Assembly (NCBI GenBank): GCA_017408825.1
Contig: JAFQTX010000002.1
Coordinates: forward strand, 1-62,212
Direction of reading: 5' to 3'
DNA from: Alistipes sp.
GTDB lineage: Bacteria; Bacteroidota; Bacteroidia; Bacteroidales; Rikenellaceae
DNA length: 62,212 bases
Part shown: one piece after another, positions 1 to 62,212 of the stretch
How positions within the stretch are numbered: the stretch's first letter is position 1
How the letters are laid out: every line of letters starts with the position of its first letter
Position numbers and translations under genes: made by a program
Notes under the pieces: generated by a model
What the model was told of the DNA's origin: nothing
Seen by the model: only the letters and a program-made list of their open reading frames with translations
The model's database searches: none

Positions 1-13
1 TATTTTGTCGTTC

Positions 14-139
14 TTTGCCGTGATAAGTCATTATCTACGTCCGCTAACGAATTATCAATAGCAATGAGCAGTACGTTTTAGTACAGCCCATCGCTATGAA
101 ATTCGCCGAGCGTTGTATCTAATGCCTTCTGACGGCAAA
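14..139 (+). repeat. Structured intergenic element, copy D (divergent)
   Basis: This 126-nt element folds on itself. The outer arms TTTGCCGT (14-21) and ACGGCAAA (132-139) pair, followed by the internal loop GAT/CTG and an AAG/CTT pair. An inner stem joins ATAGCAATGAGC (58-69) with GCCCATCGCTAT (86-97). Its apex is a 4-bp GTAC/GTAC hairpin with the 6-nt loop GTTTTA. The same plan occurs at 3409, 28061 and 36646 with different stem sequences. The gene on its left lies outside the window, so its relation to a stop codon cannot be seen. No known RNA or repeat family is recognised. Confidence 0.7.
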
Positions 140-147
140 ATATGCTC

Positions 148-240
148 GCCCTCAAAATGCTCATTTACGCCGAGTAAACTCCGCTTTTTCGGGCTTCGCA
201 AGCCTAAAACTACATCTTTTTATTCAGCCTGATAACAAAA
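148..240 (+). repeat. Intergenic repeat arm, MITE-free copy
   Basis: This segment runs from the CTCGCCCTCAAA block to the GATAACAAAACGG block and is closely similar to 49261-49552. In that copy, and in the reverse-strand copy at the right end of the window, a 192-bp inverted-repeat element interrupts the sequence after ACATCTTT. The copy here reads straight through from ACATCTTT to TTATTCAG. It therefore serves as the empty site for that insertion. No coding potential is seen. Confidence 0.75.
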
Positions 241-274
241 CGGAGGTGGCTAATTAACTTTTTAGTCACCTCCG
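241..274. terminator. Hairpin with CTAATTAACTTTTTAG apex
   Basis: CGGAGGTGG pairs with its complement near TCACCTCCG around an apex reading CTAATTAACTTTTTAG. A near-identical hairpin in reverse orientation lies at 62016-62053. One with a different stem but the same apex lies at 10100-10135. It is probably an intrinsic terminator, or a mobile hairpin used as one. It closes a composite repeat (14-274) upstream of the secDF promoter. Confidence 0.6.
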
Positions 275-342
275 TGAAAAGCAAAAAGTTGGCCTATTAC
301 CCATAAAGAGCAGCGGGAGTCAAAAATTATCGCAGTCTACGG

Positions 343-372
343 TTGTGGATTGCGATTTTTTTTATATCTTTG
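343..372 (+). promoter_or_regulatory. Predicted secDF promoter
   Basis: TTG (343-345) and TATCTTTG (365-372) are separated by 19 nt, matching the Bacteroidota primary-sigma consensus TTTG-N19-TAnnTTTG. The implied leader before the secDF ATG at 494 is about 115 nt. Confidence 0.7.
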
Positions 373-493
373 CACGATTAACGCACATATGCGAGTGCGC
401 ACGAGGCCTAAGGTCTTGAGTGTTGCGATGAATATTCGCCTGTGTAAAATGTTGAAATTACTAAAAATCAAATAATTACAAAACTTTTTAACA

Positions 494-3409
494 ATGCAGA
501 GTAAAGGAATTATTAAGTGGCTGGCAGCGCTCTTAGCGCTCGCTTGCGTCTTCCAGCTCTCGTTCACCTTCGTAACTCGCAAGGTGGAGGCAGATGCTGC
601 GAAGCAGGAGAATCCCCAGGCTTATCTCGATGAGAAGTGGGATGAAGTAGTTTACAACCTCGGTGTGGTGGAGTACACCTACGCTGATTGTAAGAATCGT
701 GAGCTCAACTTGGGTCTTGACCTTAAGGGTGGTATGAACGTCATGCTCGAGATTAAGGCAGAGGACGTTATTCGTGCCAATGCCGAGAGCAAGGGCGCTG
801 TCCGCAAGGATGCAGAGCTCAACGCTCGTATGGAGAAGGCGTTGTACGAGGCGGCTAAGGCTGAGGGTGCTTCAGCAACTGTTGATGCATTCATCGCAGC
901 AAGCAACGCTGAGGACCTCGCTAAGATCTTCAATACCGACGATACAGCAGTGTTGGCAACAGATCTTAAGAACCTCGTAGATGGCTCAGTAAGTGCAGCT
1001 TTCAACGTGTTGCAGAACCGTATCGACCTTCTTGGTGTTACTCAGCCTAACATCCAGCTCGTAACAGGTACAAACCGTATCTCTGTTGAGCTTCCAGGTG
1101 TTAAGGAGCCTGAGCGTGTAGGTAAGCTCCTCGCTTCTACTGCTAACCTCGAGTTCTGGGAGGTATACGAGCGTGCCGACATCAACGATGTTACTGCAGT
1201 GCTCTATGGCGATGACCTCAATGAGGCTGTTCGTGACTACCTCGATGATAATACCAATCTTACAGAGGAGGAGATTGCTGCTAAGTTGCCACGTCAGCTG
1301 ATCCATGCATCGTACACAGTAGTGACTGACAAGGGTGAGTCTGTTCAGCAGTATGTATCGGCTCCTTACGTAGGTGTTGCTGATAAGGAGAACATCGATA
1401 TGCTTAACGAGTACTTCAGCCTTCCTGCTATCAAGGCGTTGTTCCCTGCTGAGCTTGAGCTTGCTTGGTCAAATAAGAGCGTGAATAACAGCTCTAAGGG
1501 TGAGTACTTGCTCTACGCTTTGCGTGGTGAGAATGGTATTGCTGCTCCTGTGTTGGATGGTACAGGCATCACCAACTCTCGTGCTCAGGGTGGCCAGAAT
1601 GGTGGCTTCGAGGTGTCAATGTCTATGGACCGTGAGACCTCTATCAAGTGGGCAGAGATCACTGAGCGTAATACTGATAAGTTGATCGCTATCGTGTTGG
1701 ATGGCTATGTATACTCAGCACCTAAGTCTAACGGCCGTATCGATGGTGGTCAGTCATCTATCACTGGTGGCTTCGACGCTCAGGAGGCTGAGGACCTTGC
1801 AAGTGTGCTTAACTCTGGTAAGGCTCCAGCACCTGCAACAATCATCTACTCAGAGGTTGTAGGTCCATCACTCGGTGCTAAGGCTATCAAAGATGGTCTT
1901 GTGTCGTTCGCTCTTGCCTTCTTGCTCGTGTTGGTATACATGGCATTCTTCTACAAGGGTGCTGGTATGATGGCAAACATCGCCCTCCTGTTCAACGTAC
2001 TCTTGCTCATGGGTGTACTTGTGTCGTTTGGTGCAGTATTGACACTCCCAGGTATCGCAGGTATCGTGCTTACAATGGGTATGGCTGTGGATGCTAACGT
2101 CATCATCTTCGAGCGTATTAAGGAGGAGCTTCGTGCCGGCAAGGGTCTTTCGTTGGCTATCAAGGATGGTTTCTCTAACGCTTACTCAGCAATTATCGAC
2201 GGTAACCTTACCACAATCATCACTGGTATCGTTCTCTTCTTCTTCGGTACAGGTCCAGTGAAGGGCTTCGCTACAACATTGGTTGCTGGTATCCTCACAT
2301 CGTTGTTCTGCTCGATCTTCATCACTCGTGTATTGCTCGAGGCACGTGCTACACGTAAGGGCTCTATCTCGTTCTCTTCGAAGCTCACTGAGAACTTCTT
2401 GCAGAATGTTAAGTTTAGCTTTATCTCTAAGCGTAAGATTTCGTACATCGTATCAGGTGTACTCCTTCTTCTTTCAGTAGTATCGTTCTTCACCCTCGGT
2501 CTTAACCGTGGTATCGACTTCACTGGTGGTCGTACATATGTTGTTAAGTTCGACCAGACTGCTGATGAGGATGCTCTCCGCAAGAACCTTGGCGAGCAGT
2601 TTGCACAGATTAAGGATGCTGCAAACACCTCATTTGAGGTTAAGCAGTTTGGTGGCGAGGATCAGGTGCGTATCATCACACAGTTTGAGCCTACAGCCGA
2701 GATGATCGCTGAGGCTAAGGCTGCTGCAGGTGCTAATGCTGAGGATATCGACGCAAACTACATCGTTGCAAACTATATCTACGAGGCATCTAAGGATCTC
2801 TACTCAACAGCTATCGACCGTGAGGCCTTCATCAATCCAGATAATGGTAAGGGTATCACCTCATCGGAGCAGGTGGGTAGCGCTATCTCAAGCGAGATGA
2901 CAACAAACTCAATCATCGCCGTTGTTATCTCACTCGTAGCTATCGGTCTCTATATCGCAGTACGTTTCCGCCGTTGGCAGTGGGCACTCGGTGCTACCGC
3001 AGCTTTGGCTCACAACGCACTCTTGGTAATTGGTCTATTCTCAATGCTCTATGCCGTTATGCCTTTCAACTTGGAGGTTAATCAGGCATTCATCGCTGCG
3101 ATCTTGACCATCATCGGTTACTCAATCAACGATACTGTGGTTATCTTCGACCGTATCCGTGAGTATATCGGTCTCTATCCAAAGCGTGATATGAAGACAA
3201 ATATCGATTCGGCTATCTGCGCTACATTGTCACGTACGATCAATACTTCGGGTACTACTCTTGTTACTCTCCTCTCGATCTTTATCTTCGGTGGTGAGAC
3301 TATCCGTGGTTTCGTATTTGCATTGATCCTCGGTGTTATTATCGGTACCTACTCTTCAGTATTTATCGCTACGCCTATTGCATATGATCTTCAGCGCAAG
3401 AACAAGTAA
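494..3409 (+). CDS. secDF: Protein translocase subunit SecDF (fused)
   Basis: Inner-membrane SecD and SecF are joined in one 971-residue chain, the usual Bacteroidota form. They use the proton gradient to pull SecA/SecYEG substrates out on the periplasmic side. One N-terminal membrane segment (about 8-27) precedes the large periplasmic P1 region. Five segments at about 465-620 close the SecD half and include the motif DANVIIFERI near 530. The SecF half begins near 650, carries GIDFTGG near 674 and ends with five segments including INDTVVIFDRI near 875. The ATG at 494 follows a good promoter. The gene stands alone; secA is 7 kb downstream on the other strand. The TAA stop is shared with the first base of a structured repeat element. 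Confidence 0.97.
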   Translation: MQSKGIIKWLAALLALACVFQLSFTFVTRKVEADAAKQENPQAYLDEKWDEVVYNLGVVEYTYADCKNRELNLGLDLKGGMNVMLEIKAEDVIRANAESKGAVRKDAELNARMEKALYEAAKAEGASATVDAFIAASNAEDLAKIFNTDDTAVLATDLKNLVDGSVSAAFNVLQNRIDLLGVTQPNIQLVTGTNRISVELPGVKEPERVGKLLASTANLEFWEVYERADINDVTAVLYGDDLNEAVRDYLDDNTNLTEEEIAAKLPRQLIHASYTVVTDKGESVQQYVSAPYVGVADKENIDMLNEYFSLPAIKALFPAELELAWSNKSVNNSSKGEYLLYALRGENGIAAPVLDGTGITNSRAQGGQNGGFEVSMSMDRETSIKWAEITERNTDKLIAIVLDGYVYSAPKSNGRIDGGQSSITGGFDAQEAEDLASVLNSGKAPAPATIIYSEVVGPSLGAKAIKDGLVSFALAFLLVLVYMAFFYKGAGMMANIALLFNVLLLMGVLVSFGAVLTLPGIAGIVLTMGMAVDANVIIFERIKEELRAGKGLSLAIKDGFSNAYSAIIDGNLTTIITGIVLFFFGTGPVKGFATTLVAGILTSLFCSIFITRVLLEARATRKGSISFSSKLTENFLQNVKFSFISKRKISYIVSGVLLLLSVVSFFTLGLNRGIDFTGGRTYVVKFDQTADEDALRKNLGEQFAQIKDAANTSFEVKQFGGEDQVRIITQFEPTAEMIAEAKAAAGANAEDIDANYIVANYIYEASKDLYSTAIDREAFINPDNGKGITSSEQVGSAISSEMTTNSIIAVVISLVAIGLYIAVRFRRWQWALGATAALAHNALLVIGLFSMLYAVMPFNLEVNQAFIAAILTIIGYSINDTVVIFDRIREYIGLYPKRDMKTNIDSAICATLSRTINTSGTTLVTLLSIFIFGGETIRGFVFALILGVIIGTYSSVFIATPIAYDLQRKNK

Positions 3410-3536
3410 TTTCTTGTGATAAGGGGTCATTCTCGGCCCATCCCAAAACTAAACCACCGCAGGCTGTACGCTTCAGTACTATCCTGCGGTGGTTTCTTTT
3501 GCGATAGACCAAGCCTAACCCCTTCTGACAAGAAAT
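3409..3536 (+). repeat. Structured stop-codon-associated element, copy A
   Basis: The element starts on the last base of the secDF TAA. Outer arms ATTTCTTGT and ACAAGAAAT (3528-3536) pair. A GAT/CTG internal loop follows, then AAGGGGT pairs with ACCCCTT. A 13-bp inner stem joins 3451-3463 (AAACCACCGCAGG) to 3483-3495. Its apex is a GTAC/GTAC hairpin (3466-3479) with the loop GCTTCA. Linkers GGCCCATCCCAAAA and CTTTTGCGATAGACC are nearly identical to those of copy B at 36646. It may also terminate secDF transcription, but the inner stem is not followed by a long T-run. Confidence 0.8.
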
Positions 3537-3579
3537 GGGGTCGTGGGGCTAATCAAGGAGTTGTAGTTCAAGTAGGATA

Positions 3580-3665
3580 TCAAGACAGTAAGACATTAAG
3601 AGGTCGGGTATCAGGGGTTGTCCGCAACCATCTTAATTCTCCACATGTCCTAATTGTCTTAATCT
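3580..3665. repeat. Degenerate GACATTAAG / GGTCGGGTATCA repeat
   Basis: Short 9-nt-spaced units such as AAGACAGTA and AGACATTAA precede GAGGTCGGGTATCA and a block with CCGCAACCATCTTAATT. The same string order recurs near 20.69, 25.2, 36.9, 45.3 and 61.2 kb. No gene is supported in 3410-3751. The 90-codon frame there runs through element A and this repeat and is not believed. Confidence 0.55.
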
Positions 3666-3697
3666 CTTTTGCCGAGTACAAATTTTAGCCCTAATAC

Positions 3698-3728
3698 TTT
3701 GTGTTTGTTACATAATTTTTTAACTTTG
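3698..3728 (+). promoter_or_regulatory. Predicted promoter of the ybbR-like/coaE operon
   Basis: TTTG (3698-3701), 19 nt, then TAACTTTG (3721-3728): an exact match to the Bacteroidota promoter pattern. It lies about 25 nt before the first ATG of the operon. Confidence 0.75.
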
Positions 3729-3751
3729 CAATGTGTAATTCACTCTAATTG

Positions 3752-4171
3752 ATGATGAACAAGATTAAGGAGATATTGAAGAAGATACGTAGCTATATTT
3801 CGCCCGTATATGTGACAATGCTATTTGCGGCATTTGTGCTGTGGTACATCACCAAACTTGGTGAGACATACACAACGGATCACGAGGTTGTTGCAATAAT
3901 TGATGGCGATCAGGAGCTTACCGTAAAGTGCACCATACGTGGTAAGGGCACAAATCTTGTGGGATATACACTCTTCTCGCGTCGTGATGTGTTTGATATC
4001 CCCTCTACTGAGCTGACGTTCGATATGAAGAGCGTTGCTGAGGATGGCACTCCTATGCACCACGTAGCCACCACATCGCTTCAGCAGGCTATTGCCGCAC
4101 GTATGACCGGTGTCGAGGTATTGTCAGTAGGTGCTGTGCCTCCTATCCCCTTTAAGTTAATGTGCGATTAG
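3752..4171 (+). CDS. Short YbbR-like membrane-anchored protein
   Basis: A product of about 139 residues has a basic N-terminus and one membrane segment at roughly 17-32 (YVTMLFAAFVLWYI), then about 100 presumably extracytoplasmic residues of beta-rich character. In Bacteroidales the gene just before coaE usually encodes a YbbR-domain protein of over 300 residues. This one matches in position and general layout but is much shorter. ATG codons at 3752 and 3755 are both possible, only 24-27 nt from the -7 box. The function of YbbR-like proteins here is unknown. The family assignment rests mainly on synteny. Confidence 0.7.
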   Translation: MMNKIKEILKKIRSYISPVYVTMLFAAFVLWYITKLGETYTTDHEVVAIIDGDQELTVKCTIRGKGTNLVGYTLFSRRDVFDIPSTELTFDMKSVAEDGTPMHHVATTSLQQAIAARMTGVEVLSVGAVPPIPFKLMCD

Positions 4172-4208
4172 GTGCTGATATTGAGTATTCACTATTAACT
4201 ATATATAT

Positions 4209-4808
4209 ATGTATAAGGTAGGATTAACTGGTGGTATCGGCTCGGGTAAGAGTACTGTATGCGCTATGCTTCGTGAGCGAGGTGTGGCCGTATATAGCTC
4301 GGATGAGCGTGCCAAGGAGCTTATGAACTCCGACTTTACAATCAAGGAGAGGATTATCGCACGATTTGGTGCAGAGAGCTTTGAGGATGGAGTGCTGAAT
4401 AGAGCCTACCTTGCCCAGCGAGTATTCGCCTCGGAGGAGGAGCTTGCAGCGCTTAATGCTATTGTTCATCCACGTGTTATGGAGGATTTCGAGGCGTGGG
4501 CCGAGAGTGCTGAGGGTGAATATGTGCTCCTTGAGTCGGCAATACTCTTCGAGTCGGGCTTTGACAGTAAGGTAGATATGGTTGTTGCTATAATGGCTCC
4601 CGAAGATTTGCGCATAGAGCGAGCCATGCAGCGCGATGGGGTAACTAAGGAGCAAGTCGTGGAGCGTATGCGCCGCCAGCTTAGCGACGAGGAGCGTTGC
4701 TCGCGTTCGAAGTATGCGATAGTGAATATCGAGCTTGAAGAGCTTGAAGAGGATGTCGAACAACTACACCGCCGCTTAAGCTATGATGCTCGCCAGCAAC
4801 ACGCTTAA
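4209..4808 (+). CDS. coaE: Dephospho-CoA kinase
   Basis: Catalyses the last step of coenzyme A synthesis, ATP-dependent phosphorylation of the 3'-hydroxyl of dephospho-CoA in the cytoplasm. The 199-residue length is normal. The P-loop GGIGSGKST is at 8-16, followed by the lid and substrate region with HPRVMEDFEAW near 88 and ESAILFESG near 112. The gene starts 38 nt after the YbbR-like gene and overlaps folP by 26 nt, so translation is probably coupled. Confidence 0.96.
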   Translation: MYKVGLTGGIGSGKSTVCAMLRERGVAVYSSDERAKELMNSDFTIKERIIARFGAESFEDGVLNRAYLAQRVFASEEELAALNAIVHPRVMEDFEAWAESAEGEYVLLESAILFESGFDSKVDMVVAIMAPEDLRIERAMQRDGVTKEQVVERMRRQLSDEERCSRSKYAIVNIELEELEEDVEQLHRRLSYDARQQHA

Positions 4809-5613
4809 TCTCAGTCGGGCGCAGGTTATGGCTATCATAAACCTCACGCCCGATTCGTTTTATGCTCAGAGCCGCAACCTTACGACTAAGGAGGCTCGAT
4901 GCAGTGTCGAGCGTGCTGTGGCGGATGGTGCTACGATTGTGGATCTCGGAGGCTACTCATCACGCCCCGGAGCACAGGATGTTACGGTGGATGAGGAGTG
5001 GCGTAGGGTTCGCCTTGGGCTCGAGGCTGTGCGTAGTGTCGATTGTGGGGTAGTTGTGTCGGTGGATACCTTCCGCAGTGAGATTGTGCGTCGTGCCGTG
5101 TGCGAGTTTGGCGATATTGTGGTGAACGATATCTCGGCAGGCGAGCTCGATGCTCAGATGATAGCTACGGTTGCCCGCTTAGGGCTTACCTACGTGGCTA
5201 TGCATATGCGTGGTGTGCCCGAGACAATGCAATCTATGACACACTATGAGTCGGGTGTGGTATGCAGTGTTGTGGACTACTTTCGCAAGCGTGCAAAGCA
5301 GCTTGAGGATGCCGGTGTTATGCCTGAGCGCATAATCCTTGATCCGGGCTTTGGCTTTGCTAAGAGTGCGGAGCAGAACTATGAGCTGCTCACTCATCTG
5401 TCGGCTCTCGCTGAGTTGGGCTATACTACTCTTGCGGGCGTGTCCCGAAAATCAATGATATATCGACCATTAGGTATAACCGCCGAGGAGTCGCTTCCCG
5501 GGTCGTTGGCCTTTGCATGGGAGGCATTGCGTGGTGGTGCACGGATTATTCGTGTACACGATGTAGCACCTACACGTCAGTTAGTAGATCTCTTTAACCA
5601 CTATAACGGATGA
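4783..5613 (+). CDS. folP: Dihydropteroate synthase
   Basis: Condenses 6-hydroxymethyl-dihydropterin diphosphate with p-aminobenzoate in folate synthesis; this is the sulfonamide target. The 276-residue TIM-barrel protein shows [10 protein letters not shown] near 17, [11 protein letters not shown] near 55, a VDTFRSE block near 94, VNDISAG near 116, [10 protein letters not shown] near 186 and GVSRKSM near 222. All main pterin and phosphate loops are present. The start at 4783 overlaps coaE, and its TGA overlaps the lolD start as ATGA. Confidence 0.96.
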
Positions 5614-6260
5614 TTAAGGTAGAAAATATTGTTAAGCGCTTTGGCTCGCTCGAGGTGTTACACGGCGTGTCGCTCGAGGTTAAGCGTGGCGAGATACTCT
5701 CGATCGTGGGTGCCAGTGGTGCTGGTAAGAGCACGTTACTTCAGATTATAGGTACGCTTATGCAGCCCGATGCGGGTAGTGTTACGCTCGATGGGGTGTC
5801 GCCCAAGGGTATGGGCGAGCGTGAGTTGTCGGAGTTTCGCAATAAGAGGGTAGGCTTTGTCTTTCAGTTCCACCATCTTCTCGAGGAGTTCTCGGCACGT
5901 GAGAATGTTATGCTTCCGATGCTTATCGGTGGAGCGCAGCGTGGCGAGGCTGAGCGTCGTGCCGACGAGCTGTTGCAGTTGGTTGGTATGTCGCATCGTG
6001 TCTCACATCGCCCCTCGGCACTCTCGGGAGGTGAGCAACAGCGTGTGGCCATAGCACGTGCCTTGGCTAATAACCCTGCTGTGGTGCTTGCCGATGAGCC
6101 TACGGGAAATCTCGACTCGGCAACACGTGAGGATATACAGCGTCTGTTCTTCGACCTACGTGAGCGTACCCGTCAGACCTTTATCATCGTCACGCACGAT
6201 GAGAAACTTGCAGATATGTCGGACCGTAAAATTGTGATGAGCGATGGACGTATTAAGTAG
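5610..6260 (+). CDS. lolD: Lipoprotein-release ABC transporter ATPase LolD
   Basis: ATPase subunit of a LolCDE/MacB-type exporter. It most likely powers release of lipoproteins from the inner membrane toward the outer membrane. Of 216 residues, Walker A GASGAGKS is at 34-41, the signature SGGEQQR at 139-145, and Walker B plus D-loop ([13 protein letters not shown]) at 158-170. The permease partner is not in the window. A MacB-type or FtsE-like role is possible, but the length and the [12 protein letters not shown] region fit LolD. It starts inside the folP stop (ATGA) and overlaps the next gene by 17 nt. Confidence 0.9.
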
Positions 6261-7035
6261 TGATCTGTCGCACGCAGAGTTGCGAGATCTTCTCGAGTCG
6301 CTTCACGATAGGTATAATCGTGAGTCGTTCATCGAGCCCGACCCTATCAGCGTGCCACACTCCTTCACCGAGCAGGTGGACCGTGAGATTGCTGGGTTTA
6401 TGGCCTCGACAATAGCCTGGGGCAACCGTAAGGCGATAGTTAAAAGCGCCCATCGTATGATGCAGTATATGGATAACTCGCCACGTGACTTTGTCCTCAA
6501 TGCCTCGACCTCGGAGCTTGACTTCCTACGCACCTATGTTCACCGTACCTTTAACGGTGAGGACTTCCGTCAGTTTGTGCTCTCGCTTCGCCACATCATC
6601 GAGCGCTGGGGCTCTATCGGAGGCTTTTTCGAGAGTAGCTACGAGCAGTATGGCGATATGCGTCGAGTGTTGTCGGAGTTTCGTCGTGAGTTCTTCGCCA
6701 TGGAGCATAATCCCCACGCTGAGAAGCATCTATCGTCTATCGACAAGGGTGCTGCCTGCAAGCGCCTGAATATGTATCTGAGGTGGATGGTGCGTCGTGA
6801 TGATCGTGGTGTAGACTTTGGTCTATGGCGCAAGATACCTATGTCGGCACTCTATCTTCCACTCGACATTCATACTGGCCGTATTGGCCGTCAGATGGGA
6901 CTTCTTAGGCGTAAGCAGAATGACTGGAAGGCTGTTGAGGAGATTACGGCCTCGTTGCGTGAGATGTGCCCCGAGGACCCTACACGCTACGACTACTCGT
7001 TGTTTGGCCTCGGTATCTCGGGCGATAACCTTTAA
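6244..7035 (+). CDS. TIGR02757 family protein (function unknown)
   Basis: A 263-residue soluble protein of a family common in Bacteroidota and some other phyla, with no assigned reaction. Recognisable blocks are the N-terminal LHDRYN, a central [11 protein letters not shown], and a C-terminal half with [19 protein letters not shown] (near 215-235) and [15 protein letters not shown] at the end. The helical character and this C-terminal pattern loosely recall HhH-GPD-like folds, but I would not assign glycosylase activity. It overlaps lolD by 17 nt and lies 2 nt before the trmN6 frame. Confidence 0.88.
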
Positions 7036-7043
7036 GCGTGGCG

Positions 7044-7724
7044 ATGTTTGAGTTTAAGCAGTTTAGCGTGGATGACGAGCAGTGCGCTATGAAGGTGGGT
7101 ACCGATGGTGTGTTGCTTGGTGCGTGGGCCGATGTGGCTGAGTCTAAGCATATCCTCGACATAGGTACGGGCAGTGGCCTTATAGCCTTGATGGTGGCGC
7201 AGCGCAGTGTCGAGGCTAAGGTTCTGGGTATTGATGTAGATGCGAATGCGGTATGTCAGGCTCGTAGTAATTTCGCAAAGTCTCCGTGGAGCGAGCGCCT
7301 TACTGCCGAGCAGTGCGATGTGCGTGAGCTATACACCGAGCAGCAGTTCGACCATATAGTGAGCAATCCTCCATACTTTGTTGAGACTACCGAGTCGCCT
7401 AACGAGGCACGTGCCACGGCTCGACACGCTACGCACTTGAAATTTGGCGATATTGTGGCCGTGGCTGAGCGTCTGCTGGTGGATGGTGGTAGGCTTAGTG
7501 TTATTCTCCCTACGGATGTGGCAGCGATGTTTCGCCGTGAGGCCTTCGAGCGCCTATGGCTCGTACGCCAAATGGATATCTCGACAAAGGAGGGTGAAGT
7601 ACCCCGCCGCACAATGATGGAGTTTCGTAAGACTTTGCATCCACAAAATCCTCGTTGCCATAGGCTCGCAATGCATAGCACTGAGTATCGTGAGTTGGTC
7701 AAGGATTTTTATCTAAATATCTAA
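7044..7724 (+). CDS. trmN6: tRNA1(Val) (adenine37-N6)-methyltransferase
   Basis: SAM-dependent methyltransferase that modifies A37 of tRNA-Val in E. coli (TrmN6/YfiC family). The 226-residue product has the N-terminal FKQFSVDDEQCAMKVGTDGV block typical of the family. SAM motif I ILDIGTGSGLIAL lies near 35 and the amine-methyltransferase motif SNPPYFVE near 108. ATG at 7044 is preferred over an in-frame GTG at 7038 because it fits the family's start. It is the last gene of the 3.7-7.7 kb run. Confidence 0.9.
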   Translation: MFEFKQFSVDDEQCAMKVGTDGVLLGAWADVAESKHILDIGTGSGLIALMVAQRSVEAKVLGIDVDANAVCQARSNFAKSPWSERLTAEQCDVRELYTEQQFDHIVSNPPYFVETTESPNEARATARHATHLKFGDIVAVAERLLVDGGRLSVILPTDVAAMFRREAFERLWLVRQMDISTKEGEVPRRTMMEFRKTLHPQNPRCHRLAMHSTEYRELVKDFYLNI

Positions 7725-8026
7725 AAAAAACTGAATATTGAGTCTGTTTTGTCGAAGTTTGCAGTGATAAAATGTAGCGTTTTCCGCAACATTATTAGTC
7801 CTCCATTCCTCAAACTTATACTTACCTTTGTGTTGTAATTGCGGAATACGCAGTTTGATGGTGGCATTTAGGCTATTGCATTCACCGAAAAAACGACACA
7901 ATTTACACTACAAACTATCAATAGACACGCTACGGGTTGTACCTCAAGGTGTGTGTATGGTGTTTATGTTCGTCTGACTACTCAGTCGCACCTTTCGTGA
8001 GTAAACTATATCCACGCTTGGCTTTT
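7725..8026. other. Intergenic region before the lipoprotein gene
   Basis: About 300 nt with no credible ORF. A possible -7 box TACCTTTG (7823-7830) is present on the plus strand without a convincing -33 partner. Nothing else is recognised up to the inverted repeat at 8027. Confidence 0.4.
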
Positions 8027-8076
8027 TTAAGTTAAACGGTTGCCATCTATGACTTGGCAAATATTGTTTAACTTAA
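8027..8076 (+). promoter_or_regulatory. Perfect 11-bp inverted repeat upstream of lipoprotein
   Basis: TTAAGTTAAAC (8027-8037) is matched exactly by GTTTAACTTAA (8066-8076). Inside, TTGCC (8040-8044) can pair with GGCAA (8056-8060). The second arm ends 12 nt before the ATG at 8089. It could be an operator or an mRNA hairpin masking the start. There is no T-run of the kind that would make it a terminator of the preceding operon, apart from the T6 just before the first arm. Confidence 0.6.
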
Positions 8077-8088
8077 CATCAAGGTATT

Positions 8089-10065
8089 ATGAAAAGAAAC
8101 TACAAGTATTTTATGCTTGTGATCATCAGTTTTATGATGGCAACTTTTGCAGCGTGCACCATGGATGCTACTAACACTGACGATCCATCTAACCCAAATC
8201 CTCCTATTAATAATGACCCACCTATTGAGGATATTGAGAAGCGTAAAGTTACGATGATCAAGATTGATCGGGAGGGTGACGAAGAGTTCTATTACTTTAA
8301 CTACGACCAAAAGGATAGAGTAAAAAGAATTACTACCGTAGAGTCTGATACAGAAGATACGTGGTATTATATTATGGATATAGACTATAGCTCACAGCAG
8401 ATCATTAAACTAACGAGTGGAAACGAGGAAAACGGCTATAGTGATGAGTATATATCACTCAATGATATGGGATACATTGAGTCGTATGATGAAGAGGAAT
8501 ATACGTACGATGCAAATGGCTTCATAAAGAGGATTACTTATGAGGGATATGACTCTTGGGCAGAAACTGATGAATATTGGGAGGCTGATTTTAAGTGGCA
8601 AAATGGCAATATCTCGAGAGTAGATCAAGAGGAAGACTATGTGTGGGGTGAAAGAAGGTCATCAAGTAACTTTACATATAACACCAATAAAAATTATATA
8701 ACAACCATAGACCTATCTTACTTTGTAACATATTTTTGTTCAGAAGTATGGTTCCCATCAGGATTTGGATGCATTGGATTAGCTGGTAAATCATCAACAA
8801 ATTACGTAACATCTATAGCTCGCAAAACAAACGATAGTGACGGAAATTCCGAGTTGTATAATGTGTCGTTCAAATGGGGATATGACGAAGATGGCTACCC
8901 AACGATATGCTTAATTTCGTCAGAATGGATTTATGATAACCAACGAGAATCAGTCGAATATACCGTTGAGATTAGCTACTATGACGAAACTGGAGAAGTA
9001 GATCCCGAGCTACCACAAGGCGATACACCCACAACCTCAGGTGACATTAAACTCTCAGCCAACAAGACTGCTATCGAGCTTGGCGAGACTATTACCTTCA
9101 CTGCTGAGCAGAAGAGTGATGCTACAGGTGAGTTTATTGACGTAACTAAGGATATTGCCCTCTACGATAATGACCTTAACAGACTCACTAACCCATTCAC
9201 CCCTACAACAACTGGTGTACTAAGTGTAACTGCTACTAAGGGTAAGGATGTATCAAATACTTTGACTATCACCGTTATGGCTCAGATGCCTGAAGTTCCT
9301 GCTGATCCAGAGCCAGAGAACCTCGCATTCAACCACAGAGTCGTTCTTATCGACCACACTGGCGTTGGCGACGGCTACAGTCCTGCGGCTACAGATCAGC
9401 TTAGAAATTTAGCAAAGACTGAGTGGCACAAGCACTACAACGAGGTTACTTGCCACGCAGGAACATACTCTGATGGTGACCCTGCTAACTCAGATGCTGC
9501 AAATGCTCTCAATCAGTTCCAGAATAGTCTACACGGTGGCTCAAAGCCTGTAATCTGCTTCAACTTCTACTCTAAGTCAAATGGTTACGGCGCAACTGCT
9601 ATGCAGGCTGTATTGCAGGAGAAAGTTAATAAGAATGGAGCTGATGTTGGTATCGCAATGGCTGTAGAGGGCAGTAACACAAATATCTACTGCGCAGCTC
9701 AGGTTAAGGCTAAGGAGTCTAAGGAGTACAAGGTTGTAGCGTGGTTGCTCGAGAGCAACATCGACTCTCCTAACCAGTCATGTGCTACTAAGGACTACCA
9801 CAAGATTTACAACTTCGCTCTTCGTAACATCTCTGGCGAGTACTCTAAGGTTAATGTTGCCGGTGAGTCTATCGGCGTTCTTGAGGAGGGTCAGACTCAC
9901 GACTGCGCATTCACTCTTCCTATCGAATCTTCAAAGTGGAATTGGCAGAATATGGGCGTTCTTGTAATCGTATCTGCTAAGGATGATAACAACCGCTGGG
10001 ATGTTGTTAACTCAGTATATTGCTCAGTTGAGGATAAGTCTAAGGCTTACGAGTACGTTGAGTAA
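8089..10065 (+). CDS. Mosaic surface lipoprotein, Ig-like and Omp28-like domains
   Basis: A 658-residue secreted lipoprotein with lipobox FAAC (Cys23), followed by a Pro/Asp/Asn-rich linker. Residues about 50-310 are Tyr/Asp/Glu-rich, with repeated YxYD..DG..KRIT units like the DUF4595-type lipoproteins of Bacteroides. Residues about 317-400 look like a bacterial Ig-like domain (LSANKTAIELGETITFTA). From about 413 the sequence resembles Omp28-related thioredoxin-like proteins, but the usual CxxC site is replaced by HTGVGDGYSP. Base composition changes near 9000: the 5' half is AT-rich with rare codons, while the 3' half matches the neighbours. This suggests domain shuffling. The function is unknown; cell-surface location is inferred from the signal. 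Confidence 0.85.
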   Translation: MKRNYKYFMLVIISFMMATFAACTMDATNTDDPSNPNPPINNDPPIEDIEKRKVTMIKIDREGDEEFYYFNYDQKDRVKRITTVESDTEDTWYYIMDIDYSSQQIIKLTSGNEENGYSDEYISLNDMGYIESYDEEEYTYDANGFIKRITYEGYDSWAETDEYWEADFKWQNGNISRVDQEEDYVWGERRSSSNFTYNTNKNYITTIDLSYFVTYFCSEVWFPSGFGCIGLAGKSSTNYVTSIARKTNDSDGNSELYNVSFKWGYDEDGYPTICLISSEWIYDNQRESVEYTVEISYYDETGEVDPELPQGDTPTTSGDIKLSANKTAIELGETITFTAEQKSDATGEFIDVTKDIALYDNDLNRLTNPFTPTTTGVLSVTATKGKDVSNTLTITVMAQMPEVPADPEPENLAFNHRVVLIDHTGVGDGYSPAATDQLRNLAKTEWHKHYNEVTCHAGTYSDGDPANSDAANALNQFQNSLHGGSKPVICFNFYSKSNGYGATAMQAVLQEKVNKNGADVGIAMAVEGSNTNIYCAAQVKAKESKEYKVVAWLLESNIDSPNQSCATKDYHKIYNFALRNISGEYSKVNVAGESIGVLEEGQTHDCAFTLPIESSKWNWQNMGVLVIVSAKDDNNRWDVVNSVYCSVEDKSKAYEYVE

Positions 10066-10099
10066 TCAACATCTAAGGTCGTAGTAACGACAAAACAAA

Positions 10100-10135
10100 A
10101 TGGGGATGGCTAATTTACATTTTAGTCATCCCCAT
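10100..10135. terminator. Bidirectional terminator hairpin
   Basis: ATGGGGATG pairs with CATCCCCAT around an apex CTAATTTACATTTTAG. It lies between the convergent lipoprotein gene and the dCMP deaminase gene and can serve both. The apex is nearly the same as in the hairpins at 241-274 and 62016-62053, whereas the stem differs by compensated changes. Confidence 0.75.
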
Positions 10136-10153
10136 CATTGTTACTTATCATTG

Positions 10154-10585
10154 TTACTTAACGTCGAGTTGTACACATTCGATGCCTACCTTCTCGAGGA
10201 GTTGTATGCCATCGTCCGAGCGGTATGGGTCGGCATATACAACGCGCTTGATGCCTGCCTGGATGATTAGCTTGGCGCACTCGATACAGGGCGAGGCGGT
10301 GACATAGAGTGTCGAGCCGTCGCAGTTGTTGGCGCTCTTGGCAACCTTCGTAATGGCGTTGGCCTCGGCGTGAAGTACATAGGGCTTGGTCTTACCCATA
10401 TCGTCCTCACAGATATTCTCAAAACCCGCAGGAGTGCCGTTATAGCCATCCGAGATAATCATCTTATCCTTGACAAGTAGTGCTCCTACCTTGCGGCGCA
10501 CGCAGTATGAGTTCTCGGCCCATACACGTGCCATCTGCAGGTAGCGAATGTCAAACTGACGCTGTTTCTGCTCCTTATATCCCAT
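10154..10585 (-). CDS. dCMP deaminase (ComEB-like)
   Basis: Zinc-dependent deaminase converting dCMP to dUMP for thymidylate synthesis. The 143-residue protein has HAEANAI as the His/Glu zinc and catalytic motif near 73 and SPCIECAKLI near 97 for the two zinc cysteines. GTPAGFENICED in between is typical of the ComEB/dCMP deaminase family. It starts 12 nt after secA on the same strand and is probably co-transcribed with it, although the functions are unrelated. Confidence 0.93.
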   Translation of the reverse strand: MGYKEQKQRQFDIRYLQMARVWAENSYCVRRKVGALLVKDKMIISDGYNGTPAGFENICEDDMGKTKPYVLHAEANAITKVAKSANNCDGSTLYVTASPCIECAKLIIQAGIKRVVYADPYRSDDGIQLLEKVGIECVQLDVK

Positions 10586-10597
10586 ACTCCCGAGACA

Positions 10598-13500
10598 TTA
10601 TGCCATCTTACCGTGGCAGTGTTTGTACTTCTTACCCGAGCCACAAGGACAAGGCTCGTTACGGCCCACGGCCTTTTCAACCTTGATAGGTGCAGTCTTG
10701 CCACGATCGCCCTGACCAGCTGCCGCTGCTGCCGCCATACGAGACTCCTGAAGCTTGTTTACGTCGATCTTAGAGCGCTCCTGACGTGCCTCCTGAATAG
10801 AGTCGGTGTTAGCCTCACGAATAGCAAGGCCCGCCTTGTTGATAAGTGCAAGAACGTTGCGGTTTACATCCTCCAACATCTTTGCGAAGATCTGGAACGA
10901 CTCGAGCTTATAGATAAGCAATGGATCCTTCTGCTCGTATGTAGCATTCTGCACACTATGGCGAAGGTCGTCCATCTCACGTAGATGCTCACGCCAAGCG
11001 TCGTCGATAGTGGTAAAGAGTGCAACCTTGGCAAACTCACGATATATCTCCAAGCAGTCGGTATCCTTACACTTCTGCATCACTACGGGGATGGCATAGC
11101 GTAGACGACCATCCGTAATAGGGAATGCTATGCGGGTATCCATCTGATGCTCACGCTCCTTGTACATACGCTCCATCGTAGGACGTACGATGTCGGCAAG
11201 AGCCTTGGCCTTACGCTCGTAGTGTGCTGTGAGGTCCTCGCAGATAGCCTCGATAATCTCCTTAGGCTTCATTGCGTCGAACTTAGCCTCGTCGATAGAT
11301 GTCTCGATGGCCACCTCACGCATAAGGTCGAACTTAAACTCCTCGTACGAGCATCCCTCGTGTGCCTCAACAAAGCGTAGGGCGTAGTCCTGACGTAGGT
11401 TGTTGAGGTCGATGTCGATACGCTCGCCATAGAGTGCGTGGCGACGACGTGTGTAGATAACCTCACGCTGTGAGTTCATAACATCGTCGTACTCCAAAAG
11501 ACGCTTACGTGTGCCGAAGTGGTTCTCCTCGACCTTCTTCTGCGCACGCTCGATAGCCTTGGTCATCATACCTGCCTGGATAACCTCTCCCTCCTCGAGG
11601 CCCATCTTATCCATCATCTTTGCGATACGCTCTGATCCGAATAGACGCATAAGGTTGTCCTCCAACGATACAAAGAACTGCGAAGAACCTGGGTCACCCT
11701 GACGTCCTGCACGACCACGTAGCTGACGGTCTACACGGCGGCTCTCGTGGCGCTCAGTACCGATGATTGCCAAACCACCGCACTCCTTAACCTCTGGCGA
11801 TAGCTTAATATCTGTACCTCGACCCGCCATATTGGTAGCAATAGTCACCTGACCGCTGCGGCCTGCCTCGGCAACGATCTGTGCCTCGAGCTGGTGCTGC
11901 TTAGCATTCAACACATTATGCTTGATGCCACGAATTTTGAGCATACGGCTCAGCAACTCTGAGATCTCGACAGATGTTGTACCCACGAGCACTGGACGAC
12001 CCTCGGCAACGAGGCGCTCAATCTCAGCGATAACGGCGTTGTACTTCTCACGTGCTGTCTTATATACAAGGTCCTCACGGTCGTCACGAATAACCTTCTT
12101 GTTGGTTGGGATAACCACAACATCGAGCTTGTATATGCTCCAGAACTCCGAAGCCTCTGTCTCAGCTGTACCGGTCATACCTGCGAGCTTGTGGTACATA
12201 CGGAAGTAGTTCTGAAGAGTGATGGTTGCGTAGGTCTGCGTAGCATCCTCAACCTTTACGTTCTCCTTGGCCTCGATAGCCTGGTGCAGACCATCCGAGT
12301 AGCGGCGGCCCTCCATAATACGACCCGTCTGCTCGTCCACGATCTTAACCTTACCGTCGATAAGCACATACTCAACCTCCTTCTCGAACATAAAGTAGGC
12401 CTTGAGAAGCTGGTTCATGGTGTGCACACGCTCCGACTTTATGGCATACTCCGAGAGCAGGGTATCCTTCTGTTGTGTACGCTCCTCGGCCGAGAGCTCG
12501 CTATGCTCAAGTTCGGCAATGCGTGCACCAATGTCGGGGAGGATGAAGAAGCCATCCTCGTTAAAGCGGCGTGATGCCACCTCGTGACCCTTATCGGTGA
12601 GAATAAGCGAGTTCATCTTCTCGTCGTGGATAACAAAGTTGTCGTCGGTAATCTCGTGCATACGCTTCTCGTTATCCTGCATATAGAAGTTCTCGGTCTT
12701 CTGGAGAAGAACCTTCACACCTGGCTCCGAGAGGAACTTGATAAGGGCCTTGTACTTAGGCATCGCCTTGTAGGCACGAAGAAGTAGCTTACCAGCCTCT
12801 ACGTGGTCGCCCTCGTTGAATAGGCGCTTAGCTTCAGCAACGTCCGACGACGACATCTTGCTCTGAAGATCATAGATGTAACGTGCCGCAGGCTGGAACT
12901 CAGCGAAGAGCTGATCGCCACCCTTAGGCACAGGGCCTGAGATGATAAGTGGTGTACGGGCATCATCGATAAGCACCGAATCGACCTCATCGACAATGGC
13001 AAAGTGGTGCTTACGCTGCACAAGGTCCTTGGGCGCTGAGGCCATATTGTCACGAAGGTAGTCGAAGCCGAACTCATTGTTCGTACCAAACGTAATATCG
13101 GCCATATATGCCTTACGGCGCTCCTCAGAGTTAGGACGAGTGTTGTCGATACATGCTACCGAGAGTCCGTGGAACTGATACATAGGCCCCATCCACTCGG
13201 CATCACGACGTGCCAGATAGTCGTTCACGGTCACCACGTGAACACCCTTGTGTGCCAAGGCGTTGAGGAATACTGGGAGTGTTGCCACCAGTGTCTTACC
13301 CTCACCCGTAGCCATCTCGGCGATACGACCCTTGTGAAGTACAACACCACCAAAGAGCTGTACGTCGTAGTGTACCATATCCCACTTGATGACATTACCA
13401 CCGGCAGTCCACTCACTGCTGTAAATAGCCTTGTCACCATCGATTGTAACGAGGTCCTGACGCATAGCTGCAAGGTTGCGGTCGAAGTCGTTAGCCGTAA

Positions 13501-13894
13501 CTACTACTGTGTCGTTCTCGGCAAAACGGCGTGCTGTATCCTTCATAATGGCAAATGCCTCGGGGAGGATCTCCTCGAGTTTCTGCTCGATCTTGTCGTC
13601 GATACGCTTTGTTGTTGTGTCGATATCCTTCGAGATACGCTCCTTATCCTTAAGCGATGTCTCGGGGAGCTCCAATAGCTCCTTGTTCTTTACGATAGAT
13701 GCCTCGTCCTCGGCAATGAAGTCGGCAATCGACTTGCTGAGTGCTGCTGAGCGTGCACGAAGCTCGTCATTTGTTAGGGCCGAAATCGAAGGGTAGATAG
13801 CCTTAATCTTCTCGACATAGGGGTTTATCTCCTTGCGGTCCTTATCGGCCTTTGAGCCGAAGAAAAGTTTGATAATTTTCGATGCTATATCCAT
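10598..13894 (-). CDS. secA: Preprotein translocase ATPase SecA
   Basis: Motor ATPase that drives unfolded preproteins through SecYEG. At 1098 residues it is longer than E. coli SecA (901), as is usual in Bacteroidota, because of insertions in the N-terminal and central regions. Walker A MATGEGKT lies near 198 and the DEAD-type [15 protein letters not shown] near 305. GTDIKL with later [21 protein letters not shown] belongs to the second motor domain. The C-terminal zinc motif [13 protein letters not shown] comes just before the stop. ATG at 13894 is preceded by a good promoter. SecDF, its partner, is at 0.5-3.4 kb. Confidence 0.98.
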
Positions 13895-13959
13895 ATCTCA
13901 AATATTTATTTTCATCCTTTGCCACTCATAGGCGTTGAGTACGCAGGGCATAATTCGTG

Positions 13960-13990
13960 CAAAGTTACCAATTATTTGTTAATAATCCAA
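13960..13990 (-). promoter_or_regulatory. Predicted secA promoter
   Basis: On the minus strand, TTG (13990-13988), 20 nt, then TAACTTTG (13967-13960). The leader to the secA ATG is about 60 nt. Confidence 0.65.
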
Positions 13991-14062
13991 CACGCGCGCA
14001 TATGTTTTTACGTGTGCGGGCGTGTGCGGGCGACATTTGTAGGTTGATTGTTGCGCTTTAGA

Positions 14063-14977
14063 CTATCTTGATAGGCGCTGAAAGAGTGGACACTCCTCGC
14101 AACGTGAGTGTGTGCAATACTCTTTGCTTAGTTGTATGAAGGCCTGACTTTGAGCAGCATTAGTAGGCTCTACACCCGCACTATACCACGGAATGGTATA
14201 GCGATTACTCTCGGCTGAGATATTCTCCAGAAGCTCGTACAAATTTCCAGTAGCACCATCCGAATGGGTATATCCTCCATAGGCATACATAATGGCTGCT
14301 ACGAGGTTGATGCCCAGCATATCGCTCTTGTTATGCCCGATGCGTCGTGATGTTATGCGATAGTGGCCTCCTATGATGAAGTGTTCGATCCAGTAGTCTG
14401 ATGCTTGTCCTGAGAATAGCTCGTATACATCGTCTGCCGTGCGGCACTCCAGTGCTCGGCTCATTGTGAGATTGCTGCGATGGATGCACGAGGCTACCTG
14501 CGCAAGGCGTAGTGTAGGGTGGTTGTGAGGATAGAGAGTGTTGAGCTGCCACTCTTGGGCTGTCATAGGTGCGATGTTATACTTCAAGCTTAGATGCGTA
14601 AACTCATCACGTAGGCGTTGTGTATAGTCGTCCACAGGGTATTCTGATAGTAGGCCAGCACCACCAAGCAACATTGCTTCGAGCGATACTATCGAGTGCT
14701 TCTCGCGCAGAAGCATATAGTTGGTCACACGCCTGCCAAGTTCGGTCATAGCACCCTTATTTTCCGCACCACCGAGCATACGTAGGAACATTACGTAAAA
14801 GGTCTCGTTCCAGCTATTGTTTACCAGCTGGAAGATATGCATAATGTCGTTGCTCTTGCGCATAAAACGCTCACTAAGGAGTGTTATGATCATCGAGTTA
14901 AGCTCTATTGGGTTGAGCTTAAGAATATCGACGTGGCACTCTGAGGCTCTGCGCAGTGCCCTTTTAGGCGTGGCCAT
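14063..14977 (-). CDS. DUF2851 family protein, short form
   Basis: A 304-residue protein resembling the C-terminal two-thirds of DUF2851, a family of unknown function in Bacteroidota that is usually about 420 residues long. Recognisable parts are LLSERFMRKSNDI, the WNETFYVMFLRMLGG block, EAMLLGGAGLL, and the C-terminal Cys cluster EYCTHSRCEECPLF. The roughly 110-residue N-terminal part is absent, and only 10 nt separate the start from the previous gene, so no room exists for it. It is the last gene of the 14.0-19.4 kb minus-strand cluster. Confidence 0.8.
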   Translation of the reverse strand: MATPKRALRRASECHVDILKLNPIELNSMIITLLSERFMRKSNDIMHIFQLVNNSWNETFYVMFLRMLGGAENKGAMTELGRRVTNYMLLREKHSIVSLEAMLLGGAGLLSEYPVDDYTQRLRDEFTHLSLKYNIAPMTAQEWQLNTLYPHNHPTLRLAQVASCIHRSNLTMSRALECRTADDVYELFSGQASDYWIEHFIIGGHYRITSRRIGHNKSDMLGINLVAAIMYAYGGYTHSDGATGNLYELLENISAESNRYTIPWYSAGVEPTNAAQSQAFIQLSKEYCTHSRCEECPLFQRLSR

Positions 14978-14987
14978 AATTATATGG

Positions 14988-15308
14988 TTAAAATAGGTTT
15001 AGCTCGATAAGTGCCTCCTCCGACATCATCGACTTATCCCACTGTGGCTCAAACGTAAGGGTGATGTTCACCTTGTTCACACCGTCGATCTTACCCACCT
15101 CACGGTTGATGTCGGCAAGCAACATATCGGCCATAGGACAGTTGGGCGCTGTGAGCGTCATAATGATGTCGGCCGTGCCCTCAGGGTCGAAGTTAATCTC
15201 GTAGATAAGGCCGAGGTCGTAGATATTTACAGGGATCTCGGGGTCGTAAATGTTCTTGAGCGTAAGAACTATGCTCTTCTCAATTTCAAGTATCTGCTCA
15301 GGTGTCAT
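14988..15308 (-). CDS. DUF59/MIP18 Fe-S cluster assembly factor (SufT-like)
   Basis: A 106-residue protein of the DUF59 family, which helps mature iron-sulfur proteins. Visible are DPEIPVNIYDLGLIYEI near 19-35 and MTLTAPNCPMAD near 65-76, whose Cys is the family's conserved residue. It sits 2 nt after sufE, supporting a joint role in Fe-S assembly; the core suf operon is not in the window. Confidence 0.93.
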   Translation of the reverse strand: MTPEQILEIEKSIVLTLKNIYDPEIPVNIYDLGLIYEINFDPEGTADIIMTLTAPNCPMADMLLADINREVGKIDGVNKVNITLTFEPQWDKSMMSEEALIELNLF

Positions 15309-15310
15309 TG

Positions 15311-15730
15311 TTACTGCTGTTTAGAGAATACTAAGGCGTAGAGCTTCATCTGCTGAATCATTGCTCTAAGGCCGTTGCTACGTGTTGGCGATAGATTCTC
15401 GCCAAGGCCTATTGCGTCGATGAAGTAGAGGTCGAGTGAGGCAGCCTCTGCGGCTGTGCGGCCATTCATCACACGTATGAGCAGGGCGATGATGCCCTTG
15501 GTGATAATTGCGTCGCTATCGGCCGTATAGTATACCTTGCCATCACGCAGCTCGGCAGCCACCCATACACGTGACTGACAACCCTCTATGAGGTATTTGT
15601 CGGTGCGCTTGTCAGCCTCGATTGCGGGAAGCTCCTCGCTGAGGCTTATAAGGTAGTCGTACTTGTCGAGCCAGTCGTCGAATATCGAGAACTCCTCGAT
15701 TATGCTCTGTTGTATTGCGTCTTGAGTCAT
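15311..15730 (-). CDS. sufE: SufE family sulfur acceptor
   Basis: Accepts persulfide sulfur from the cysteine desulfurase SufS for iron-sulfur cluster building. The 139-residue protein has the catalytic Cys51 in IEGCQSRVWV and the RSNGLRAMI motif near its C-terminus. It lies directly before the DUF59 factor (2-nt gap), a common pairing. Confidence 0.94.
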   Translation of the reverse strand: MTQDAIQQSIIEEFSIFDDWLDKYDYLISLSEELPAIEADKRTDKYLIEGCQSRVWVAAELRDGKVYYTADSDAIITKGIIALLIRVMNGRTAAEAASLDLYFIDAIGLGENLSPTRSNGLRAMIQQMKLYALVFSKQQ

Positions 15731-15744
15731 ATATCTGTAATCGT

Positions 15745-17340
15745 TTATAGTTCAAGCGGTTGTAGGCTGCTTGCCCATGGTTGTGAGATGCCGAGTAGTC
15801 GGCATAGTGTGGGGGCAACAGCGCCAAGGTCTACGCTTTGGCTTACTGTGCGATTCTCGCCCGTGCCTCGTGATATGATTAGGGGTACGTGACGGTCGTA
15901 GTTATATCCCGAGGTGCATAGCGAGCGGTAGTCGTCATCCTCGATGATGCACCCCGCAACAAAGTCGATAAGGATGTCACCACTGCGGGCCCCGAAGAAG
16001 GACTCCTGCATAAGCAGAGTGCGGCCGTGGCCAAACGTGGTGTTGCGCATCGAACTTGCCGACACAGCGTTTGATACTCCCTGAAGCTGAAGTAGGAATG
16101 TAGCAACCTCGTCGCAGACATCGTTGTACGATAGTCTCTTAGCGGCTATTGTTGCGTGGTTTAGGTAGAGGCTCTTGTTGGCATATCCCACCACGTAGTT
16201 ATCTGCGCCGTAGCGACCTCCGAGATATGCATTCACGATAACCTCCATCTGGCGGTAGTTGAAGCGGTGGCGGGGAGCACTACCTGCGGCGTTGAACGAT
16301 GGTGAGGTGCCGTGGTCCGATGTGAGGACAATAACAACCTCCTGTGCTCCAACCTGAGTGTATAGCGAGTCGATAAACCATATAAGGTCCTTGTCGAGGC
16401 GGTAGAGCATATCTTCGTACTCGATAGACTCTGTGCCATAGGTCTGTGCTATGTTGCGTGAGGAGTCGAGATATATGTTGAGAATGTCGGTATCTCTATC
16501 CTGTCCGAGCCCCTCACGGCGTATAACCTCGTCGGCAAAGTGCAGCACTGCGCTATTACCCGCTGGGGTGTACTGCAGAGTGCTGTATAGTGTCTTTGTA
16601 AGGTCGAGGTCCACGTCGGTGATTAGGTGTGTGGTTTTATCCTTGATGCCCTCGACGATGGCAACCTCGTGGTTTTTGTACATCGAGGCCTTGTAGAGTG
16701 GCTGCCAGCGCTTCTCGACATACTTCTCATTGGTGTTGCTCTTGTTGTACTCGGTAATCCATTCGGGGAGCTTGTCGCTATATGCCGACGATGTTGTCCA
16801 GAATGTCTGGTTCTTCTCGGCCCATAGTGCAGTGCCGTGTTTGCCGTTGAGAACGATAGCTCCAAGAGGCTCAATGGCGAGGCTGAAGAGTTTCGACTGA
16901 GGATTGGACATACACAGCATATCGCCCACGGTAGGTGCCGTGATACGGTGAGCCGAGTAGTTCCCTGAGCCAGTGCTGAACTCCACGGGGTAGGCCTTAG
17001 GGTCGTTGATTAGCGATATGCGCTTTGCATCGGTATGGCTCCACCAGCTCTCACCCACAACACCGTGTACCGAGGGGTTGGCGCCTGTCGAGAGTGTTGC
17101 GAGTCCTGAGGCTGTCGAGAGTGTCGAAAAGGTGTAGTATGCCTCGGTGTAGGTCACACCCTCACGCATAAGACGACGAAAACCCTGCTCCGTGAAGTTG
17201 CTATTATAGCGGTCGAGGTCGTCGCTACGCATAGCACCTACGACGATATTAACAACAAGTCGTGGAGGCTCTGTTGCCGAGAGAGCGGTGGGTAGAAGTG
17301 TGCCGATAAGGGCGCAGAGTATTATGCAAAGTCGTCTCAT
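15745..17340 (-). CDS. Secreted alkaline phosphatase / phosphodiesterase family protein
   Basis: Alkaline-phosphatase-superfamily hydrolase of 531 residues with a signal peptide (about 1-25), expected in the periplasm. Metal and catalytic features are an Asp in VGAMRSDDLDRY, a Ser/Thr-rich nucleophile region YYTFSTLSTASG near 68, and the zinc-ligand motif TSDHGTSP near 343. The layout resembles PafA-like phosphatases. The substrate cannot be read from sequence. ATG at 17340 is preferred to an in-frame TTG at 17361 because the signal peptide follows it and a -7 box TAACTTTG lies just upstream. It is 14 nt from sufE. Confidence 0.88.
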   Translation of the reverse strand: MRRLCIILCALIGTLLPTALSATEPPRLVVNIVVGAMRSDDLDRYNSNFTEQGFRRLMREGVTYTEAYYTFSTLSTASGLATLSTGANPSVHGVVGESWWSHTDAKRISLINDPKAYPVEFSTGSGNYSAHRITAPTVGDMLCMSNPQSKLFSLAIEPLGAIVLNGKHGTALWAEKNQTFWTTSSAYSDKLPEWITEYNKSNTNEKYVEKRWQPLYKASMYKNHEVAIVEGIKDKTTHLITDVDLDLTKTLYSTLQYTPAGNSAVLHFADEVIRREGLGQDRDTDILNIYLDSSRNIAQTYGTESIEYEDMLYRLDKDLIWFIDSLYTQVGAQEVVIVLTSDHGTSPSFNAAGSAPRHRFNYRQMEVIVNAYLGGRYGADNYVVGYANKSLYLNHATIAAKRLSYNDVCDEVATFLLQLQGVSNAVSASSMRNTTFGHGRTLLMQESFFGARSGDILIDFVAGCIIEDDDYRSLCTSGYNYDRHVPLIISRGTGENRTVSQSVDLGAVAPTLCRLLGISQPWASSLQPLEL

Positions 17341-17358
17341 AAAGTTCGAAATATTCGG

Positions 17359-17366
17359 CAAAGTTA
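17359..17366 (-). promoter_or_regulatory. Possible internal promoter -7 box
   Basis: TAACTTTG on the minus strand, 19 nt before the phosphatase ATG and overlapping the end of the GSCFA gene. No convincing -33 element is seen, so it may be a weak internal promoter. Confidence 0.4.
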
Positions 17367-18332
17367 CAAATTTATTTGTAATGCGCTCTCGAAATATGCT
17401 TTTTCTGCGGATAAATCTACACCCTCAATGCCCTCTATGGCTTTAAGCTGCTGGCGGCAGAAGTGCTTATACTCCTCAGAGTGAGGGTCGAAGGGATGGT
17501 GTTCATATGCCTGAATTAGCTTGTTGATCCTCGTTCTCAGTGCCTTAGCCTCGCTACTTAGAGCAGCATCGAAGAACTTCTCGGCTATGTAGCTTATGGC
17601 AGTGTCCGAGGGGTGGAGCATATCCGACGAGTAGAAGCGGTAGTCACGTAGGTCGTCGAGCATAATCTCATATGCTGGGAAGTATGATGCACGCTTCGCA
17701 TAGGCCTCGCAGATGCGGTGAATAGCCACACGTAGTGTCGCTTTGCTTAGCGAGTTATCCTCCAGACCATCGCCAATATGGCGCACGGGACTTAGTGTGA
17801 AGAGCACACGTCGTGGTGCGAGTGCCATGATGCGCTCTAAGCACTCTACGCACTCCTCGACCGAAAGTAGCTCACGGCTAAAGTTTGATGCTGGCTGCTT
17901 ATGGCAGTTGGCCACAACATCGCCCGTAGAGCGTAGGCGGTAGACCCACGCTGTGCCAAGTGTAACGATGATGATGTCGCTATGCTTAATAGCCTCGCCA
18001 CCAGTGTGTAACGCCTCGTTCATTGTGGCCGTAGCACTCTCCACGCTCTGCCCACTAACCGAGGAGTGAAAGTCGTAGCTTAGCACCCTTCCACCCAAGC
18101 GTATGAGCGACTGAGGGTCAATGGTGAAACCTCTCACCATCAGCTCCATGCTATGTGCTATCGACGCAGGGTTAAAGAGTATGCCTGTGGGGGAGTCTAC
18201 AACTCTAAATTTGCTCTGTGCAAGTCTATGGGCTATGTTATGTGCAAAGCAGGAGCCAAGTGTCACAATCCTGCTCGAGTAGTCGAGAGGTTCGCTCCAG
18301 GGCTTAATATGTAGTTCGGTGCGAAAGGTCAT
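17364..18332 (-). CDS. GSCFA family protein (putative lipase/esterase-like)
   Basis: A 322-residue protein with the name-giving motif LGSCFA near 30, placed like the catalytic block I of GDSL/SGNH hydrolases. A later DMLHPSDTAISYIAEKF provides the Asp/His block. GSCFA-domain proteins are common in Bacteroidota, but no substrate is established. ATG at 18332 starts 2 nt after the acyltransferase stop and is preferred over an upstream in-frame start inside that gene. The neighbouring acyltransferase suggests joint addition and removal of acyl groups on a surface molecule, which is inference. Confidence 0.85.
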   Translation of the reverse strand: MTFRTELHIKPWSEPLDYSSRIVTLGSCFAHNIAHRLAQSKFRVVDSPTGILFNPASIAHSMELMVRGFTIDPQSLIRLGGRVLSYDFHSSVSGQSVESATATMNEALHTGGEAIKHSDIIIVTLGTAWVYRLRSTGDVVANCHKQPASNFSRELLSVEECVECLERIMALAPRRVLFTLSPVRHIGDGLEDNSLSKATLRVAIHRICEAYAKRASYFPAYEIMLDDLRDYRFYSSDMLHPSDTAISYIAEKFFDAALSSEAKALRTRINKLIQAYEHHPFDPHSEEYKHFCRQQLKAIEGIEGVDLSAEKAYFESALQINL

Positions 18333-18333
18333 A

Positions 18334-19443
18334 TTATCCGATGATATATTTACTCTTTGGAAGTAGCGATAGTAGCTCAACAAGGAGCGCCGTGATTATC
18401 ATTGTGAGCAGTGTCGAGATAATCATCACAAGAGGTGTGGCCATACCCCAGCCACTCACCCAGCCAAATACGGGTACAAGCACAAACATATGGGCAAGAT
18501 ATATGCCATAGCTGCGCTTTGAGATGTGAGCAAAGAGCGGATATGCCTTGCAAGGACGCTTGATGAGGCGGAAGAGAAGGAATACGGCAAGAGTTTGCAG
18601 GGCTGCGCCAAGCGATGCAAACGACCAGCTAAGCTCCATATCTATGGCTAAGTCTATGCTTTCGTGTATGGGGTAGCTCTCCGGTATTGCTGCATAGAAG
18701 GGTAGTGCCGTGATGGCATATCCTGCGGCGAGTAGTGGTAGTGCTACGGCAAGAGTCTTACCCACACCCCAATCGACGTATTTGCGGATGTAGTGTGCCG
18801 CTACCACATAGCCAATGAAGCCACTCACGTAGTATAGTGTGCCAAACTCGTTCCAGCTCGCCTCGCCCCATATGCCCTCGCTACCACGCACTGCCTCGCC
18901 AAGCTCACGAATGAATGGTACGGCAGTAGCTAATATCCATAGTGCGAGGAAGATGCGCTCACCGCGTGCCGACACTCGCTCCAACCATGGCGATATGATA
19001 GGCATAATGAGATATACGCCCAACATCATATATACAAACCATAGGTGGCCACTTAAGGGCAAGAAGTTGAACGTGAGAACCTTGAGGTTTTCTATGATCT
19101 CTATCTCGCCACCTGAACCCCACGCAGGTATTAGGGCATACGCAAGCGAAAAGATGATAAACGGAATGGCTACACGCTCCACACGCCTACGGTAGAATTG
19201 CTCGGTAGAGCCAGCAACAGGTACAAGCAGATAGCTCGAGATCATCACAAAGAGTGGTACAGCGATGCGTAGTAGTGAGTTGATGCACGTAACCCATAGC
19301 GCATCGCTCTTCGATGCTATGACCGTACCTCCATCGCCAAGATAGAAAGGCTCGATGCAGTGTACAAGTATTACCATGAAGCAGGCGACAACACGTAGGT
19401 AGTCGAGAAAGTAGACTCGGTTATCTGTTGTGGGTGTAGACAT
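18334..19443 (-). CDS. Acyltransferase family 3 membrane protein
   Basis: A 369-residue integral membrane protein with about ten hydrophobic segments. Its N-terminal block YFLDYLRVVACFMVILVHC is typical of family 3 acyltransferases such as OafA and related O-acetyltransferases. Such enzymes acylate surface glycans or lipids; the substrate here is unknown. It is the first gene of the minus-strand cluster down to DUF2851 and diverges from luxS. A TATCTTCG box (19480-19473) lies about 30 nt upstream as a candidate -7 element. Confidence 0.9.
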   Translation of the reverse strand: MSTPTTDNRVYFLDYLRVVACFMVILVHCIEPFYLGDGGTVIASKSDALWVTCINSLLRIAVPLFVMISSYLLVPVAGSTEQFYRRRVERVAIPFIIFSLAYALIPAWGSGGEIEIIENLKVLTFNFLPLSGHLWFVYMMLGVYLIMPIISPWLERVSARGERIFLALWILATAVPFIRELGEAVRGSEGIWGEASWNEFGTLYYVSGFIGYVVAAHYIRKYVDWGVGKTLAVALPLLAAGYAITALPFYAAIPESYPIHESIDLAIDMELSWSFASLGAALQTLAVFLLFRLIKRPCKAYPLFAHISKRSYGIYLAHMFVLVPVFGWVSGWGMATPLVMIISTLLTMIITALLVELLSLLPKSKYIIG

Positions 19444-19513
19444 ATAAGTGTAGTTTTTTGCGATTTAGCCCTGCGAAGATACAATATTTTATAATAATGA
19501 TGAAAAAAAATAG

Positions 19514-19521
19514 TAACTTTG
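19514..19521 (+). promoter_or_regulatory. Predicted -7 box for luxS
   Basis: TAACTTTG, 31 nt before the luxS ATG, in an A/T-rich tract. No clear TTTG lies at the expected distance. No SAM- or SAH-responsive riboswitch structure is recognised here. Confidence 0.5.
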
Positions 19522-19552
19522 CACTTTAGAGTTTAATAATTAGAAAAACAGA

Positions 19553-20071
19553 ATGAGTATGAAGAAAAATATCGTGTCGTCGTTCGATGTAGACCATCGT
19601 ACGCTTGATGCTGGCTTATACCTACGTTCGGTATACAATATTAATGATGAGCTGGCTGTGCGCTCGTGGGACTTACGTTTCCGTGCTCCTATGGCTCACG
19701 CACCACTCGGCTCGGGAGAGGTGCACACTATCGAGCACCTTATGGCCTACTACCTACGCCTTGATGAGAAGATTGGCTCAAGCATCGTGTCGTTCTGCCC
19801 AATGGGTTGTAAGACGGGTTTCTACCTCTCTACGATGCAGAATGTTGAGGTCGAGGATGTGCGCTTAGCGTTGGCTAAGGTGTATAAGGATGTCTTCCCT
19901 CTAAAGTCGGCTTCGGATGTTGTCGGCCTTAACGAGGTTCAGTGTGGCAACCCTGGTTTGTACGCCATCGACTCGACAAATGCAGCTATGGCAGAGTATA
20001 TGCGCACGCTGTTTACCGCTACGGAGGCTGCTGAGTTGGGTATTGCAAGTGTCTACGAAAAGTGGTGGTAG
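19553..20071 (+). CDS. luxS: S-ribosylhomocysteine lyase LuxS
   Basis: Cleaves S-ribosylhomocysteine to homocysteine and DPD, the precursor of autoinducer AI-2. The 172-residue protein keeps the metal ligands His58 and His62 in HTIEHL and Cys131 in VQCGNPG, plus the catalytic Cys86 in CPMGCKTGFY. The next gene, 1 nt away, is a Pfs-like nucleosidase that would supply its substrate. ATG at 19553 gives MSMKKN; the second Met at codon 3 is also possible. Confidence 0.96.
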   Translation: MSMKKNIVSSFDVDHRTLDAGLYLRSVYNINDELAVRSWDLRFRAPMAHAPLGSGEVHTIEHLMAYYLRLDEKIGSSIVSFCPMGCKTGFYLSTMQNVEVEDVRLALAKVYKDVFPLKSASDVVGLNEVQCGNPGLYAIDSTNAAMAEYMRTLFTATEAAELGIASVYEKWW

Positions 20072-20072
20072 T

Positions 20073-20672
20073 ATGAGAGTATTGATTTGTGCCCCTACAC
20101 GCCGTGAGTATAACGCTATGCGCTATGCGCTGGACAATGCCACGAGCCTGCGCCACGAGTATGACCTTCGTGAGGTAGGCATCGGCAAGGCGCTGTCGTC
20201 GGCAGGTGTTGCTCGTGCTCTAACACTTGCTGAGGCCGAGGGCGTTAAGTATGATATGCTGGCAGTTGTCGGCTTTGCCGCCTCGGCACTTGGTCGCCAG
20301 CAGGGCGATATCGTTATGCCCTCACGTGCTATACACCACGACGCTATCATCCCTGAGAATTTCTGCCCAGAGATTACCGACCCTCGTAGTCTGCGAGGTG
20401 GTGATGAGGAGACGGTGTTTACTGGCGACTCGTTCGTGAACGCCGATATTATTCGTGAGGTTAAGCGCCGTTTCGATGTTGAGTGTGGCCTCTTCGATAT
20501 GGAGATCGCTGCAATATGCCAAGTTGCTGAGCTCTATGGTAATATCCCTGTATTTGCAGTCAAGTATGTCTCGGACGTTCCCGAGGCTGGCCACTCGGAG
20601 CACTCCTACGATGAGTTTGCCGATGCCCACTCCGACTTCACTCCACTCCTCGAGCGCATCGACCTACTGTAG
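20073..20672 (+). CDS. MTA/SAH nucleosidase-like (Pfs family)
   Basis: A 199-residue nucleoside phosphorylase-fold protein. Three residues match the active site of MTA/SAH nucleosidase: Glu12, Glu144 in FDMEIAAICQV and Asp168 in KYVSDVP. It is shorter than E. coli MtnN (232). It would hydrolyse S-adenosylhomocysteine to S-ribosylhomocysteine, which LuxS then uses. The adjacency, with the ATG 1 nt after the luxS stop, strongly supports this. A phosphorylase role is less likely given the acid residues and context. Confidence 0.88.
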   Translation: MRVLICAPTRREYNAMRYALDNATSLRHEYDLREVGIGKALSSAGVARALTLAEAEGVKYDMLAVVGFAASALGRQQGDIVMPSRAIHHDAIIPENFCPEITDPRSLRGGDEETVFTGDSFVNADIIREVKRRFDVECGLFDMEIAAICQVAELYGNIPVFAVKYVSDVPEAGHSEHSYDEFADAHSDFTPLLERIDLL

Positions 20673-20688
20673 TTAAGCTACATAAGTG

Positions 20689-20790
20689 GTGATACCCGAC
20701 ATTGTCGTGTCTTAATGAGATTACGACAATAGAAAATAGTAGGACAGTTAGGACAATTAGGACAGCAGTGATACATGATCTCGTAATGTC
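20689..20790. repeat. Degenerate GACAATTAG 9-bp repeats
   Basis: GTGATACCCGAC is followed by units such as AGGACAGTT, AGGACAATT and AGGACAGC spaced about 9 nt apart. It belongs to the repeat family also seen at 3.6, 25.2, 36.9, 45.3 and 61.2 kb. Confidence 0.5.
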
Positions 20791-20823
20791 TCAGTGTCCC
20801 CTAAAATTTTCTCGTTAATTGAC

Positions 20824-20864
20824 ACAAAAAAAGAGGTTACCGCAGCGGGTAACCTCTTTTTTGT
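20824..20864. terminator. Bidirectional intrinsic terminator
   Basis: A-rich tract, AAGAGGTTACC, a short loop, then GGTAACCTCTT and a T-run. It lies between the convergent nucleosidase gene (plus) and the TPR gene (minus), with A/T tails on both sides. Confidence 0.9.
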
Positions 20865-20882
20865 GTGGTATGTAATCGGCTA

Positions 20883-22238
20883 TTAGCGAGACTGCATATA
20901 CAACTCGTGGTACTTGTTGTACTTATCCATCATACCATCCATGTCACGAAGACGGAACGTTAGCTGGTTGAGGTATCCGATAGTAGAAATATCTGTTGGG
21001 TTGAGCTCGTGAGCCTTCTCCAACCATGGAATAGCCTCAGCATATACAAGGTTAATCTTCTCGTTCTCAGCGTTGTATGCATCGTAGTCCATACCCTGAA
21101 TGCTATTGAGCTTCTCAACCTGGGCATTAGCCTTCTCAATGATGAAATATCCAGTGTAGAATACAGGCTCGAAGGTGTTAGGACGCAACTCAACACACTT
21201 CTGGAACGAGCGGATACACTCGTCGTACTCCTTCATAGCGTTGTAAACACGGCCACGACCAAACCACAAGTCGTAGTTGTTAGGATCAGCCTGCAACGAT
21301 GACTCGATCATTGTGGTAAGCTCTGCTGGGTCACCTACGCCCTCCTCAGCAGTGTAGAACGACATAAGACCATCAAGGATAGTTGTGTTCTTAGGATATA
21401 GCTTGATACCTGTGAGCAACGCCTCCTTAGCCTTAGCAAGGTATGCATCACGATCCTTCTCACGCTGGCCATAGTAGCTGTGGAAGAGGTAGTAGTAGAT
21501 ATTACCAGTCTCATCCTTGTAGCCTGTCTCGAGCACCTTGTTGCACATAGCCTCCGACTTAGCAAAGGCAGCAACTGCCTCCTCGCCACTCTTGCCTGAT
21601 GCGTCGATGGTGTAGAGCATTGCTGCGTTGTAGAGCGTAGCAGCATCCAAAGTACCCTGAGGAGCGATGCTTAGTGCCTCGTAAGCGAGCTCGAAGTTGC
21701 GTGCAGCCTCAGCTGTTAGGCCGTTGAAGTTGAGCATCTCACCCTGCTGTGATAGTGCGTTTGCAAGGGTAGTAGCGTTTGTGTTAATCTTCTCACCGAG
21801 CTTTGGATCGAGCTCCAAAGCCTTCTTGTAAGACTCGATAGCGGTCTCAGCAAGACCATCCTTCACTGATTTGAGCTGCTTCCAACCCAAGATGATCATA
21901 TTCTGATCAACGTAGACGTCTACATACTCATACTTTACAACGATAACTGGTGTGCCGGCAAACTCGCCCTGCTCCTGACCGATAGGAGCGCCAGCATTCA
22001 TAAGTGTGTGGATAGGAATATTGCGCAAGAGATCCTTTGTAGGAAGCATATAGGCGTCGGTATAAGCCTTACCGTGTGCATTCCACGTAGCAGCCTTGCA
22101 GTTCTTCTTTGCATCCTGGAGTGTTGCATCAGCCTTCTCAAGCTTAGCAAGCTCCTTGTCGGTGTTTACCTTCTGTGCGTTAGCGGCAGGTGCTGCGAAC
22201 ATAAGCAGTGCAGCTGCCATAAACAAAAACTTCTTCAT
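20883..22238 (-). CDS. TPR-repeat periplasmic protein
   Basis: A 451-residue secreted protein with signal peptide MKKFLFMAAALLMFAAPAANA. The mature part is mostly tetratricopeptide-like helical pairs (for instance AIESYKKALELDPKLGEK near 135 and LWFGRGRVYNAMKEYDECI near 325). One central repeat reads YDLWFGRGRVY. Such proteins scaffold protein-protein contacts; no specific partner can be named. It follows gyrA by 21 nt and is probably transcribed with it. Confidence 0.88.
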   Translation of the reverse strand: MKKFLFMAAALLMFAAPAANAQKVNTDKELAKLEKADATLQDAKKNCKAATWNAHGKAYTDAYMLPTKDLLRNIPIHTLMNAGAPIGQEQGEFAGTPVIVVKYEYVDVYVDQNMIILGWKQLKSVKDGLAETAIESYKKALELDPKLGEKINTNATTLANALSQQGEMLNFNGLTAEAARNFELAYEALSIAPQGTLDAATLYNAAMLYTIDASGKSGEEAVAAFAKSEAMCNKVLETGYKDETGNIYYYLFHSYYGQREKDRDAYLAKAKEALLTGIKLYPKNTTILDGLMSFYTAEEGVGDPAELTTMIESSLQADPNNYDLWFGRGRVYNAMKEYDECIRSFQKCVELRPNTFEPVFYTGYFIIEKANAQVEKLNSIQGMDYDAYNAENEKINLVYAEAIPWLEKAHELNPTDISTIGYLNQLTFRLRDMDGMMDKYNKYHELYMQSR

Positions 22239-22259
22239 AATTGGTTGTTTATTTGTAAA

Positions 22260-24812
22260 TTATTCGTTTGCGTTATTCTCTGTTGCAACCTCTACGCCTG
22301 TTTCAGCAGTAGCCTCAGTCATACCCTCGGTCATAGCCTCATCCTCTTCTGTCTTAGGCACTGCCGTAACCGATGCGATAGAGTCGCCATCTCGGAGGTT
22401 GATAACCTTAACACCCTGTGTTGCACGGCCTGCCACACGAATCTGGTCGGCAGAGGTGCGTATCGTGAGGCCCGAGCGGTTGATGATCATCAGGTCGTTG
22501 TCGTCGGTAACGGCCTGAATAGAGATCAGCTTACCGGTCTTTTCGGTGACGTTGATGGTCTTAACACCCTTGCCACCACGGTTTGTTATGCGGTACTCGT
22601 CGAGGTCGGTGCGCTTGCCGTAGCCATTCTCCGAGAGTACGAGAACATCCTCCTTAGAGTCGGGCTCGATGGCTATCATACCGATAACCTCGTTGTCGTC
22701 GTCGATAGATATTGCCCTCACACCCGAGCTTACACGGCCCATAGGACGCACCGTAGACTCGTTGAAGCGGATGGCACGACCCTCACGTGCTGCAATCATA
22801 ATCTCTGCCTGGCCGCTTGTGAGCTTAACCTCCAATAGTTGGTCTCCCTCTCTAATAACGATTGCATTGACACCATTAGTACGTGGACGTGAATAAGCCT
22901 CCAGGGTTGTCTTCTTGATAATACCACGCTTGGTACACATTACAAGGTAGTTGTTCTCGACGAACTCCTTGTCGTTAAGCCTCTTAACGTTGATATATGC
23001 ACGTACCTTGTCGCCTGGGTCAATCTGAATAACATTCTGTATTGCACGACCCTTTGATGAGCGTGTGCCCTCAGGAATCTGGTATACCTTGAGCCAGTAG
23101 CAGCGTCCCATCTCCGTGAAGAACATCATCGTGTTGTGCATCGACGCTACGTAGATATGCTCGATGAAGTCCTCGTCACGTGTTGCGCTACCCTTAGCAC
23201 CTACGCCACCACGATGCTGTGTGCGGTACTCAGCAAGTGGCGTACGCTTGATATAGCCCATATGCGAGATGGTGATAACCATATCGTCATCGGCATAGAA
23301 GTCCTCGGGGTTGAACTCCTCCGAAGAGTAGATGATCTCCGAGCGGCGCTCGTCGCCATACTTCTCCTTGATCTCCTGAAGCTCGTCCTTGATGATCTGC
23401 ATCTGCATATCGACATTCTCGAGCACGGCACGTAGGTAGTCGATCGTGCGCATAAGCTCAGCCTGCTCTGCCTCAAGCTGCTCACGCTGAAGTCCTGTGA
23501 GCTGGCGTAGACGCATCTCGAGGATTGCTGCTGTCTGCAACTCTGAGAGTCCGAAGCGCTCCTGCAGGCGTGTGCGTGCCTCCTCTGTTGTCTTCGATGA
23601 GCGGATGATGTGTACCACCTCGTCGATGTTGTCCTGAGCTATGAGCAGACCATTGACGATGTGTAGGCGCTCCTCGGCCTTCTGGAGGTCGAAACGAGAG
23701 CGGCGTACAACTACATCGTGGCGGTGATCCACGAAGTGACGCACCAAATCCTTGAGATTGAGCAGCTGAGGACGGCCATTTACAAGTGCAATGTTGTTCA
23801 CGGCGAACGACGACTGCAGTGGGGTATTCTTGTAGAGTGTGTTGAGCACCACGTTAGCCACTGCATCCTGCTTGAGGATGATGACAATACGCATACCCTG
23901 GCGGTCAGACTCGTCGTTGATATACGAGATGCCGTCAATCTTCTTCTCGTTGATAAGGTCGGCGATGCGCTTAATCATCTCGGCCTTATTCACCATATAA
24001 GGTATCTCGGTGATCACGATGCACTCACGACCCGATGCCGTATGCTCGATCTCGGTCTTAGCGCGCATAACCACACGACCACGACCCGTTAGCAATGCCT
24101 CACGCACACCCTCGTAGCCATAGATGATAGCTCCCGTAGGGAAGTCGGGGCCCTTCACGTAGTTGAGCAGCTCCTCGCACTCGCACTCAGGGTTGTCGAT
24201 ATATGCCACACAGGCATCTACCACCTCTGAGAGGTTGTGTGGTGCCATATTTGTAGCCATACCTACGGCGATACCACTTGCACCATTAACAAGCAAAAGT
24301 GGAATACGTGTTGGGAGTACGGTAGGCTCCTTGAGAGTATCGTCGAAGTTAAGACCCCAATCGATAGTCTCCTTCTCGATGTCGGCCATAACCTCGTCGG
24401 TAATCTTCTGCATACGTGCCTCGGTGTAACGCATTGCTGCGGGAGAGTCACCATCCATCGAACCGAAGTTACCCTGACCCTCAACCAGAGGGTAGCGCAT
24501 CGACCAGCTCTGTGCCATACGCACCATAGCCTCATATACTGAGCTATCGCCGTGTGGGTGGAACTTACCGAGCACGTCACCGACAATACGGGCACTCTTA
24601 CGTGTAGGCTTGTCGTTTGTGAGGTTGAGCTCGGCAGCCATATCGTACAAGATACGACGGTGTACGGGCTTGAGACCATCACGCACATCGGGCAATGCTC
24701 GCGACACGATAACCGACATTGAGTAGTCGATATATGCCGACTTCATCTGCTCTTCAAGATTGACCTGAACGATACGTCCTGTCAAACTTGGTGTGTTTTC
24801 TACTTCTGACAT
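22260..24812 (-). CDS. gyrA: DNA gyrase subunit A
   Basis: Breaks and rejoins DNA as part of the A2B2 gyrase. Of 850 residues, the catalytic Tyr is Tyr129 in [10 protein letters not shown]. The quinolone-determining region [10 protein letters not shown] puts Ser90 and Glu94 at the E. coli 83 and 87 positions, that is, Ser at the main resistance site. The C-terminal beta-propeller begins near 510 and contains the GyrA-box-like HRGGVGAKG near 540. An acidic low-complexity tail ends the protein. gyrB is not in the window. It is followed by the TPR gene. Confidence 0.97.
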
Positions 24813-24900
24813 TATTCTATCTTTATTCGTTGGGCGGTGCGACCGCCATCTGTTGTTAGTTTCGCAAACTGGTGCTATATATATTATATATATAGGTGTG

Positions 24901-24931
24901 CAAATTTACGCCATATTTTCTATTCTAACAA
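24901..24931 (-). promoter_or_regulatory. Predicted gyrA promoter
   Basis: On the minus strand, TTG (24931-24929), 20 nt, then TAAATTTG (24908-24901). The leader of about 85 nt contains an alternating TA tract near 24877-24893, which may be sensitive to supercoiling; that last point is inference. Confidence 0.6.
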
Positions 24932-25073
24932 CTTTTTGCTCGAAAATATTGCTCTGCGATACGCTCTTTTTTTGAAAACACCGCTGTTTTGCCCATTTTT
25001 AGCCTGTTTGAACGCATCAAACTTTTTGCTCGGGGGTGGGTCGGAGAACTAACAACTAAAACGGACAATCATC

Positions 25074-25158
25074 ATCAGTCACTCCAGTCACATTAGTCAC
25101 ATAGGGGCACACCCCTGTGACTGTGTGACTGTGTGACTGTGTGACTGCGTGACTACGG
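25074..25158. repeat. Left arm of long inverted repeat, TGTGACTG units
   Basis: CAGTCACATTAGTCACAT units lead into GGGGCACACCCCTGTGACTG, followed by tandem 8-bp units GTGACTGT and variants. The reverse complement of the same order occurs at 25573-25680, so the two arms flank about 415 bp. No ORF is credible anywhere between gyrA and the desulfidase gene (24813-25855). Confidence 0.75.
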
Positions 25159-25189
25159 CCGACAGCCAACAGCGCCAACGCCACAGCGA

Positions 25190-25380
25190 CCGAAACTACG
25201 ACGTGATACCCGACCTCTTAATGGTCTTATGGCCCTAACGGTCTTAAAAAGACAATTAAGACCTCTAAGACAATTAAGATGGTTACGGCCGGGACTGCGA
25301 CGTGATACTCGACCTCTTAATGGTCTTAATGGTCCTAACGGTCTTAAAAAAGACCTTTAAGACAATTAAGATGGTTACGT
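25190..25380. repeat. Two tandem copies of the GGTCTTAAT/GATGGTT unit
   Basis: Two successive copies of about 110 bp, each with GTGATACCCGACCTCTTAAT, a run of 9-nt GGTCTTAAT-type units, then AGACAATTAAGATGGTTACG. Related blocks occur at 45230-45520 and, reversed, at 61150-61420. Confidence 0.7.
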
Positions 25381-25433
25381 CTTACACCCCGAGAGATTCA
25401 TCGTTACACTAAGAATGACATATACTATCATAT

Positions 25434-25518
25434 GGGTATATAAAAGTATACCCACGTCTTGAGCTACATCTTGAGGCTCAAGAAACACTCTACCACACGG
25501 GTATATAAAAGTATACCC
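25434..25518 (-). repeat. Two hairpin units GGGTATA...TATACCC, reverse copy
   Basis: Two palindromes (25434-25453 and 25499-25518) spaced 65 nt apart. The reverse complement of the whole 85-nt block is closely similar to 61486-61570, including the spacer with the GTGTTTCT-GAGCC core. They are flanked by CGAGAGATT..TTCGTTACAC..AGAATGACAT blocks (25391 and 25533), which also recur near 61858. Confidence 0.75.
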
Positions 25519-25572
25519 ACGTCTTACACCTCGAGAGATTTCTTCGTTACACTCAGAATGACATATAGAGAA

Positions 25573-25680
25573 CACTTTAGTCACATAGTCACATAGTCAC
25601 GCAGTCACGCAGTCACACAGTCACACAGTCACAGGGGTGTGTCCACTTGTGACTAATGTGACTAATGTGACTGGAGTGAA
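25573..25680. repeat. Right arm of long inverted repeat, AGTCACAC units
   Basis: Tandem AGTCACAT/AGTCACGC/AGTCACAC units followed by CACAGGGGTGTG and TGTGACTAATGTGACTGG. It is the inverted counterpart of 25074-25158. Copy numbers of the 8-bp unit differ between the arms, as expected for slippage. Confidence 0.75.
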
Positions 25681-25855
25681 CGAGTAATTAGAAATGAGTT
25701 GTTAGTTGTTAGTTTTTGGTTGTTAGAGGGGTAGAGCGAGCCTGACGGCTTAAAAGGGGATTATTTCGTTTTAGTGCCGATAGCCCCCCCCACACGCAAC
25801 AAAAAGGGAGCGAGAATAATTCCCACTCCCAATTCCTAACTCCTAATTGTTAGGT

Positions 25856-27160
25856 TTAGCTCTTCGATGTCATAATCTGCAGAATCATTGCGTCGGTATG
25901 TGTCATAGCATCACGACCAATGTCTGTAAGGTTACGTATTGAGCGGTCCACGTCATCGTCAATAATTCCCTCAACAGACTTCACCCAACGGCCATTCATT
26001 GCCATAAGTGCCGAGACGAGTGCTGTTGATACGCCCGATGCACACTTCATAGCGCACGAGGGCTTAGCACCGTCGCAAATCATACCCGTAAGGTTGGCAA
26101 TCATATTCTTCACGGCCTTGGTAACCTCTTCGTAGCCACCACCCATAAGGTAGGTGATGCCGCACGATGAGCCCGTAGCGGCTACCACACAGCCACATAG
26201 TGCCGAAAGGCGGCCGAGGCTCTGCTTGATATAGATGACCGTGAGGTGGCTGAGTATCAATGCACGTACCAGCTGCTCGTGTGTGGCATTGTTCTGCTCG
26301 GCATATACAACCACAGGTACGGTAGATGTAAGGCCCTGATTGCCACTTCCCGAGTTGCTCATCACAGGGATCATAGCGCCAGCCATACGTGCGTCGCACG
26401 CAGCGGTGGTCATACCTACGATCTGGCAGTGTAGCGTGTCGCCCATCACGTTGCGCTCCGACTCCGAGCGGAAGAGCTTGCCGATGGCGTGTCCGTAGTC
26501 GCCCTTGAGTGACTCGTAGGCAGCATTCATATTCAGACGACGTGCCTCGAGGATAAACTCAAGCTCCCCGAGGGGTGCGGTCATCGCAAAGTCCCACACA
26601 CGACGTAACGTAAGCTGTGGGTCGCTGCTCTCCTCCGCAGCACCGCCCTCGCTTGTGGTGCAGTCCAGCGATAGTAGCACCTCGTCGTTGCGTGAGATAT
26701 AGGCAAAGCGTGTGTGACCTCCTGAGATGATGGCTATGGCCCTATCGGCGCCTGCACGCACCTCGACCTCGATATATAGCTTCTCCTCTATATTCTCCTT
26801 AAGGCTCACCGAGATACGCTTCTCATCAATAAAGCGACAACCCTCCTTAACGGCCTCAGGGTCTGCATCCTTAAGCACCTCAAGTTCATACTCCGACTTA
26901 CCCACCAATGCGCCGAGTGCCATAGCTATAGGTAGTCCTGTCATGCCTGTGCCAGGGATGCCCACGCCCATAGCATTCTTGAGGACGTTGGCGCTTAGGC
27001 GTGCCTCGATATGCTCAGGGCGGCAGCCCAAAGTCTCGCAAGCCTTAGCCACACAGAGAGCCACGGCAATAGGCTCGGTACAGCCGATTGCGGGGATGAT
27101 TTCACGATTCATAAGCGCAATGATTGCCCTGCGCTCCTCGGTTGAAAATAGCTGGTTCAT
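25856..27160 (-). CDS. L-cysteine desulfidase family protein (serine dehydratase alpha-like)
   Basis: A 434-residue protein of the UPF0597/CdsB family, oxygen-sensitive Fe-S enzymes that release sulfide from L-cysteine. Family features are IGCTEPIAVAL with Cys27, the glycine-rich block MSNSGSGNQGL near 268, SSCGITYLMGGGY near 330 and CAMKCASGVSTA near 362, which supply the expected cluster cysteines. Stand-alone gene on the minus strand; a TATCTTCG box (27214-27207) is a possible -7 element. A role in cysteine catabolism or sulfide release is inferred from family. Confidence 0.9.
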   Translation of the reverse strand: MNQLFSTEERRAIIALMNREIIPAIGCTEPIAVALCVAKACETLGCRPEHIEARLSANVLKNAMGVGIPGTGMTGLPIAMALGALVGKSEYELEVLKDADPEAVKEGCRFIDEKRISVSLKENIEEKLYIEVEVRAGADRAIAIISGGHTRFAYISRNDEVLLSLDCTTSEGGAAEESSDPQLTLRRVWDFAMTAPLGELEFILEARRLNMNAAYESLKGDYGHAIGKLFRSESERNVMGDTLHCQIVGMTTAACDARMAGAMIPVMSNSGSGNQGLTSTVPVVVYAEQNNATHEQLVRALILSHLTVIYIKQSLGRLSALCGCVVAATGSSCGITYLMGGGYEEVTKAVKNMIANLTGMICDGAKPSCAMKCASGVSTALVSALMAMNGRWVKSVEGIIDDDVDRSIRNLTDIGRDAMTHTDAMILQIMTSKS

Positions 27161-27285
27161 ATGTTGTAGTTTTTAGTTGTCGTAAGTTTAACGCAAATTA
27201 ATCATACGAAGATAGTAAAAAATGGCGAAACGACCAACGTCTGAGCCATATAAAATTCAAAATAGAATAAAAAAGTGATAGGGTG

Positions 27286-27316
27286 TTGATAAAACAAAAG
27301 AAAATTTGTACATTTG
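27286..27316 (+). promoter_or_regulatory. Predicted deoD promoter
   Basis: TTG (27286-27288), 20 nt, TACATTTG (27309-27316); about 33 nt before the deoD ATG. Confidence 0.65.
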
Positions 27317-27348
27317 TTGCTAAATGTAACGTCTAAAATCGAAATATT

Positions 27349-28062
27349 ATGGCAGGAAAAGTTCCAACTCCACATATCGGAGCACAGTATGGCGAGATCG
27401 CCGATAAGGTAATTATGGCAGGCGATCCTTTGCGAGCTAAATTTATGGCCGAGAACTTCTTGGAGAACCCCGTGCAGTATAACAACGTGCGTGGTATGCT
27501 CGGCTTCACGGGTACATATAAGGGCAAGCGTGTGTCGGTACAGGGCCACGGTATGGGTATCCCTTCAATCGGCATCTACACCTACGAGCTCTTCAACTTC
27601 TACGACGTGAAGCGTATCATACGTTGTGGCTCGGCAGGTGCTTACCACCCAGACCTTAAACTCGGTGACGTGGTATTTGGTATGGGCTCGTGCACCGATT
27701 CAAACTATGGTGCGCAGTTCAACCTTCCTGGTACTTTTGCACCTATCGCCGACTTCGAGCTCCTACGCTCGGCAGCAGCTAAGGCCGAGGAGCTTAACAT
27801 CCCATATAAGGTGGGTAACATCCTCGCCAGCGATGTCTTCTATGGCGACGATGCTGAGAACTGGAAGCAGTGGCAGAAGATGGGCGTGCTTGCAGTAGAG
27901 ATGGAGGCCACGGCACTCTATATGAACGCTGCACGTGCCGGTAAGAGTGCACTATGCATCTGTACAATATCTGATTCGTTGGTACACGGCACTGCTTGCT
28001 CGGCTGAGGAGCGACAGACGTCGTTTACAAATATGATGAAGATTGCCTTCGACATCATTTAA
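27349..28062 (+). CDS. deoD: Purine-nucleoside phosphorylase, DeoD type
   Basis: Phosphorolysis of purine (deoxy)nucleosides to base and (deoxy)ribose-1-phosphate in purine salvage. The 237-residue length fits the hexameric bacterial type. Seen are the N-terminal [20 protein letters not shown] with the subunit-bridging His, [13 protein letters not shown], the phosphate loop RCGSAGAY near 88, EMEATALY near 182 for ribose binding, and ISDS near 206 for the base. Single gene. Its TAA is shared with the start of structured element C. Confidence 0.95.
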
Positions 28063-28188
28063 TTTCTTGTGATAGTGGCGCTACTTCGCCACCTCAATCA
28101 TTGGGCTGAATGGAAAATACACCCGAGTATGTCCCATCCAGCCCAACTCTTAATCGGCGGCAAATTAGCGCCACTCTGACAAGAAATT
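28061..28188 (+). repeat. Structured stop-codon-associated element, copy C
   Basis: This 128-nt element begins within the deoD TAA. Outer arms AATTTCTTGT and ACAAGAAATT (28179-28188) pair, then the GAT/CTG internal loop, then AGTGGCGCT with AGCGCCACT. The inner stem pairs 28101-28113 with 28134-28146 (CCATCCAGCCCAA). The apex is ATAC-ACCCGA-GTAT (28117-28130), where the other copies have GTAC-N6-GTAC: the first base pair has changed on both sides. The linkers differ from copies A and B. Confidence 0.75.
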
Positions 28189-28233
28189 TAGGGAGGTGTC
28201 ACATCCTGGCTTTCTCGTGTCAGCGCCACTGCT

Positions 28234-28258
28234 GCACCACTCTGACAAGAAATTTAGA
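28234..28258 (+). repeat. Partial duplicate of the element C right arm
   Basis: CACCACTCTGACAAGAAATT repeats the end of element C about 70 nt downstream without a matching left arm. Sequence between 28189 and 28233 shows no other feature. Confidence 0.55.
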
Positions 28259-28285
28259 GGGGGCTGATTAAAAAGTGTTCTAATG

Positions 28286-28330
28286 AACTTAGGGAATTTA
28301 GGGAACTTAGGGAATTTAGGGAACTTAGGG
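28286..28330. repeat. 9-bp minisatellite AACTTAGGG/AATTTAGGG, five units
   Basis: Five 9-bp units alternate AACTTAGGG and AATTTAGGG. GGG triplets fall at exact 9-nt spacing (28292, 28301, 28310, 28319, 28328). It lies about 100 nt after element C. The remaining bases to the aldehyde dehydrogenase ATG hold nothing recognisable. Confidence 0.85.
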
Positions 28331-28424
28331 ACTATCCTTAAATTCCCTAATCTTTCTGAAATTACTCTCTTCACCTTGAACCCTACCTGTACCCCTCAGC
28401 CTATAACCTTTCATCGCTCGCAGT

Positions 28425-29792
28425 ATGACTCTTGATACTATTCCACAGATTGTAGCCCGTCAGCGAAAGCTCTTCGCTGAGCACACCACGCTCTCGATAG
28501 ACTTCCGCCTGAAGATGCTACGCCGACTGCGTAAGGCCATTGTCGAACGTGAGAAGCAACTCACCGAGGCACTATATGCCGACCTCCACAAGAGCTACGA
28601 GGAGGCCTTCTTAACCGAGATAAGCATAGTCTTAGGCGAGATAGACAACTTCCTCAAACACTTGCCTCGTTGGGCAGCGCCCTCGAAGCGCAAGACGCCA
28701 CTTAAACTCTTTCCCGCAAAGAGCCAAATCATCACCGAGCCACTTGGTGTGGCACTTATAATAGCCCCGTGGAACTATCCCGTGCAGCTGTTGCTCAACC
28801 CTCTTGTAGGAGCTATCGCTGCGGGGTGTACTGCCGTGTTGAAGCCATCGCCCTATGTGCCTCATGTGGCCGAGGTGCTTGAGGAGCTTGTGCACGACTG
28901 CTTCGATGAGGAGTATGTGGCTATTGTTCAGGGACATCGTGATGTGAACACAGCGCTGCTCAACGAGCGCTACGACATCATCTTCTTCACTGGCTCGCCC
29001 GACCTTGGCCGTGTGGTTATGCGTGCTGCCGCAGAGCATCTTACGCCCGTAGTCCTCGAGCTTGGTGGCAAGAGTCCTGTGGTCGTTGATCGCACTGCCG
29101 ACATTGCTGTGGCGGCAAAACGTCTGGCGTGGGGCAAGACGCTGAATGCTGGACAGACCTGCATAGCCCCCGACTATCTGCTTATTCATCGTGAGGTCAA
29201 AGAGCACTTTATCGAGGCCTTCAAAGAGGCGTTGTGCGAGCTTCACGGTGAGGATGCACGACAGAGTGAACACTACGTGCGTATGGTCTCCGATCGTGCT
29301 TTTGAGCGTGTAAGTGGCTATATCTCGGAGGGTAGGGTGCGCTGTGGAGGTAGGGTAGTGGCTGAGGAGCGTTACATAGAACCTACGCTGCTTGATGAGG
29401 TGTCGGCGGATAGCTCAGTGATGCGCGAGGAGATATTTGGCCCTGTGCTACCGATGATTGAGATTGGAAGCGTTGAGGAGGCGATAACCTTTATCAACGA
29501 GCGTGAGAAGCCTTTGGCGCTATATGTCTTTGCCGATGAGCGTGCGGCACGTCGTGTTGTGGAGTATACATCGTCGGGAGGTGCTTGCATCAACGACTGT
29601 ATAATGCACATTGCCAACGAGAAGCTACCTTTCGGTGGTGTGGGCAACTCAGGTATGGGGCGCTACCATGGTCGTGACTCGCTCTACTCATTCTCGCATC
29701 GTCGCTCGATGATTACTACGCCGACGTGGTTAGATCTGCCGTTTAGGTATATGCCCTACAAATGGTTCAAGTATGTTAAGCGCCTACTTTAG
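28425..29792 (+). CDS. Aldehyde dehydrogenase family protein (class 3-like)
   Basis: NAD(P)-dependent oxidation of an aldehyde to an acid. The 455-residue protein resembles class 3 / fatty-aldehyde dehydrogenases, which lack the long N-terminus of other ALDHs. Visible are IIAPWNYPVQLLLNPL near 109, FTGSPDLGRVV near 188, catalytic-base motif LELGGKSP near 212, catalytic Cys in GQTCIAPDY near 246, and the C-terminal PFGGVGNSGMGRYHG. The physiological aldehyde is unknown. The stop codon lies inside a hairpin that probably terminates transcription. Confidence 0.93.
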   Translation: MTLDTIPQIVARQRKLFAEHTTLSIDFRLKMLRRLRKAIVEREKQLTEALYADLHKSYEEAFLTEISIVLGEIDNFLKHLPRWAAPSKRKTPLKLFPAKSQIITEPLGVALIIAPWNYPVQLLLNPLVGAIAAGCTAVLKPSPYVPHVAEVLEELVHDCFDEEYVAIVQGHRDVNTALLNERYDIIFFTGSPDLGRVVMRAAAEHLTPVVLELGGKSPVVVDRTADIAVAAKRLAWGKTLNAGQTCIAPDYLLIHREVKEHFIEAFKEALCELHGEDARQSEHYVRMVSDRAFERVSGYISEGRVRCGGRVVAEERYIEPTLLDEVSADSSVMREEIFGPVLPMIEIGSVEEAITFINEREKPLALYVFADERAARRVVEYTSSGGACINDCIMHIANEKLPFGGVGNSGMGRYHGRDSLYSFSHRRSMITTPTWLDLPFRYMPYKWFKYVKRLL

Positions 29793-29811
29793 AGTAGGCG
29801 TTTGCTTTTTC
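29781..29811 (+). terminator. Terminator overlapping the aldehyde dehydrogenase stop
   Basis: CGCCTACTTT pairs with AGAGTAGGCG (29781-29800), and a T-rich tail follows. The first arm encodes the last codons of the aldehyde dehydrogenase. The tail overlaps the -33 box of the next promoter. Confidence 0.75.
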
Positions 29812-29831
29812 ACTTCTTTTTACTACCTTTG
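29801..29831 (+). promoter_or_regulatory. Predicted promoter of the GH84 gene
   Basis: TTTG (29801-29804), exactly 19 nt, TACCTTTG (29824-29831), 20 nt before the ATG. It is packed directly against the terminator of the upstream gene. Confidence 0.8.
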
Positions 29832-29851
29832 TCGGTGTAACATGCAGAATT

Positions 29852-32359
29852 ATGAACAGAACACTTAAAACTATCCTAACCATTGTGGCTGTCGTGTGCG
29901 CCACAATTAGCTTAAATGCTCAGGATCTACAATCACAACGTGGTGAGTCACAGGATCTTGGAAAATTGCTTGGCAACCGTGTCGATCACGGTGGTATCGT
30001 TATTAACCCTCAGCCGCAGCAGATTACTATCGGTAGACCTCCTGTCGATATGCTTGTCGATATTTCGCAGGGCGTGGTGCTTAAAGGCGAGGCAAAGAAT
30101 TTTGTCGAGGAGCTTAACTTCGTAAAGCACTCAAAAAAGGGTGTAAAGCTCACGATTAAGTATGCCAAAAAGGGCTTTGCAAGCGAGCTAATGCCCGATA
30201 AGTCAGGTGCATATACCCTCGATATCGACTATAAAAAAGGTATCGAGATTACCGCTTACGATAATCTTGCGGCATTCTATGCAATCCAGACACTACGTCA
30301 GATTGTCGAGAGCCCACTTGTAGTAGCCAAGGGTGCTATCCCTACGATTTCTATTTGCGATTGGCCCGATTTGAAGTATCGTGGTGTTGTCGAGGGTTTC
30401 TATGGCGAGCCTTGGTCACACGCCACACGCCTCTCGCTTATCGACTTCTACGGTCGCTTTAAGATGAACTACTACATCTACGGCCCTAAGGATGACCCAT
30501 ACCACTCATCACCATACTGGCGTGAGGCATACCCCGAGAAGGAGGCCCAGCAGATTCGTGAGCTTGTGGAGGCCTGCAAGCGCAACCGAGTACACTTCGT
30601 ATGGGCTATCCACCCAGGCAAGGATATCCAGTGGAACGAGACCGACCTTCAGAACCTTATCAATAAGTTCGAGGCTATGTACGCCCTTGGCGTGCGTGCC
30701 TTCGCCGTACACTTCGACGATATTGAGGGTGCTGGTGCTAATCCATACCCACAGACCGAGTTGATGAACATCCTCAATACCGACTTCGTAAAGGTTAAGG
30801 GCGATGTAGAGCCTCTTATCGTGTGTCCAACGGAGTACACACGCCTGTGGGCTAACCCTACGGAGCGTGGTAGCCTTATAATATATGGTAATACGCTCGA
30901 CCCATCTGTCGATGTATTCTGGACTGGTGATGCCGTGTGTAGCAATATGACCGAGTCTACTATGGAGTGGATATCGTCACGCATCAAGCGCCCAGCACTA
31001 TTCTGGTGGAACTTCCCTGTTACGGACTACGCTCGCCATATCATTATGCAGGGTCCTGTATATGGTCTTGCATCGACTATGGATAGCACCAAGACACGTG
31101 GTATCGTGAGCAACCCTATGGAGCATGGTGAGGCCTCTAAGTTGGCGTTGTACAGCACTGCCGACTATGCGTGGTCTCCATCAAAGTATAACCCCGTAGA
31201 TAGCTGGGAGCGTGCCATTGAGTGCGTAGCACCTGAGGTTAAGGAGCCTTATCGCCTCTTTGCCATCCACTCGTGCGACACTGAAACAGGCTACCGCCGC
31301 TTGGAGTCGTGGGAGACCGAGACATTTACGCTTGCTGAGTACGATGCTGAGGTTGCTGCAAAGCTCCTCGACGAGCTACGTCGCATCGAGCAGGTGCCAG
31401 CACAGATGGAGGCTATGCAGAACAAGGCACTGCTCGAGGAGCTTCGCCCTTGGTTGGTGGAGTTTGGTAAGCTAGGCACACGCTGTCGTAAGGCTATCGA
31501 GTGTCTTGAGACATACCTTAAGGGTGATTACGACACGTTCTGGAACTTGTACGTGGATAACCTTATGACTGAGGAGCAGATTGCCGAGTTTGATGCTCAC
31601 CGCTGTGGTACTATGAAGCTCCATCCATTCTACGAGCGTCTTATGGACGATATGGCTGCGGCATACTACGAGAGCCTTACAGGCGAGAAGTCATCGGTAC
31701 TTTCGGCCGTAGGTAGCTACGCTTCGTTGCAAGCTCCACAGGCAAAGTATATGTTCGACAACGACCCTGAGACCTACTACCACTCAGGTCAGGCACAGCG
31801 TACCGACCACTTCCTCGGTGTAGACCTCGGCGTGGTACGCCCCGTACGTGAGGTGCGTATCATCCAGGGTCGTAACTCGGTAGACGATGTCGATTACTTC
31901 GATCACTGTGTGTTGGAGTACTCGGTAGATGGTGAGACGTGGACAGCGCTCACTGAGCCAATGCAGGGTGTCTACGATATCGAGTGGAAGGGTGAGCCTG
32001 TTGAGGCTCGCTATGTGGGTATCCGCAAGCTCGAGTCGGCAAAGCGCAACTGGTTGGCAATACGCTCGTTCGAGATTAACCCTGTGGCGGAGAGTGAGTA
32101 TGGCTGGGATGCTAATCCATTTACGTCGTATCGTTCAGAAGGGGCTATAAGTGTGGCTGTGCCTAAGGATAAGAGCGCTGTGCAGATGCTCTTTGGTAAG
32201 CTTGCGGACAAGGGTTATGTAACACTCTTCAATAAGCATGATAAGGAGGTTGGTAGGGTAGAGTTTAGCTCTTCAAACACTACCATCGAGCTGCCTAAGG
32301 GCGTAACACGCATCGAGATAAATGCAAGTAGCGACCTCTACGAGCTAATGTTTAAGTAA
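29852..32359 (+). CDS. GH84 beta-N-acetylglucosaminidase with F5/8-type C domain
   Basis: A secreted 835-residue hexosaminidase of glycoside hydrolase family 84, the O-GlcNAcase/NagJ group, using substrate-assisted catalysis. A signal peptide ends near residue 24 (LNA-QD). Residues about 48-165 form the N-terminal GH20b-like domain. The catalytic barrel starts at RGVVEGFYGEPW (178-189), and the paired catalytic Asp289/Asp290 sit in VHFDDIEG. A helical region follows to about 600, then a discoidin-like carbohydrate-binding domain at about 610-750. It probably trims GlcNAc from host or dietary glycans outside the cytoplasm; the released sugars fit the nagB genes at the other end of the window. 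Confidence 0.95.
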   Translation: MNRTLKTILTIVAVVCATISLNAQDLQSQRGESQDLGKLLGNRVDHGGIVINPQPQQITIGRPPVDMLVDISQGVVLKGEAKNFVEELNFVKHSKKGVKLTIKYAKKGFASELMPDKSGAYTLDIDYKKGIEITAYDNLAAFYAIQTLRQIVESPLVVAKGAIPTISICDWPDLKYRGVVEGFYGEPWSHATRLSLIDFYGRFKMNYYIYGPKDDPYHSSPYWREAYPEKEAQQIRELVEACKRNRVHFVWAIHPGKDIQWNETDLQNLINKFEAMYALGVRAFAVHFDDIEGAGANPYPQTELMNILNTDFVKVKGDVEPLIVCPTEYTRLWANPTERGSLIIYGNTLDPSVDVFWTGDAVCSNMTESTMEWISSRIKRPALFWWNFPVTDYARHIIMQGPVYGLASTMDSTKTRGIVSNPMEHGEASKLALYSTADYAWSPSKYNPVDSWERAIECVAPEVKEPYRLFAIHSCDTETGYRRLESWETETFTLAEYDAEVAAKLLDELRRIEQVPAQMEAMQNKALLEELRPWLVEFGKLGTRCRKAIECLETYLKGDYDTFWNLYVDNLMTEEQIAEFDAHRCGTMKLHPFYERLMDDMAAAYYESLTGEKSSVLSAVGSYASLQAPQAKYMFDNDPETYYHSGQAQRTDHFLGVDLGVVRPVREVRIIQGRNSVDDVDYFDHCVLEYSVDGETWTALTEPMQGVYDIEWKGEPVEARYVGIRKLESAKRNWLAIRSFEINPVAESEYGWDANPFTSYRSEGAISVAVPKDKSAVQMLFGKLADKGYVTLFNKHDKEVGRVEFSSSNTTIELPKGVTRIEINASSDLYELMFK

Positions 32360-32379
32360 GAGCATTGAGCGTATAAACC

Positions 32380-32413
32380 AAAAGCGGAGAGACTTTGTTG
32401 CCTCTCCGCTTTT
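32380..32413. terminator. Bidirectional terminator
   Basis: AAAAGCGGAGAG pairs exactly with CTCTCCGCTTTT around a 10-nt loop. It sits between the convergent GH84 gene and the histidine kinase gene. Confidence 0.9.
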
Positions 32414-32435
32414 AGTTTATATCCAAGCCGTTAGT

Positions 32436-33539
32436 CTACTTCGCTCTTTGCAGCGTAAACTTAAACTCAAGGCCACCCACCTTACGGTTGTATACCTCGA
32501 TATTTCCGCCGTGGAACAACACTGCATTCTTCACGATCGATAGGCCGAGGCCCGTGCCGCCGAGCTTGCGTGAGCGGCCAGCGTCGATACGGTAGAAACG
32601 CTCAAAGATATGGCCGATATGTTCGTCATCGATGCCGATGCCATTGTCCGCTACGGTGATAGTATAGAAGTCATCGTCGCTCTCTACGGCCTTGATATAG
32701 ATGTCACGACCTCCCGAGTATGCTATGGCATTGTCTGTAAGGTTCTTGAAGATAGAGATAAGTAGCGATGAGTTGCCACGAACCATCATAGGCTTAGGCA
32801 GGTCGAGGTTTACACGCATACGCTTCACGTCGGGAAGTAGGGCGATGTCGTCACGAATCTCCTCGATGATTGCGCCGAGGTCTACATTTTGACACTCTAT
32901 GCGGTTGCTGCCATCCTCCATACGTGTGATTGTCGATACGTCGGTGAGCAACTGTGTGAGGCGCTGGCTGTGGGCGTAGCACTTCTCGATGAACGAGCGA
33001 CGCTCCTCCTCGCTCATATCTGGGTTGGTGATTATGGTCTCGAGGTAGCCCTGTATGGCAGCCACGGGTGTTTTAAGCTCGTGGTTTATGTTGTTTGTGA
33101 GCTGGCGCTTGATGCGTAGCTTCTCCTGCTGCTCGTGCATAGCATTCTCGTGCTCCTGCTCCACAAGGTTCGAGGCGTGGCGCAAACGGCGATACAGGTC
33201 TATGATATTACGAGATATGTCGCCGAGCTCGTCACGTGCAAACTCAGGTATCGACTCGATGTCGGCACCATTCTCCATAGCCTCGGCAATCTGTTGCAGG
33301 TTGCGTATGTTGCGGTGGCGGCGCACCGAGAGCACCACCGAGATGATGATGGCAATGAGCGCAAGACCGATGATTGTGTAGAACGTACCCTCGTCGGTGT
33401 GTTGCGATATGGCGAGCTTGCTAACAACCTGAAAGTGGTGGATGATAAATCCACAGATGAGTGCCACAATAAGCACTGCCAGTAGCAGAAACATTCCGCC
33501 ACGATAGCTAAATAACTTCCTCTTCGAATCCGTAGCCAT
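32436..33539 (-). CDS. Sensor histidine kinase (PhoR-like)
   Basis: Membrane sensor kinase of 367 residues. Two membrane segments (about 16-34 and 53-72) enclose only some 18 periplasmic residues, so there is no extracytoplasmic sensor domain. A linker with a HAMP-like stretch follows, then a coiled coil at about 122-148. The phospho-acceptor is His153 in NINHELKTP. ATP-binding motifs are the N box near 264, DNGIGID near 306 and GGTGLGLSIVKNA near 338. Its start overlaps the response regulator by 32 nt, so the two are translated together. The PhoBR-like assignment rests on the divergent phosphate transporter gene and is inference. Confidence 0.92.
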   Translation of the reverse strand: MATDSKRKLFSYRGGMFLLLAVLIVALICGFIIHHFQVVSKLAISQHTDEGTFYTIIGLALIAIIISVVLSVRRHRNIRNLQQIAEAMENGADIESIPEFARDELGDISRNIIDLYRRLRHASNLVEQEHENAMHEQQEKLRIKRQLTNNINHELKTPVAAIQGYLETIITNPDMSEEERRSFIEKCYAHSQRLTQLLTDVSTITRMEDGSNRIECQNVDLGAIIEEIRDDIALLPDVKRMRVNLDLPKPMMVRGNSSLLISIFKNLTDNAIAYSGGRDIYIKAVESDDDFYTITVADNGIGIDDEHIGHIFERFYRIDAGRSRKLGGTGLGLSIVKNAVLFHGGNIEVYNRKVGGLEFKFTLQRAK

Positions 33540-34215
33540 AGCCTGTTCTTGTTATGATGTGATTTCCGTAATCTCCTAATTTCTTACGCATACGTGTGAT
33601 GTTCACGTCGATGGTGCGGTCGAGCACTACCACCTCGTTGCTCCATACGTGCTTCATTATCTGCTCGCGCGAGAGTATTGTGCCTCGTGAGCTGAGCAGC
33701 AATACCAAGATGTCAAACTCCTTGCGTGTTAGCGCCACCTCTTCGCCATCCACCTTGCAGCTCTTGCGTAGGGTGTTCACCTCAAGCCCCTTGAATACTA
33801 TTATGCCGTCGTCGGCTACTGGGGCGCTAGACTCTACGGTGCGCTTTGTGCGACGTAGTACGCTGCGTACACGTGCCACCACCTCGGCAACAGAGAAGGG
33901 TTTAGGTATGTAGTCGTCAGCACCTATGTCGAGGCCCTTGATGCGATCTTCAACGCTGTCGCGTGCCGTGCAGAAGATGATAGGTATTTCGGCTGTCTCG
34001 CTCTTCTTACGTAGTATGCGTGCAAAGCCAAAGCCGCTGAGCTCTCCCATCATCACATCGACAATCATAAGGTCGAAGCCACCTAACTCCAACGTAAGCG
34101 CCTCTTCGGCACTTAGTGCCGTGGTCACGTCGTAGCCCTCACGCTCGAGGTTAAACTTCAAAATCTCACACAACGACTCCTCGTCGTCTACAACTAAAAC
34201 ACGAAACTTGTTCAT
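33508..34215 (-). CDS. OmpR/PhoB-family response regulator
   Basis: A 235-residue two-domain regulator. Receiver: acidic pocket DDE near 10-12, phospho-acceptor Asp53 in MIVDVMMG, Thr in FCTARD near 83, Lys105 in PKPF. C-terminal winged helix: EVALTRKEFDILVLL and DRTIDVNITRMRKKLG. ATG at 34215 is chosen because an upstream in-frame ATG at 34257 would add 14 residues not found in the family. It is read with the histidine kinase and diverges from the phosphate transporter at 34428, which makes that gene a candidate target. Confidence 0.94.
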   Translation of the reverse strand: MNKFRVLVVDDEESLCEILKFNLEREGYDVTTALSAEEALTLELGGFDLMIVDVMMGELSGFGFARILRKKSETAEIPIIFCTARDSVEDRIKGLDIGADDYIPKPFSVAEVVARVRSVLRRTKRTVESSAPVADDGIIVFKGLEVNTLRKSCKVDGEEVALTRKEFDILVLLLSSRGTILSREQIMKHVWSNEVVVLDRTIDVNITRMRKKLGDYGNHIITRTGYGYGFEEEVI

Positions 34216-34398
34216 ACTGAGCAATATATTGTCGTAATGTGCAGTGTATGTGTGCACATATAATCACAAATATACGAACATTTCGGCGAAAAAACAATAC
34301 CTATAATATAAAATATTTATATCACCTGTTGGTGATTAAAATTTGGTGTTAGCCGTGTGCTGTAATGGGTTTGTAACATAAATGTAATAATAAAATTG

Positions 34399-34406
34399 TA
34401 TCTTTG
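34399..34406 (+). promoter_or_regulatory. Predicted -7 box of the phosphate transporter gene
   Basis: TATCTTTG, 22 nt before the ATG. No TTTG lies at the right distance. A weak -33 site is what one expects of a promoter that needs an activator such as PhoB. The 34216-34398 stretch is A/T-rich; I see no clear direct-repeat Pho box. Confidence 0.5.
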
Positions 34407-34427
34407 CCTTCAAGAAACCTCTTTATT

Positions 34428-36647
34428 ATGGATCTATTTATAGTTATCACCCTCGCACTTCTTGCGATAATGGGTATCATCGTAGGCGTTTCGAACGATG
34501 CCGTGAACTTCCTCAACTCTGCATTTGGTTCAAAGGTAGCCAGCAAAAATGTCATACTCTCGGTAGCTGCTGTTGGCGTAATGGTGGGAGTAATGACCTC
34601 GAGTGGTATGATGGATGTGGCACGTAGTGGTGTCTTCTATCCCGATAAGTTTAGCTATCAGGAGATTATGATTTTGTTCCTGGGTATGATGCTCTCGAAT
34701 ATCATCCTTCTTGATATCTACAACTCGCTGGGATTGCCAACCTCGACAACAGTGTCGTTGGTATTCGGATTGCTCGGATCGGCACTGGCCTTGGCGCTAT
34801 ATAACGTCTGGGGTGGAGACACAACATACAGTATTGGCGAGTATATCAACTCTGCAAATGCCTTAGGTATTGTCTCTGGTATTCTACTCTCCGTGGTGCT
34901 GGCATTCTTCACCGGACACCTGCTGATGTATATCTCACGAATAATCTTCTCGTTCCGCTACACCAAGCTCTTCAATCGTTTCGGTGCGCTGTGGTGCGGT
35001 GTCACTGTTGCGGGTATCATCTATTTTACGGTGTTCAAGGGCCTTAAGAGCTCGGGTATCATCCCTGAGGAGCTGATAGCATTTGTCAATGACAATACTA
35101 CTATCTCGCTCATCATCCTCTGGGCAGGTAGTAGCCTCTTGCTGTGGATACTCCAGCGTTTGAAGGTCAATATCTTGCGTGTGTCGATCCTTGCGGGAAC
35201 CTTCTCGCTGGCGTTGGCATTTGCGGGTAACGACCTTGTGAACTTCATCGGTGTACCATATGCTGGCTACGACTCATATATGATTGCTCGGGCTGCTGAC
35301 GCACCTATTGAGTCTATGTCGGCATTGGCAAACCCTACACAGGCAAACTTCTGGATTATGTGTGCCGCAGGTCTGATTATGGGTGTCACGCTCTTCACCT
35401 CGAAGAAGGCTATGCGTGTTATCGAGACCGAGCGTAAACTATCGTCGCAGAGCGAGGAGGCACCTACCGACAGCGAGGCTACGATGGCCTCACGAGGTAT
35501 TGTGCGTGGTGCTCGTGCCCTCAACGATGGCCTCGCCACAATAACCCCTAATAGCGTTAAGAATTTCATAAACAGCCGCTTCGAACCCCTCTCGGAGGAG
35601 GAGCGTGGCGATGTGAACTACGACCTTATACGTGCTACGGTGAACCTCACAGCAGCGGCCATTCTCATCTCGATAGGTACACAGCTTAAGCTGCCACTAT
35701 CTACTACCTACGTAGTATTTATGGTGTCGATGGGTACATCGTTGGCCGATAGAGCGTGGGGTCGTGAGAGTGCCGTGTACCGCATTACGGGTGTTACAAC
35801 CGTGATTATGGGATGGTTTATCACTGCCGTGGGAGGTTTTATCATTGCCCTGGGTGTGACACTCATACTTGCCTATGGTGGTAACATAGCCATTATTGTT
35901 GTGACGCTCATCTGTTTGGGCCTTGTCATCAAGAGCAACTTCAAGAAGGGTAAGCCCGAGAAGGAGGCTGAGGCCTCGGCAGTAGCAAAGATTGGCGATA
36001 CCCTCAAGCAGAGCCCTGAGGAGGCCCTTATAGCCTACACCGAGCAGGTATGTTCGTCGATGGAGAGGGTGACAGTAATCTACGACCGAACAATCGTTGC
36101 TGTGTTCAAGGAGAACCGTAAGGTACTCAAGGATATGGTGCGTGAGGCCGAGGAGTTCTACCAATATACACGCCAGCAGAAGTATGAGATTATGCCTCTG
36201 TTGCGCACGTTGCAGGATAGCGATGTGAGCACCGGCCACTACTATGTGCAGGTTGTGGACTACATCTCGGAGACAAGTAAGGCGCTGTTGCATATCACAC
36301 GCCCCTGTTACAAGCACGTGGACAACAACCATACAGGACTCTCGAAGGAGCAGGTGTACGACCTTAAGCGTATCAACGACCGTGTGGAGGAGATCTTCGG
36401 CGAGATTAACACCATGCTACGCACACGCTCGTTCAATAACATGGAGCTCGTGCTCAACAAGCGTGACGAGATGTTCGATCTTATCGACGAGGTGATGCAG
36501 AACCAGCTACGCCGTCTACGAGACACCGGAGGCTCATCATCTGCTAATATGCTCTTCTTCAACATCCTTACCGAGACAAAGACTATGATCTTGCACTCGA
36601 GAAATATTATGAAGTCGTTGGAGCATTTTGTGGACCAGAAACAGTAA
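34428..36647 (+). CDS. PiT-family inorganic phosphate transporter with PhoU-like tail
   Basis: Integral membrane Pi symporter of 739 residues when started at ATG 34428; a TTG at 34404 overlaps the promoter and is rejected. The two PiT signature repeats are visible as GVSNDAVNFLNSAFG near 18 and, in the second half, NDLVNFIGVPYAG near 267. About ten membrane helices end near 505. A soluble region of about 220 residues follows (MERVTVIYDRTIVAVFKEN onward), predicted helical and PhoU-like, as often found in Bacteroidota. The divergent two-component system is likely its regulator. The TAA stop is shared with the start of element B. Confidence 0.93.
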   Translation: MDLFIVITLALLAIMGIIVGVSNDAVNFLNSAFGSKVASKNVILSVAAVGVMVGVMTSSGMMDVARSGVFYPDKFSYQEIMILFLGMMLSNIILLDIYNSLGLPTSTTVSLVFGLLGSALALALYNVWGGDTTYSIGEYINSANALGIVSGILLSVVLAFFTGHLLMYISRIIFSFRYTKLFNRFGALWCGVTVAGIIYFTVFKGLKSSGIIPEELIAFVNDNTTISLIILWAGSSLLLWILQRLKVNILRVSILAGTFSLALAFAGNDLVNFIGVPYAGYDSYMIARAADAPIESMSALANPTQANFWIMCAAGLIMGVTLFTSKKAMRVIETERKLSSQSEEAPTDSEATMASRGIVRGARALNDGLATITPNSVKNFINSRFEPLSEEERGDVNYDLIRATVNLTAAAILISIGTQLKLPLSTTYVVFMVSMGTSLADRAWGRESAVYRITGVTTVIMGWFITAVGGFIIALGVTLILAYGGNIAIIVVTLICLGLVIKSNFKKGKPEKEAEASAVAKIGDTLKQSPEEALIAYTEQVCSSMERVTVIYDRTIVAVFKENRKVLKDMVREAEEFYQYTRQQKYEIMPLLRTLQDSDVSTGHYYVQVVDYISETSKALLHITRPCYKHVDNNHTGLSKEQVYDLKRINDRVEEIFGEINTMLRTRSFNNMELVLNKRDEMFDLIDEVMQNQLRRLRDTGGSSSANMLFFNILTETKTMILHSRNIMKSLEHFVDQKQ

Positions 36648-36776
36648 TTTTCGATTATAAGGCCGCATCTGCGGCACATCCCAAAAAGTAAGAGACCTCG
36701 GGCTGTACGCTACAGTACTATCCCGAGGCCTCTTCTTTTGCGATGCACCACAACTGCGACCTTCTAATCAAAAATT
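36646..36776 (+). repeat. Structured stop-codon-associated element, copy B
   Basis: This 131-nt element begins inside the transporter's TAA. Outer arms AATTTTCGATTATAAGG and CCTTCTAATCAAAAATT pair, and the U/C mismatch seen in the other copies is kept. The inner stem joins 36691-36702 (AGAGACCTCGGG) and 36722-36733 (CCCGAGGCCTCT). The apex GTAC-GCTACA-GTAC is at 36705-36718. Linkers GGCACATCCCAAAA and CTTTTGCGATGCACC match those of copy A although the stems differ. GGGTCGGGGAGGGG follows directly. Confidence 0.8.
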
Positions 36777-36842
36777 GGGTCGGGGAGGGGTTTCAGGGAG
36801 GATAGGGATGATGGGGACGATGGGGATCACTATCCATAAACT

Positions 36843-36882
36843 CCCCAGTATCCCCAGCATCCCCACTATCCCCAGTATCCCC
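36843..36882 (-). repeat. 9-bp minisatellite with five regular G4 tracts
   Basis: CCCC tracts at 36843, 36852, 36861, 36870 and 36879 have a perfect 9-nt period. On the minus strand this is five GGGG runs with 5-nt spacers, a strong G-quadruplex-forming pattern. It lies about 65 nt after element B. Confidence 0.85.
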
Positions 36883-36885
36883 AGT

Positions 36886-36990
36886 TTAGGACCATTAGGA
36901 CCATTAAGACCAATAAGACCATTACGAGGTCGGGTATCACATTGTTGTCTCGGCCGCTGTTACTCTCGTCCGCAACCGTCTTAATCTCTT
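36886..36990 (-). repeat. GACCATTAG 9-bp units and GGTCGGGTATCAC block
   Basis: AGGACCATT units with 9-nt spacing run into TTACGAGGTCGGGTATCAC and then a block with CCGCAACCGTCTTAATC. It belongs to the family found near 3.6, 20.7, 25.2, 45.3 and 61.2 kb. No gene is seen between 36777 and 37009. Confidence 0.6.
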
Positions 36991-37009
36991 ATTGCTGATC
37001 TTGGCAACG

Positions 37010-37708
37010 CTACTGAATCTTGATGTTTTCACACATATCGAGACACTTGGCAATGATGATGTCTGCGGTCTCGTCTATGGTCTCGTTATCCACCGTGATC
37101 TTGTTATTTATGGCGTAGCGCTCGATGCTGCTACGGACATTCTGGTGAAGATGCTTCGAGTAGTTGCGAATAAACTTGTCGATACGGCGGTTATACTTCT
37201 CGGGCTCGTTGCTATTATAGTATTGTAGTTTGTCGTTGCAGTACTCCGAGGTGCGGGCAATCCACTCCGACTCGATATTTCGGAAGCGGCTATCTACCGT
37301 TATGCTATCACCATCGTCGCTATTGCCACTGCGTATAAGAGCTATGGCGCCGATAACCACAGCGATAACAGCTATGGCCGTGAGGATGATAACGCCCCAA
37401 CGGCGCACTACGGGTAGTGCATCTCGATCGTCGGCAGGGGTGATGTCACGTGCCGTGCAGAAGTCGCTCCAGCCAGTAAATCCTACATAGCGAGCCAGCG
37501 ACGATAGCACGATAGGACGTGGTGCTGCTGTATGACCCTCCATATTGATGAACAACAGCTCGAGCGCCTCAGCTTCGATGCTTACGCCCACACTCTCAGC
37601 GACGGCATTCGACAGTGCGATGCAGTCTTCGTGTGTGGCGATGCCACGGCCAAACTCTGCCGTGACCATCTCCTTTAGGCGTTCAACATATTGCTCCTGT
37701 GTTGTCAT
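37010..37708 (-). CDS. Unknown protein with one central membrane segment
   Basis: A 232-residue protein I do not recognise. Residues 1-103 are soluble and presumably cytoplasmic. A strong membrane segment follows at about 105-126 (VIILTAIAVIAVVIGAIAL). The remaining ~105 residues are charged with Asn/Arg-rich helices (DKLQYYNSNEPEKYNRR). The layout, an N-terminal domain then a helix and a C-terminal region, recalls anti-sigma or membrane-anchored regulatory proteins, but no family is claimed. A TAACTTTG box (37723-37716) ends only 8 nt before the ATG, implying a nearly leaderless mRNA. It is 81 nt downstream of mutS. Confidence 0.75.
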   Translation of the reverse strand: MTTQEQYVERLKEMVTAEFGRGIATHEDCIALSNAVAESVGVSIEAEALELLFINMEGHTAAPRPIVLSSLARYVGFTGWSDFCTARDITPADDRDALPVVRRWGVIILTAIAVIAVVIGAIALIRSGNSDDGDSITVDSRFRNIESEWIARTSEYCNDKLQYYNSNEPEKYNRRIDKFIRNYSKHLHQNVRSSIERYAINNKITVDNETIDETADIIIAKCLDMCENIKIQ

Positions 37709-37789
37709 AGGGTCGCAAAGTTAATCAAAATAATTGTAAAAACCTAATTTTAAGTCTTTTTGCCACTCAGCCACTCCTCTCAGTGTGAG

Positions 37790-40501
37790 CTAAAGGCCTG
37801 TGATACGCTTTATCTCATTGAGCTTATTAAGAGCCTCGAGCGGTGTTAGCGAGTTGATGTCCAGGCCCTTGATCTGGTCGCGTATGGCAACGAGAACGGG
37901 ATCGTCGAGCTGGAACATAGAGAGCTGTATATTCTGCTGCGTGGTGGCTGCCGACTCGGCAATGCCTGTGCGTTTGCCACGCTGCTTTATGCCTCCCGAG
38001 GGGACAATCTCGCCTGAACCATATACCTTCTCGAGGTTCGAGAGTATGGCCTCGGCACGCTCCACAACCTCGTGTGGCATACCAGACATACGGGCAACGT
38101 GGATACCGAACGAGTGCTCAGTGCCACCACGCACCAGCTTGCGCAGGAATACGATGCTCTTGTCTATCTCCTTGACCGTCACGTGGTAGTTCTTCACACG
38201 TGGCAGCATATTCTCCAACTCGTTGAGCTCGTGGTAGTGCGTAGCAAATAGGGTCTTGGCAGCGCCGTGCTTATTGTTATGCAGGTACTCGACCATCGCC
38301 CACGCAATAGAGATACCGTCGTAGGTGCTTGTGCCACGACCGATCTCGTCGAGTAGAACGAGGCTGCGTGGTGAAATATTGTTTAGGATGCTTGCCGACT
38401 CCAGCATCTCTACCATAAACGTAGACTCGCCCTCGGAGAGGTTGTCCGAAGCACCAACACGTGTAAATATCTTATCCACAACGCCTATGTGTGCCTGGCG
38501 TGCTGGTACGAACGAGCCCATCTGTGCCATAAGCACGATGAGTGCTGTCTGGCGCAAGAGTGCCGACTTACCCGACATATTAGGACCTGTGATAACGATG
38601 ATCTGCTCGTTGTCGTTCGAGAGCATCACGTCGTTGGGTATATACTCCTCGCCGATGGGCATAAGGGTCTCGATAACGGGGTGGCGGCCATCCTTGATGT
38701 CGATTACGGTGCTATCATCCACCGTGGGGCGCACGTAGCCACGCTCACGTGCTATCTGGGCAAACGACTGCAAACAGTCGATGCGTGCAACTACCTGAGC
38801 ATCACGCTGCAAGACTCCGAGATACTGGCTTGCGAAGGTGATTATGGCGTTGTAGATCTGTGCCTCGATTTGGAGTATTCGCTCCTCGGCACCCATAATT
38901 TTTGACTCGTACTCCTTAAGTTCCTCGGTGATATATCGCTCGGCGCCCGTAAGTGTCTGTTTGCGTATCCACGTCTCGGGGACCTTATCCTTATGTGTGT
39001 TGCGCACCTCGATGTAGTAGCCAAAGACATTGTTGTATGCCACCTTGAGCGACGGAATACCCGTAGCCTCGCTCTCACGCTGCTGTAACGATTGTAGGTA
39101 GTCCTTGCCGTGCAGGGCTATGCGACGCAGGTCGTCGAGCTCGGCAGATACGCCCGAGGCGATGACACCGCCCTTCTGTATCTGGTTGCTTTCGGGGTCG
39201 GGATATATCTCTGTTTCGAGTCGAAGACGCACTGCTTCGAGAGGGTCGAGCCTCTGGGCAATGGTGTGTAGTGGCTCGTAGTCGGTGGACTCCATCAGGG
39301 CACGTAGTAGTTCTATGGCCGCAAGAGAGTGCTTAAGCTGTACCAGTTCACGTGGTGTGACACGCTGGGTGGCTATGCGTGAGGCTATGCGCTCGAGGTC
39401 GCCGATAAGCGATATTTGCTCTCGTAGTGCCTCGCCAAACTCCTCGTCGGTGAGTATCTTCTCTACGATGTTCTGGCGTAGACGTATCTTCTCGATATCC
39501 ATTAGCGGCATCGCCACCCAGCGCTTAAGCTGTCTGCCACCCATAGGTGTGCGTGTACGGTCGAGAATATCCACAAGGCTGCACTTAGACATAGAGCCTG
39601 ACGAGGTGAAGAGCTCGAGGTTGCGGATGGTGAACTTATCTATCCACACATACTCCTCACGGTCGATGCGCTGTATGGAGCGTAGGTGTGCTGTGTGGTG
39701 GTGCTCGGTGAACTCCAGGTAGTAGAGTATAGCACCTGCTGCCGAGATACCCTCCGACATAGAGTCGATGCCGAAGCCCTTGAGGTTCTGCACGCCGAGC
39801 TGCTTGCACAGCTTATCACGATTTACCGACTCGGCAAATACCCACTCATCGAGACGATAGGTGTAGTGCTTGGTGCCGAAGGCGTCGGCAAACTGCTCCT
39901 CACGACCACGCTGGTAGACAATCTCCTTGGGTTGGAGGTTGGAGATGAGCTTGTCTATGTATGTGTTGTTGCCCTCGGCAATGTAGAACTCTCCTGTCGA
40001 GAGGTCGAGGAAGGCTACTCCTGTGGTTGTCTTGCCAAAGTATACCGATGCTAAGAATGTGTTCTCCTTGCCGGCAATGAGGTTCTCGCCCATGACAACA
40101 CCTGGCGTCACCATCTCGATTACACCACGCCTCACGAGCTTCTTTGTGAGCTTTGGGTCTTCGAGCTGCTCGCATATTGCCACACGTTCGCCTGCCCGCA
40201 CTAACTTAGGCATATAGGTGTCGAGGGCGTGATAAGGGAAACCTGCCAGCTCTACGTAGGATGCTGCGCCATTGGCACGTCGTGTGAGTGTGATGCCCAA
40301 TATTCCGCTCGCCTTGATGGCATCCTCGCCAAAGGTCTCGTAGAAGTCGCCAACACGGAATAGTAGTATTGCGTCGGGGTGTACGGCCTTAATTTCGTAG
40401 TACTGCCTCATTAGTGGGGTCTCTACGTATCGCTTCTCGGCCTTAGGCTCTACGGCTGTTGTCTCATTATTATTGCTGCGTCTTGGGCACATAGTATACA
40501 T
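37790..40501 (-). CDS. mutS: DNA mismatch repair protein MutS
   Basis: Recognises base mismatches and small loops and starts repair with MutL. The 903-residue protein begins with a basic lead, then the mismatch-contact motif FRVGDFYETFG near 47 with the intercalating Phe and Glu. Connector, lever and clamp domains follow. The ABC ATPase has Walker A GPNMSGKS near 637 and Walker B LLDEIGRGTSTYDG near 714. The start could also be the Met at codon 4. It has its own strong promoter. Confidence 0.97.
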   Translation of the reverse strand: MYTMCPRRSNNNETTAVEPKAEKRYVETPLMRQYYEIKAVHPDAILLFRVGDFYETFGEDAIKASGILGITLTRRANGAASYVELAGFPYHALDTYMPKLVRAGERVAICEQLEDPKLTKKLVRRGVIEMVTPGVVMGENLIAGKENTFLASVYFGKTTTGVAFLDLSTGEFYIAEGNNTYIDKLISNLQPKEIVYQRGREEQFADAFGTKHYTYRLDEWVFAESVNRDKLCKQLGVQNLKGFGIDSMSEGISAAGAILYYLEFTEHHHTAHLRSIQRIDREEYVWIDKFTIRNLELFTSSGSMSKCSLVDILDRTRTPMGGRQLKRWVAMPLMDIEKIRLRQNIVEKILTDEEFGEALREQISLIGDLERIASRIATQRVTPRELVQLKHSLAAIELLRALMESTDYEPLHTIAQRLDPLEAVRLRLETEIYPDPESNQIQKGGVIASGVSAELDDLRRIALHGKDYLQSLQQRESEATGIPSLKVAYNNVFGYYIEVRNTHKDKVPETWIRKQTLTGAERYITEELKEYESKIMGAEERILQIEAQIYNAIITFASQYLGVLQRDAQVVARIDCLQSFAQIARERGYVRPTVDDSTVIDIKDGRHPVIETLMPIGEEYIPNDVMLSNDNEQIIVITGPNMSGKSALLRQTALIVLMAQMGSFVPARQAHIGVVDKIFTRVGASDNLSEGESTFMVEMLESASILNNISPRSLVLLDEIGRGTSTYDGISIAWAMVEYLHNNKHGAAKTLFATHYHELNELENMLPRVKNYHVTVKEIDKSIVFLRKLVRGGTEHSFGIHVARMSGMPHEVVERAEAILSNLEKVYGSGEIVPSGGIKQRGKRTGIAESAATTQQNIQLSMFQLDDPVLVAIRDQIKGLDINSLTPLEALNKLNEIKRITGL

Positions 40502-40514
40502 ATATATAACCTCA

Positions 40515-40545
40515 CAAAGATATAAAAACGAATTGAAAATTCAAA
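40515..40545 (-). promoter_or_regulatory. Predicted mutS promoter
   Basis: On the minus strand, TTTG (40545-40542), 19 nt, TATCTTTG (40522-40515): a full match to the Bacteroidota consensus, about 14 nt before the ATG. Confidence 0.75.
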
Positions 40546-40652
40546 ATTAACTATTATAAATAGTTGTTAGATGTTGGATATTGTGAATATTACTAAAAAT
40601 AGTTACCTTTAGAGGTAGAGAAATAGCCCAACAGCCATGCTCTGTGTTGATG

Positions 40653-40684
40653 TTTGGCGAAGTGCGAGTTTTTTGCTAAATTTG
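40653..40684 (+). promoter_or_regulatory. Predicted promoter of the Sel1-repeat gene
   Basis: TTTG (40653-40656), 20 nt, TAAATTTG (40677-40684). The leader to the ATG at 40757 is about 65 nt. Confidence 0.65.
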
Positions 40685-40756
40685 CGACTGTGATGTTGCG
40701 TAAGTCGCAAGATACGGTACGACGAATAGATGTAAAATGATTATAACGAACAGATT

Positions 40757-41308
40757 ATGAAGAGATTATTTTTGCTTGCAGTGTTGCTCCTAACATTTGG
40801 TGGCCTTTCGGCGCAGAGCATCGAGGAGCTTGAGGCACGTGCCGCTAAGGGCGACGTGGAGGCTCAGGTGGCCTTGGCTGACTACTATTTTGATGGCGAG
40901 AATGCTGACTTTGCGAAGGCTGCTGAGTGGTATATGAAGGCTGCTGAGCAGAACAATCCTAAGGCACAATTTGGCTTAGGCTATTGCTACTTCTTAGGTG
41001 CTGGCCTTAAACCTAATATGGACGAGGCGCTCGTGTGGTTTAGAAGAGCTGCCGAGCAGGGCAATGCGCTGGCAAATAGCTATTTAGGCTTCTTGTATAT
41101 GCGAGGCATCGGCGTACAATGTGACTACGATGTCGCTGTACGATACCTTATGCCTGCTGCCGAGGCGGGCGATGCTGAGGCGCAGTATAGCTTGGCGCTA
41201 TGCTACTTTAATGGCTTGGGCGTGGAGCGTAGCGACGAGGAGGCTATGCGGTGGGTAACCTTAGCCGCAGAGGGTGGCCACGCTGAGGCAAAGAAGATTG
41301 CCGAGTAG
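40757..41308 (+). CDS. Secreted Sel1-like repeat protein
   Basis: A 183-residue protein with signal peptide MKRLFLLAVLLLTFGGLSA and then four Sel1-like repeats (SLR) of about 36 residues. They show the usual A..G...A...L...Y..G pattern, for example AQFGLGYCYFLGAGLKPN near 74. Such solenoids mediate protein contacts in the envelope. No partner can be named. It faces the helicase gene tail to tail, 5 nt apart. Confidence 0.9.
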   Translation: MKRLFLLAVLLLTFGGLSAQSIEELEARAAKGDVEAQVALADYYFDGENADFAKAAEWYMKAAEQNNPKAQFGLGYCYFLGAGLKPNMDEALVWFRRAAEQGNALANSYLGFLYMRGIGVQCDYDVAVRYLMPAAEAGDAEAQYSLALCYFNGLGVERSDEEAMRWVTLAAEGGHAEAKKIAE

Positions 41309-41313
41309 ACACT

Positions 41314-42732
41314 CTACCCCTCGAAGAAACGCTCGTCAAAATTTACCAGGTAGACACGCTCCGTGGCACGTGTTATGGCAGTGTACAACCAGCGCAACAT
41401 ATCACGTGTCATAGGCTCGTCGCCAAATAGACAACGATCGACAAACACGGCGCTCCACTGACCACCCTGAGCCTTGTGGCACGTTACGGCGTAGGCAAAC
41501 TTTATCTGCAAGGCGTTGAAGTGCTCGTTCTCACGTATAGCCTTGTATCTCTTTGACTTAGTGGTGATGTCGAGGTAGTCTTTCTCGATCTCGTAGAATA
41601 GCTCTCGGCTCTGCTCTCGGGTTAGTGATGGCGACTCCGAGGAGATGGTGTCGAGCAGTATCTTTGCCTCGATCTCGTAACCATCGTAGTCGGGAAACTC
41701 GAGCACGGCATTGGCAAAGCGGAAGCCGTAAAGCTCCTCGAAACGACGTAGGCGTCTGAGGCGCACAACATCGCCGTTAGCGATAAAGGCCATTGGTGTG
41801 TTATCGTCCTTCTCGGCGTAGTGGTAGTTGTTCTTCACGACCATCAACATATCGCCACTCTCAATCTCCTCCTCGGCCGATAGGTTGTGGCGGCGTATCC
41901 CCTCGTTGAAGCGGTTGGCACGCTTGTTTGAGCGTGTGATGACTATGGTCTCGTCACGACCATAGCGGTCGTAGCAATCTTGCAGAGCCTCAATGAGTTC
42001 ACTGCCTTGTACCGAGCGAAAATCCTCAAACGACATATCAAAGAGCGGTATCTCGTGAATATTGTTCTCGAGCATACAGCGCAGCATAGTGGCGTTGAAC
42101 AGAATACCCGAGTCCTGACTCTGGCGCACCACCTCGTCCATAGTGCCATACTCCACATCGCCGTAGGGTAGTAGCGTGGCGGGATCGAGCGCAGGGCTGA
42201 AGTCGTCGCCCACGGGGGGTAGCTGCGCATCGTCGCCCACAAGAAGCAGTCGGCAGCGCTTGCCCGAGCGGACATATGTCACAAGGTCCTCGAGGAGGTT
42301 GCCCGAGCCAAATGTGGCTCCATCCTGCGTAGAGGCCGAGAGCATCGAGGCCTCATCGACGATAAACACTGCGTCGTGCTCACGGTTGTAGTCCAGCGAG
42401 AAGCGTGACTCGTAGTCAGCAAGAGTGCGCTCACGATATATCTTCTTGTGTATGGTGTAGGCCGTATGAAGAGAGTAGCGTGTGAGAACCTTGGCGGCAC
42501 GCCCTGTGGGTGCAAGGAGTATGGGTTTGATACCCAGCTCTTTGAGCGCTGCAACAAAGGCTGCAATGATCGTAGTCTTGCCCGTACCGGCATATCCGTT
42601 GAGCAAAAATATACGCCCGAAATCGTCGTCCGAGAGCCACTGAGATAACTTTTCTATAATTTTTTTTTGGTTATTTGTTGCGTCGAACGATAATTTTGCG
42701 TAAATTTGATGCGAAATATGGGTGTTAAGCAT
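41314..42732 (-). CDS. RecD/Dda-like ATP-dependent DNA helicase
   Basis: A 472-residue superfamily 1 helicase. Walker A GYAGTGKTT is at 46-54, LLAPTGRAAK near 72 (motif Ia), FIVDEASML near 126 (Walker B), a Gln/Arg-containing motif GDDAQLPPVGDD near 164, and the C-terminal UvrD-like motif YAVTCHKAQGGQW near 424 followed by RWLYTAITRATERVYLV. It is shorter than RecD and lacks RecBC neighbours, so it is best described as a RecD2/Dda-like helicase of unknown pathway. Confidence 0.9.
   Translation of the reverse strand: MLNTHISHQIYAKLSFDATNNQKKIIEKLSQWLSDDDFGRIFLLNGYAGTGKTTIIAAFVAALKELGIKPILLAPTGRAAKVLTRYSLHTAYTIHKKIYRERTLADYESRFSLDYNREHDAVFIVDEASMLSASTQDGATFGSGNLLEDLVTYVRSGKRCRLLLVGDDAQLPPVGDDFSPALDPATLLPYGDVEYGTMDEVVRQSQDSGILFNATMLRCMLENNIHEIPLFDMSFEDFRSVQGSELIEALQDCYDRYGRDETIVITRSNKRANRFNEGIRRHNLSAEEEIESGDMLMVVKNNYHYAEKDDNTPMAFIANGDVVRLRRLRRFEELYGFRFANAVLEFPDYDGYEIEAKILLDTISSESPSLTREQSRELFYEIEKDYLDITTKSKRYKAIRENEHFNALQIKFAYAVTCHKAQGGQWSAVFVDRCLFGDEPMTRDMLRWLYTAITRATERVYLVNFDERFFEG
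42678..42708 (+). promoter_or_regulatory. Predicted promoter of the 42793 gene
   Basis: TTG (42678-42680), 20 nt, TAAATTTG (42701-42708), with a leader of about 78 nt. It lies within the 5' coding end of the divergent helicase gene. Confidence 0.6.
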
Positions 42733-42792
42733 AGTGCGCCTGAATATTTAATTGTTAAACGACGATACAAACTTAATAACAAATAATCAAAA

Positions 42793-43596
42793 ATGAAAAG
42801 AGTATTTCAACTTTTATTGCTCGTAGCTATCGGTGGCCTCTGCTATTGGGTCTATGATATGATCGCAGTTAATGTGAATGCTGAGGAGCAGATTAAGGAG
42901 CGTGAGACAATCGTGGTGGAGAAGGCTAAGGTGCTTCGTGAACTTATGCAGGCTTACAAGGACTCACGTCCTGATAAGAAGTACACCACAAACTGGGACA
43001 CCATCACCGAGTTTGCTAAGAATGGCGTGATCATCGAGAAGAGCGAGATCTACGATGAGAACAACCTCGACAATAAGCCTAAGCTCGACTCTATCCGCAA
43101 GGTAAACCCAAAGTGGAAGAACCAGAAGATCGACTCAGTATCTGTTCGCAAGACTATCCTTGTGGGCTACTCTGACGAGGATATCGAGAACTTGCGTTAC
43201 ATCCCATTCTCAAACAAAAAGATGTTCCAGCTCGATACAGTTACCTATGTTATGGGTACATACAAGTCGCACTTGTTGCGTTGCCACGCACCTTACGTAG
43301 ACTTCCTTAACACCGATGAGTACAACCAGCAGTTCTGGAATATGCTCGAGACAAAGTTCGACCTCTTTATCGCTAACTCTGAGGCAAGCGACCAGATGAA
43401 GAAGATGAAGGCAGATGGTCTTAAGGCTGCTATTCAGACGGTTGATGATAAGATGAACCCTGGTAAGAAGGTGGCTAAGTATTCAATCGGTAGCGTAGTG
43501 CCTATCCCAATGGATATCGAGTTCTTTGGCGTAACCTTCGGTAGCCTCGAGGAGAACTCAGATAAGGGCAGCTGGGAGGATGGTCGCCTTGAGTAA
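42793..43596 (+). CDS. Unknown membrane-anchored protein
   Basis: A 267-residue protein not recognised to a named family. The N-terminus (MKRVFQLLLLVAIGGLCYWVYDMI) is an uncleaved anchor or signal peptide. Next comes a charged helix at about 28-60, likely coiled coil, containing KERETIVVEKAKVLRELMQA. The rest is a Lys/Asp-rich globular region, presumably periplasmic. Similar anchored proteins are common upstream of DUF3822/rsmD in Bacteroidales by position. Codon usage fits highly expressed neighbours. The stop is 3 nt before DUF3822. Confidence 0.82.
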   Translation: MKRVFQLLLLVAIGGLCYWVYDMIAVNVNAEEQIKERETIVVEKAKVLRELMQAYKDSRPDKKYTTNWDTITEFAKNGVIIEKSEIYDENNLDNKPKLDSIRKVNPKWKNQKIDSVSVRKTILVGYSDEDIENLRYIPFSNKKMFQLDTVTYVMGTYKSHLLRCHAPYVDFLNTDEYNQQFWNMLETKFDLFIANSEASDQMKKMKADGLKAAIQTVDDKMNPGKKVAKYSIGSVVPIPMDIEFFGVTFGSLEENSDKGSWEDGRLE

Positions 43597-43599
43597 CGT

Positions 43600-44187
43600 A
43601 TGAGCTTCACTATCTATGAAAAAGTGTCCATCCGCCTGATGTCGGGTGGACACTCTTTTTCTCGCGAGGATATCGACGTGCGGGCAGGTCTCCTTAGAGG
43701 TAATGCTGTGGTTGAGATCATCACACCACGCACTACGCTTGTGCCTACGACGATGTATCATGCCGATGCTACGGAGAGCTACCTACGTATGGTGGGTCGT
43801 GGACATCGCCACGATGAGGTGGTTGTTGTAAGCCCCGAGGTGGACGATAGGGTAGCCATTATGGCCATCAACAAAGAGTGCTACGACTATCTACGTACGA
43901 CCTTTGGCGATAACATACACTTTGTGTCGCCCCTGATCCTTAGCCGTGTGCCCAAGGAGGGCGCCATCATCGAACTTGTGGGTGAGGTGATGTATGTGCG
44001 TATCTTCAATGGCGGAATGATCTTTGGCGAGACTATCGTGATACCTACCGATGCCGATATGCTCTATGCGTTGGAGAGTATCAATGCCGTATACCATATA
44101 TATAATATGCGCACGCGTGTGAAGGGCGATGTTGCTCGTTTTACCAAGTGCTGCAACGACCTATTTACAAATCTCGAATGCGAATAA
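43600..44187 (+). CDS. DUF3822 family protein
   Basis: A 195-residue Bacteroidota-specific protein of unknown function, recognised by the N-terminal KVSIRLMSGGHSFS segment, the following L-N-A-V-V-E / TTLVPTTMY blocks, and its position next to rsmD. The family's actin-like fold has been suggested, but I cannot show it. It starts 3 nt after the previous gene, and codons 6-20 form a terminator-like hairpin. It overlaps rsmD by 10 nt, so the two are probably coupled. Confidence 0.85.
   Translation: MSFTIYEKVSIRLMSGGHSFSREDIDVRAGLLRGNAVVEIITPRTTLVPTTMYHADATESYLRMVGRGHRHDEVVVVSPEVDDRVAIMAINKECYDYLRTTFGDNIHFVSPLILSRVPKEGAIIELVGEVMYVRIFNGGMIFGETIVIPTDADMLYALESINAVYHIYNMRTRVKGDVARFTKCCNDLFTNLECE
43618..43661 (+). 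terminator. Intrinsic-terminator-like hairpin inside the DUF3822 start
   Basis: AAAAAGTGTCCATCCG pairs with the region CGGGTGGACACTCTTTTT with one 2-nt bulge and one mismatch, and ends in a T5 run. It lies about 20-60 nt downstream of the DUF3822 start codon, inside conserved codons. It could terminate the upstream gene's mRNA or attenuate DUF3822-rsmD expression. Confidence 0.7.
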
Positions 44188-44711
44188 TCAGCGGAAAATA
44201 CCGTGGTCGCACCATCACGCCACCACGTAACCTTAGGGCACGCCCCACGACCGACTTTGCCAAGGAGAATATCTTCAACGTTCTGGGCAACCTTGTCGAT
44301 TTCGGGGACCTCGACGTGCTCGACCTCTTCTCGGGCACAGGCTCTATAAGCTACGAGTTTGCCTCACGTGGCGTGCGTAGCGTCACGTCGGTGGAGGTTA
44401 ATAACGTGCACCATAATTTCATCCGTCAGACCGCCCGTGAGCTTGAGTTCGATAATTTCTATGCCGTGCGAGCTAACGTGTTCTTGTATCTGAAGAGTTG
44501 TACCAAGCAGTTCGACCTTATATTTTCGGATGCACCCTACGATCTTGAGGGTAGCGAGGAGGTTATACGCCTGGTTTTTGAGCGTGACCTGCTCGGTGAG
44601 GATGGAATTTTGGTTTTCGAACACTCTAAGGATCGAGATTTCTCGAACCACGAAAAATTCTGGCAGCTAAGGAGTTACGGTAGTGTGCAGTTTTCGATGT
44701 TCAGAAAGTGA
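44178..44711 (+). CDS. rsmD: 16S rRNA (guanine966-N2)-methyltransferase RsmD
   Basis: SAM-dependent methylation of G966 in 16S rRNA. From ATG 44178 the product is 177 residues: MRIISGKYRGR, then the ARPTTDFAKENIFNVL family block near 22. SAM motif I is LDLFSGTGSISYE near 54. Motif IV reads FSDAPYDL near 118, where most relatives have DPPY. An upstream in-frame start at 44148 would add 10 residues unlike the family. It overlaps DUF3822 by 10 nt. Confidence 0.93.
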   Translation: MRIISGKYRGRTITPPRNLRARPTTDFAKENIFNVLGNLVDFGDLDVLDLFSGTGSISYEFASRGVRSVTSVEVNNVHHNFIRQTARELEFDNFYAVRANVFLYLKSCTKQFDLIFSDAPYDLEGSEEVIRLVFERDLLGEDGILVFEHSKDRDFSNHEKFWQLRSYGSVQFSMFRK

Positions 44712-44741
44712 TATTTTTTTGAAAAAAAAGTTGCGAAAATA

Positions 44742-44772
44742 TTTGCAGGTTCAAAAAAATGTAGTACCTTTG
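44742..44772 (+). promoter_or_regulatory. Predicted tRNA-Asp promoter
   Basis: TTTG (44742-44745), 19 nt, TACCTTTG (44765-44772). A perfect match to the Bacteroidota consensus, about 40 nt before the mature tRNA. Confidence 0.8.
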
Positions 44773-44812
44773 CAACGCAATCGAAAGGAAATAGGTTGCG
44801 AGTTCTTAAAAT

Positions 44813-44889
44813 GGTGCGTTAGTTCAGCTGGTTAGAATACGTGCCTGTCACGCACGGGGTCAGGGGTTCGAGTCCCCTACGCACCGCCA
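44813..44889 (+). tRNA. tRNA-Asp (GTC)
   Basis: A 77-nt cloverleaf with acceptor GGTGCGT/ACGCACC, D stem GTTC/GAAT, anticodon stem CGTGC/GCACG with anticodon GTC at 44847-44849, T arm GGGGTTCGAGTCCCC, discriminator G and an encoded CCA (44887-44889). Its last 24 nt are duplicated 260 nt downstream. Confidence 0.97.
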
Positions 44890-44970
44890 ATTTAAGACAA
44901 CAAAGCCACTCAGCAGAGTGGCTTTTGTTTTTGTGTGTTGGGCTCTATGAGCAAGCTCATAGCCCAACAC
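44866..44970 (+). repeat. Direct repeat, copy 1 (tRNA-Asp 3' end and downstream)
   Basis: A 105-bp segment starting at GTTCG of the tRNA T arm and running past the terminator to CCCAACAC. Copy 2 at 45126-45230 differs at two positions by eye. It carries the stem GGGCT-C-TATGAGC/GCTCATAGCCC as well as the terminator. Confidence 0.95.
44902..44930 (+). terminator. tRNA-Asp terminator
   Basis: AAAGCCACTC, loop AGCA, GAGTGGCTTT, then a T-rich tail. A second copy of the same hairpin (loop AACA) lies at 45162-45190 within the duplicated segment. Confidence 0.9.
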
Positions 44971-45125
44971 ACAAACCCCAGCCTCGCTGAATGCGAGGCG
45001 TTGTTGTCTTTTGTTGTTGTGAGGTGCACTGCTCACTATGTGGGGTTGAGCCGATATGATAGTGGTTTATTGCTTGACCTTTGGTCTGCGCTATTTTTAA
45101 TCGGTATCGGCTCTACTGCTTCGCA

Positions 45126-45230
45126 GTTCGAGTCCCCTACGCACCGCCAATTTAAGACAACAAAGCCACTCAACAGAGTGGCTTTTGTTTTTGTGTGTTC
45201 GGCTCTATGAGCAAGCTCATAGCCCAACAC
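45126..45230 (+). repeat. Direct repeat, copy 2 (orphan tRNA-Asp 3' end)
   Basis: This repeats 44866-44970, including 24 nt of the tRNA 3' end with CCA, the terminator and a second hairpin, without the 5' part of the tRNA. The 155 nt between the copies contain a small GCCTCGC/GCGAGGC hairpin (44982-45000) and no credible ORF. The arrangement looks like the two sides of a past tRNA-targeted insertion, or a simple duplication. Confidence 0.9.
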
Positions 45231-45234
45231 CGAG

Positions 45235-45520
45235 ATTGAGACAATAAGCGACAATAAGACAATTAGGACCAGTAAGACAATTAAGATGGTTGCGGCAAAA
45301 GCACCAACGGCCAACAGCGCCAGCGGCCGAAACAACAGCGTGATACCCGACCTCGTAATGGTCTTATGGTCCTAATGGTCTTAATGGTCCTAAAAAAAAT
45401 AAAGACAATTAAGATGGTTGCGGCAGGTAGCGCAAACAGCCAGTGGCCGAAACAACAGCTGATACCCTACCTCGTAATGGTCTTATGGTCTTAATGGTCC
45501 TAATACTCCTAAAAGAATTG
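45235..45520. repeat. Tandem GGTCTTAAT/GATGGTTGCGG repeat block
   Basis: Two copies of a unit of about 125 bp: 9-nt GACAATTAA-type units, GATGGTTGCGG, a GCCAACAGCGCCAGCGGCCG stretch, GATACCCGACCTCGTAATGG. It is closely related to 25190-25380 and, reversed, to 61150-61420. No gene is seen from 45231 to 45693. Confidence 0.7.
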
Positions 45521-45693
45521 AGCTGTCCACCGGGTTTTCAGACTGAGCCATCATTAGGACATCTTACAAAAAAAGCTGATGCTAAAGCATCAGCCCCGAA
45601 GTATGAAGTTTTAAGTGTGTTGCGTTGTTGAGTATTCTGCCGATAGAGTGGCTCACCCTCTTGCCCCCCCCCTCGCCTAAAAAGAGTAGCTCC

Positions 45694-47094
45694 TTAGTTT
45701 TTGTTGAGGATGATGCGCTCGATCTCCTCAATCTGGGATTTGAACTGCTTGTCGATATCCATTGTGTCGGCCACGGCCTTACAGCTATGGAGCACTGTGG
45801 CGTGGTTACGGCCGCCTATCGACGAGCCTATGACGGTGAGTGGTGCTTTGGTGTGCTGCTTGGCCATATACATAGCCACCTGGCGTGCCTGGGCAACATC
45901 ACGTGTACGCTTTGCTGAGTTGAAGGTGTCGAGGTCGATGTTGTAGTACTCGCACACCACGTTCACGATATGGTCGATGGTGATCTCACGCTGTGTGAGC
46001 TTCACGTATACCTTCAGGATATCCTTGGCCAGCGATATGGTGATCTTACGGCCGAGGAACGAGGCGTTGGCGATGAGTGACGATAGGGCACCCTCGATCT
46101 CACGCACGTTTGCCGAGATATTCTCTGCGAGGTATGTCACCACATCCTCGGGGATTGTGGCGCCCGCACGCTTGGCCTTTGCACGTATGATCTTGATCTT
46201 GGTCTCGTAGTCGGGCACGTTGAGGTATGCCGACAGGCCCCACTTAAAGCGGGTGAGCAGTCGCTGCTCGATATCCTTAAGCTCGACGGGGGGCTTATCC
46301 GATGTGAGGATAAGCTGCTTGCCTGCGAGTTGCAGGTGGTTGAAGATGTTAAAGAAGGCATTCTGCGTACCAGTCTTGCCGGTGAGCTCCTGGATGTCGT
46401 CGATGATAAGCACATCGACCATCTGGTAGAACTGTATGAAGTCGGTGATCTCGCCGTTCTTGTAGGCTGTCTGGAACTGTGCCTGGAACTTGTTCATTGA
46501 GACGTAGAGCACTTGAAGCTCTGGGTGGCGCTGACGCACCTCGTGGCCTATTGCCTGCACGATATGAGTCTTGCCCAGTCCCGAGTCGCCATAGATATAT
46601 AGCGGGTTGAATGCCGTAGTACCTGGCGACACTGCCACAGCCATACCTGCCGAGCGAGCAAGGCGGTTGCACTCACCCTCGATATGGTTGTCGAAGGTGT
46701 AGTTTGCGTTGAGCTGTGGGTCGAACATTATTCGACGAATGCCTGGAATTACAAAAGGATTTTTTATATTTGCAGTGTCGGTTGGCGCAGCAAACTGTGG
46801 AATGGTAGAGTTGTTGCTCTCGGCCATTGGCTGTTGGTGGCGTGGCACTGCATAGTGTAGCTTGATGTCGGCACCGTAAAGCTCTGTGATGATGGGGCGT
46901 AGTATGCCCAAATATCGCTTCTCGATGCTGGCTACGAAGCTCTCGTTAGGAACTCGGAGGCGCAGGTTCATACCATCGAAATCGATGGGGCGGATAGGCT
47001 TAAACCACTTGACAATCTCCTCCTCGGTGATCGAGCTGCTGAGACGGTCGATGCAGTCTTGCCATACGTCGTTATATCTCTCGTTCTGCGTCAT
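45694..47094 (-). CDS. dnaA: Chromosomal replication initiator DnaA
   Basis: Binds DnaA boxes, unwinds oriC and starts chromosome replication. From ATG 47094 the protein has 466 residues; an upstream in-frame TTG at 47109 is rejected. Domain I covers about 1-75. Domain III has Walker A GDSGLGKT at 169-176 and Walker B LIIDDIQEL near 229. Domain IV ends with the DNA-binding signature containing APLTVIGSSIGGRNHATVLH near 418. A perfect DnaA box lies about 155 nt upstream of the ATG, which suggests autoregulation. Confidence 0.97.
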   Translation of the reverse strand: MTQNERYNDVWQDCIDRLSSSITEEEIVKWFKPIRPIDFDGMNLRLRVPNESFVASIEKRYLGILRPIITELYGADIKLHYAVPRHQQPMAESNNSTIPQFAAPTDTANIKNPFVIPGIRRIMFDPQLNANYTFDNHIEGECNRLARSAGMAVAVSPGTTAFNPLYIYGDSGLGKTHIVQAIGHEVRQRHPELQVLYVSMNKFQAQFQTAYKNGEITDFIQFYQMVDVLIIDDIQELTGKTGTQNAFFNIFNHLQLAGKQLILTSDKPPVELKDIEQRLLTRFKWGLSAYLNVPDYETKIKIIRAKAKRAGATIPEDVVTYLAENISANVREIEGALSSLIANASFLGRKITISLAKDILKVYVKLTQREITIDHIVNVVCEYYNIDLDTFNSAKRTRDVAQARQVAMYMAKQHTKAPLTVIGSSIGGRNHATVLHSCKAVADTMDIDKQFKSQIEEIERIILNKN

Positions 47095-47247
47095 TTTAGT
47101 TCTTAACAATCGGTTTACTTTGGGCGATAAATCCCCCGAAACAGTTCGAAATGCTCTGTTTCAACGAGTTATGTTTTTTCGCCAATATTTTGCTTATATC
47201 GCACTTGATTTACGCAAGGTAATAAGTGCGTTTCGACATTGCAAAGA

Positions 47248-47256
47248 TGTGGATAA
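47248..47256 (-). promoter_or_regulatory. Perfect DnaA box upstream of dnaA
   Basis: TTATCCACA on the minus strand (plus strand TGTGGATAA). It overlaps a weak -7-like CATCTTTG (47249-47242) that could belong to the dnaA promoter. Only one perfect copy is present here, so an autoregulatory site is more likely than an origin. Confidence 0.65.
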
Positions 47257-47377
47257 TTTTATTAAAATAATATCATTTTTTAGTTGCATAATTCGAATTT
47301 TTTCCTATGGCTTAGAGGGCCTAATTTTTGCGTTATTTTTTAACGTGCTGATTATGTAATATATGAAGAAAATTTTG

Positions 47378-47385
47378 TATATTTG
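47378..47385 (+). promoter_or_regulatory. Predicted -7 box of the phosphohexomutase gene
   Basis: TATATTTG, 52 nt before the ATG. No clear -33 element is present. Confidence 0.45.
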
Positions 47386-47437
47386 CATATTAGAAATTTA
47401 TAAATCTGAAACGTAATCTATAAATAAAATTAATAGT

Positions 47438-49186
47438 ATGGCAGAAGTTATTGACAAGCAGGTAATGGCCAAGGCCCAGGCGTGGCTCGATGGCAACTAT
47501 GACGAGGAGACTAAGCAGCAGGTGCGACTCCTGATCGAAAATAATCCAACTGAGCTCGTCGAGAGCTTCTATAAGGACCTCGAGTTCGGTACTGGTGGTC
47601 TGCGTGGTATTATGGGTGTTGGTACTAATCGTATGAATATTTACACGGTAGGCGCTGCTACTCAGGGACTTGCAAACTATCTTAAGAAAAACTTCGAGGG
47701 CGAGCAGATCAAGGTGGCTATCTCGCACGACAGCCGTAACAACTCACGTATGTTCGCCGAGCGTGTTGCCGACATCTTCGCATCTAACGGCTTCAAGGTA
47801 TATCTCTTCGACGCTCTACGCCCAACACCAGAGCTCTCGTTTGCTATTCGTGAGCTGGGCTGTCAGTCAGGCGTTATGGTGACTGCATCGCACAACCCTA
47901 AGGAGTATAACGGCTACAAGGCATACTGGACAGATGGCTCGCAGGTGACCTCACCACACGATGTGAACATCATCGACGAGGTGCAGAAGGTGACAGATGT
48001 TAAGCAGGTGCTTACAGGCGCAAATGCTGAGAATATCACCATCCTTGGTGACGAGTTCGACCAGAGGTATTTGGCAGCCATCAAGGAGCTGTCGCTATCG
48101 CCCGAGGCTGTGGCTAAGTACAACGATATGAAGATTGTCTATACACCTCTTCACGGCGCTGGTGTTAAGCTCGTGCCCGCATCGTTGCGCAACTATGGCT
48201 TTAATAATATTATATGTGTAGACGAGCAGATGGTTCTCGATGGTAACTTCCCAACCGTGGCATCGCCAAATCCCGAGGAGCGCAAGACTATGGCTATGGC
48301 CATTGAGCGTGCCGAGAAGGAGGGTGCCGACTTTGCTATGGCTACCGACCCTGATGCCGACCGTCTTGGCGTGGCACTGCGCACAGGCAAGGGTGACTAC
48401 GTGCTTTTGAACGGTAATCAGACACTTGTGCTCCTTATGTGCTATCAACTTACCCGCTGGGCAGAGCTCGGAAAGATCACCGGTAAGGAGTTCGTCGTTA
48501 AGACCATTGTGACATCTATGATGCCTGATGCCGTAGCTGAACATTTCGGTGTTAAGTGTTATAACTGCCTCACCGGTTTCAAGTATATAGCTAAGATCAT
48601 CCGTGAGCAGGAGGGCAAGACCAAGTATATCGGTGGTGGCGAGGAGTCGTTCGGCTATCTTCCTGGCGACTTCGTACGTGATAAGGATGGTGTCGCTGCC
48701 ATCACGCTTGTTGCCGAGGCTGCAGCGTGGGCACGTGATACTATGGGCATCACGCTCTATGAGTGGTTGCAGCAGTTGTATGTCAAGTATGGCTTCTTCC
48801 GTGAGGGCTTGGTAAATGTTGTTCGCAAGGGCAAGGATGGTGCTGCAGAGATCCAGCAGATGATGGTTGATTATCGTCAGAACCCTCCACAGTCGTTGCT
48901 CGGCTCTCCAGTGGTTAAGATTCTTGACTATAAGACTCTCGAGGAACTCGACCTGCGCACAGGTGAGCGTAAGCCTATCGAGGGTATCGAGGATAAGAGC
49001 AATGTCCTCCAGTGGCTTACGGAGGATGGCACTAAGGTGTCGGTACGTCCTTCGGGCACTGAGCCTAAGATTAAGTTCTACTTTGGCGTTAAGGCTCAGC
49101 TTGAGAGTGTAGATAAGTTCGACGAGACACTTGCAGCCCTCGACCAGAAGATCGAGGATCTCAAGGTGGAGCTTAAGCTCGCTTAA
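47438..49186 (+). CDS. Phosphoglucomutase/phosphomannomutase family protein
   Basis: Interconverts hexose-1- and hexose-6-phosphates through a phosphoserine enzyme. The 582-residue protein resembles Bacteroidota phospho-sugar mutases of the PGM2 type. The active-site serine loop is VMVTASHNPKEYNGYK near 150. The metal-binding loop is ATDPDADRLGV near 303, the sugar-binding loop GGGEESFGYLPGD near 402, and the phosphate-binding loop VRPSGTEPKIKFY near 538. Whether glucose, mannose or glucosamine phosphate is preferred cannot be read. Its own promoter diverges from dnaA. Confidence 0.93.
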   Translation: MAEVIDKQVMAKAQAWLDGNYDEETKQQVRLLIENNPTELVESFYKDLEFGTGGLRGIMGVGTNRMNIYTVGAATQGLANYLKKNFEGEQIKVAISHDSRNNSRMFAERVADIFASNGFKVYLFDALRPTPELSFAIRELGCQSGVMVTASHNPKEYNGYKAYWTDGSQVTSPHDVNIIDEVQKVTDVKQVLTGANAENITILGDEFDQRYLAAIKELSLSPEAVAKYNDMKIVYTPLHGAGVKLVPASLRNYGFNNIICVDEQMVLDGNFPTVASPNPEERKTMAMAIERAEKEGADFAMATDPDADRLGVALRTGKGDYVLLNGNQTLVLLMCYQLTRWAELGKITGKEFVVKTIVTSMMPDAVAEHFGVKCYNCLTGFKYIAKIIREQEGKTKYIGGGEESFGYLPGDFVRDKDGVAAITLVAEAAAWARDTMGITLYEWLQQLYVKYGFFREGLVNVVRKGKDGAAEIQQMMVDYRQNPPQSLLGSPVVKILDYKTLEELDLRTGERKPIEGIEDKSNVLQWLTEDGTKVSVRPSGTEPKIKFYFGVKAQLESVDKFDETLAALDQKIEDLKVELKLA

Positions 49187-49206
49187 TATGCTGGCATAGC
49201 TCGGGC

Positions 49207-49232
49207 GGGTCGAGCCTGCTGAGGCTTGACCC
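49207..49232 (+). terminator. Hairpin after the phosphohexomutase gene
   Basis: GGGTCGAGCCT pairs with AGGCTTGACCC around GCTG. A T-run is missing, so termination strength is doubtful. Confidence 0.5.
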
Positions 49233-49260
49233 TGCTCTCGGCTTAAACGCAACGCTTCTA

Positions 49261-49552
49261 CTCGCCCTCAAAGTGCACATTTACGCTTAGTAAACTCCGC
49301 TTTTTCGGGCTTCGTAGGCCTAAAACTACATCTTTTTAGAAGCTGTTTGGATTTTATTTCGAGATTATTTGAGAGCTAATTTCGTGTAAATTTTCATTTG
49401 GGGTATGCAGGTAATAGTGGACTATTTCCAATTATCACAAATGAAAAGTTGCCGAAAAGAGCCTCAAAGAAGCCGAAACTATCTTTTGCGGCAACGAACA
49501 AACTCTTTCAATAAAATTCAAAACAGCTTCTTATTCAACCTGATAGCAAAAC
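49261..49552 (+). repeat. Intergenic repeat arm interrupted by a MITE-like element
   Basis: The two outer parts (49261-49338 and 49528-49552) match 148-240 without a gap. The middle is the 192-bp inverted-repeat element. A hairpin GGACCACTC/GAGTGGTCC follows at 49553-49576, at the place where copy 1 has a different hairpin. The rest of the region to 50144 shows no credible gene; the short frames there have no family resemblance. Confidence 0.8.
49339..49530 (+). mobile_element. 192-bp MITE-like element with 3-bp TTA duplication
   Basis: Terminal inverted repeats begin GAAGCTGTTT at each end and extend imperfectly over about 28 bp. TTA flanks the element on both sides. The related locus at 148-240 has a single TTA and no insert. 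A second copy in reverse orientation starts at 62073. No transposase is encoded. A 3-bp TNA-type target duplication would fit mobilisation by an IS5/IS1031-like transposase, which is inference. Confidence 0.85.
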
Positions 49553-49576
49553 GGACCACTCCCCAGAGAGTGGTCC
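49553..49576. terminator. Hairpin GGACCACTC/GAGTGGTCC
   Basis: A 9-bp perfect stem with loop CCCCAGA region follows the repeat arm's AAAACGG end. It has the same relative position as the hairpins at 241-274 and 62016-62053 but an unrelated sequence. Confidence 0.65.
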
Positions 49577-50073
49577 TTGTCTTTGTTGTCGTTTGTCGTG
49601 AGTATGTGTGCGTTGGTGGCTTACTCTGGGTAATCTGGGGTGAGTGTGTGTCGTAAGCCTAGCTCTTATATGGAAGATTGAGAGTGCGCTCCCCTATGGT
49701 TATCCAATTCTTTCAACTTCCCTGTGCTCTTTGCCGCTTTTGCACTTTGCCACTTTTGCACTTCGCTACTCTTTATCGCTATCAGAAACAGCACCCTTCC
49801 GAGAGACTTCCGAAACGCACTCCTCATTCAGCCCTTACCCTCCGCACTGCCCATAGAAATTTCTCTTCGCTTATATATTAATATATGTATTCTCATCGTC
49901 CTGCGCTCCAGAATATTGAAAATTCTTCGCATATTAGTTGCGATAAATATGCGTTTAATCCGAATATATTTTGCATATGTTCTATTACACAAAATAGGGT
50001 AGTGCCGCCTATGTTGTTGCACTCATACTTCAATATGCAGCCAGAGTAGGGTTTTGCCGAGTAATAAAATAGA

Positions 50074-50109
50074 ATACCCCTACATCTGAAACTTATGATG
50101 TAGGGGTAG
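50074..50109 (-). terminator. Terminator of the XRE regulator gene
   Basis: ACCCCTACATC (50076-50086) pairs with GATGTAGGGGT (50097-50107). On the minus strand it is followed by an A/T-rich ATTCTATTTT tail. It lies about 40 nt after the stop. Confidence 0.75.
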
Positions 50110-50144
50110 TAGATTTTGATGTAATGGGTCGTGGGTCGTAGTCG

Positions 50145-50579
50145 CTATCGTGTGTAACTGTCGAAGCTGCCGTCGGAGTAGAGGACAACTACTCGCTCGA
50201 TATTGCGAACGCCATTTTTGGAGTGATGAAAAATGGTTGGCTCTTCATTTTTTATCTCCGGATTACTCTCTGAGAATTCGATATTTTTCTCCGATGTGAT
50301 ATTCGGGTTGTTATCCTCATTTGGCTCATCATCCGAAAATAGAGTGCTGCGCTGTGCATCCCCCTTTTCGCCTCGCCACACCTCGGTAGAGTCGAGTAGT
50401 AGCCAGTCGGGATTTACATCAGGAAAGGCACGAAGGATCTTCACCACCAAATCGAAACTTGGCTTGTTTCGTCCCGATAGGATATGGGATATTCCCGAGG
50501 GTTGTATCTCGAGTAGGCGAGCAAGCGACGTTGCATTTAACTGCTTCTCGCGAAGCAAAAGTTCCAATTTATCCTTCAT
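50145..50579 (-). CDS. XRE-family helix-turn-helix regulator
   Basis: A 144-residue protein. Residues about 1-62 are a Cro/CI-type HTH (NATSLARLLEIQPSGISHIL, with PDWLLLDS closing the domain). An acidic, Asn/Glu-rich linker follows, with a short C-terminal segment NIERVVVLYSDGSFDSYTR. There is no CI-type peptidase motif. Upstream lies a 650-nt gene-free region with repeated TTACAAATGTTA-like sites, one pair of which straddles its own promoter. It therefore probably represses itself and acts on that region. Confidence 0.88.
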   Translation of the reverse strand: MKDKLELLLREKQLNATSLARLLEIQPSGISHILSGRNKPSFDLVVKILRAFPDVNPDWLLLDSTEVWRGEKGDAQRSTLFSDDEPNEDNNPNITSEKNIEFSESNPEIKNEEPTIFHHSKNGVRNIERVVVLYSDGSFDSYTR

Positions 50580-50592
50580 AATCGATAATTTT

Positions 50593-50626
50593 TACAAATA
50601 TAAACATTTTATTTTTGTAATCCAAA
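50593..50626 (-). promoter_or_regulatory. XRE gene promoter with overlapping operator
   Basis: On the minus strand, TTTG (50626-50623), 20 nt, TATATTTG (50602-50595). TTACAAATA (50593-50601) and TTTTTGTAA (50612-50620) form an inverted repeat across the -7 box and spacer, as expected of an autoregulatory operator. Confidence 0.6.
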
Positions 50627-50639
50627 TTTTGATACAACC

Positions 50640-51155
50640 GTAACGTGTTGATAGTTGTTAATAACTATTACATTTGTAAATAGAAGGATTATGGTAAAAC
50701 TCGAAAAATAGGGTATAATGTAATGTACTTAATATGATGGCGTGTAAAACGCAGTAATATTGTTAGATATATGGTGTGAAGTGTGTTAATGAGTCTGCAA
50801 ACCCTAAAATAGGGGTTAAGAGCAGGTATTCGGTATAATCTATTTTATATAAAATATGTAACGCACACATTTTCAGTGGTATAAAAAATAAAGTTTACTA
50901 CTTGAACTCATATGAATTAACCGCAAATATTGCGATTTAATTTTGTGATACTTGTGGTGACAAATGTAACTATTAACAGATCTTATTTGCACTGTTAATG
51001 GTTACAAGTGTTAAATTATGGATAAAATTACAAATTTAACAATGTTACAAATGTAATTACAAGTGTGAAAATTAATCAAAAATAAAGTGAAAAAATCTCA
51101 TTAAACAAGTTTATCAACAGATTGATTGATGTGGCGTAGATTATGTTAAATAATA
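50640..51155. other. AT-rich gene-free region with repeated TTACAAATGT motifs
   Basis: No credible ORF in some 650 nt between the XRE gene and the HIT gene. Sites resembling TTACAAATGTAA occur at 50668, 50960, 51002, 51028, 51045 and 51057, the last four within 65 nt. Near-matches to the DnaA box lie at 51017-51025 (TTATCCATA, minus strand) and 51111-51119 (TTATCAACA). It may be an operator cluster, an unannotated RNA locus or part of the replication origin. Confidence 0.55.
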
Positions 51156-51156
51156 A

Positions 51157-51191
51157 AATAAGGTAGAGTATTATAAACACTCCACCTTATT
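51157..51191. terminator. Terminator downstream of the HIT gene
   Basis: AATAAGGTAGAGT pairs with ACTCCACCTTATT with one mismatch around ATTATAA. It lies about 40 nt after the HIT stop on the minus strand. Confidence 0.7.
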
Positions 51192-51229
51192 AGGTATCAA
51201 CTACTTATGTAGTTATTAACAGCCTCTAA

Positions 51230-51613
51230 TTACTGCAATGACTTTGCGATTTCTGCAAACTCTTCTGTACTCAAACTAAGCTTCTCACGGCTGAAATCAA
51301 CATCCTTTTCGGTGTTCATAGGCACTAAATGAATGTGTGCGTGGGCAACTTCGAGGCCCAGAACCACGGTTGCTACCTTCTTACACTGTGTAGTTGCCTT
51401 GATTTTCTTCGCAATCTCTTTAGCGAAAACGATCATCTCGCTGAGCTCGTCATCCTCGAGGTCGTAAAAATAGTCTACCTCACGCTTAGGAATTACGAGT
51501 GTGTGGCCCTTTGCCAATGGAGCAATGTCGAGGAATGCATAGAACTTATCGTTCTCGGCTACCTTATAACTGGGGATCTCGCCAGCTACAATTCGTGAAA
51601 AAATTGATGCCAT
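51230..51613 (-). CDS. HIT family hydrolase
   Basis: A histidine-triad protein of 127 residues with the motif HAHIHLVPM at 91-99. The N-terminal SIFSRIVAGEIPSYKV block is typical of the Hint/HinT branch. These enzymes hydrolyse phosphoramidates such as AMP-lysine; the physiological role is uncertain. It lies downstream of rel, separated by 145 nt, so it may have its own promoter. Confidence 0.93.
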   Translation of the reverse strand: MASIFSRIVAGEIPSYKVAENDKFYAFLDIAPLAKGHTLVIPKREVDYFYDLEDDELSEMIVFAKEIAKKIKATTQCKKVATVVLGLEVAHAHIHLVPMNTEKDVDFSREKLSLSTEEFAEIAKSLQ

Positions 51614-51758
51614 AACTCTGTTTCTCTTTTAGTATAAAATTTTTCTTTTTGCAACTGTATTAATATCTACTCTTATTTTAGCTGTGTACATATGTCCGCT
51701 TCTCTTATCTGCTTCAAGTGTTCTCTTATGCTGCGCTCTATTTGCTCAACATATACGG

Positions 51759-54014
51759 CTATGTATTCAGTGTGCGCTTCACCTGCTCGATGCCCTTAAC
51801 CTTGCGTATTCCCTCGAGCAACTGGTTAAGACTCTCGATATCCTTGACATATAGGCTCAGCGTTCCCTCGAAGATGCCATCGTGCGACTGAACGCTGATG
51901 GCTCGCATATTTATGTTAAAATATGTTGTGATAAGTTTTGTTAAATCTAATATTATGCCTGGTCGGTCGATGCCGTAGATCTCTAACGTGGCAAGATAGG
52001 ATACAGCCTTCTGCTGTGACCATCGTATCTCGTCACGAATGATATTCTCGCCATGTTGCGCTGCCAGACGAATTAGCTTGTCGCACGTAGATTTATGTAT
52101 GGTTATACGCCCCGTCTCGGGATCACGATAGCCCACCACGTTGTCGCCAGGAATAGGCTCGCAGCACTCGGCCATCACGTACTCCGGCTCATGGCTTTTT
52201 TGCTCACCCTCCTCCTCGAGTGCCTGCTCGTCGAGCGACGTAGCCTCCTCCTCGAGGTCTACCTCCTCCTGCTCGATGTCGTTGTTTGAGCCAGGAAGCA
52301 GGAGTTTCCAGAACTTTAGAATCTTGCGTGAGGTGTTCTCCTTAAGTAGCTTGTCGAGGTTGTCAAGCTTGACGATGCCTGCGCCAATCTTGCTGTATAG
52401 CTCGTCTTTGTACTTGCACTCGTATGCAGGGAGTAGCTTGCGTAGCACACGTCCGCTCAGCATCACGTTGTATTTAGCAAGCTCCTCACTGAGTAGCTGC
52501 ATGCCGTGCTCAATGTTGTTCTGGTTCTCTCCCTTCAGGAAGTCCTGGATGGCCTGTCGTGCCTTGCTCGTAACCACCGTATCGAGCCACTCGGCCTTAG
52601 GTCGGGCATTCTCGGCGGTGATAACCTCTATCTGATCGCCGCTATTTAGGCGTGTGGTTACTGGTGCTATGCGGTGGTTTATCTTAGCACCTATGGCGTG
52701 GTTGCCGATGTTGGTGTGTATCTCGTAGGCAAAGTCGAGCACCGTAGCGCCATAGGGGAGCGTCTGAGGCTCACCCTTAGGTGTGAACACCACGACATCT
52801 GTCTTGTAGAGCGATAGCTTGAAGTTATCGAGAAACTCATGGGCATTCTCGGTGTTGCTACTCAGTGCCTCACGCACCTTCTTGAGCCACTTGTCCAGTC
52901 CATCCTCCTCTTGGGTTATCGAGGCGTGCTTATACTTCCAGTGTGCGGCAAATCCTCGCTCGGCGATGTCGTCCATACGCTCGGTGCGCACCTGCACCTC
53001 TACCCATATGCCGTCAGGGCCCATTACGGTGGAGTGTAGTGCCTCGTAGCCGTTGGACTTGGGGATAGATATCCAGTCTCGCAGGCGGTCGGGCTTGGGT
53101 GTGTATATATCTGTCACGCAGGAGTATACCTGCCAGCACTGGGTCTTCTCCGAGGGGAATGGCAGTGCCTTGAATACGATGCGAATGGCAAATAGGTCGT
53201 AGACCTCCTCGAAGGGTATCTCCTTGCGCCGCATCTTGTTCCATATCGAGTAGACGCTCTTCACGCGCGCCTTCATCTCGTACTGGAAGTTGTTCTTGTC
53301 GAGAATCTCCTTTATTGGCGCCATAAAACGGTCGATATACTGTTGTCGCTTAGGCTCTGTCTCCTCGATTTTATGGCGTATCTCGTCGTACTCCTCGGGG
53401 AAACGATACTTCATACACAGATCCTCCATCTCGCTCTTAATAGCGTGTAGTCCAAGGCGATAGGCCAGAGGTACGAAGAGGTATATCGTTTCGCTAGTGA
53501 TCTTTATCTGCTTGTCGTGGGGCATAGCTCCGAGCGTGCGCATATTGTGCAGACGGTCGGCGATCTTGATGATTATCACACGCACATCGTCCGAGAGCGT
53601 TAGTAGCACCTTGCGGAAGTACTCGGCCTGCTCCGAGCTCTTTGAGTTGAACACGCCAGCCATCTTGGTGAGTCCATCGACCATCGAGGCTATCTTTGGC
53701 GAGAACATTCTCGATATATCTTCGACCGTGTAGTCGGTATCTTCTACCACGTCGTGGAGCAGCGCTGCCACCACCGATTTCTTGCCTAAGCCTATCTCTC
53801 GCACGGCGATTAGAGCCACCTCTATGGGGTGTATTATGTAGGGCTCACCTGAGCGTCGGCGCACACCCTTATGTGCCTCCTTAGCAAGGAAGTAGGCACG
53901 CTTGACGAACTGCCAGTCGTCCTCTCTGCGGCATATCTTAGCCTTGCGGCACGCCTCTACGAGCTCTTGCCACTTATCCTCGATGAGGATTTCGTCTTGG
54001 GGTGTGTACTCCAT
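51759..54014 (-). CDS. rel: RelA/SpoT-type (p)ppGpp synthetase/hydrolase
   Basis: Makes and degrades the stringent-response alarmones. The 751-residue protein has an N-terminal HD hydrolase domain with IIHPIEVALI near 60 and LLHDVVEDTDY near 85, so hydrolysis looks intact. The synthetase domain has VYSIWNKMRR near 258, EVYDLFAIRI near 269 and GYEALHSTVMGPDGIWVEVQ near 324. TGS (VFTPKGEPQTLPYGATVLDF near 407) and helical regions follow. A C-terminal ACT domain covers about 665-751. It is the only long Rel protein seen. It lies downstream of recA behind a terminator. Confidence 0.96.
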   Translation of the reverse strand: MEYTPQDEILIEDKWQELVEACRKAKICRREDDWQFVKRAYFLAKEAHKGVRRRSGEPYIIHPIEVALIAVREIGLGKKSVVAALLHDVVEDTDYTVEDISRMFSPKIASMVDGLTKMAGVFNSKSSEQAEYFRKVLLTLSDDVRVIIIKIADRLHNMRTLGAMPHDKQIKITSETIYLFVPLAYRLGLHAIKSEMEDLCMKYRFPEEYDEIRHKIEETEPKRQQYIDRFMAPIKEILDKNNFQYEMKARVKSVYSIWNKMRRKEIPFEEVYDLFAIRIVFKALPFPSEKTQCWQVYSCVTDIYTPKPDRLRDWISIPKSNGYEALHSTVMGPDGIWVEVQVRTERMDDIAERGFAAHWKYKHASITQEEDGLDKWLKKVREALSSNTENAHEFLDNFKLSLYKTDVVVFTPKGEPQTLPYGATVLDFAYEIHTNIGNHAIGAKINHRIAPVTTRLNSGDQIEVITAENARPKAEWLDTVVTSKARQAIQDFLKGENQNNIEHGMQLLSEELAKYNVMLSGRVLRKLLPAYECKYKDELYSKIGAGIVKLDNLDKLLKENTSRKILKFWKLLLPGSNNDIEQEEVDLEEEATSLDEQALEEEGEQKSHEPEYVMAECCEPIPGDNVVGYRDPETGRITIHKSTCDKLIRLAAQHGENIIRDEIRWSQQKAVSYLATLEIYGIDRPGIILDLTKLITTYFNINMRAISVQSHDGIFEGTLSLYVKDIESLNQLLEGIRKVKGIEQVKRTLNT

Positions 54015-54039
54015 ATCGTGTAAGTTATATACGCCAAAT

Positions 54040-54064
54040 CACGGCTACCTCTTGTGTAGCCGTG
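54040..54064 (-). terminator. Terminator between recA and rel
   Basis: CACGGCTAC (54040-54048) pairs perfectly with GTAGCCGTG (54056-54064). It lies about 27 nt after the recA stop on the minus strand, before the rel ATG at 54014. Confidence 0.75.
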
Positions 54065-54090
54065 TTTGGGTTTTAGTTAGTGGATTGCTG

Positions 54091-55107
54091 CTACTTCTCT
54101 CGAGTCTCACGCATCGCCTCGCGTACGCGCAACTCAACCTCCTCCATAAGTGCCGGATCGGCCTTTAGAGCCTCTTTCACCGAGTCACGGCCCTGACCTA
54201 TCTTACGATCGCCATACGAGAACCACGAGCCCGACTTGCGGATGATGTCGTAGTCTACGCCGAGGTCGATAATCTCGCCGAGCTTAGATATGCCCTCGCC
54301 AAACATGATGTCGAACTCAGCCTTTCGGAATGGTGGTGCTACCTTGTTCTTCACCACCTTCACCTTGGTGCGTGTGCCGAGCTGCTCCTCGCCATCCTTA
54401 ATCACCGACGTGCGGCGGATGTCGATACGTACGCTGGCGTAGAACTTCAGTGCGTTACCACCCGTTGTCGTCTCGGGGTTACCATACACCACGCCGATCT
54501 TGTCACGTAGCTGGTTGATAAAGATACATACGGTCTTGGTCTTTGAGATCGACGCTGTGAGCTTGCGCAGTGCCTGCGACATAAGGCGTGCCTGAAGACC
54601 CATCTTCGAGTCACCCATCTCGCCCTCGATCTCGGCCTTAGGCGTTAGAGCCGCCACTGAGTCGATAACGATGATGTCGATAGCGCTCGAGCGAATTAGC
54701 GAGTCTGCAATCTCGAGAGCTTGCTCGCCATTATCGGGCTGTGATACGAGCAGGTTGTCTACGTCTACGCCGAGTTTCTGTGCATAGTAGCTGTCGAAGG
54801 CGTGCTCTGCGTCGATGAATGCAGCAATACCGCCAGCCTTCTGAGCCTCGGCTATGGCGTGAATAGCCAGCGTAGTCTTACCCGACGACTCGGGGCCGAA
54901 GATCTCGATCACACGACCCTTGGGGTAGCCACCTACACCCAGTGCCATATCGAGCGTGATAGAGCCCGATGGGATTACTGGTACGTCGGTAACTGAGTCG
55001 CTCGACATACGCATAATCGAACCCTTGCCGAAGTCCTTTTCGATCTTGTCCATTACGGCCGATAGCACCTTGAGCTTGTCGGCGTTTACTTGTGTCTTCT
55101 CTGCCAT
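54091..55107 (-). CDS. recA: Recombinase RecA
   Basis: Forms filaments on single-stranded DNA for homologous recombination and SOS signalling. The 338-residue length is normal. Walker A GPESSGKT is at 71-78, IDAEHAFD near 98, Walker [11 protein letters not shown] near 146, loop 1 with [20 protein letters not shown] near 162, and loop 2 around [19 protein letters not shown] near 206. It starts 18 nt after the peroxiredoxin gene and is probably co-transcribed with it. No LexA-type SOS box is recognised. Confidence 0.98.
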
Positions 55108-55125
55108 CTTTGTATATGTTTTATT

Positions 55126-55590
55126 CTATTTGTCTAAGAGTTTGATAATCTGTCCGTAAGAGTCTTTTGTATCGACCTTCTCGATTATGTGTGTTATGCG
55201 GGCCTCCGAGTCGAGAAGTAGTGTTGTGCGCACTATACCCATATACTCTCTGCCGTACATCTTCTTCTTCTGCCATACGCCCACAGCCTCAGCAATCTGA
55301 TGTTCGGTGTCGGCGAGGAGAGTGAAGTTAAGCTCGTGCTTCGAGCAGAAGTTCTGGTGCGAACGTGCCGAGTCGGGGCTTACGCCAACAATCTTGTAGC
55401 CACGCTTCAGGAGCTCCTCCTTGCCATCACGCAAGCTCTTTGCCTCGAGTGTGCATCCCGAGGTGTTGTCCTTGGGGTAGAAATATAGCACTGTGGGTGA
55501 GCCCATGAGGTTGTCGAGTGTGAACTCTGCGCCAGACTCTGTTACGACGTTAAACTGTGGGATCTGATCTCCTATATTTAGTTTTATCAT
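55126..55590 (-). CDS. bcp: Thioredoxin-dependent peroxiredoxin, BCP/PrxQ family
   Basis: Reduces hydrogen and organic peroxides. From ATG 55590 the protein has 154 residues. The peroxidatic Cys46 is in YPKDNTSGCTLEA. The position five residues on, which is the resolving Cys in E. coli BCP, is Lys51, so it would work as a 1-Cys type or use another cysteine. An in-frame ATG at 55623 would add 11 unlikely residues. It leads a two-gene unit with recA, a link that may couple oxidative stress and DNA repair (inference). Confidence 0.92.
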   Translation of the reverse strand: MIKLNIGDQIPQFNVVTESGAEFTLDNLMGSPTVLYFYPKDNTSGCTLEAKSLRDGKEELLKRGYKIVGVSPDSARSHQNFCSKHELNFTLLADTEHQIAEAVGVWQKKKMYGREYMGIVRTTLLLDSEARITHIIEKVDTKDSYGQIIKLLDK

Positions 55591-55620
55591 AGTATCTTCG
55601 TTTTTAAGATTATTATGTCT

Positions 55621-55652
55621 CAAAGTTACTACTTTTTTTGTAAATCACACAA
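55621..55652 (-). promoter_or_regulatory. Predicted bcp-recA promoter
   Basis: On the minus strand, TTG (55652-55650), 21 nt, TAACTTTG (55628-55621), about 30 nt before the ATG. Confidence 0.55.
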
Positions 55653-55692
55653 TCGTAGCCTTACTTTTTCTCTATCGAGGTATAAGCATATT

Positions 55693-55905
55693 TTATGCCC
55701 CGCACTTGATCGTTATCTGCGAGCGAAACTCCTCTACCGAGCCGTTTAGTCGGGCACGGCAGTGTGGACAGCGTATTGCACACTCGGTGTCGATGTACAT
55801 CTGTTCATCGAGGTTGCGGTCCTCTGTTATACGGCGTGTTGTGTAGTACTCAAACGAGGTGTGGGTGCCACAATGGCGACATTCGATGGTGTAGTTGATA
55901 CTCAT
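55693..55905 (-). CDS. Small zinc-ribbon protein
   Basis: A 70-residue protein with two CxxC pairs (CRHCGTHTSF near 9 and CPHCRARL near 46), the pattern of a rubredoxin-like zinc ribbon, and a third cysteine pair position at CAIRC/IKCGA. Function unknown. It has a proper ATG and codon bias like its neighbours and sits alone between bcp and uvrB. I consider it real but unnamed. Confidence 0.65.
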   Translation of the reverse strand: MSINYTIECRHCGTHTSFEYYTTRRITEDRNLDEQMYIDTECAIRCPHCRARLNGSVEEFRSQITIKCGA

Positions 55906-55995
55906 AGTTGCAATCGTTTTATAAGGTTTATCCCTGTTTCACGATGCAAAGTAACCACCTCTTTTTGACAGGTTATGTCAATACTTAAAAAATAT

Positions 55996-58035
55996 CTAAT
56001 TCTTTGCAGTGCTACGCATCTTCTCCAGCTCACGCATACGGTCACGATAGCGTGCTGCGGCGAGGAAGTCGAGCGATTTTGCTGCACGCTCCATATCTTC
56101 ACGTGCCTGCTTTATCTGAGTCTCGATATCCTCGGTACTATATTCGGACTGTGGCTCTGCGGCTACGGCGTAGTGCTCCTCGACGATAGGATATACCGTC
56201 ATATTCGCAGGTTTCGACGACTCTCGCTCGTTGAGCAGGGCGCTTGGTCCTGAGCCACTCTTCTGCGCCTGACGGGGGAATTGTTGGTGTTCGAAGTTAT
56301 ATTTTATCTGTTTCTCACGGCGACGATTGCTCTCTGCCACAGCATTGTATATCGAGTCGGTGATACGGTTGCAGAAGAGCATGGCGTGACCCTTGGTGTG
56401 GCGTGCCGCACGCCCCGACATCTGCGTTAGCGAGCGCACATTACGCAAGAAACCATCGGCGTCGGCATCGAGTATAGCTACGAGGGCTACCTCGGGGAGG
56501 TCGAGGCCTTCACGTAGGAGGTTTACGCCCACGATTACATCTATCTCATCTTGGCGTAGGCGGTCGAGGATCTCCACACGCTCCATCGTCTCGATGTCGG
56601 AGTGTAGATACATATTACGTATGCCTATGCGGTCGAAGTAGCGTGACACCTCCTCTGCCGAGCGCTTTGTGAGCGTAGTTACGAGCACCTTGTCGCCACG
56701 ACGTGTGTATACGTCGATCTCCTCGATTAGGCGGTCAATCATATTCTCCGACGAGGTGAGAAATAGCGGTGGGTCGATCAGCAATGTGGGGCGTATCATC
56801 TGCTCAATGATCGTTCCGTCGCACATCTTTCGCTCGAACTCAGCGGGTGTTGCACTCACATATATACTGGTGTTTGTCAGCTTCATAAACTCGTCGAACT
56901 GCAGCGGACGGTTATCCTTAGCTGCGGGCAGGCGGAAGCCGTAGTCCACGAGGGTCTCTTTACGTGCACGATCTCCGCCATACATACCTCTCACCTGAGG
57001 TATTGTCACGTGGCTCTCGTCGATGATGGTTATAAAGTCGCTGGGGAAGAAGTCCATTAGGCAGAAGGGGCGTGTGCCCGCCTCACGGCCATCGAAGTAG
57101 CGTGAGTAGTTCTCTATGCCCTGGCAGTAGCCCAACTCCTTGATCATCTCAACGTCGAACTCTACTCGCTGTTTTAGGCGTGTGGCATAATCCTCGTGGC
57201 CCTCTCTCTGGAAGAACTCTATCTGCTTGCCAAGGTCGAGGTAGATCTCCGATACGGCTCTGTTTATGCGATCCTGTGTGGTCACAAAGAGGTTTGTGGG
57301 GTAGAGCGTAAGGCTATCTAACGATGCGAGTTTCTGTCCTGTAGTGTGGTCGATGCTGTATATCGCCTCCACCTCGTCGTCGAAGAACATTATGCGGAAG
57401 CTCTGGTTGCCAAACTCGCCAAAGGCTGCCATAATATCTATCGTGTCGCCCGTGACACGGAATGTCGCTGGGCGCAGTTCGTGCTCCACACGGCTGTATA
57501 GCGCATCAACAAACATACGTAGTAGCACATTGCGCTTATATCTCTGGCCTACGTTTATCTTCACGGACGTAGAGTGGAAGTCGTCGGGATTTCCACAACC
57601 ATAGATGCACGACACGCTCGACACCACGATAACATCCCTACGTCCTGAGAGTAGCGACGATACGGTCTTAAGACGCATACGCTCAATCTCTTGGTTTATC
57701 GAGAGATCTTTCTCGATGTATGTATCTGTTGTTGGGAGGTAGGCCTCTGGCTGGAAATAATCGTAATACGATACGAAATACTCCACGGCATTCTCGGGGA
57801 AGAAGTTCTTGAACTCGCCATAGAGCTGTGCTGCGAGAGTCTTGTTGTGGCTAAGGATTAGTGTCGGACGGTTGAGTTGCGATATGATGTTAGCCATGGT
57901 GAAGGTCTTTCCCGAGCCTGTCACGCCGTGCAGCGTGGCGTACTTTTCGCCGTCGTTGATGACCTTCACTATCTTACTTATAGCCTCAGGCTGATCGCCC
58001 GTAGGTGTATAGTCAGATGCTAACTTAAAATCCAT
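55996..58035 (-). CDS. uvrB: Excinuclease ABC subunit UvrB
   Basis: Damage-verifying helicase of nucleotide excision repair. The 679-residue protein has Walker A GVTGSGKT at 37-44. The beta-hairpin that clamps DNA is in VSYYDYFQPEAYLP near 95, DESHVTIPQ near 338 is the Walker B/helicase block, and LLREGLDLPEVALVAILDAD lies near 510. A C-terminal UVR domain (residues about 640-675) contacts UvrC. uvrA and uvrC are not in the window. Confidence 0.97.
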   Translation of the reverse strand: MDFKLASDYTPTGDQPEAISKIVKVINDGEKYATLHGVTGSGKTFTMANIISQLNRPTLILSHNKTLAAQLYGEFKNFFPENAVEYFVSYYDYFQPEAYLPTTDTYIEKDLSINQEIERMRLKTVSSLLSGRRDVIVVSSVSCIYGCGNPDDFHSTSVKINVGQRYKRNVLLRMFVDALYSRVEHELRPATFRVTGDTIDIMAAFGEFGNQSFRIMFFDDEVEAIYSIDHTTGQKLASLDSLTLYPTNLFVTTQDRINRAVSEIYLDLGKQIEFFQREGHEDYATRLKQRVEFDVEMIKELGYCQGIENYSRYFDGREAGTRPFCLMDFFPSDFITIIDESHVTIPQVRGMYGGDRARKETLVDYGFRLPAAKDNRPLQFDEFMKLTNTSIYVSATPAEFERKMCDGTIIEQMIRPTLLIDPPLFLTSSENMIDRLIEEIDVYTRRGDKVLVTTLTKRSAEEVSRYFDRIGIRNMYLHSDIETMERVEILDRLRQDEIDVIVGVNLLREGLDLPEVALVAILDADADGFLRNVRSLTQMSGRAARHTKGHAMLFCNRITDSIYNAVAESNRRREKQIKYNFEHQQFPRQAQKSGSGPSALLNERESSKPANMTVYPIVEEHYAVAAEPQSEYSTEDIETQIKQAREDMERAAKSLDFLAAARYRDRMRELEKMRSTAKN

Positions 58036-58139
58036 TCAATTAAATAGATAGTGTTTTTTTTATTGCGAGGTGCTTATGTGGGTTGCTATGTTTTTTTTGA
58101 GGGTTACTATGTCAGTGCGATATAACCGTTATACCACAT

Positions 58140-58238
58140 TTATCTTAACTCATCTTAACTCATCAAGCCCCATCCTACTCCATCCTATCTCGTCCTCTCG
58201 TCCTCCTCTCGTCCTCTCGTCCTCTCGTTGCCCCTCTG
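58140..58238. repeat. Low-complexity ATCCTACTCC / TCGTCCTC tandem tract
   Basis: Degenerate units of CATCTTAACT, CATCCTACTC and then TCGTCCTC repeats between the uvrB start and the nagB end. No gene or clear promoter is seen in 58036-58239. Confidence 0.6.
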
Positions 58239-58239
58239 C

Positions 58240-59022
58240 TTAGTCCTCGATATTTTTGAAGTAGCGGTAGGTTGATACCTTAAGCTCCTCGGCGGCGCTA
58301 TCGTCGCAAACGATTATGCCGGCAGGGTGTGTCTGCAAGGCTGATAGTGTCCACTGGTGGTTGTAGCTACCCTCAATGGCGTGGCGCAGGGCACGTGCCT
58401 TCTTGGCTCCTGTGGCAAGTATCATCACCTTGCGGGCGCTAAGTATCGTTGCTACGCCTACGGTGAGAGCCTGTGTAGGTACTTTCGACGTGTCGCCACC
58501 GAAGAATCGTGAGTTCACGGCGATGGTGTCGGGTGTGAGGGTCTTGATGCGTGTGCGTGACTGTAGCGATGAGAATGGCTCGTTGAAGGCTATATGTCCA
58601 TCCTCGCCTACACCACCCATAAATAGGTCGATGCCTCCTGCCTCCGCAATGGCCTCCTCGTATGCTTGGCACTCGGCCATGAGGTCTGGGGCATTGCCAT
58701 TAAGGATGTGTACGTTTGCAGGGTTGATGTCTACGTGTGAGAAGAAGTTGTTCCACATAAACGAGTGGTAGCTCTCGGGGTGTGACTCCTCGAGGCCTAC
58801 ATACTCATCCATATTGAATGTCACCACGTTAGCAAACGATACCTCACCCTCCTTGTGAAGTCGGATAAGCTCCTTGTATGTCTCGAGTGGTGTCGAGCCT
58901 GTTGGCAGACCCAGTACGAATGGTGCATCTGTTTTTGCGGCCTTAGCCTTAATCTCCTCCACGATATATCGTGCAGCCCACTCAGCCACCTGAGCCGACT
59001 TTTCTTTGATTATTACTCTCAT
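58240..59022 (-). CDS. nagB: Glucosamine-6-phosphate deaminase
   Basis: Converts glucosamine-6-phosphate to fructose-6-phosphate and ammonia. Of 260 residues, the four active-site residues keep the E. coli numbering: Asp72, Asp141, His143 and Glu148 in FNMDEYVGL and [16 protein letters not shown]. It starts 24 nt after the NagB/PIG-L fusion gene on the same strand, so they probably form one unit for amino-sugar use. Confidence 0.96.
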
Positions 59023-59046
59023 ATTTTTGTTGTTTATACGTTGTTG

Positions 59047-60996
59047 TTAGAACATCTTTACGAAGACCTCTATTGCCTGATACTCTGCCATACCGAGTTT
59101 GTCGTATAGCTTTGCCGTATTCTGTGTACGCTCCTCGGCACGCTGCCAGAACTCTCGGGTGTCGCTACCAGGAAATGGTACGATATCCTTCTGCGAGAGG
59201 TGGCGATATATGGCGTGGCGCTTCTTGAGCATCTCGTCGGGAGATAGGGGCACGGCCATATCCACAAGGCCGAGGTTCCACTCCATCCATGCTCCTCGGT
59301 AGAGCCATAGGTGGCACTCCTCACGCCAGTCATCATCCTTGGTGCGGTCGAGTGCCTCGAGTAGTGCCTCGATACACATACGGTGTGTGCCGTGTGGGTC
59401 GGCAAGGTCACCTGCGGCATATATCTGGTGTGGGCGTACCTCACGTAGCAGATCGACGATAATATCTATATCCTTATCTGTTATAGCCCCCTTCTTGATA
59501 CCTCCAGTCTCGTAGAATGGCATATTGAGGAAGTGGGCGTTGGTATCGGGGTTAAGGCCGAATGAGCGTACCGCAGCACGTGCCTCGGCACGACGTATAG
59601 CACCCTTGATGTCAAGGAGCTTGCGTGGCTCGGGCTTGCCACGTCTCTTTGAGGCTATGAGCGAGCATACCTCTTGGTAGCTGTTGCCCAATCCCAGCTC
59701 ACGTGCGGTGTCTACGTTTTGGAGCACTACGTCGTCGTGTACTGCCACGTTGCCCGAAGTCTGGTATGCCACATGCACGTCGTGACCCTGCTCCACGAGG
59801 CGGATAAATGTTCCACCCATCGAGATTACGTCGTCGTCGGGGTGTGGCGAGAATATCAGCGCACGCTTAGGATAGGGTAGCGATGGCGCAGGACGTGTCG
59901 AGTCGTCGGCATTAGGCTTGCCGCCAGGCCATCCTGTGATGGTATGTTGCAGGTCGTTGAACACACGGATGTTCACCTTGTCATATGTTCCGCAGTTCTC
60001 GAGTAGCTCGCCCAGCGAGTTCTCGATATAGTCCTTATAGGTAAGCTTTAGGATTGGCTTATTCACCTTGTTGCAGAGCCATACCACTGCCTTACGCACA
60101 AACTTAGGTGTCCATACGCAAGGGCCTACGAGCCACGGTGTTTGCTCTCGTGTAAGGTTCTCTGCGGCAGTCTCGTCGATAACCACCTCGATGGCGGGGT
60201 GCTGTTGTAGGTGTGTTGCAGGCACAAGGTCGGTAATCTCGCCCTCGACAACACGCTGCACGATAGATGCCTTCTCCTCGCCCCAGGCCATAAGTATTAT
60301 ACGGTCGGCACGCATTATTGTGCCTATACCCATCGTGATAGCCATCTTTGGGGTGTTTTCGAGACCGAAGAACTGGCTCGACTGCACCTTGCGTGAGTTG
60401 TGTGATAGCTCCACGAGGCGTGTCTGTGACTTGGCATACGAGCCTTGTTCGTTGAAGCCGACCTGTCCATCCTCGCCTACGCCCACGATCATAAGGTCGA
60501 TCTTGCGTATCGACTTGTCGTATGCTGCGCAGTACTCCGAGATATCGCTCTGGGGCACTGTGCCGTCGGGGATATGGATATTTTCGGGCTGAATGTCTAT
60601 ATGCTTCAAAAACTCGTCGTGGATACGGTAGTTGCGACTCTGATGCTCGGTGCGCTTTATGGGGTAGAACTCGTCGAGCGAGTAAACAGCCACGTTGGCA
60701 AACGATACTTCACCCTCCATATAGCGCTTCACCAGCTCACGATATAGGCCCAGAGGGGTGCGACCCGTGGTAATTCCAAGTACGAATGGGGGTAGCTCCT
60801 CGTAGATATCACGTGCCGATGCGTTGTTTGTGTGGTTGCGTATTTGGCGACAGATGATGTCGGCGATATACTGCACACCTTGATACTCGTTCTCGAACAC
60901 CTTTGTTGGTATGCGCTCATAGCGATGCACAATATCCTTAGGTGCTGACTCTTTGGCTAGTCCGCCATCTTTGGGTAGTTGATACTTGGCATTCAT
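59047..60996 (-). CDS. NagB-like / PIG-L deacetylase fusion protein
   Basis: A 649-residue two-domain protein. Residues about 30-310 resemble glucosamine-6-phosphate deaminase (TTGRTPLGLY near 77, YSLDEFYPIK with Asp108, GVGEDGQVGFNE with Asp176 and Glu183). The catalytic His of NagB is Gln178 here. Residues about 375-640 are a PIG-L/LmbE-type de-N-acetylase with HPDDD at 385-389 and DPHGTHR at 533-539, the zinc and base motifs. Such fusions are known in Bacteroidota. The pairing suggests deacetylation of an N-acetyl amino sugar linked to deamination or sensing. It leads the unit with nagB. Confidence 0.92.
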   Translation of the reverse strand: MNAKYQLPKDGGLAKESAPKDIVHRYERIPTKVFENEYQGVQYIADIICRQIRNHTNNASARDIYEELPPFVLGITTGRTPLGLYRELVKRYMEGEVSFANVAVYSLDEFYPIKRTEHQSRNYRIHDEFLKHIDIQPENIHIPDGTVPQSDISEYCAAYDKSIRKIDLMIVGVGEDGQVGFNEQGSYAKSQTRLVELSHNSRKVQSSQFFGLENTPKMAITMGIGTIMRADRIILMAWGEEKASIVQRVVEGEITDLVPATHLQQHPAIEVVIDETAAENLTREQTPWLVGPCVWTPKFVRKAVVWLCNKVNKPILKLTYKDYIENSLGELLENCGTYDKVNIRVFNDLQHTITGWPGGKPNADDSTRPAPSLPYPKRALIFSPHPDDDVISMGGTFIRLVEQGHDVHVAYQTSGNVAVHDDVVLQNVDTARELGLGNSYQEVCSLIASKRRGKPEPRKLLDIKGAIRRAEARAAVRSFGLNPDTNAHFLNMPFYETGGIKKGAITDKDIDIIVDLLREVRPHQIYAAGDLADPHGTHRMCIEALLEALDRTKDDDWREECHLWLYRGAWMEWNLGLVDMAVPLSPDEMLKKRHAIYRHLSQKDIVPFPGSDTREFWQRAEERTQNTAKLYDKLGMAEYQAIEVFVKMF

Positions 60997-61065
60997 AGTC
61001 GTATGTGTTTATCTCATTAATTCCTGTTGTATGTGTGTGGCTCTACGTGTGGCCACTTCAACCCT

Positions 61066-61096
61066 CAAAGTTATAAATTTTTTGCCAAAGATGCAA
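61066..61096 (-). promoter_or_regulatory. Predicted promoter of the NagB/PIG-L-nagB unit
   Basis: On the minus strand, TTG (61096-61094), 20 nt, TAACTTTG (61073-61066). Leader about 65 nt. Confidence 0.65.
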
Positions 61097-61149
61097 CTTG
61101 ATAGTAGAAAATAGAGGTTGGTAGTAGTGATTTTTCTTTTTTTGGTTTG

Positions 61150-61420
61150 ATGGGTTACTATTAAGACCATTAGGACCATTAAGACCATAAGACCATTACG
61201 AGGTCGGGTACCACGTTGGCTGTTTGCGCTGTTGGCCGTTGGTGCTTTTGCCGCAACCATCTTAATTGTCTTCTGTTTATGACCATTAAGACCATTAGGA
61301 CCATAAGACCATTACGAGGTCGGGTATCACGCTGTTGTTTCGGACGTTAGTGCTGTTGGCCGTTGGTGCTTTTGCCGCAACCATCTTAATTGTCTTAATT
61401 GTCTTACGGTCTCATTGTCT
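61150..61420 (-). repeat. Tandem GACCATTAG / GGTCGGGTATCAC block, reverse copy
   Basis: Two copies of a unit of about 110 bp: 9-nt GACCATTAA/GACCATTAG units, CATTACGAGGTCGGG, a TGGCCGTTGGTGCTTTTGCC stretch, GCAACCATCTTAATTGTCTT. It is the reverse complement of the blocks near 45.3 and 25.2 kb. Confidence 0.7.
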
Positions 61421-61485
61421 TTAATGCGGCTCAGTCTGAAAATTATGTAGAATATTCCAAGCTCTAAGGTAGCCACTTGCTATGC

Positions 61486-61753
61486 GGGTATACTTTTATA
61501 TACCCATGTGGTGAGAGTGTTTCTCGAGCCCAAGGTGCTGTGTAAGTCGTGGGTATACTTTTATATACCCGTGTGGTGAGGAATATTTGGCCGCACCCCA
61601 AAGTAATGCGGGTATTATTTTTAATACCCGTGCGGTGAGGGAAAATAGTTGGTCGCAAACCAAAGTAATGCGGGTATTATTTTTAATACCCGCGTGGTGG
61701 AGGGGAATAGCTGGTTGTACCCACGTGTGATGTGGGTATTATTTTTAATACCC
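61486..61753 (+). repeat. Five-unit hairpin array, about 62-bp period
   Basis: Palindromes lie at 61486, 61551, 61610, 61672 and 61734. The first two read GGGTATACTTTTATATACCC. The last three read GGGTATTATTTTTAATACCC, a compensated change in the stem. Each is followed by a GTGTGGTGAGG-like block. Spacers are similar to each other, so this is a tandem repeat and not a CRISPR array. Between 61754 and 61973 only a CGAGAGATT..AGAATGACG block (61858-61890) related to the 25.4-25.56 kb repeats is seen. Confidence 0.85.
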
Positions 61754-61973
61754 GTGTGGTGAGGAGGGGTAGGTGGATTCGTTCGAGGGGGTGGAGTATT
61801 GTGGGGCATACATAGCATTAGCGAAGGATCTGTGGGATAGTAAGTCTGCTTCACGCTCCGAGAGATTCTTCGCTAAAGCACAGAATGACGTTCGGTGGAA
61901 GAAAAGGGGGATTAAGAGATTAAGGATAATCACTAAACTAAGTTCCCTAAACTCATTAATCACTCCCCAGCCC

Positions 61974-62002
61974 AATTTCTTGACAGAAGGGGTTAGGCAT
62001 GG
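61974..62002 (-). repeat. Truncated copy E of the structured element
   Basis: On the minus strand this reads GCCTAACCCCTTCTGTCAAG then AAATTGGG, nearly identical to the right arm and tail of copy A. No left arm is found. It is followed on the minus strand by GGGAG and TTAGGGAAC units like those after copy C. Confidence 0.65.
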
Positions 62003-62015
62003 CCACGATTAAGAG

Positions 62016-62053
62016 AACGGAGGTGACTAAAAAGTTAATTAGTCACCTCCGTT
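62016..62053. terminator. Hairpin with CTAATTAACTTTTTAG apex, reverse copy
   Basis: AACGGAGGTGA pairs with TCACCTCCGTT. On the minus strand the apex is the same as at 241-274. It lies between element E and the repeat arm. Confidence 0.65.
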
Positions 62054-62072
62054 TTGTTATCAGGTTGAATAA

Positions 62073-62212
62073 GAAGCTGTTTTGAATTTTATTGAAAGAG
62101 TTTGTTCGTTGCTGCAAAAGATAGTTTCGACTTCTTTGAGGCTCTTTTCGGCAACTTTTCATTTGTGATAATTGGAAATAGTCCACTATTACCTGCATAC
62201 CCCAAATGAAAA
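62073..62212 (-). mobile_element. MITE-like element, second copy (cut by the window end)
   Basis: This begins GAAGCTGTTTTGAATTTTAT after TAA and is the reverse complement of 49391-49530 with few differences. It sits in the same type of repeat arm (62054-62072), the other end lying beyond the window. Two copies at matching positions could mean one insertion event followed by spread of the composite repeat. Confidence 0.85.

Follow-up and report, generated by a model that had tools for sequence, protein, structure and literature searches.

The window, that is, the whole stretch of 62,212 nt analysed here (Alistipes sp., GCA_017408825.1, contig JAFQTX010000002.1, positions 1 to 62,212 of the forward strand), contains four copies of a hairpin-forming repeat (called A to D), an internally deleted copy and a right-end fragment. 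Copies A, C and B each start on the TAA stop codon of the preceding gene, as an earlier note on this DNA had described. The upstream proteins carry SecDF (PF02355), phosphorylase superfamily (PF01048) and PHO4/PiT (PF01384) domains, respectively; of the gene names in the earlier note, secDF and PiT were thus borne out, while deoD is only one possible identity of the PF01048 protein upstream of copy C. Gene ends were taken from mechanical ORF calls. The features are as follows:

11 to 142, plus strand: copy D, with the same core, of a larger-palindrome subtype (covariance model, 93 bits)
3407 to 3409, plus strand: TAA stop of secDF, left end of copy A (ORF end at 3409)
3407 to 3538, plus strand: copy A, stop-anchored hairpin after secDF (covariance model, 108 bits)
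28060 to 28062, plus strand: TAA stop of the phosphorylase gene, left end of copy C (ORF end at 28062)
28060 to 28189, plus strand: copy C, stop-anchored hairpin after the phosphorylase-superfamily gene (mtnN/deoD-like; 128 bits)
28211 to 28252, plus strand: second copy with an internal deletion, downstream of copy C in tandem (TTTCTCGT...ACAAGAAA, by eye)
36645 to 36647, plus strand: TAA stop of the PiT gene, left end of copy B (ORF end at 36647)
36645 to 36777, plus strand: copy B, stop-anchored hairpin after the PHO4/PiT transporter gene (104.4 bits)
61974 to 61998, minus strand: right end of a copy, present as a fragment (plus-strand sequence AATTTCTTGACAGAAGGGGTTAGGC)

The four full copies and their common plan were confirmed on the sequence, with plus-strand RNA folding z-scores of -9.0 (A), -8.4 (B), -10.4 (C) and -6.6 (D), and none of 200 shuffles folded as well. 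The apex is GTAC/GTAC in A, B and D and ATAC/GTAT in C, and A and B have linkers in common, as described previously. Copy A has the arms AATTTCTTGT/ACAAGAAAT(G) and the loop GAT/CTG, and its minus strand pairs better; copy B has the arms AATTTTCGAT/ATCAAAAATT and the loop TAT/CTA, and copy C carries a different inner module (TTGGGCTGAATGG...CCATCCAGCCCAA). Since the contig start truncates the upstream side of copy D, no stop anchor is demonstrable for it. Its subtype is represented by 10 copies in the same genome, with fixed flanks, and forms the core of a larger palindrome (approximately AGGCTGAATAAAAAG...CTTTTTATTCAACCT), both ends of which are visible, with small changes, in four of the 10 (C3, C13, C16 and C30).

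Using a covariance model of the hairpin as query (with rough E-values), 125 same-strand copies were found in the 1.89-Mb draft genome from which the window derives (148 rows minus 23 opposite-strand doubles; sequence in hand for 123), and 36 of the 61 genus genomes had matches, so that related genomes hold many further copies. The compared genomes are incomplete MAGs, and match numbers per genome outside the own genome are lower bounds (at least the number given), scored with stricter filters. Among the matches listed, the 80 that are named were Alistipes/Rikenellaceae MAGs, and a second family within the order, inferred from the named matches to be Bacteroidales, also had divergent copies. 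Full-length matches measured approximately 115 to 134 nt, and copies occurred as tandem arrays, nested, and as recombined mosaics, with 33 of 123 in the own genome sitting behind another copy. Rfam returned nothing at gathering score for the hairpin (tRNA-Asp was the sole match in the window), and permissive searches gave only weak matches below that score, mostly to microRNA hairpins, so a known RNA family was rejected; no publication on such a repeat was among those that the literature searches listed, in agreement with the earlier note, which had recognised no published family. A phage origin was rejected on 0 exact-pattern matches in viral contigs, for the single pattern tried.

The outer stem of the approximately 130-nt unit measures about 10 bp (10 to 11), and its sequence varies while the arms stay matched: 39 distinct outer stems were counted among 89 own copies (the commonest being TTTTCGAT, n = 15, and TTTCTTGT, n = 12), and arm pairing in the own genome was 0.82 within a copy's own stem versus 0.61 across stems. 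Beside the outer stem lies a conserved mismatch loop of 3x3 nt, which reads GAT/CTG on the gene strand and CAG/ATC on its complement; further inwards come a long stem with covarying pairs and a tip with conserved TAC...GTA. The end of the arm is sharp in two lineages, and in the second family the outer arms are variable over 6 positions. The hairpin contains its own stop codons, the TAA plus an in-frame TGA-TAA/TAG pair. In total, 94.7% of cells were paired, and none of 500 shuffles reached any of five covariation measures, for copies that are not mutually independent.

Placement at gene ends was regular. Among own copies that neither follow another in an array nor belong to the D type, 78 of 80 lay within -12 to +13 nt of a sense stop codon, and a second set comprised 136 distinct copies, including 12 own ones, of which 108 fell within the same interval on the sense side and 2 on the opposite side. 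The covarying stems and the fixed place at stop codons claimed in the earlier note were upheld. Filled ends, assigned to contexts by a loose pattern in loci L061-L177 plus the window, were co-directional in 45 cases and convergent in 36. Terminator-like signals, scored with an ad hoc scan made for this analysis, were detected at 3 of 39 filled co-directional ends versus 37 of 114 without the element; at convergent ends there was little deficit (9 of 32 versus 34 of 96). Behind the hairpin, the consensus opens with TTGGGTCG and has no regular T run (53 flanks); read by eye, most conservation in the downstream flanks is gone after approximately 11 nt.

Orthologous gene ends carried a copy in some species and lacked one in others. 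At the secDF end, where 59 genomes gave a match and 30 loci were fetched, a copy was seen in G000 only, and the orthologues differ in C-terminal tail and terminator stem (translated by eye); at the phosphorylase end, 6 of 30 fetched loci had an intact-looking copy (by eye), of differing types. The copies at secDF and PiT occupy the place of relatives' terminators, and in one genome (G017) PiT has a shortened C-terminus (translated by eye). For a gene of the second family, an ortholog search for empty relatives gave matches in 10 of 13 genomes, with one close relative only. No clean target-site duplication was seen in the sites compared, nor any insertion separating nearly identical strains.

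The earlier note had folded the plus strand, but the minus (antisense) strand proved to be the better paired. When isolated mismatches were read on the antisense strand, G.T outnumbered A.C by 161 to 14 in 48 own copies (here including the D type, which was treated separately in the placement count) and by 174 to 13 in 56 copies from other species, after deduplication at 0.9 similarity; read on the gene strand, A.C outnumber G.T 11-13 to 1. Antisense folding energy was lower in 46 of the 48 own copies with RNA parameters (the sense strand folding better in the other 2) and in 47 with DNA parameters, as well as in 56/56 other-species and 19/19 second-family copies. A region-wide strand bias was rejected as the cause, since the 220-nt stretches behind the elements (antisense lower in 26 of 46, no bias) and gene bodies (17 of 51, a slight lean the opposite way) had no antisense lean, and base composition accounts for an A.C/G.T ratio of 1.3 only. 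The bias is uneven: over all aligned positions it was 237 to 49, weaker than among isolated mismatches, and among deduplicated copies (0.9 similarity, text matcher) the 12 positions furthest out had 20 A.C and 20 G.T, a count that includes the flank T.G of TAA...TTG. Mutation bias specific to one strand inside the hairpin could mimic part of the wobble signal. Taken from sequence comparison, these counts suggest that the template (antisense) strand, opposite to the gene strand, is the one that folds. Tolerance of G.T fits single-stranded DNA and antisense RNA alike and separates neither.

Three kinds of partner enzyme were searched for. A search for the Y1 transposase (PF01797) gave no match in any of the 61 genus genomes, 26 of which have a completeness of 90% or more, while 5 of 14 control genomes matched; the REP-type transposase partner suggested by the earlier note is for this reason not supported, and a REP/RAYT system was rejected, the unit of 115-134 nt also differing from one of 20-40 bp. 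Integron integrase (TIGR02249) gave no match above 265 bits in the 61 genus genomes, and integron attC was rejected on this empty search; weak matches in 61/61 genomes and 14/14 controls are what generic tyrosine recombinases should give. Reverse transcriptase (RVT_1) was present in 21 of 61 genomes, and was not found in the element-rich G011, G017, G021, G022, G054, G067, G072 and G075; it was rejected as partner because its presence does not track element-rich genomes.

Of the three options offered by the earlier note, a mobile hairpin at stop codons fits best. The reading we favour, with a probability of roughly 0.45, is that the hairpin is a non-autonomous mobile element, active as the folded template strand, probably as single-stranded DNA, and replacing the terminator at gene ends. 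Selection or copying would keep the antisense strand paired because the hairpin moves, or must be recognised, as a folded strand, most likely single-stranded DNA bound by a putative recombinase or transposase that would read the mismatch loop together with the 10-bp arm. Settling at gene ends could be targeted, or insertion could be harmless there, the element supplying its TAA and in-frame TGA-TAA/TAG pair; a resident copy would then substitute for the lost terminator. Gene conversion among copies and arm-templated repair may keep the stems matched while modules shuffle. It is also possible, if doubtful, that template-strand hairpins (single-stranded DNA or target-primed antisense RNA) are put at stops by a dedicated factor reading the 10-bp arm and 3x3 loop and writing the right arm as the left's reverse complement, by which gene ends, including stop codon and terminator, would be rebuilt genome-wide. 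The hairpins point to a family that is so far without a name and is either mobile or processed.

The folded strand could instead be an antisense RNA that either acts as a regulator or base-pairs through its ...AAUUA-3' end with the TAA of the gene, from which target priming copies it into DNA. G.U-type pairs are kept on the antisense strand (one U.G pair in 18 of 20 sequences), and a 3' end complementary to TAA would account for the fixed joint; we nevertheless hold this to be unlikely, since many element-rich genomes are without a detected reverse transcriptase and the downstream flanks, by eye, show no evident shared promoter. Filled ends being co-directional and convergent alike, there is also no common source of antisense transcription. 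Another reading is an ordinary double-strand MITE, moved by a DDE enzyme, with hairpin and stop placement as by-products of tolerance: the hairpins are like ERIC and YPAL in size and copy number, in being palindromic and in having filled and empty sites (PMC2229807). A double-strand element predicts unbiased wobble, however, and not a bias of 11-13 to 1; its outer ends would be a single fixed repeat and not variable matched arms, and the filled/empty pair of close relatives G360 and G268 shows no clear direct duplication (a single pair of ambiguous polarity), which makes this explanation quite improbable. An mRNA 3' element selected gene by gene, be it a stabiliser, a processing site or a ribosome-termination structure, had been another of the options offered. 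It would agree with the sense orientation at stop codons, the scarcity of terminators at co-directional filled ends, a sense-strand fold still averaging approximately -53 kcal/mol, and the stable structures right after stops (RTS) called widespread in PMC7518266. The wobble pattern favours antisense-strand pairing, though, and the reading is therefore not supported; the antisense fold wins in nearly every copy of all three sets, sites turn over between species, and copies are dispersed and mosaic, and we regard it as very improbable. Intrinsic terminators of unusual form deserve hardly any credence, for although the copies at secDF and PiT stand where relatives have terminators, it is TTGGGTCG and not a regular T run that follows the hairpin.

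If the favoured reading of a mobile template-strand hairpin is true, many transcription units in one lineage of gut bacteria end in a mobile hairpin, which supplies the stop codon and takes the terminator's place. The strand bias of the wobble pairs offers a simple test for the working strand of a dispersed palindrome, one that here contradicts the sense-RNA reading. It also permits a concrete enzyme search, aimed at a gene that the element-rich genus genomes have in common with the second family and that relatives free of the element lack.

Among known systems, an intrinsic terminator needs a GC hairpin and a T run, the latter missing here (53 flanks). YPAL is said, in work by De Gregorio from 2006, to lie close to stop codons and terminators. 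ERIC/IRU (127-bp) and YPAL (approximately 167-bp) are likewise miniature, non-autonomous elements of about 100-200 bp with long stem-loops and many copies, and PMC2229807 describes, for YPAL, filled and empty sites together with a possible influence on the transcripts upstream and, for ERIC, an effect on transcript stability. Unlike these enterobacterial elements, the hairpins belong to what is presumably a different phylum, have stems that are rewritten yet matched and fold better on the antisense strand; they also have variable matched arms of approximately 10 bp and the stop codon inside the unit, a contrast drawn from descriptions, and the 39 outer stems differ from the fixed terminal inverted repeats of an ERIC-type MITE. 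REP, BIME and REPIN elements are palindromes found after genes in many copies, with hairpins and mosaic arrays, all of which the present family resembles. REPs measure 20-40 bp (PMC3733652), unlike the present unit, and the Y1 (RAYT, TnpA-REP) enzyme was found in none of the 61 genomes. A parallel in strand use is the attC site, which folds on the bottom strand: two stems flank an unpaired central spacer, a terminal structure follows, and there is little sequence conservation (PMC2727003 and PMC6393395). Here too the bottom strand is the better-folding one, around a central unpaired spacer (the 3x3 loop), a likeness that supports 'works like' only. Sites of the attC type follow the cassette gene and have the R-box core RYYYAAC/GTTRRRY; the hairpins adjoin fixed housekeeping genes instead, and by eye have no such boxes, their ends being AATTTCTTGT.../...ACAAGAAATT and variants. 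RTS, finally, are stable structures that sit immediately 3' of stop codons, as the hairpins do, and prefer the ends of operons (PMC7518266); they are a general sense-mRNA folding signal, whereas the hairpins are a dispersed repeat family with the poorer fold on the sense strand.

Four hairpin elements of ~130 nt lie in the window, sharing a ~10-bp outer arm, a 3x3 mismatch loop (GAT/CTG on the gene strand, TAT/CTA in copy B), a long stem and a tip:

11..142, + strand: copy D, of the D-type (fixed flanks, core of a larger palindrome)
3407..3538, + strand: copy A
28060..28189, + strand: copy C
36645..36777, + strand: copy B

Sequence reading and folding bore out both the positions and the stem plan described in the earlier note, with fold z-scores of -6.6 to -10.4 and none of 200 shuffles folding equally well. 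ORF calls likewise placed the start of copies A, C and B at the TAA ending the preceding gene; of the three upstream genes named, SecDF and the PHO4/PiT transporter stood, and 'deoD' could be upheld only to the level of the PNP_UDP_1 phosphorylase superfamily. Compared with Rfam, the window gave a sole match at gathering score, a tRNA (tRNA-Asp), and none to the element.

A search of the own genome (G000, the ~1.89-Mb draft containing the window) for the exact outer pattern TTTCTTGTGAT...CTGACAAGAAA gave 12 occurrences, and its reversed control gave 0. There, a covariance model (A2/R1) built from 16 copies returned 148 rows at E<=0.01, or 125 copies after subtraction of 23 opposite-strand doubles; sequence was fetched for 123. 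Fourteen of 41 relatives (own genome counted) matched this model, all within the genus; other families of the order, represented by 16 genomes, gave 0 matches. The further copies anticipated in related genomes were found in 36 of 61 genus genomes at E<=1e-10, with per-genome counts that are lower bounds (at least 56 at the top). Exact-pattern scanning of named genomes gave at least 117 stretches; among the matches listed (80), every title named either Alistipes sp. or Rikenellaceae bacterium, and most mentioned a ruminant or deer gut. Viral contigs gave 0 exact-pattern matches. An antisense model (R2, E<=1e-5) matched at least 2 of 295 genomes of the order, namely the own genome and G268 from another family (hereafter the second family), in which 2 of 13 genomes matched, holding 12 and 7 copies.

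The 123 own copies comprised 10 of D-type, 33 behind another copy and 80 remaining; in 78 of the last group the stop of a sense-strand ORF (at least 60 codons) fell within -12..+13 nt of the outer stem, and the same test on the opposite side of the element passed in 7 of 123. Stop offsets in the 80 in-range own copies (2 also in arrays) were 0 in 51 (TAA 50, TGA 1), +10 in 6, where the stop is the element's own TGA, -3 in 5, -4 in 5, -1 in 4, and others in fewer. Of a second set of 136 distinct exact-pattern copies (12 own; ORFs of at least 100 codons), 108 fell in range, 68 of these at offset 0; 10 lay farther off, and 18 had no upstream ORF that could be used. On the opposite side 2 of the 136 passed. 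In the second family, 15 of 19 copies were in range. Gene ends that carry a copy use TAA in 69 of 81 cases, those lacking one in 339 of 566. The element supplies its own TAA, with joints TAA+TAATTT, TAAT+TAATTT, TAGATG+TAATTT and, in arrays, for example AAAAATC+TAATTTTCG, and a TGA-TAA or TGA-TAG pair often lies in its next frame. Orthologous acyltransferase-like genes of two second-family species (loci L317 and L321) take their final KDL* from the left arm and TGA of the element.

Filled and empty gene ends were compared at three genes. The secDF gene was present in 59 of 61 genomes, and among 30 loci fetched only the own genome carried the element; by eye, most of the others had a stop codon with a hairpin and T run behind it. 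SecDF ends in ...DLQRKNK* in G000, ...DLQRKKASKLTE* in G022 and ...DLQRKNAIKESNDAE* in G017; the tail, the stop and the terminator stem differ. At PiT the element follows EHFVH* in G017 and EHFVDQKQ* in G000, G022 having EHFVDETK* and a terminator. The phosphorylase gene had a match in 40 of 61 genomes; in 30 fetched loci scored by eye, intact-looking copies of differing types followed TAA at six (L208, L209, L210, L214, L215 and L219), L222 held a copy inside a copy (arms GCTTGGCGT/ACGCCAAGC), L211 and L212 held remnants, and the rest had no copy, L216 and L217 possibly with older remnants. The gene ends at L202 and L220 lack a full element but show a short hairpin whose tip (CATACGC..AAGTATG) resembles the element tip by eye. 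In a simple scan of our own, terminator-like signals occurred at 3 of 39 co-directional ends with the element versus 37 of 114 without, and at 9 of 32 versus 34 of 96 convergent ends, respectively.

Both sides had changed in 19 of 31 pairs in a sense alignment of 16 copies. In the antisense alignment A4 (20 copies), 25 of 37 pairs had changed on both sides, 94.7% of cells were paired (83.3% read as sense strand, 78.5% in shuffles), sliding by 1-3 columns lowered pairing to 43-47%, and 0 of 500 shuffles attained any of five measures, in line with the covarying stems claimed earlier, these figures leaning upward because the structure came from the same alignment and the sequences are related. 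One U.G pair was kept in 18 of 20 A4 sequences. Outer stems of 89 own copies included 39 distinct ones, whose arms paired at 0.82 with their own partner and at 0.61 with arms taken from other stems. Second-family copies (16 of 19 used) vary at the outermost six positions, which nevertheless pair at 0.62-1.00 (shuffled 0.32-0.77); at position 7 pairing drops to 0.12. For the window's genus (134 copies), pairing outside TTTCTTGT exceeds shuffles for 2-3 positions and is at chance from position 4, scattered positions farther out being above chance as expected among many tests. The arm is ~10 bp in both groups. At one G268 site, CAAAGTTTG stands right after the stop and equals the arm sequence of the filled end in G360, also of the second family, with a terminator behind common to both; this is either an unfilled site or a remnant.

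The two strands differ. In a first wobble count (97 own copies, D-type included, both wobble types scored equally) the gene strand held 521 A.C and 100 G.T, with A.C in excess in 92 copies, G.T in 1 and equality in 4. Deduplication to 48 copies left 237 to 49, divided into 70 to 10 (inner), 147 to 19 (middle) and 20 to 20 (outer, a segment that takes in flank); the eight outer-stem positions only gave 62 to 4 (89 copies, not deduplicated). A second count scored mismatches neutrally and required a Watson-Crick neighbour on either side; it gave G.T to A.C ratios on the antisense strand of 161 to 14 in the 48 own copies and, after deduplication, of 174 to 13 in 56 copies from other species, the factor expected from base composition being 1.3. 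Mean RNA energy of own copies was -52.6 for sense and -68.0 for antisense, the latter being lower in 46 of 48 (47 of 48 with DNA parameters), in 56 of 56 other-species copies and in 19 of 19 second-family copies; controls gave 26 of 46 (220 nt behind elements) and 17 of 51 (gene bodies). In copy A the antisense strand folds into a nearly continuous hairpin at -78.4 kcal/mol (sense, -59.2). From the lower antisense energies and the wobble bias, therefore, the template strand holds the better-kept structure.

Composite copies were also seen. The second copy in locus L010 changes type at the tip, its left and right halves coming from two different types. The first copy in L003 is a perfect palindrome save for the GAT/CTG loop and tip; retention of the loop in an otherwise perfected copy suggests a role for the 3x3 mismatch. 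A composite palindrome, about AGGCTGAATAAAAAG...CTTTTTATTCAACCT, with the D-type hairpin as core, occupies window 1-230 and nine other G000 places (L239, L259, L265, L266, L268, L269, L273, L288 and L290), and several contigs end inside it. Many stop-anchored hairpins are followed by a second long hairpin of short tandem units, whose region has no strand bias (26 of 46). Other repeats in the window were as follows:

28270-28350 and 36790-36885: second tandem-unit hairpin, GGGGATTATGGGGA.../...CCCCAGTATCCCC or TTTAGGGAA.../TTCCCTAAA, found within 220 nt behind many elements
25184-25390, 36885-36972, 45235-45503 and 61158-61406: dispersed GACCATTAAGACC / GAGGTCGGGTATCACG repeats, both orientations, intergenic
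44866-44970 and 45126-45230: direct repeat of 105 nt at 98% identity, possibly a duplicated attachment site, as its first copy starts within the tRNA-Asp gene (44813-44889)
49391-49555 and 62048-62212: inverted repeats of 165 nt with 98% complementarity, of which one lies at the contig end; they may bound a repeated mobile element
61484-61765: a row of five units spaced 59-65 nt apart, every one containing a GCGGGTAT...ATACCCG-type hairpin

A REP-type transposase had been named as an example of a partner to look for; Y1 transposase was found in 0 of 61 genus genomes, as was an integron integrase above cut-off, and reverse transcriptase occurred in 21 of 61, its presence not following that of the elements. 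Membership in integron attC sites and REP fails on these enzymes together with size or sequence. Judged by its anatomy (placement at gene ends, a folded template strand, the 10-bp arm, an unpaired spacer of 3x3, a long stem and a special tip), the element would in its working be closest to an integron attC site or to a REP hairpin, as a single-stranded substrate marked by mismatches. There is a real chance that its way of moving is new. The earlier note recognised no published family, and no paper describing this one was found in the literature searched, outside which most subscription journals lie. We file it as an undescribed variant of the miniature mobile palindromes, among which ERIC and YPAL (PMC2229807) are the nearest kind.
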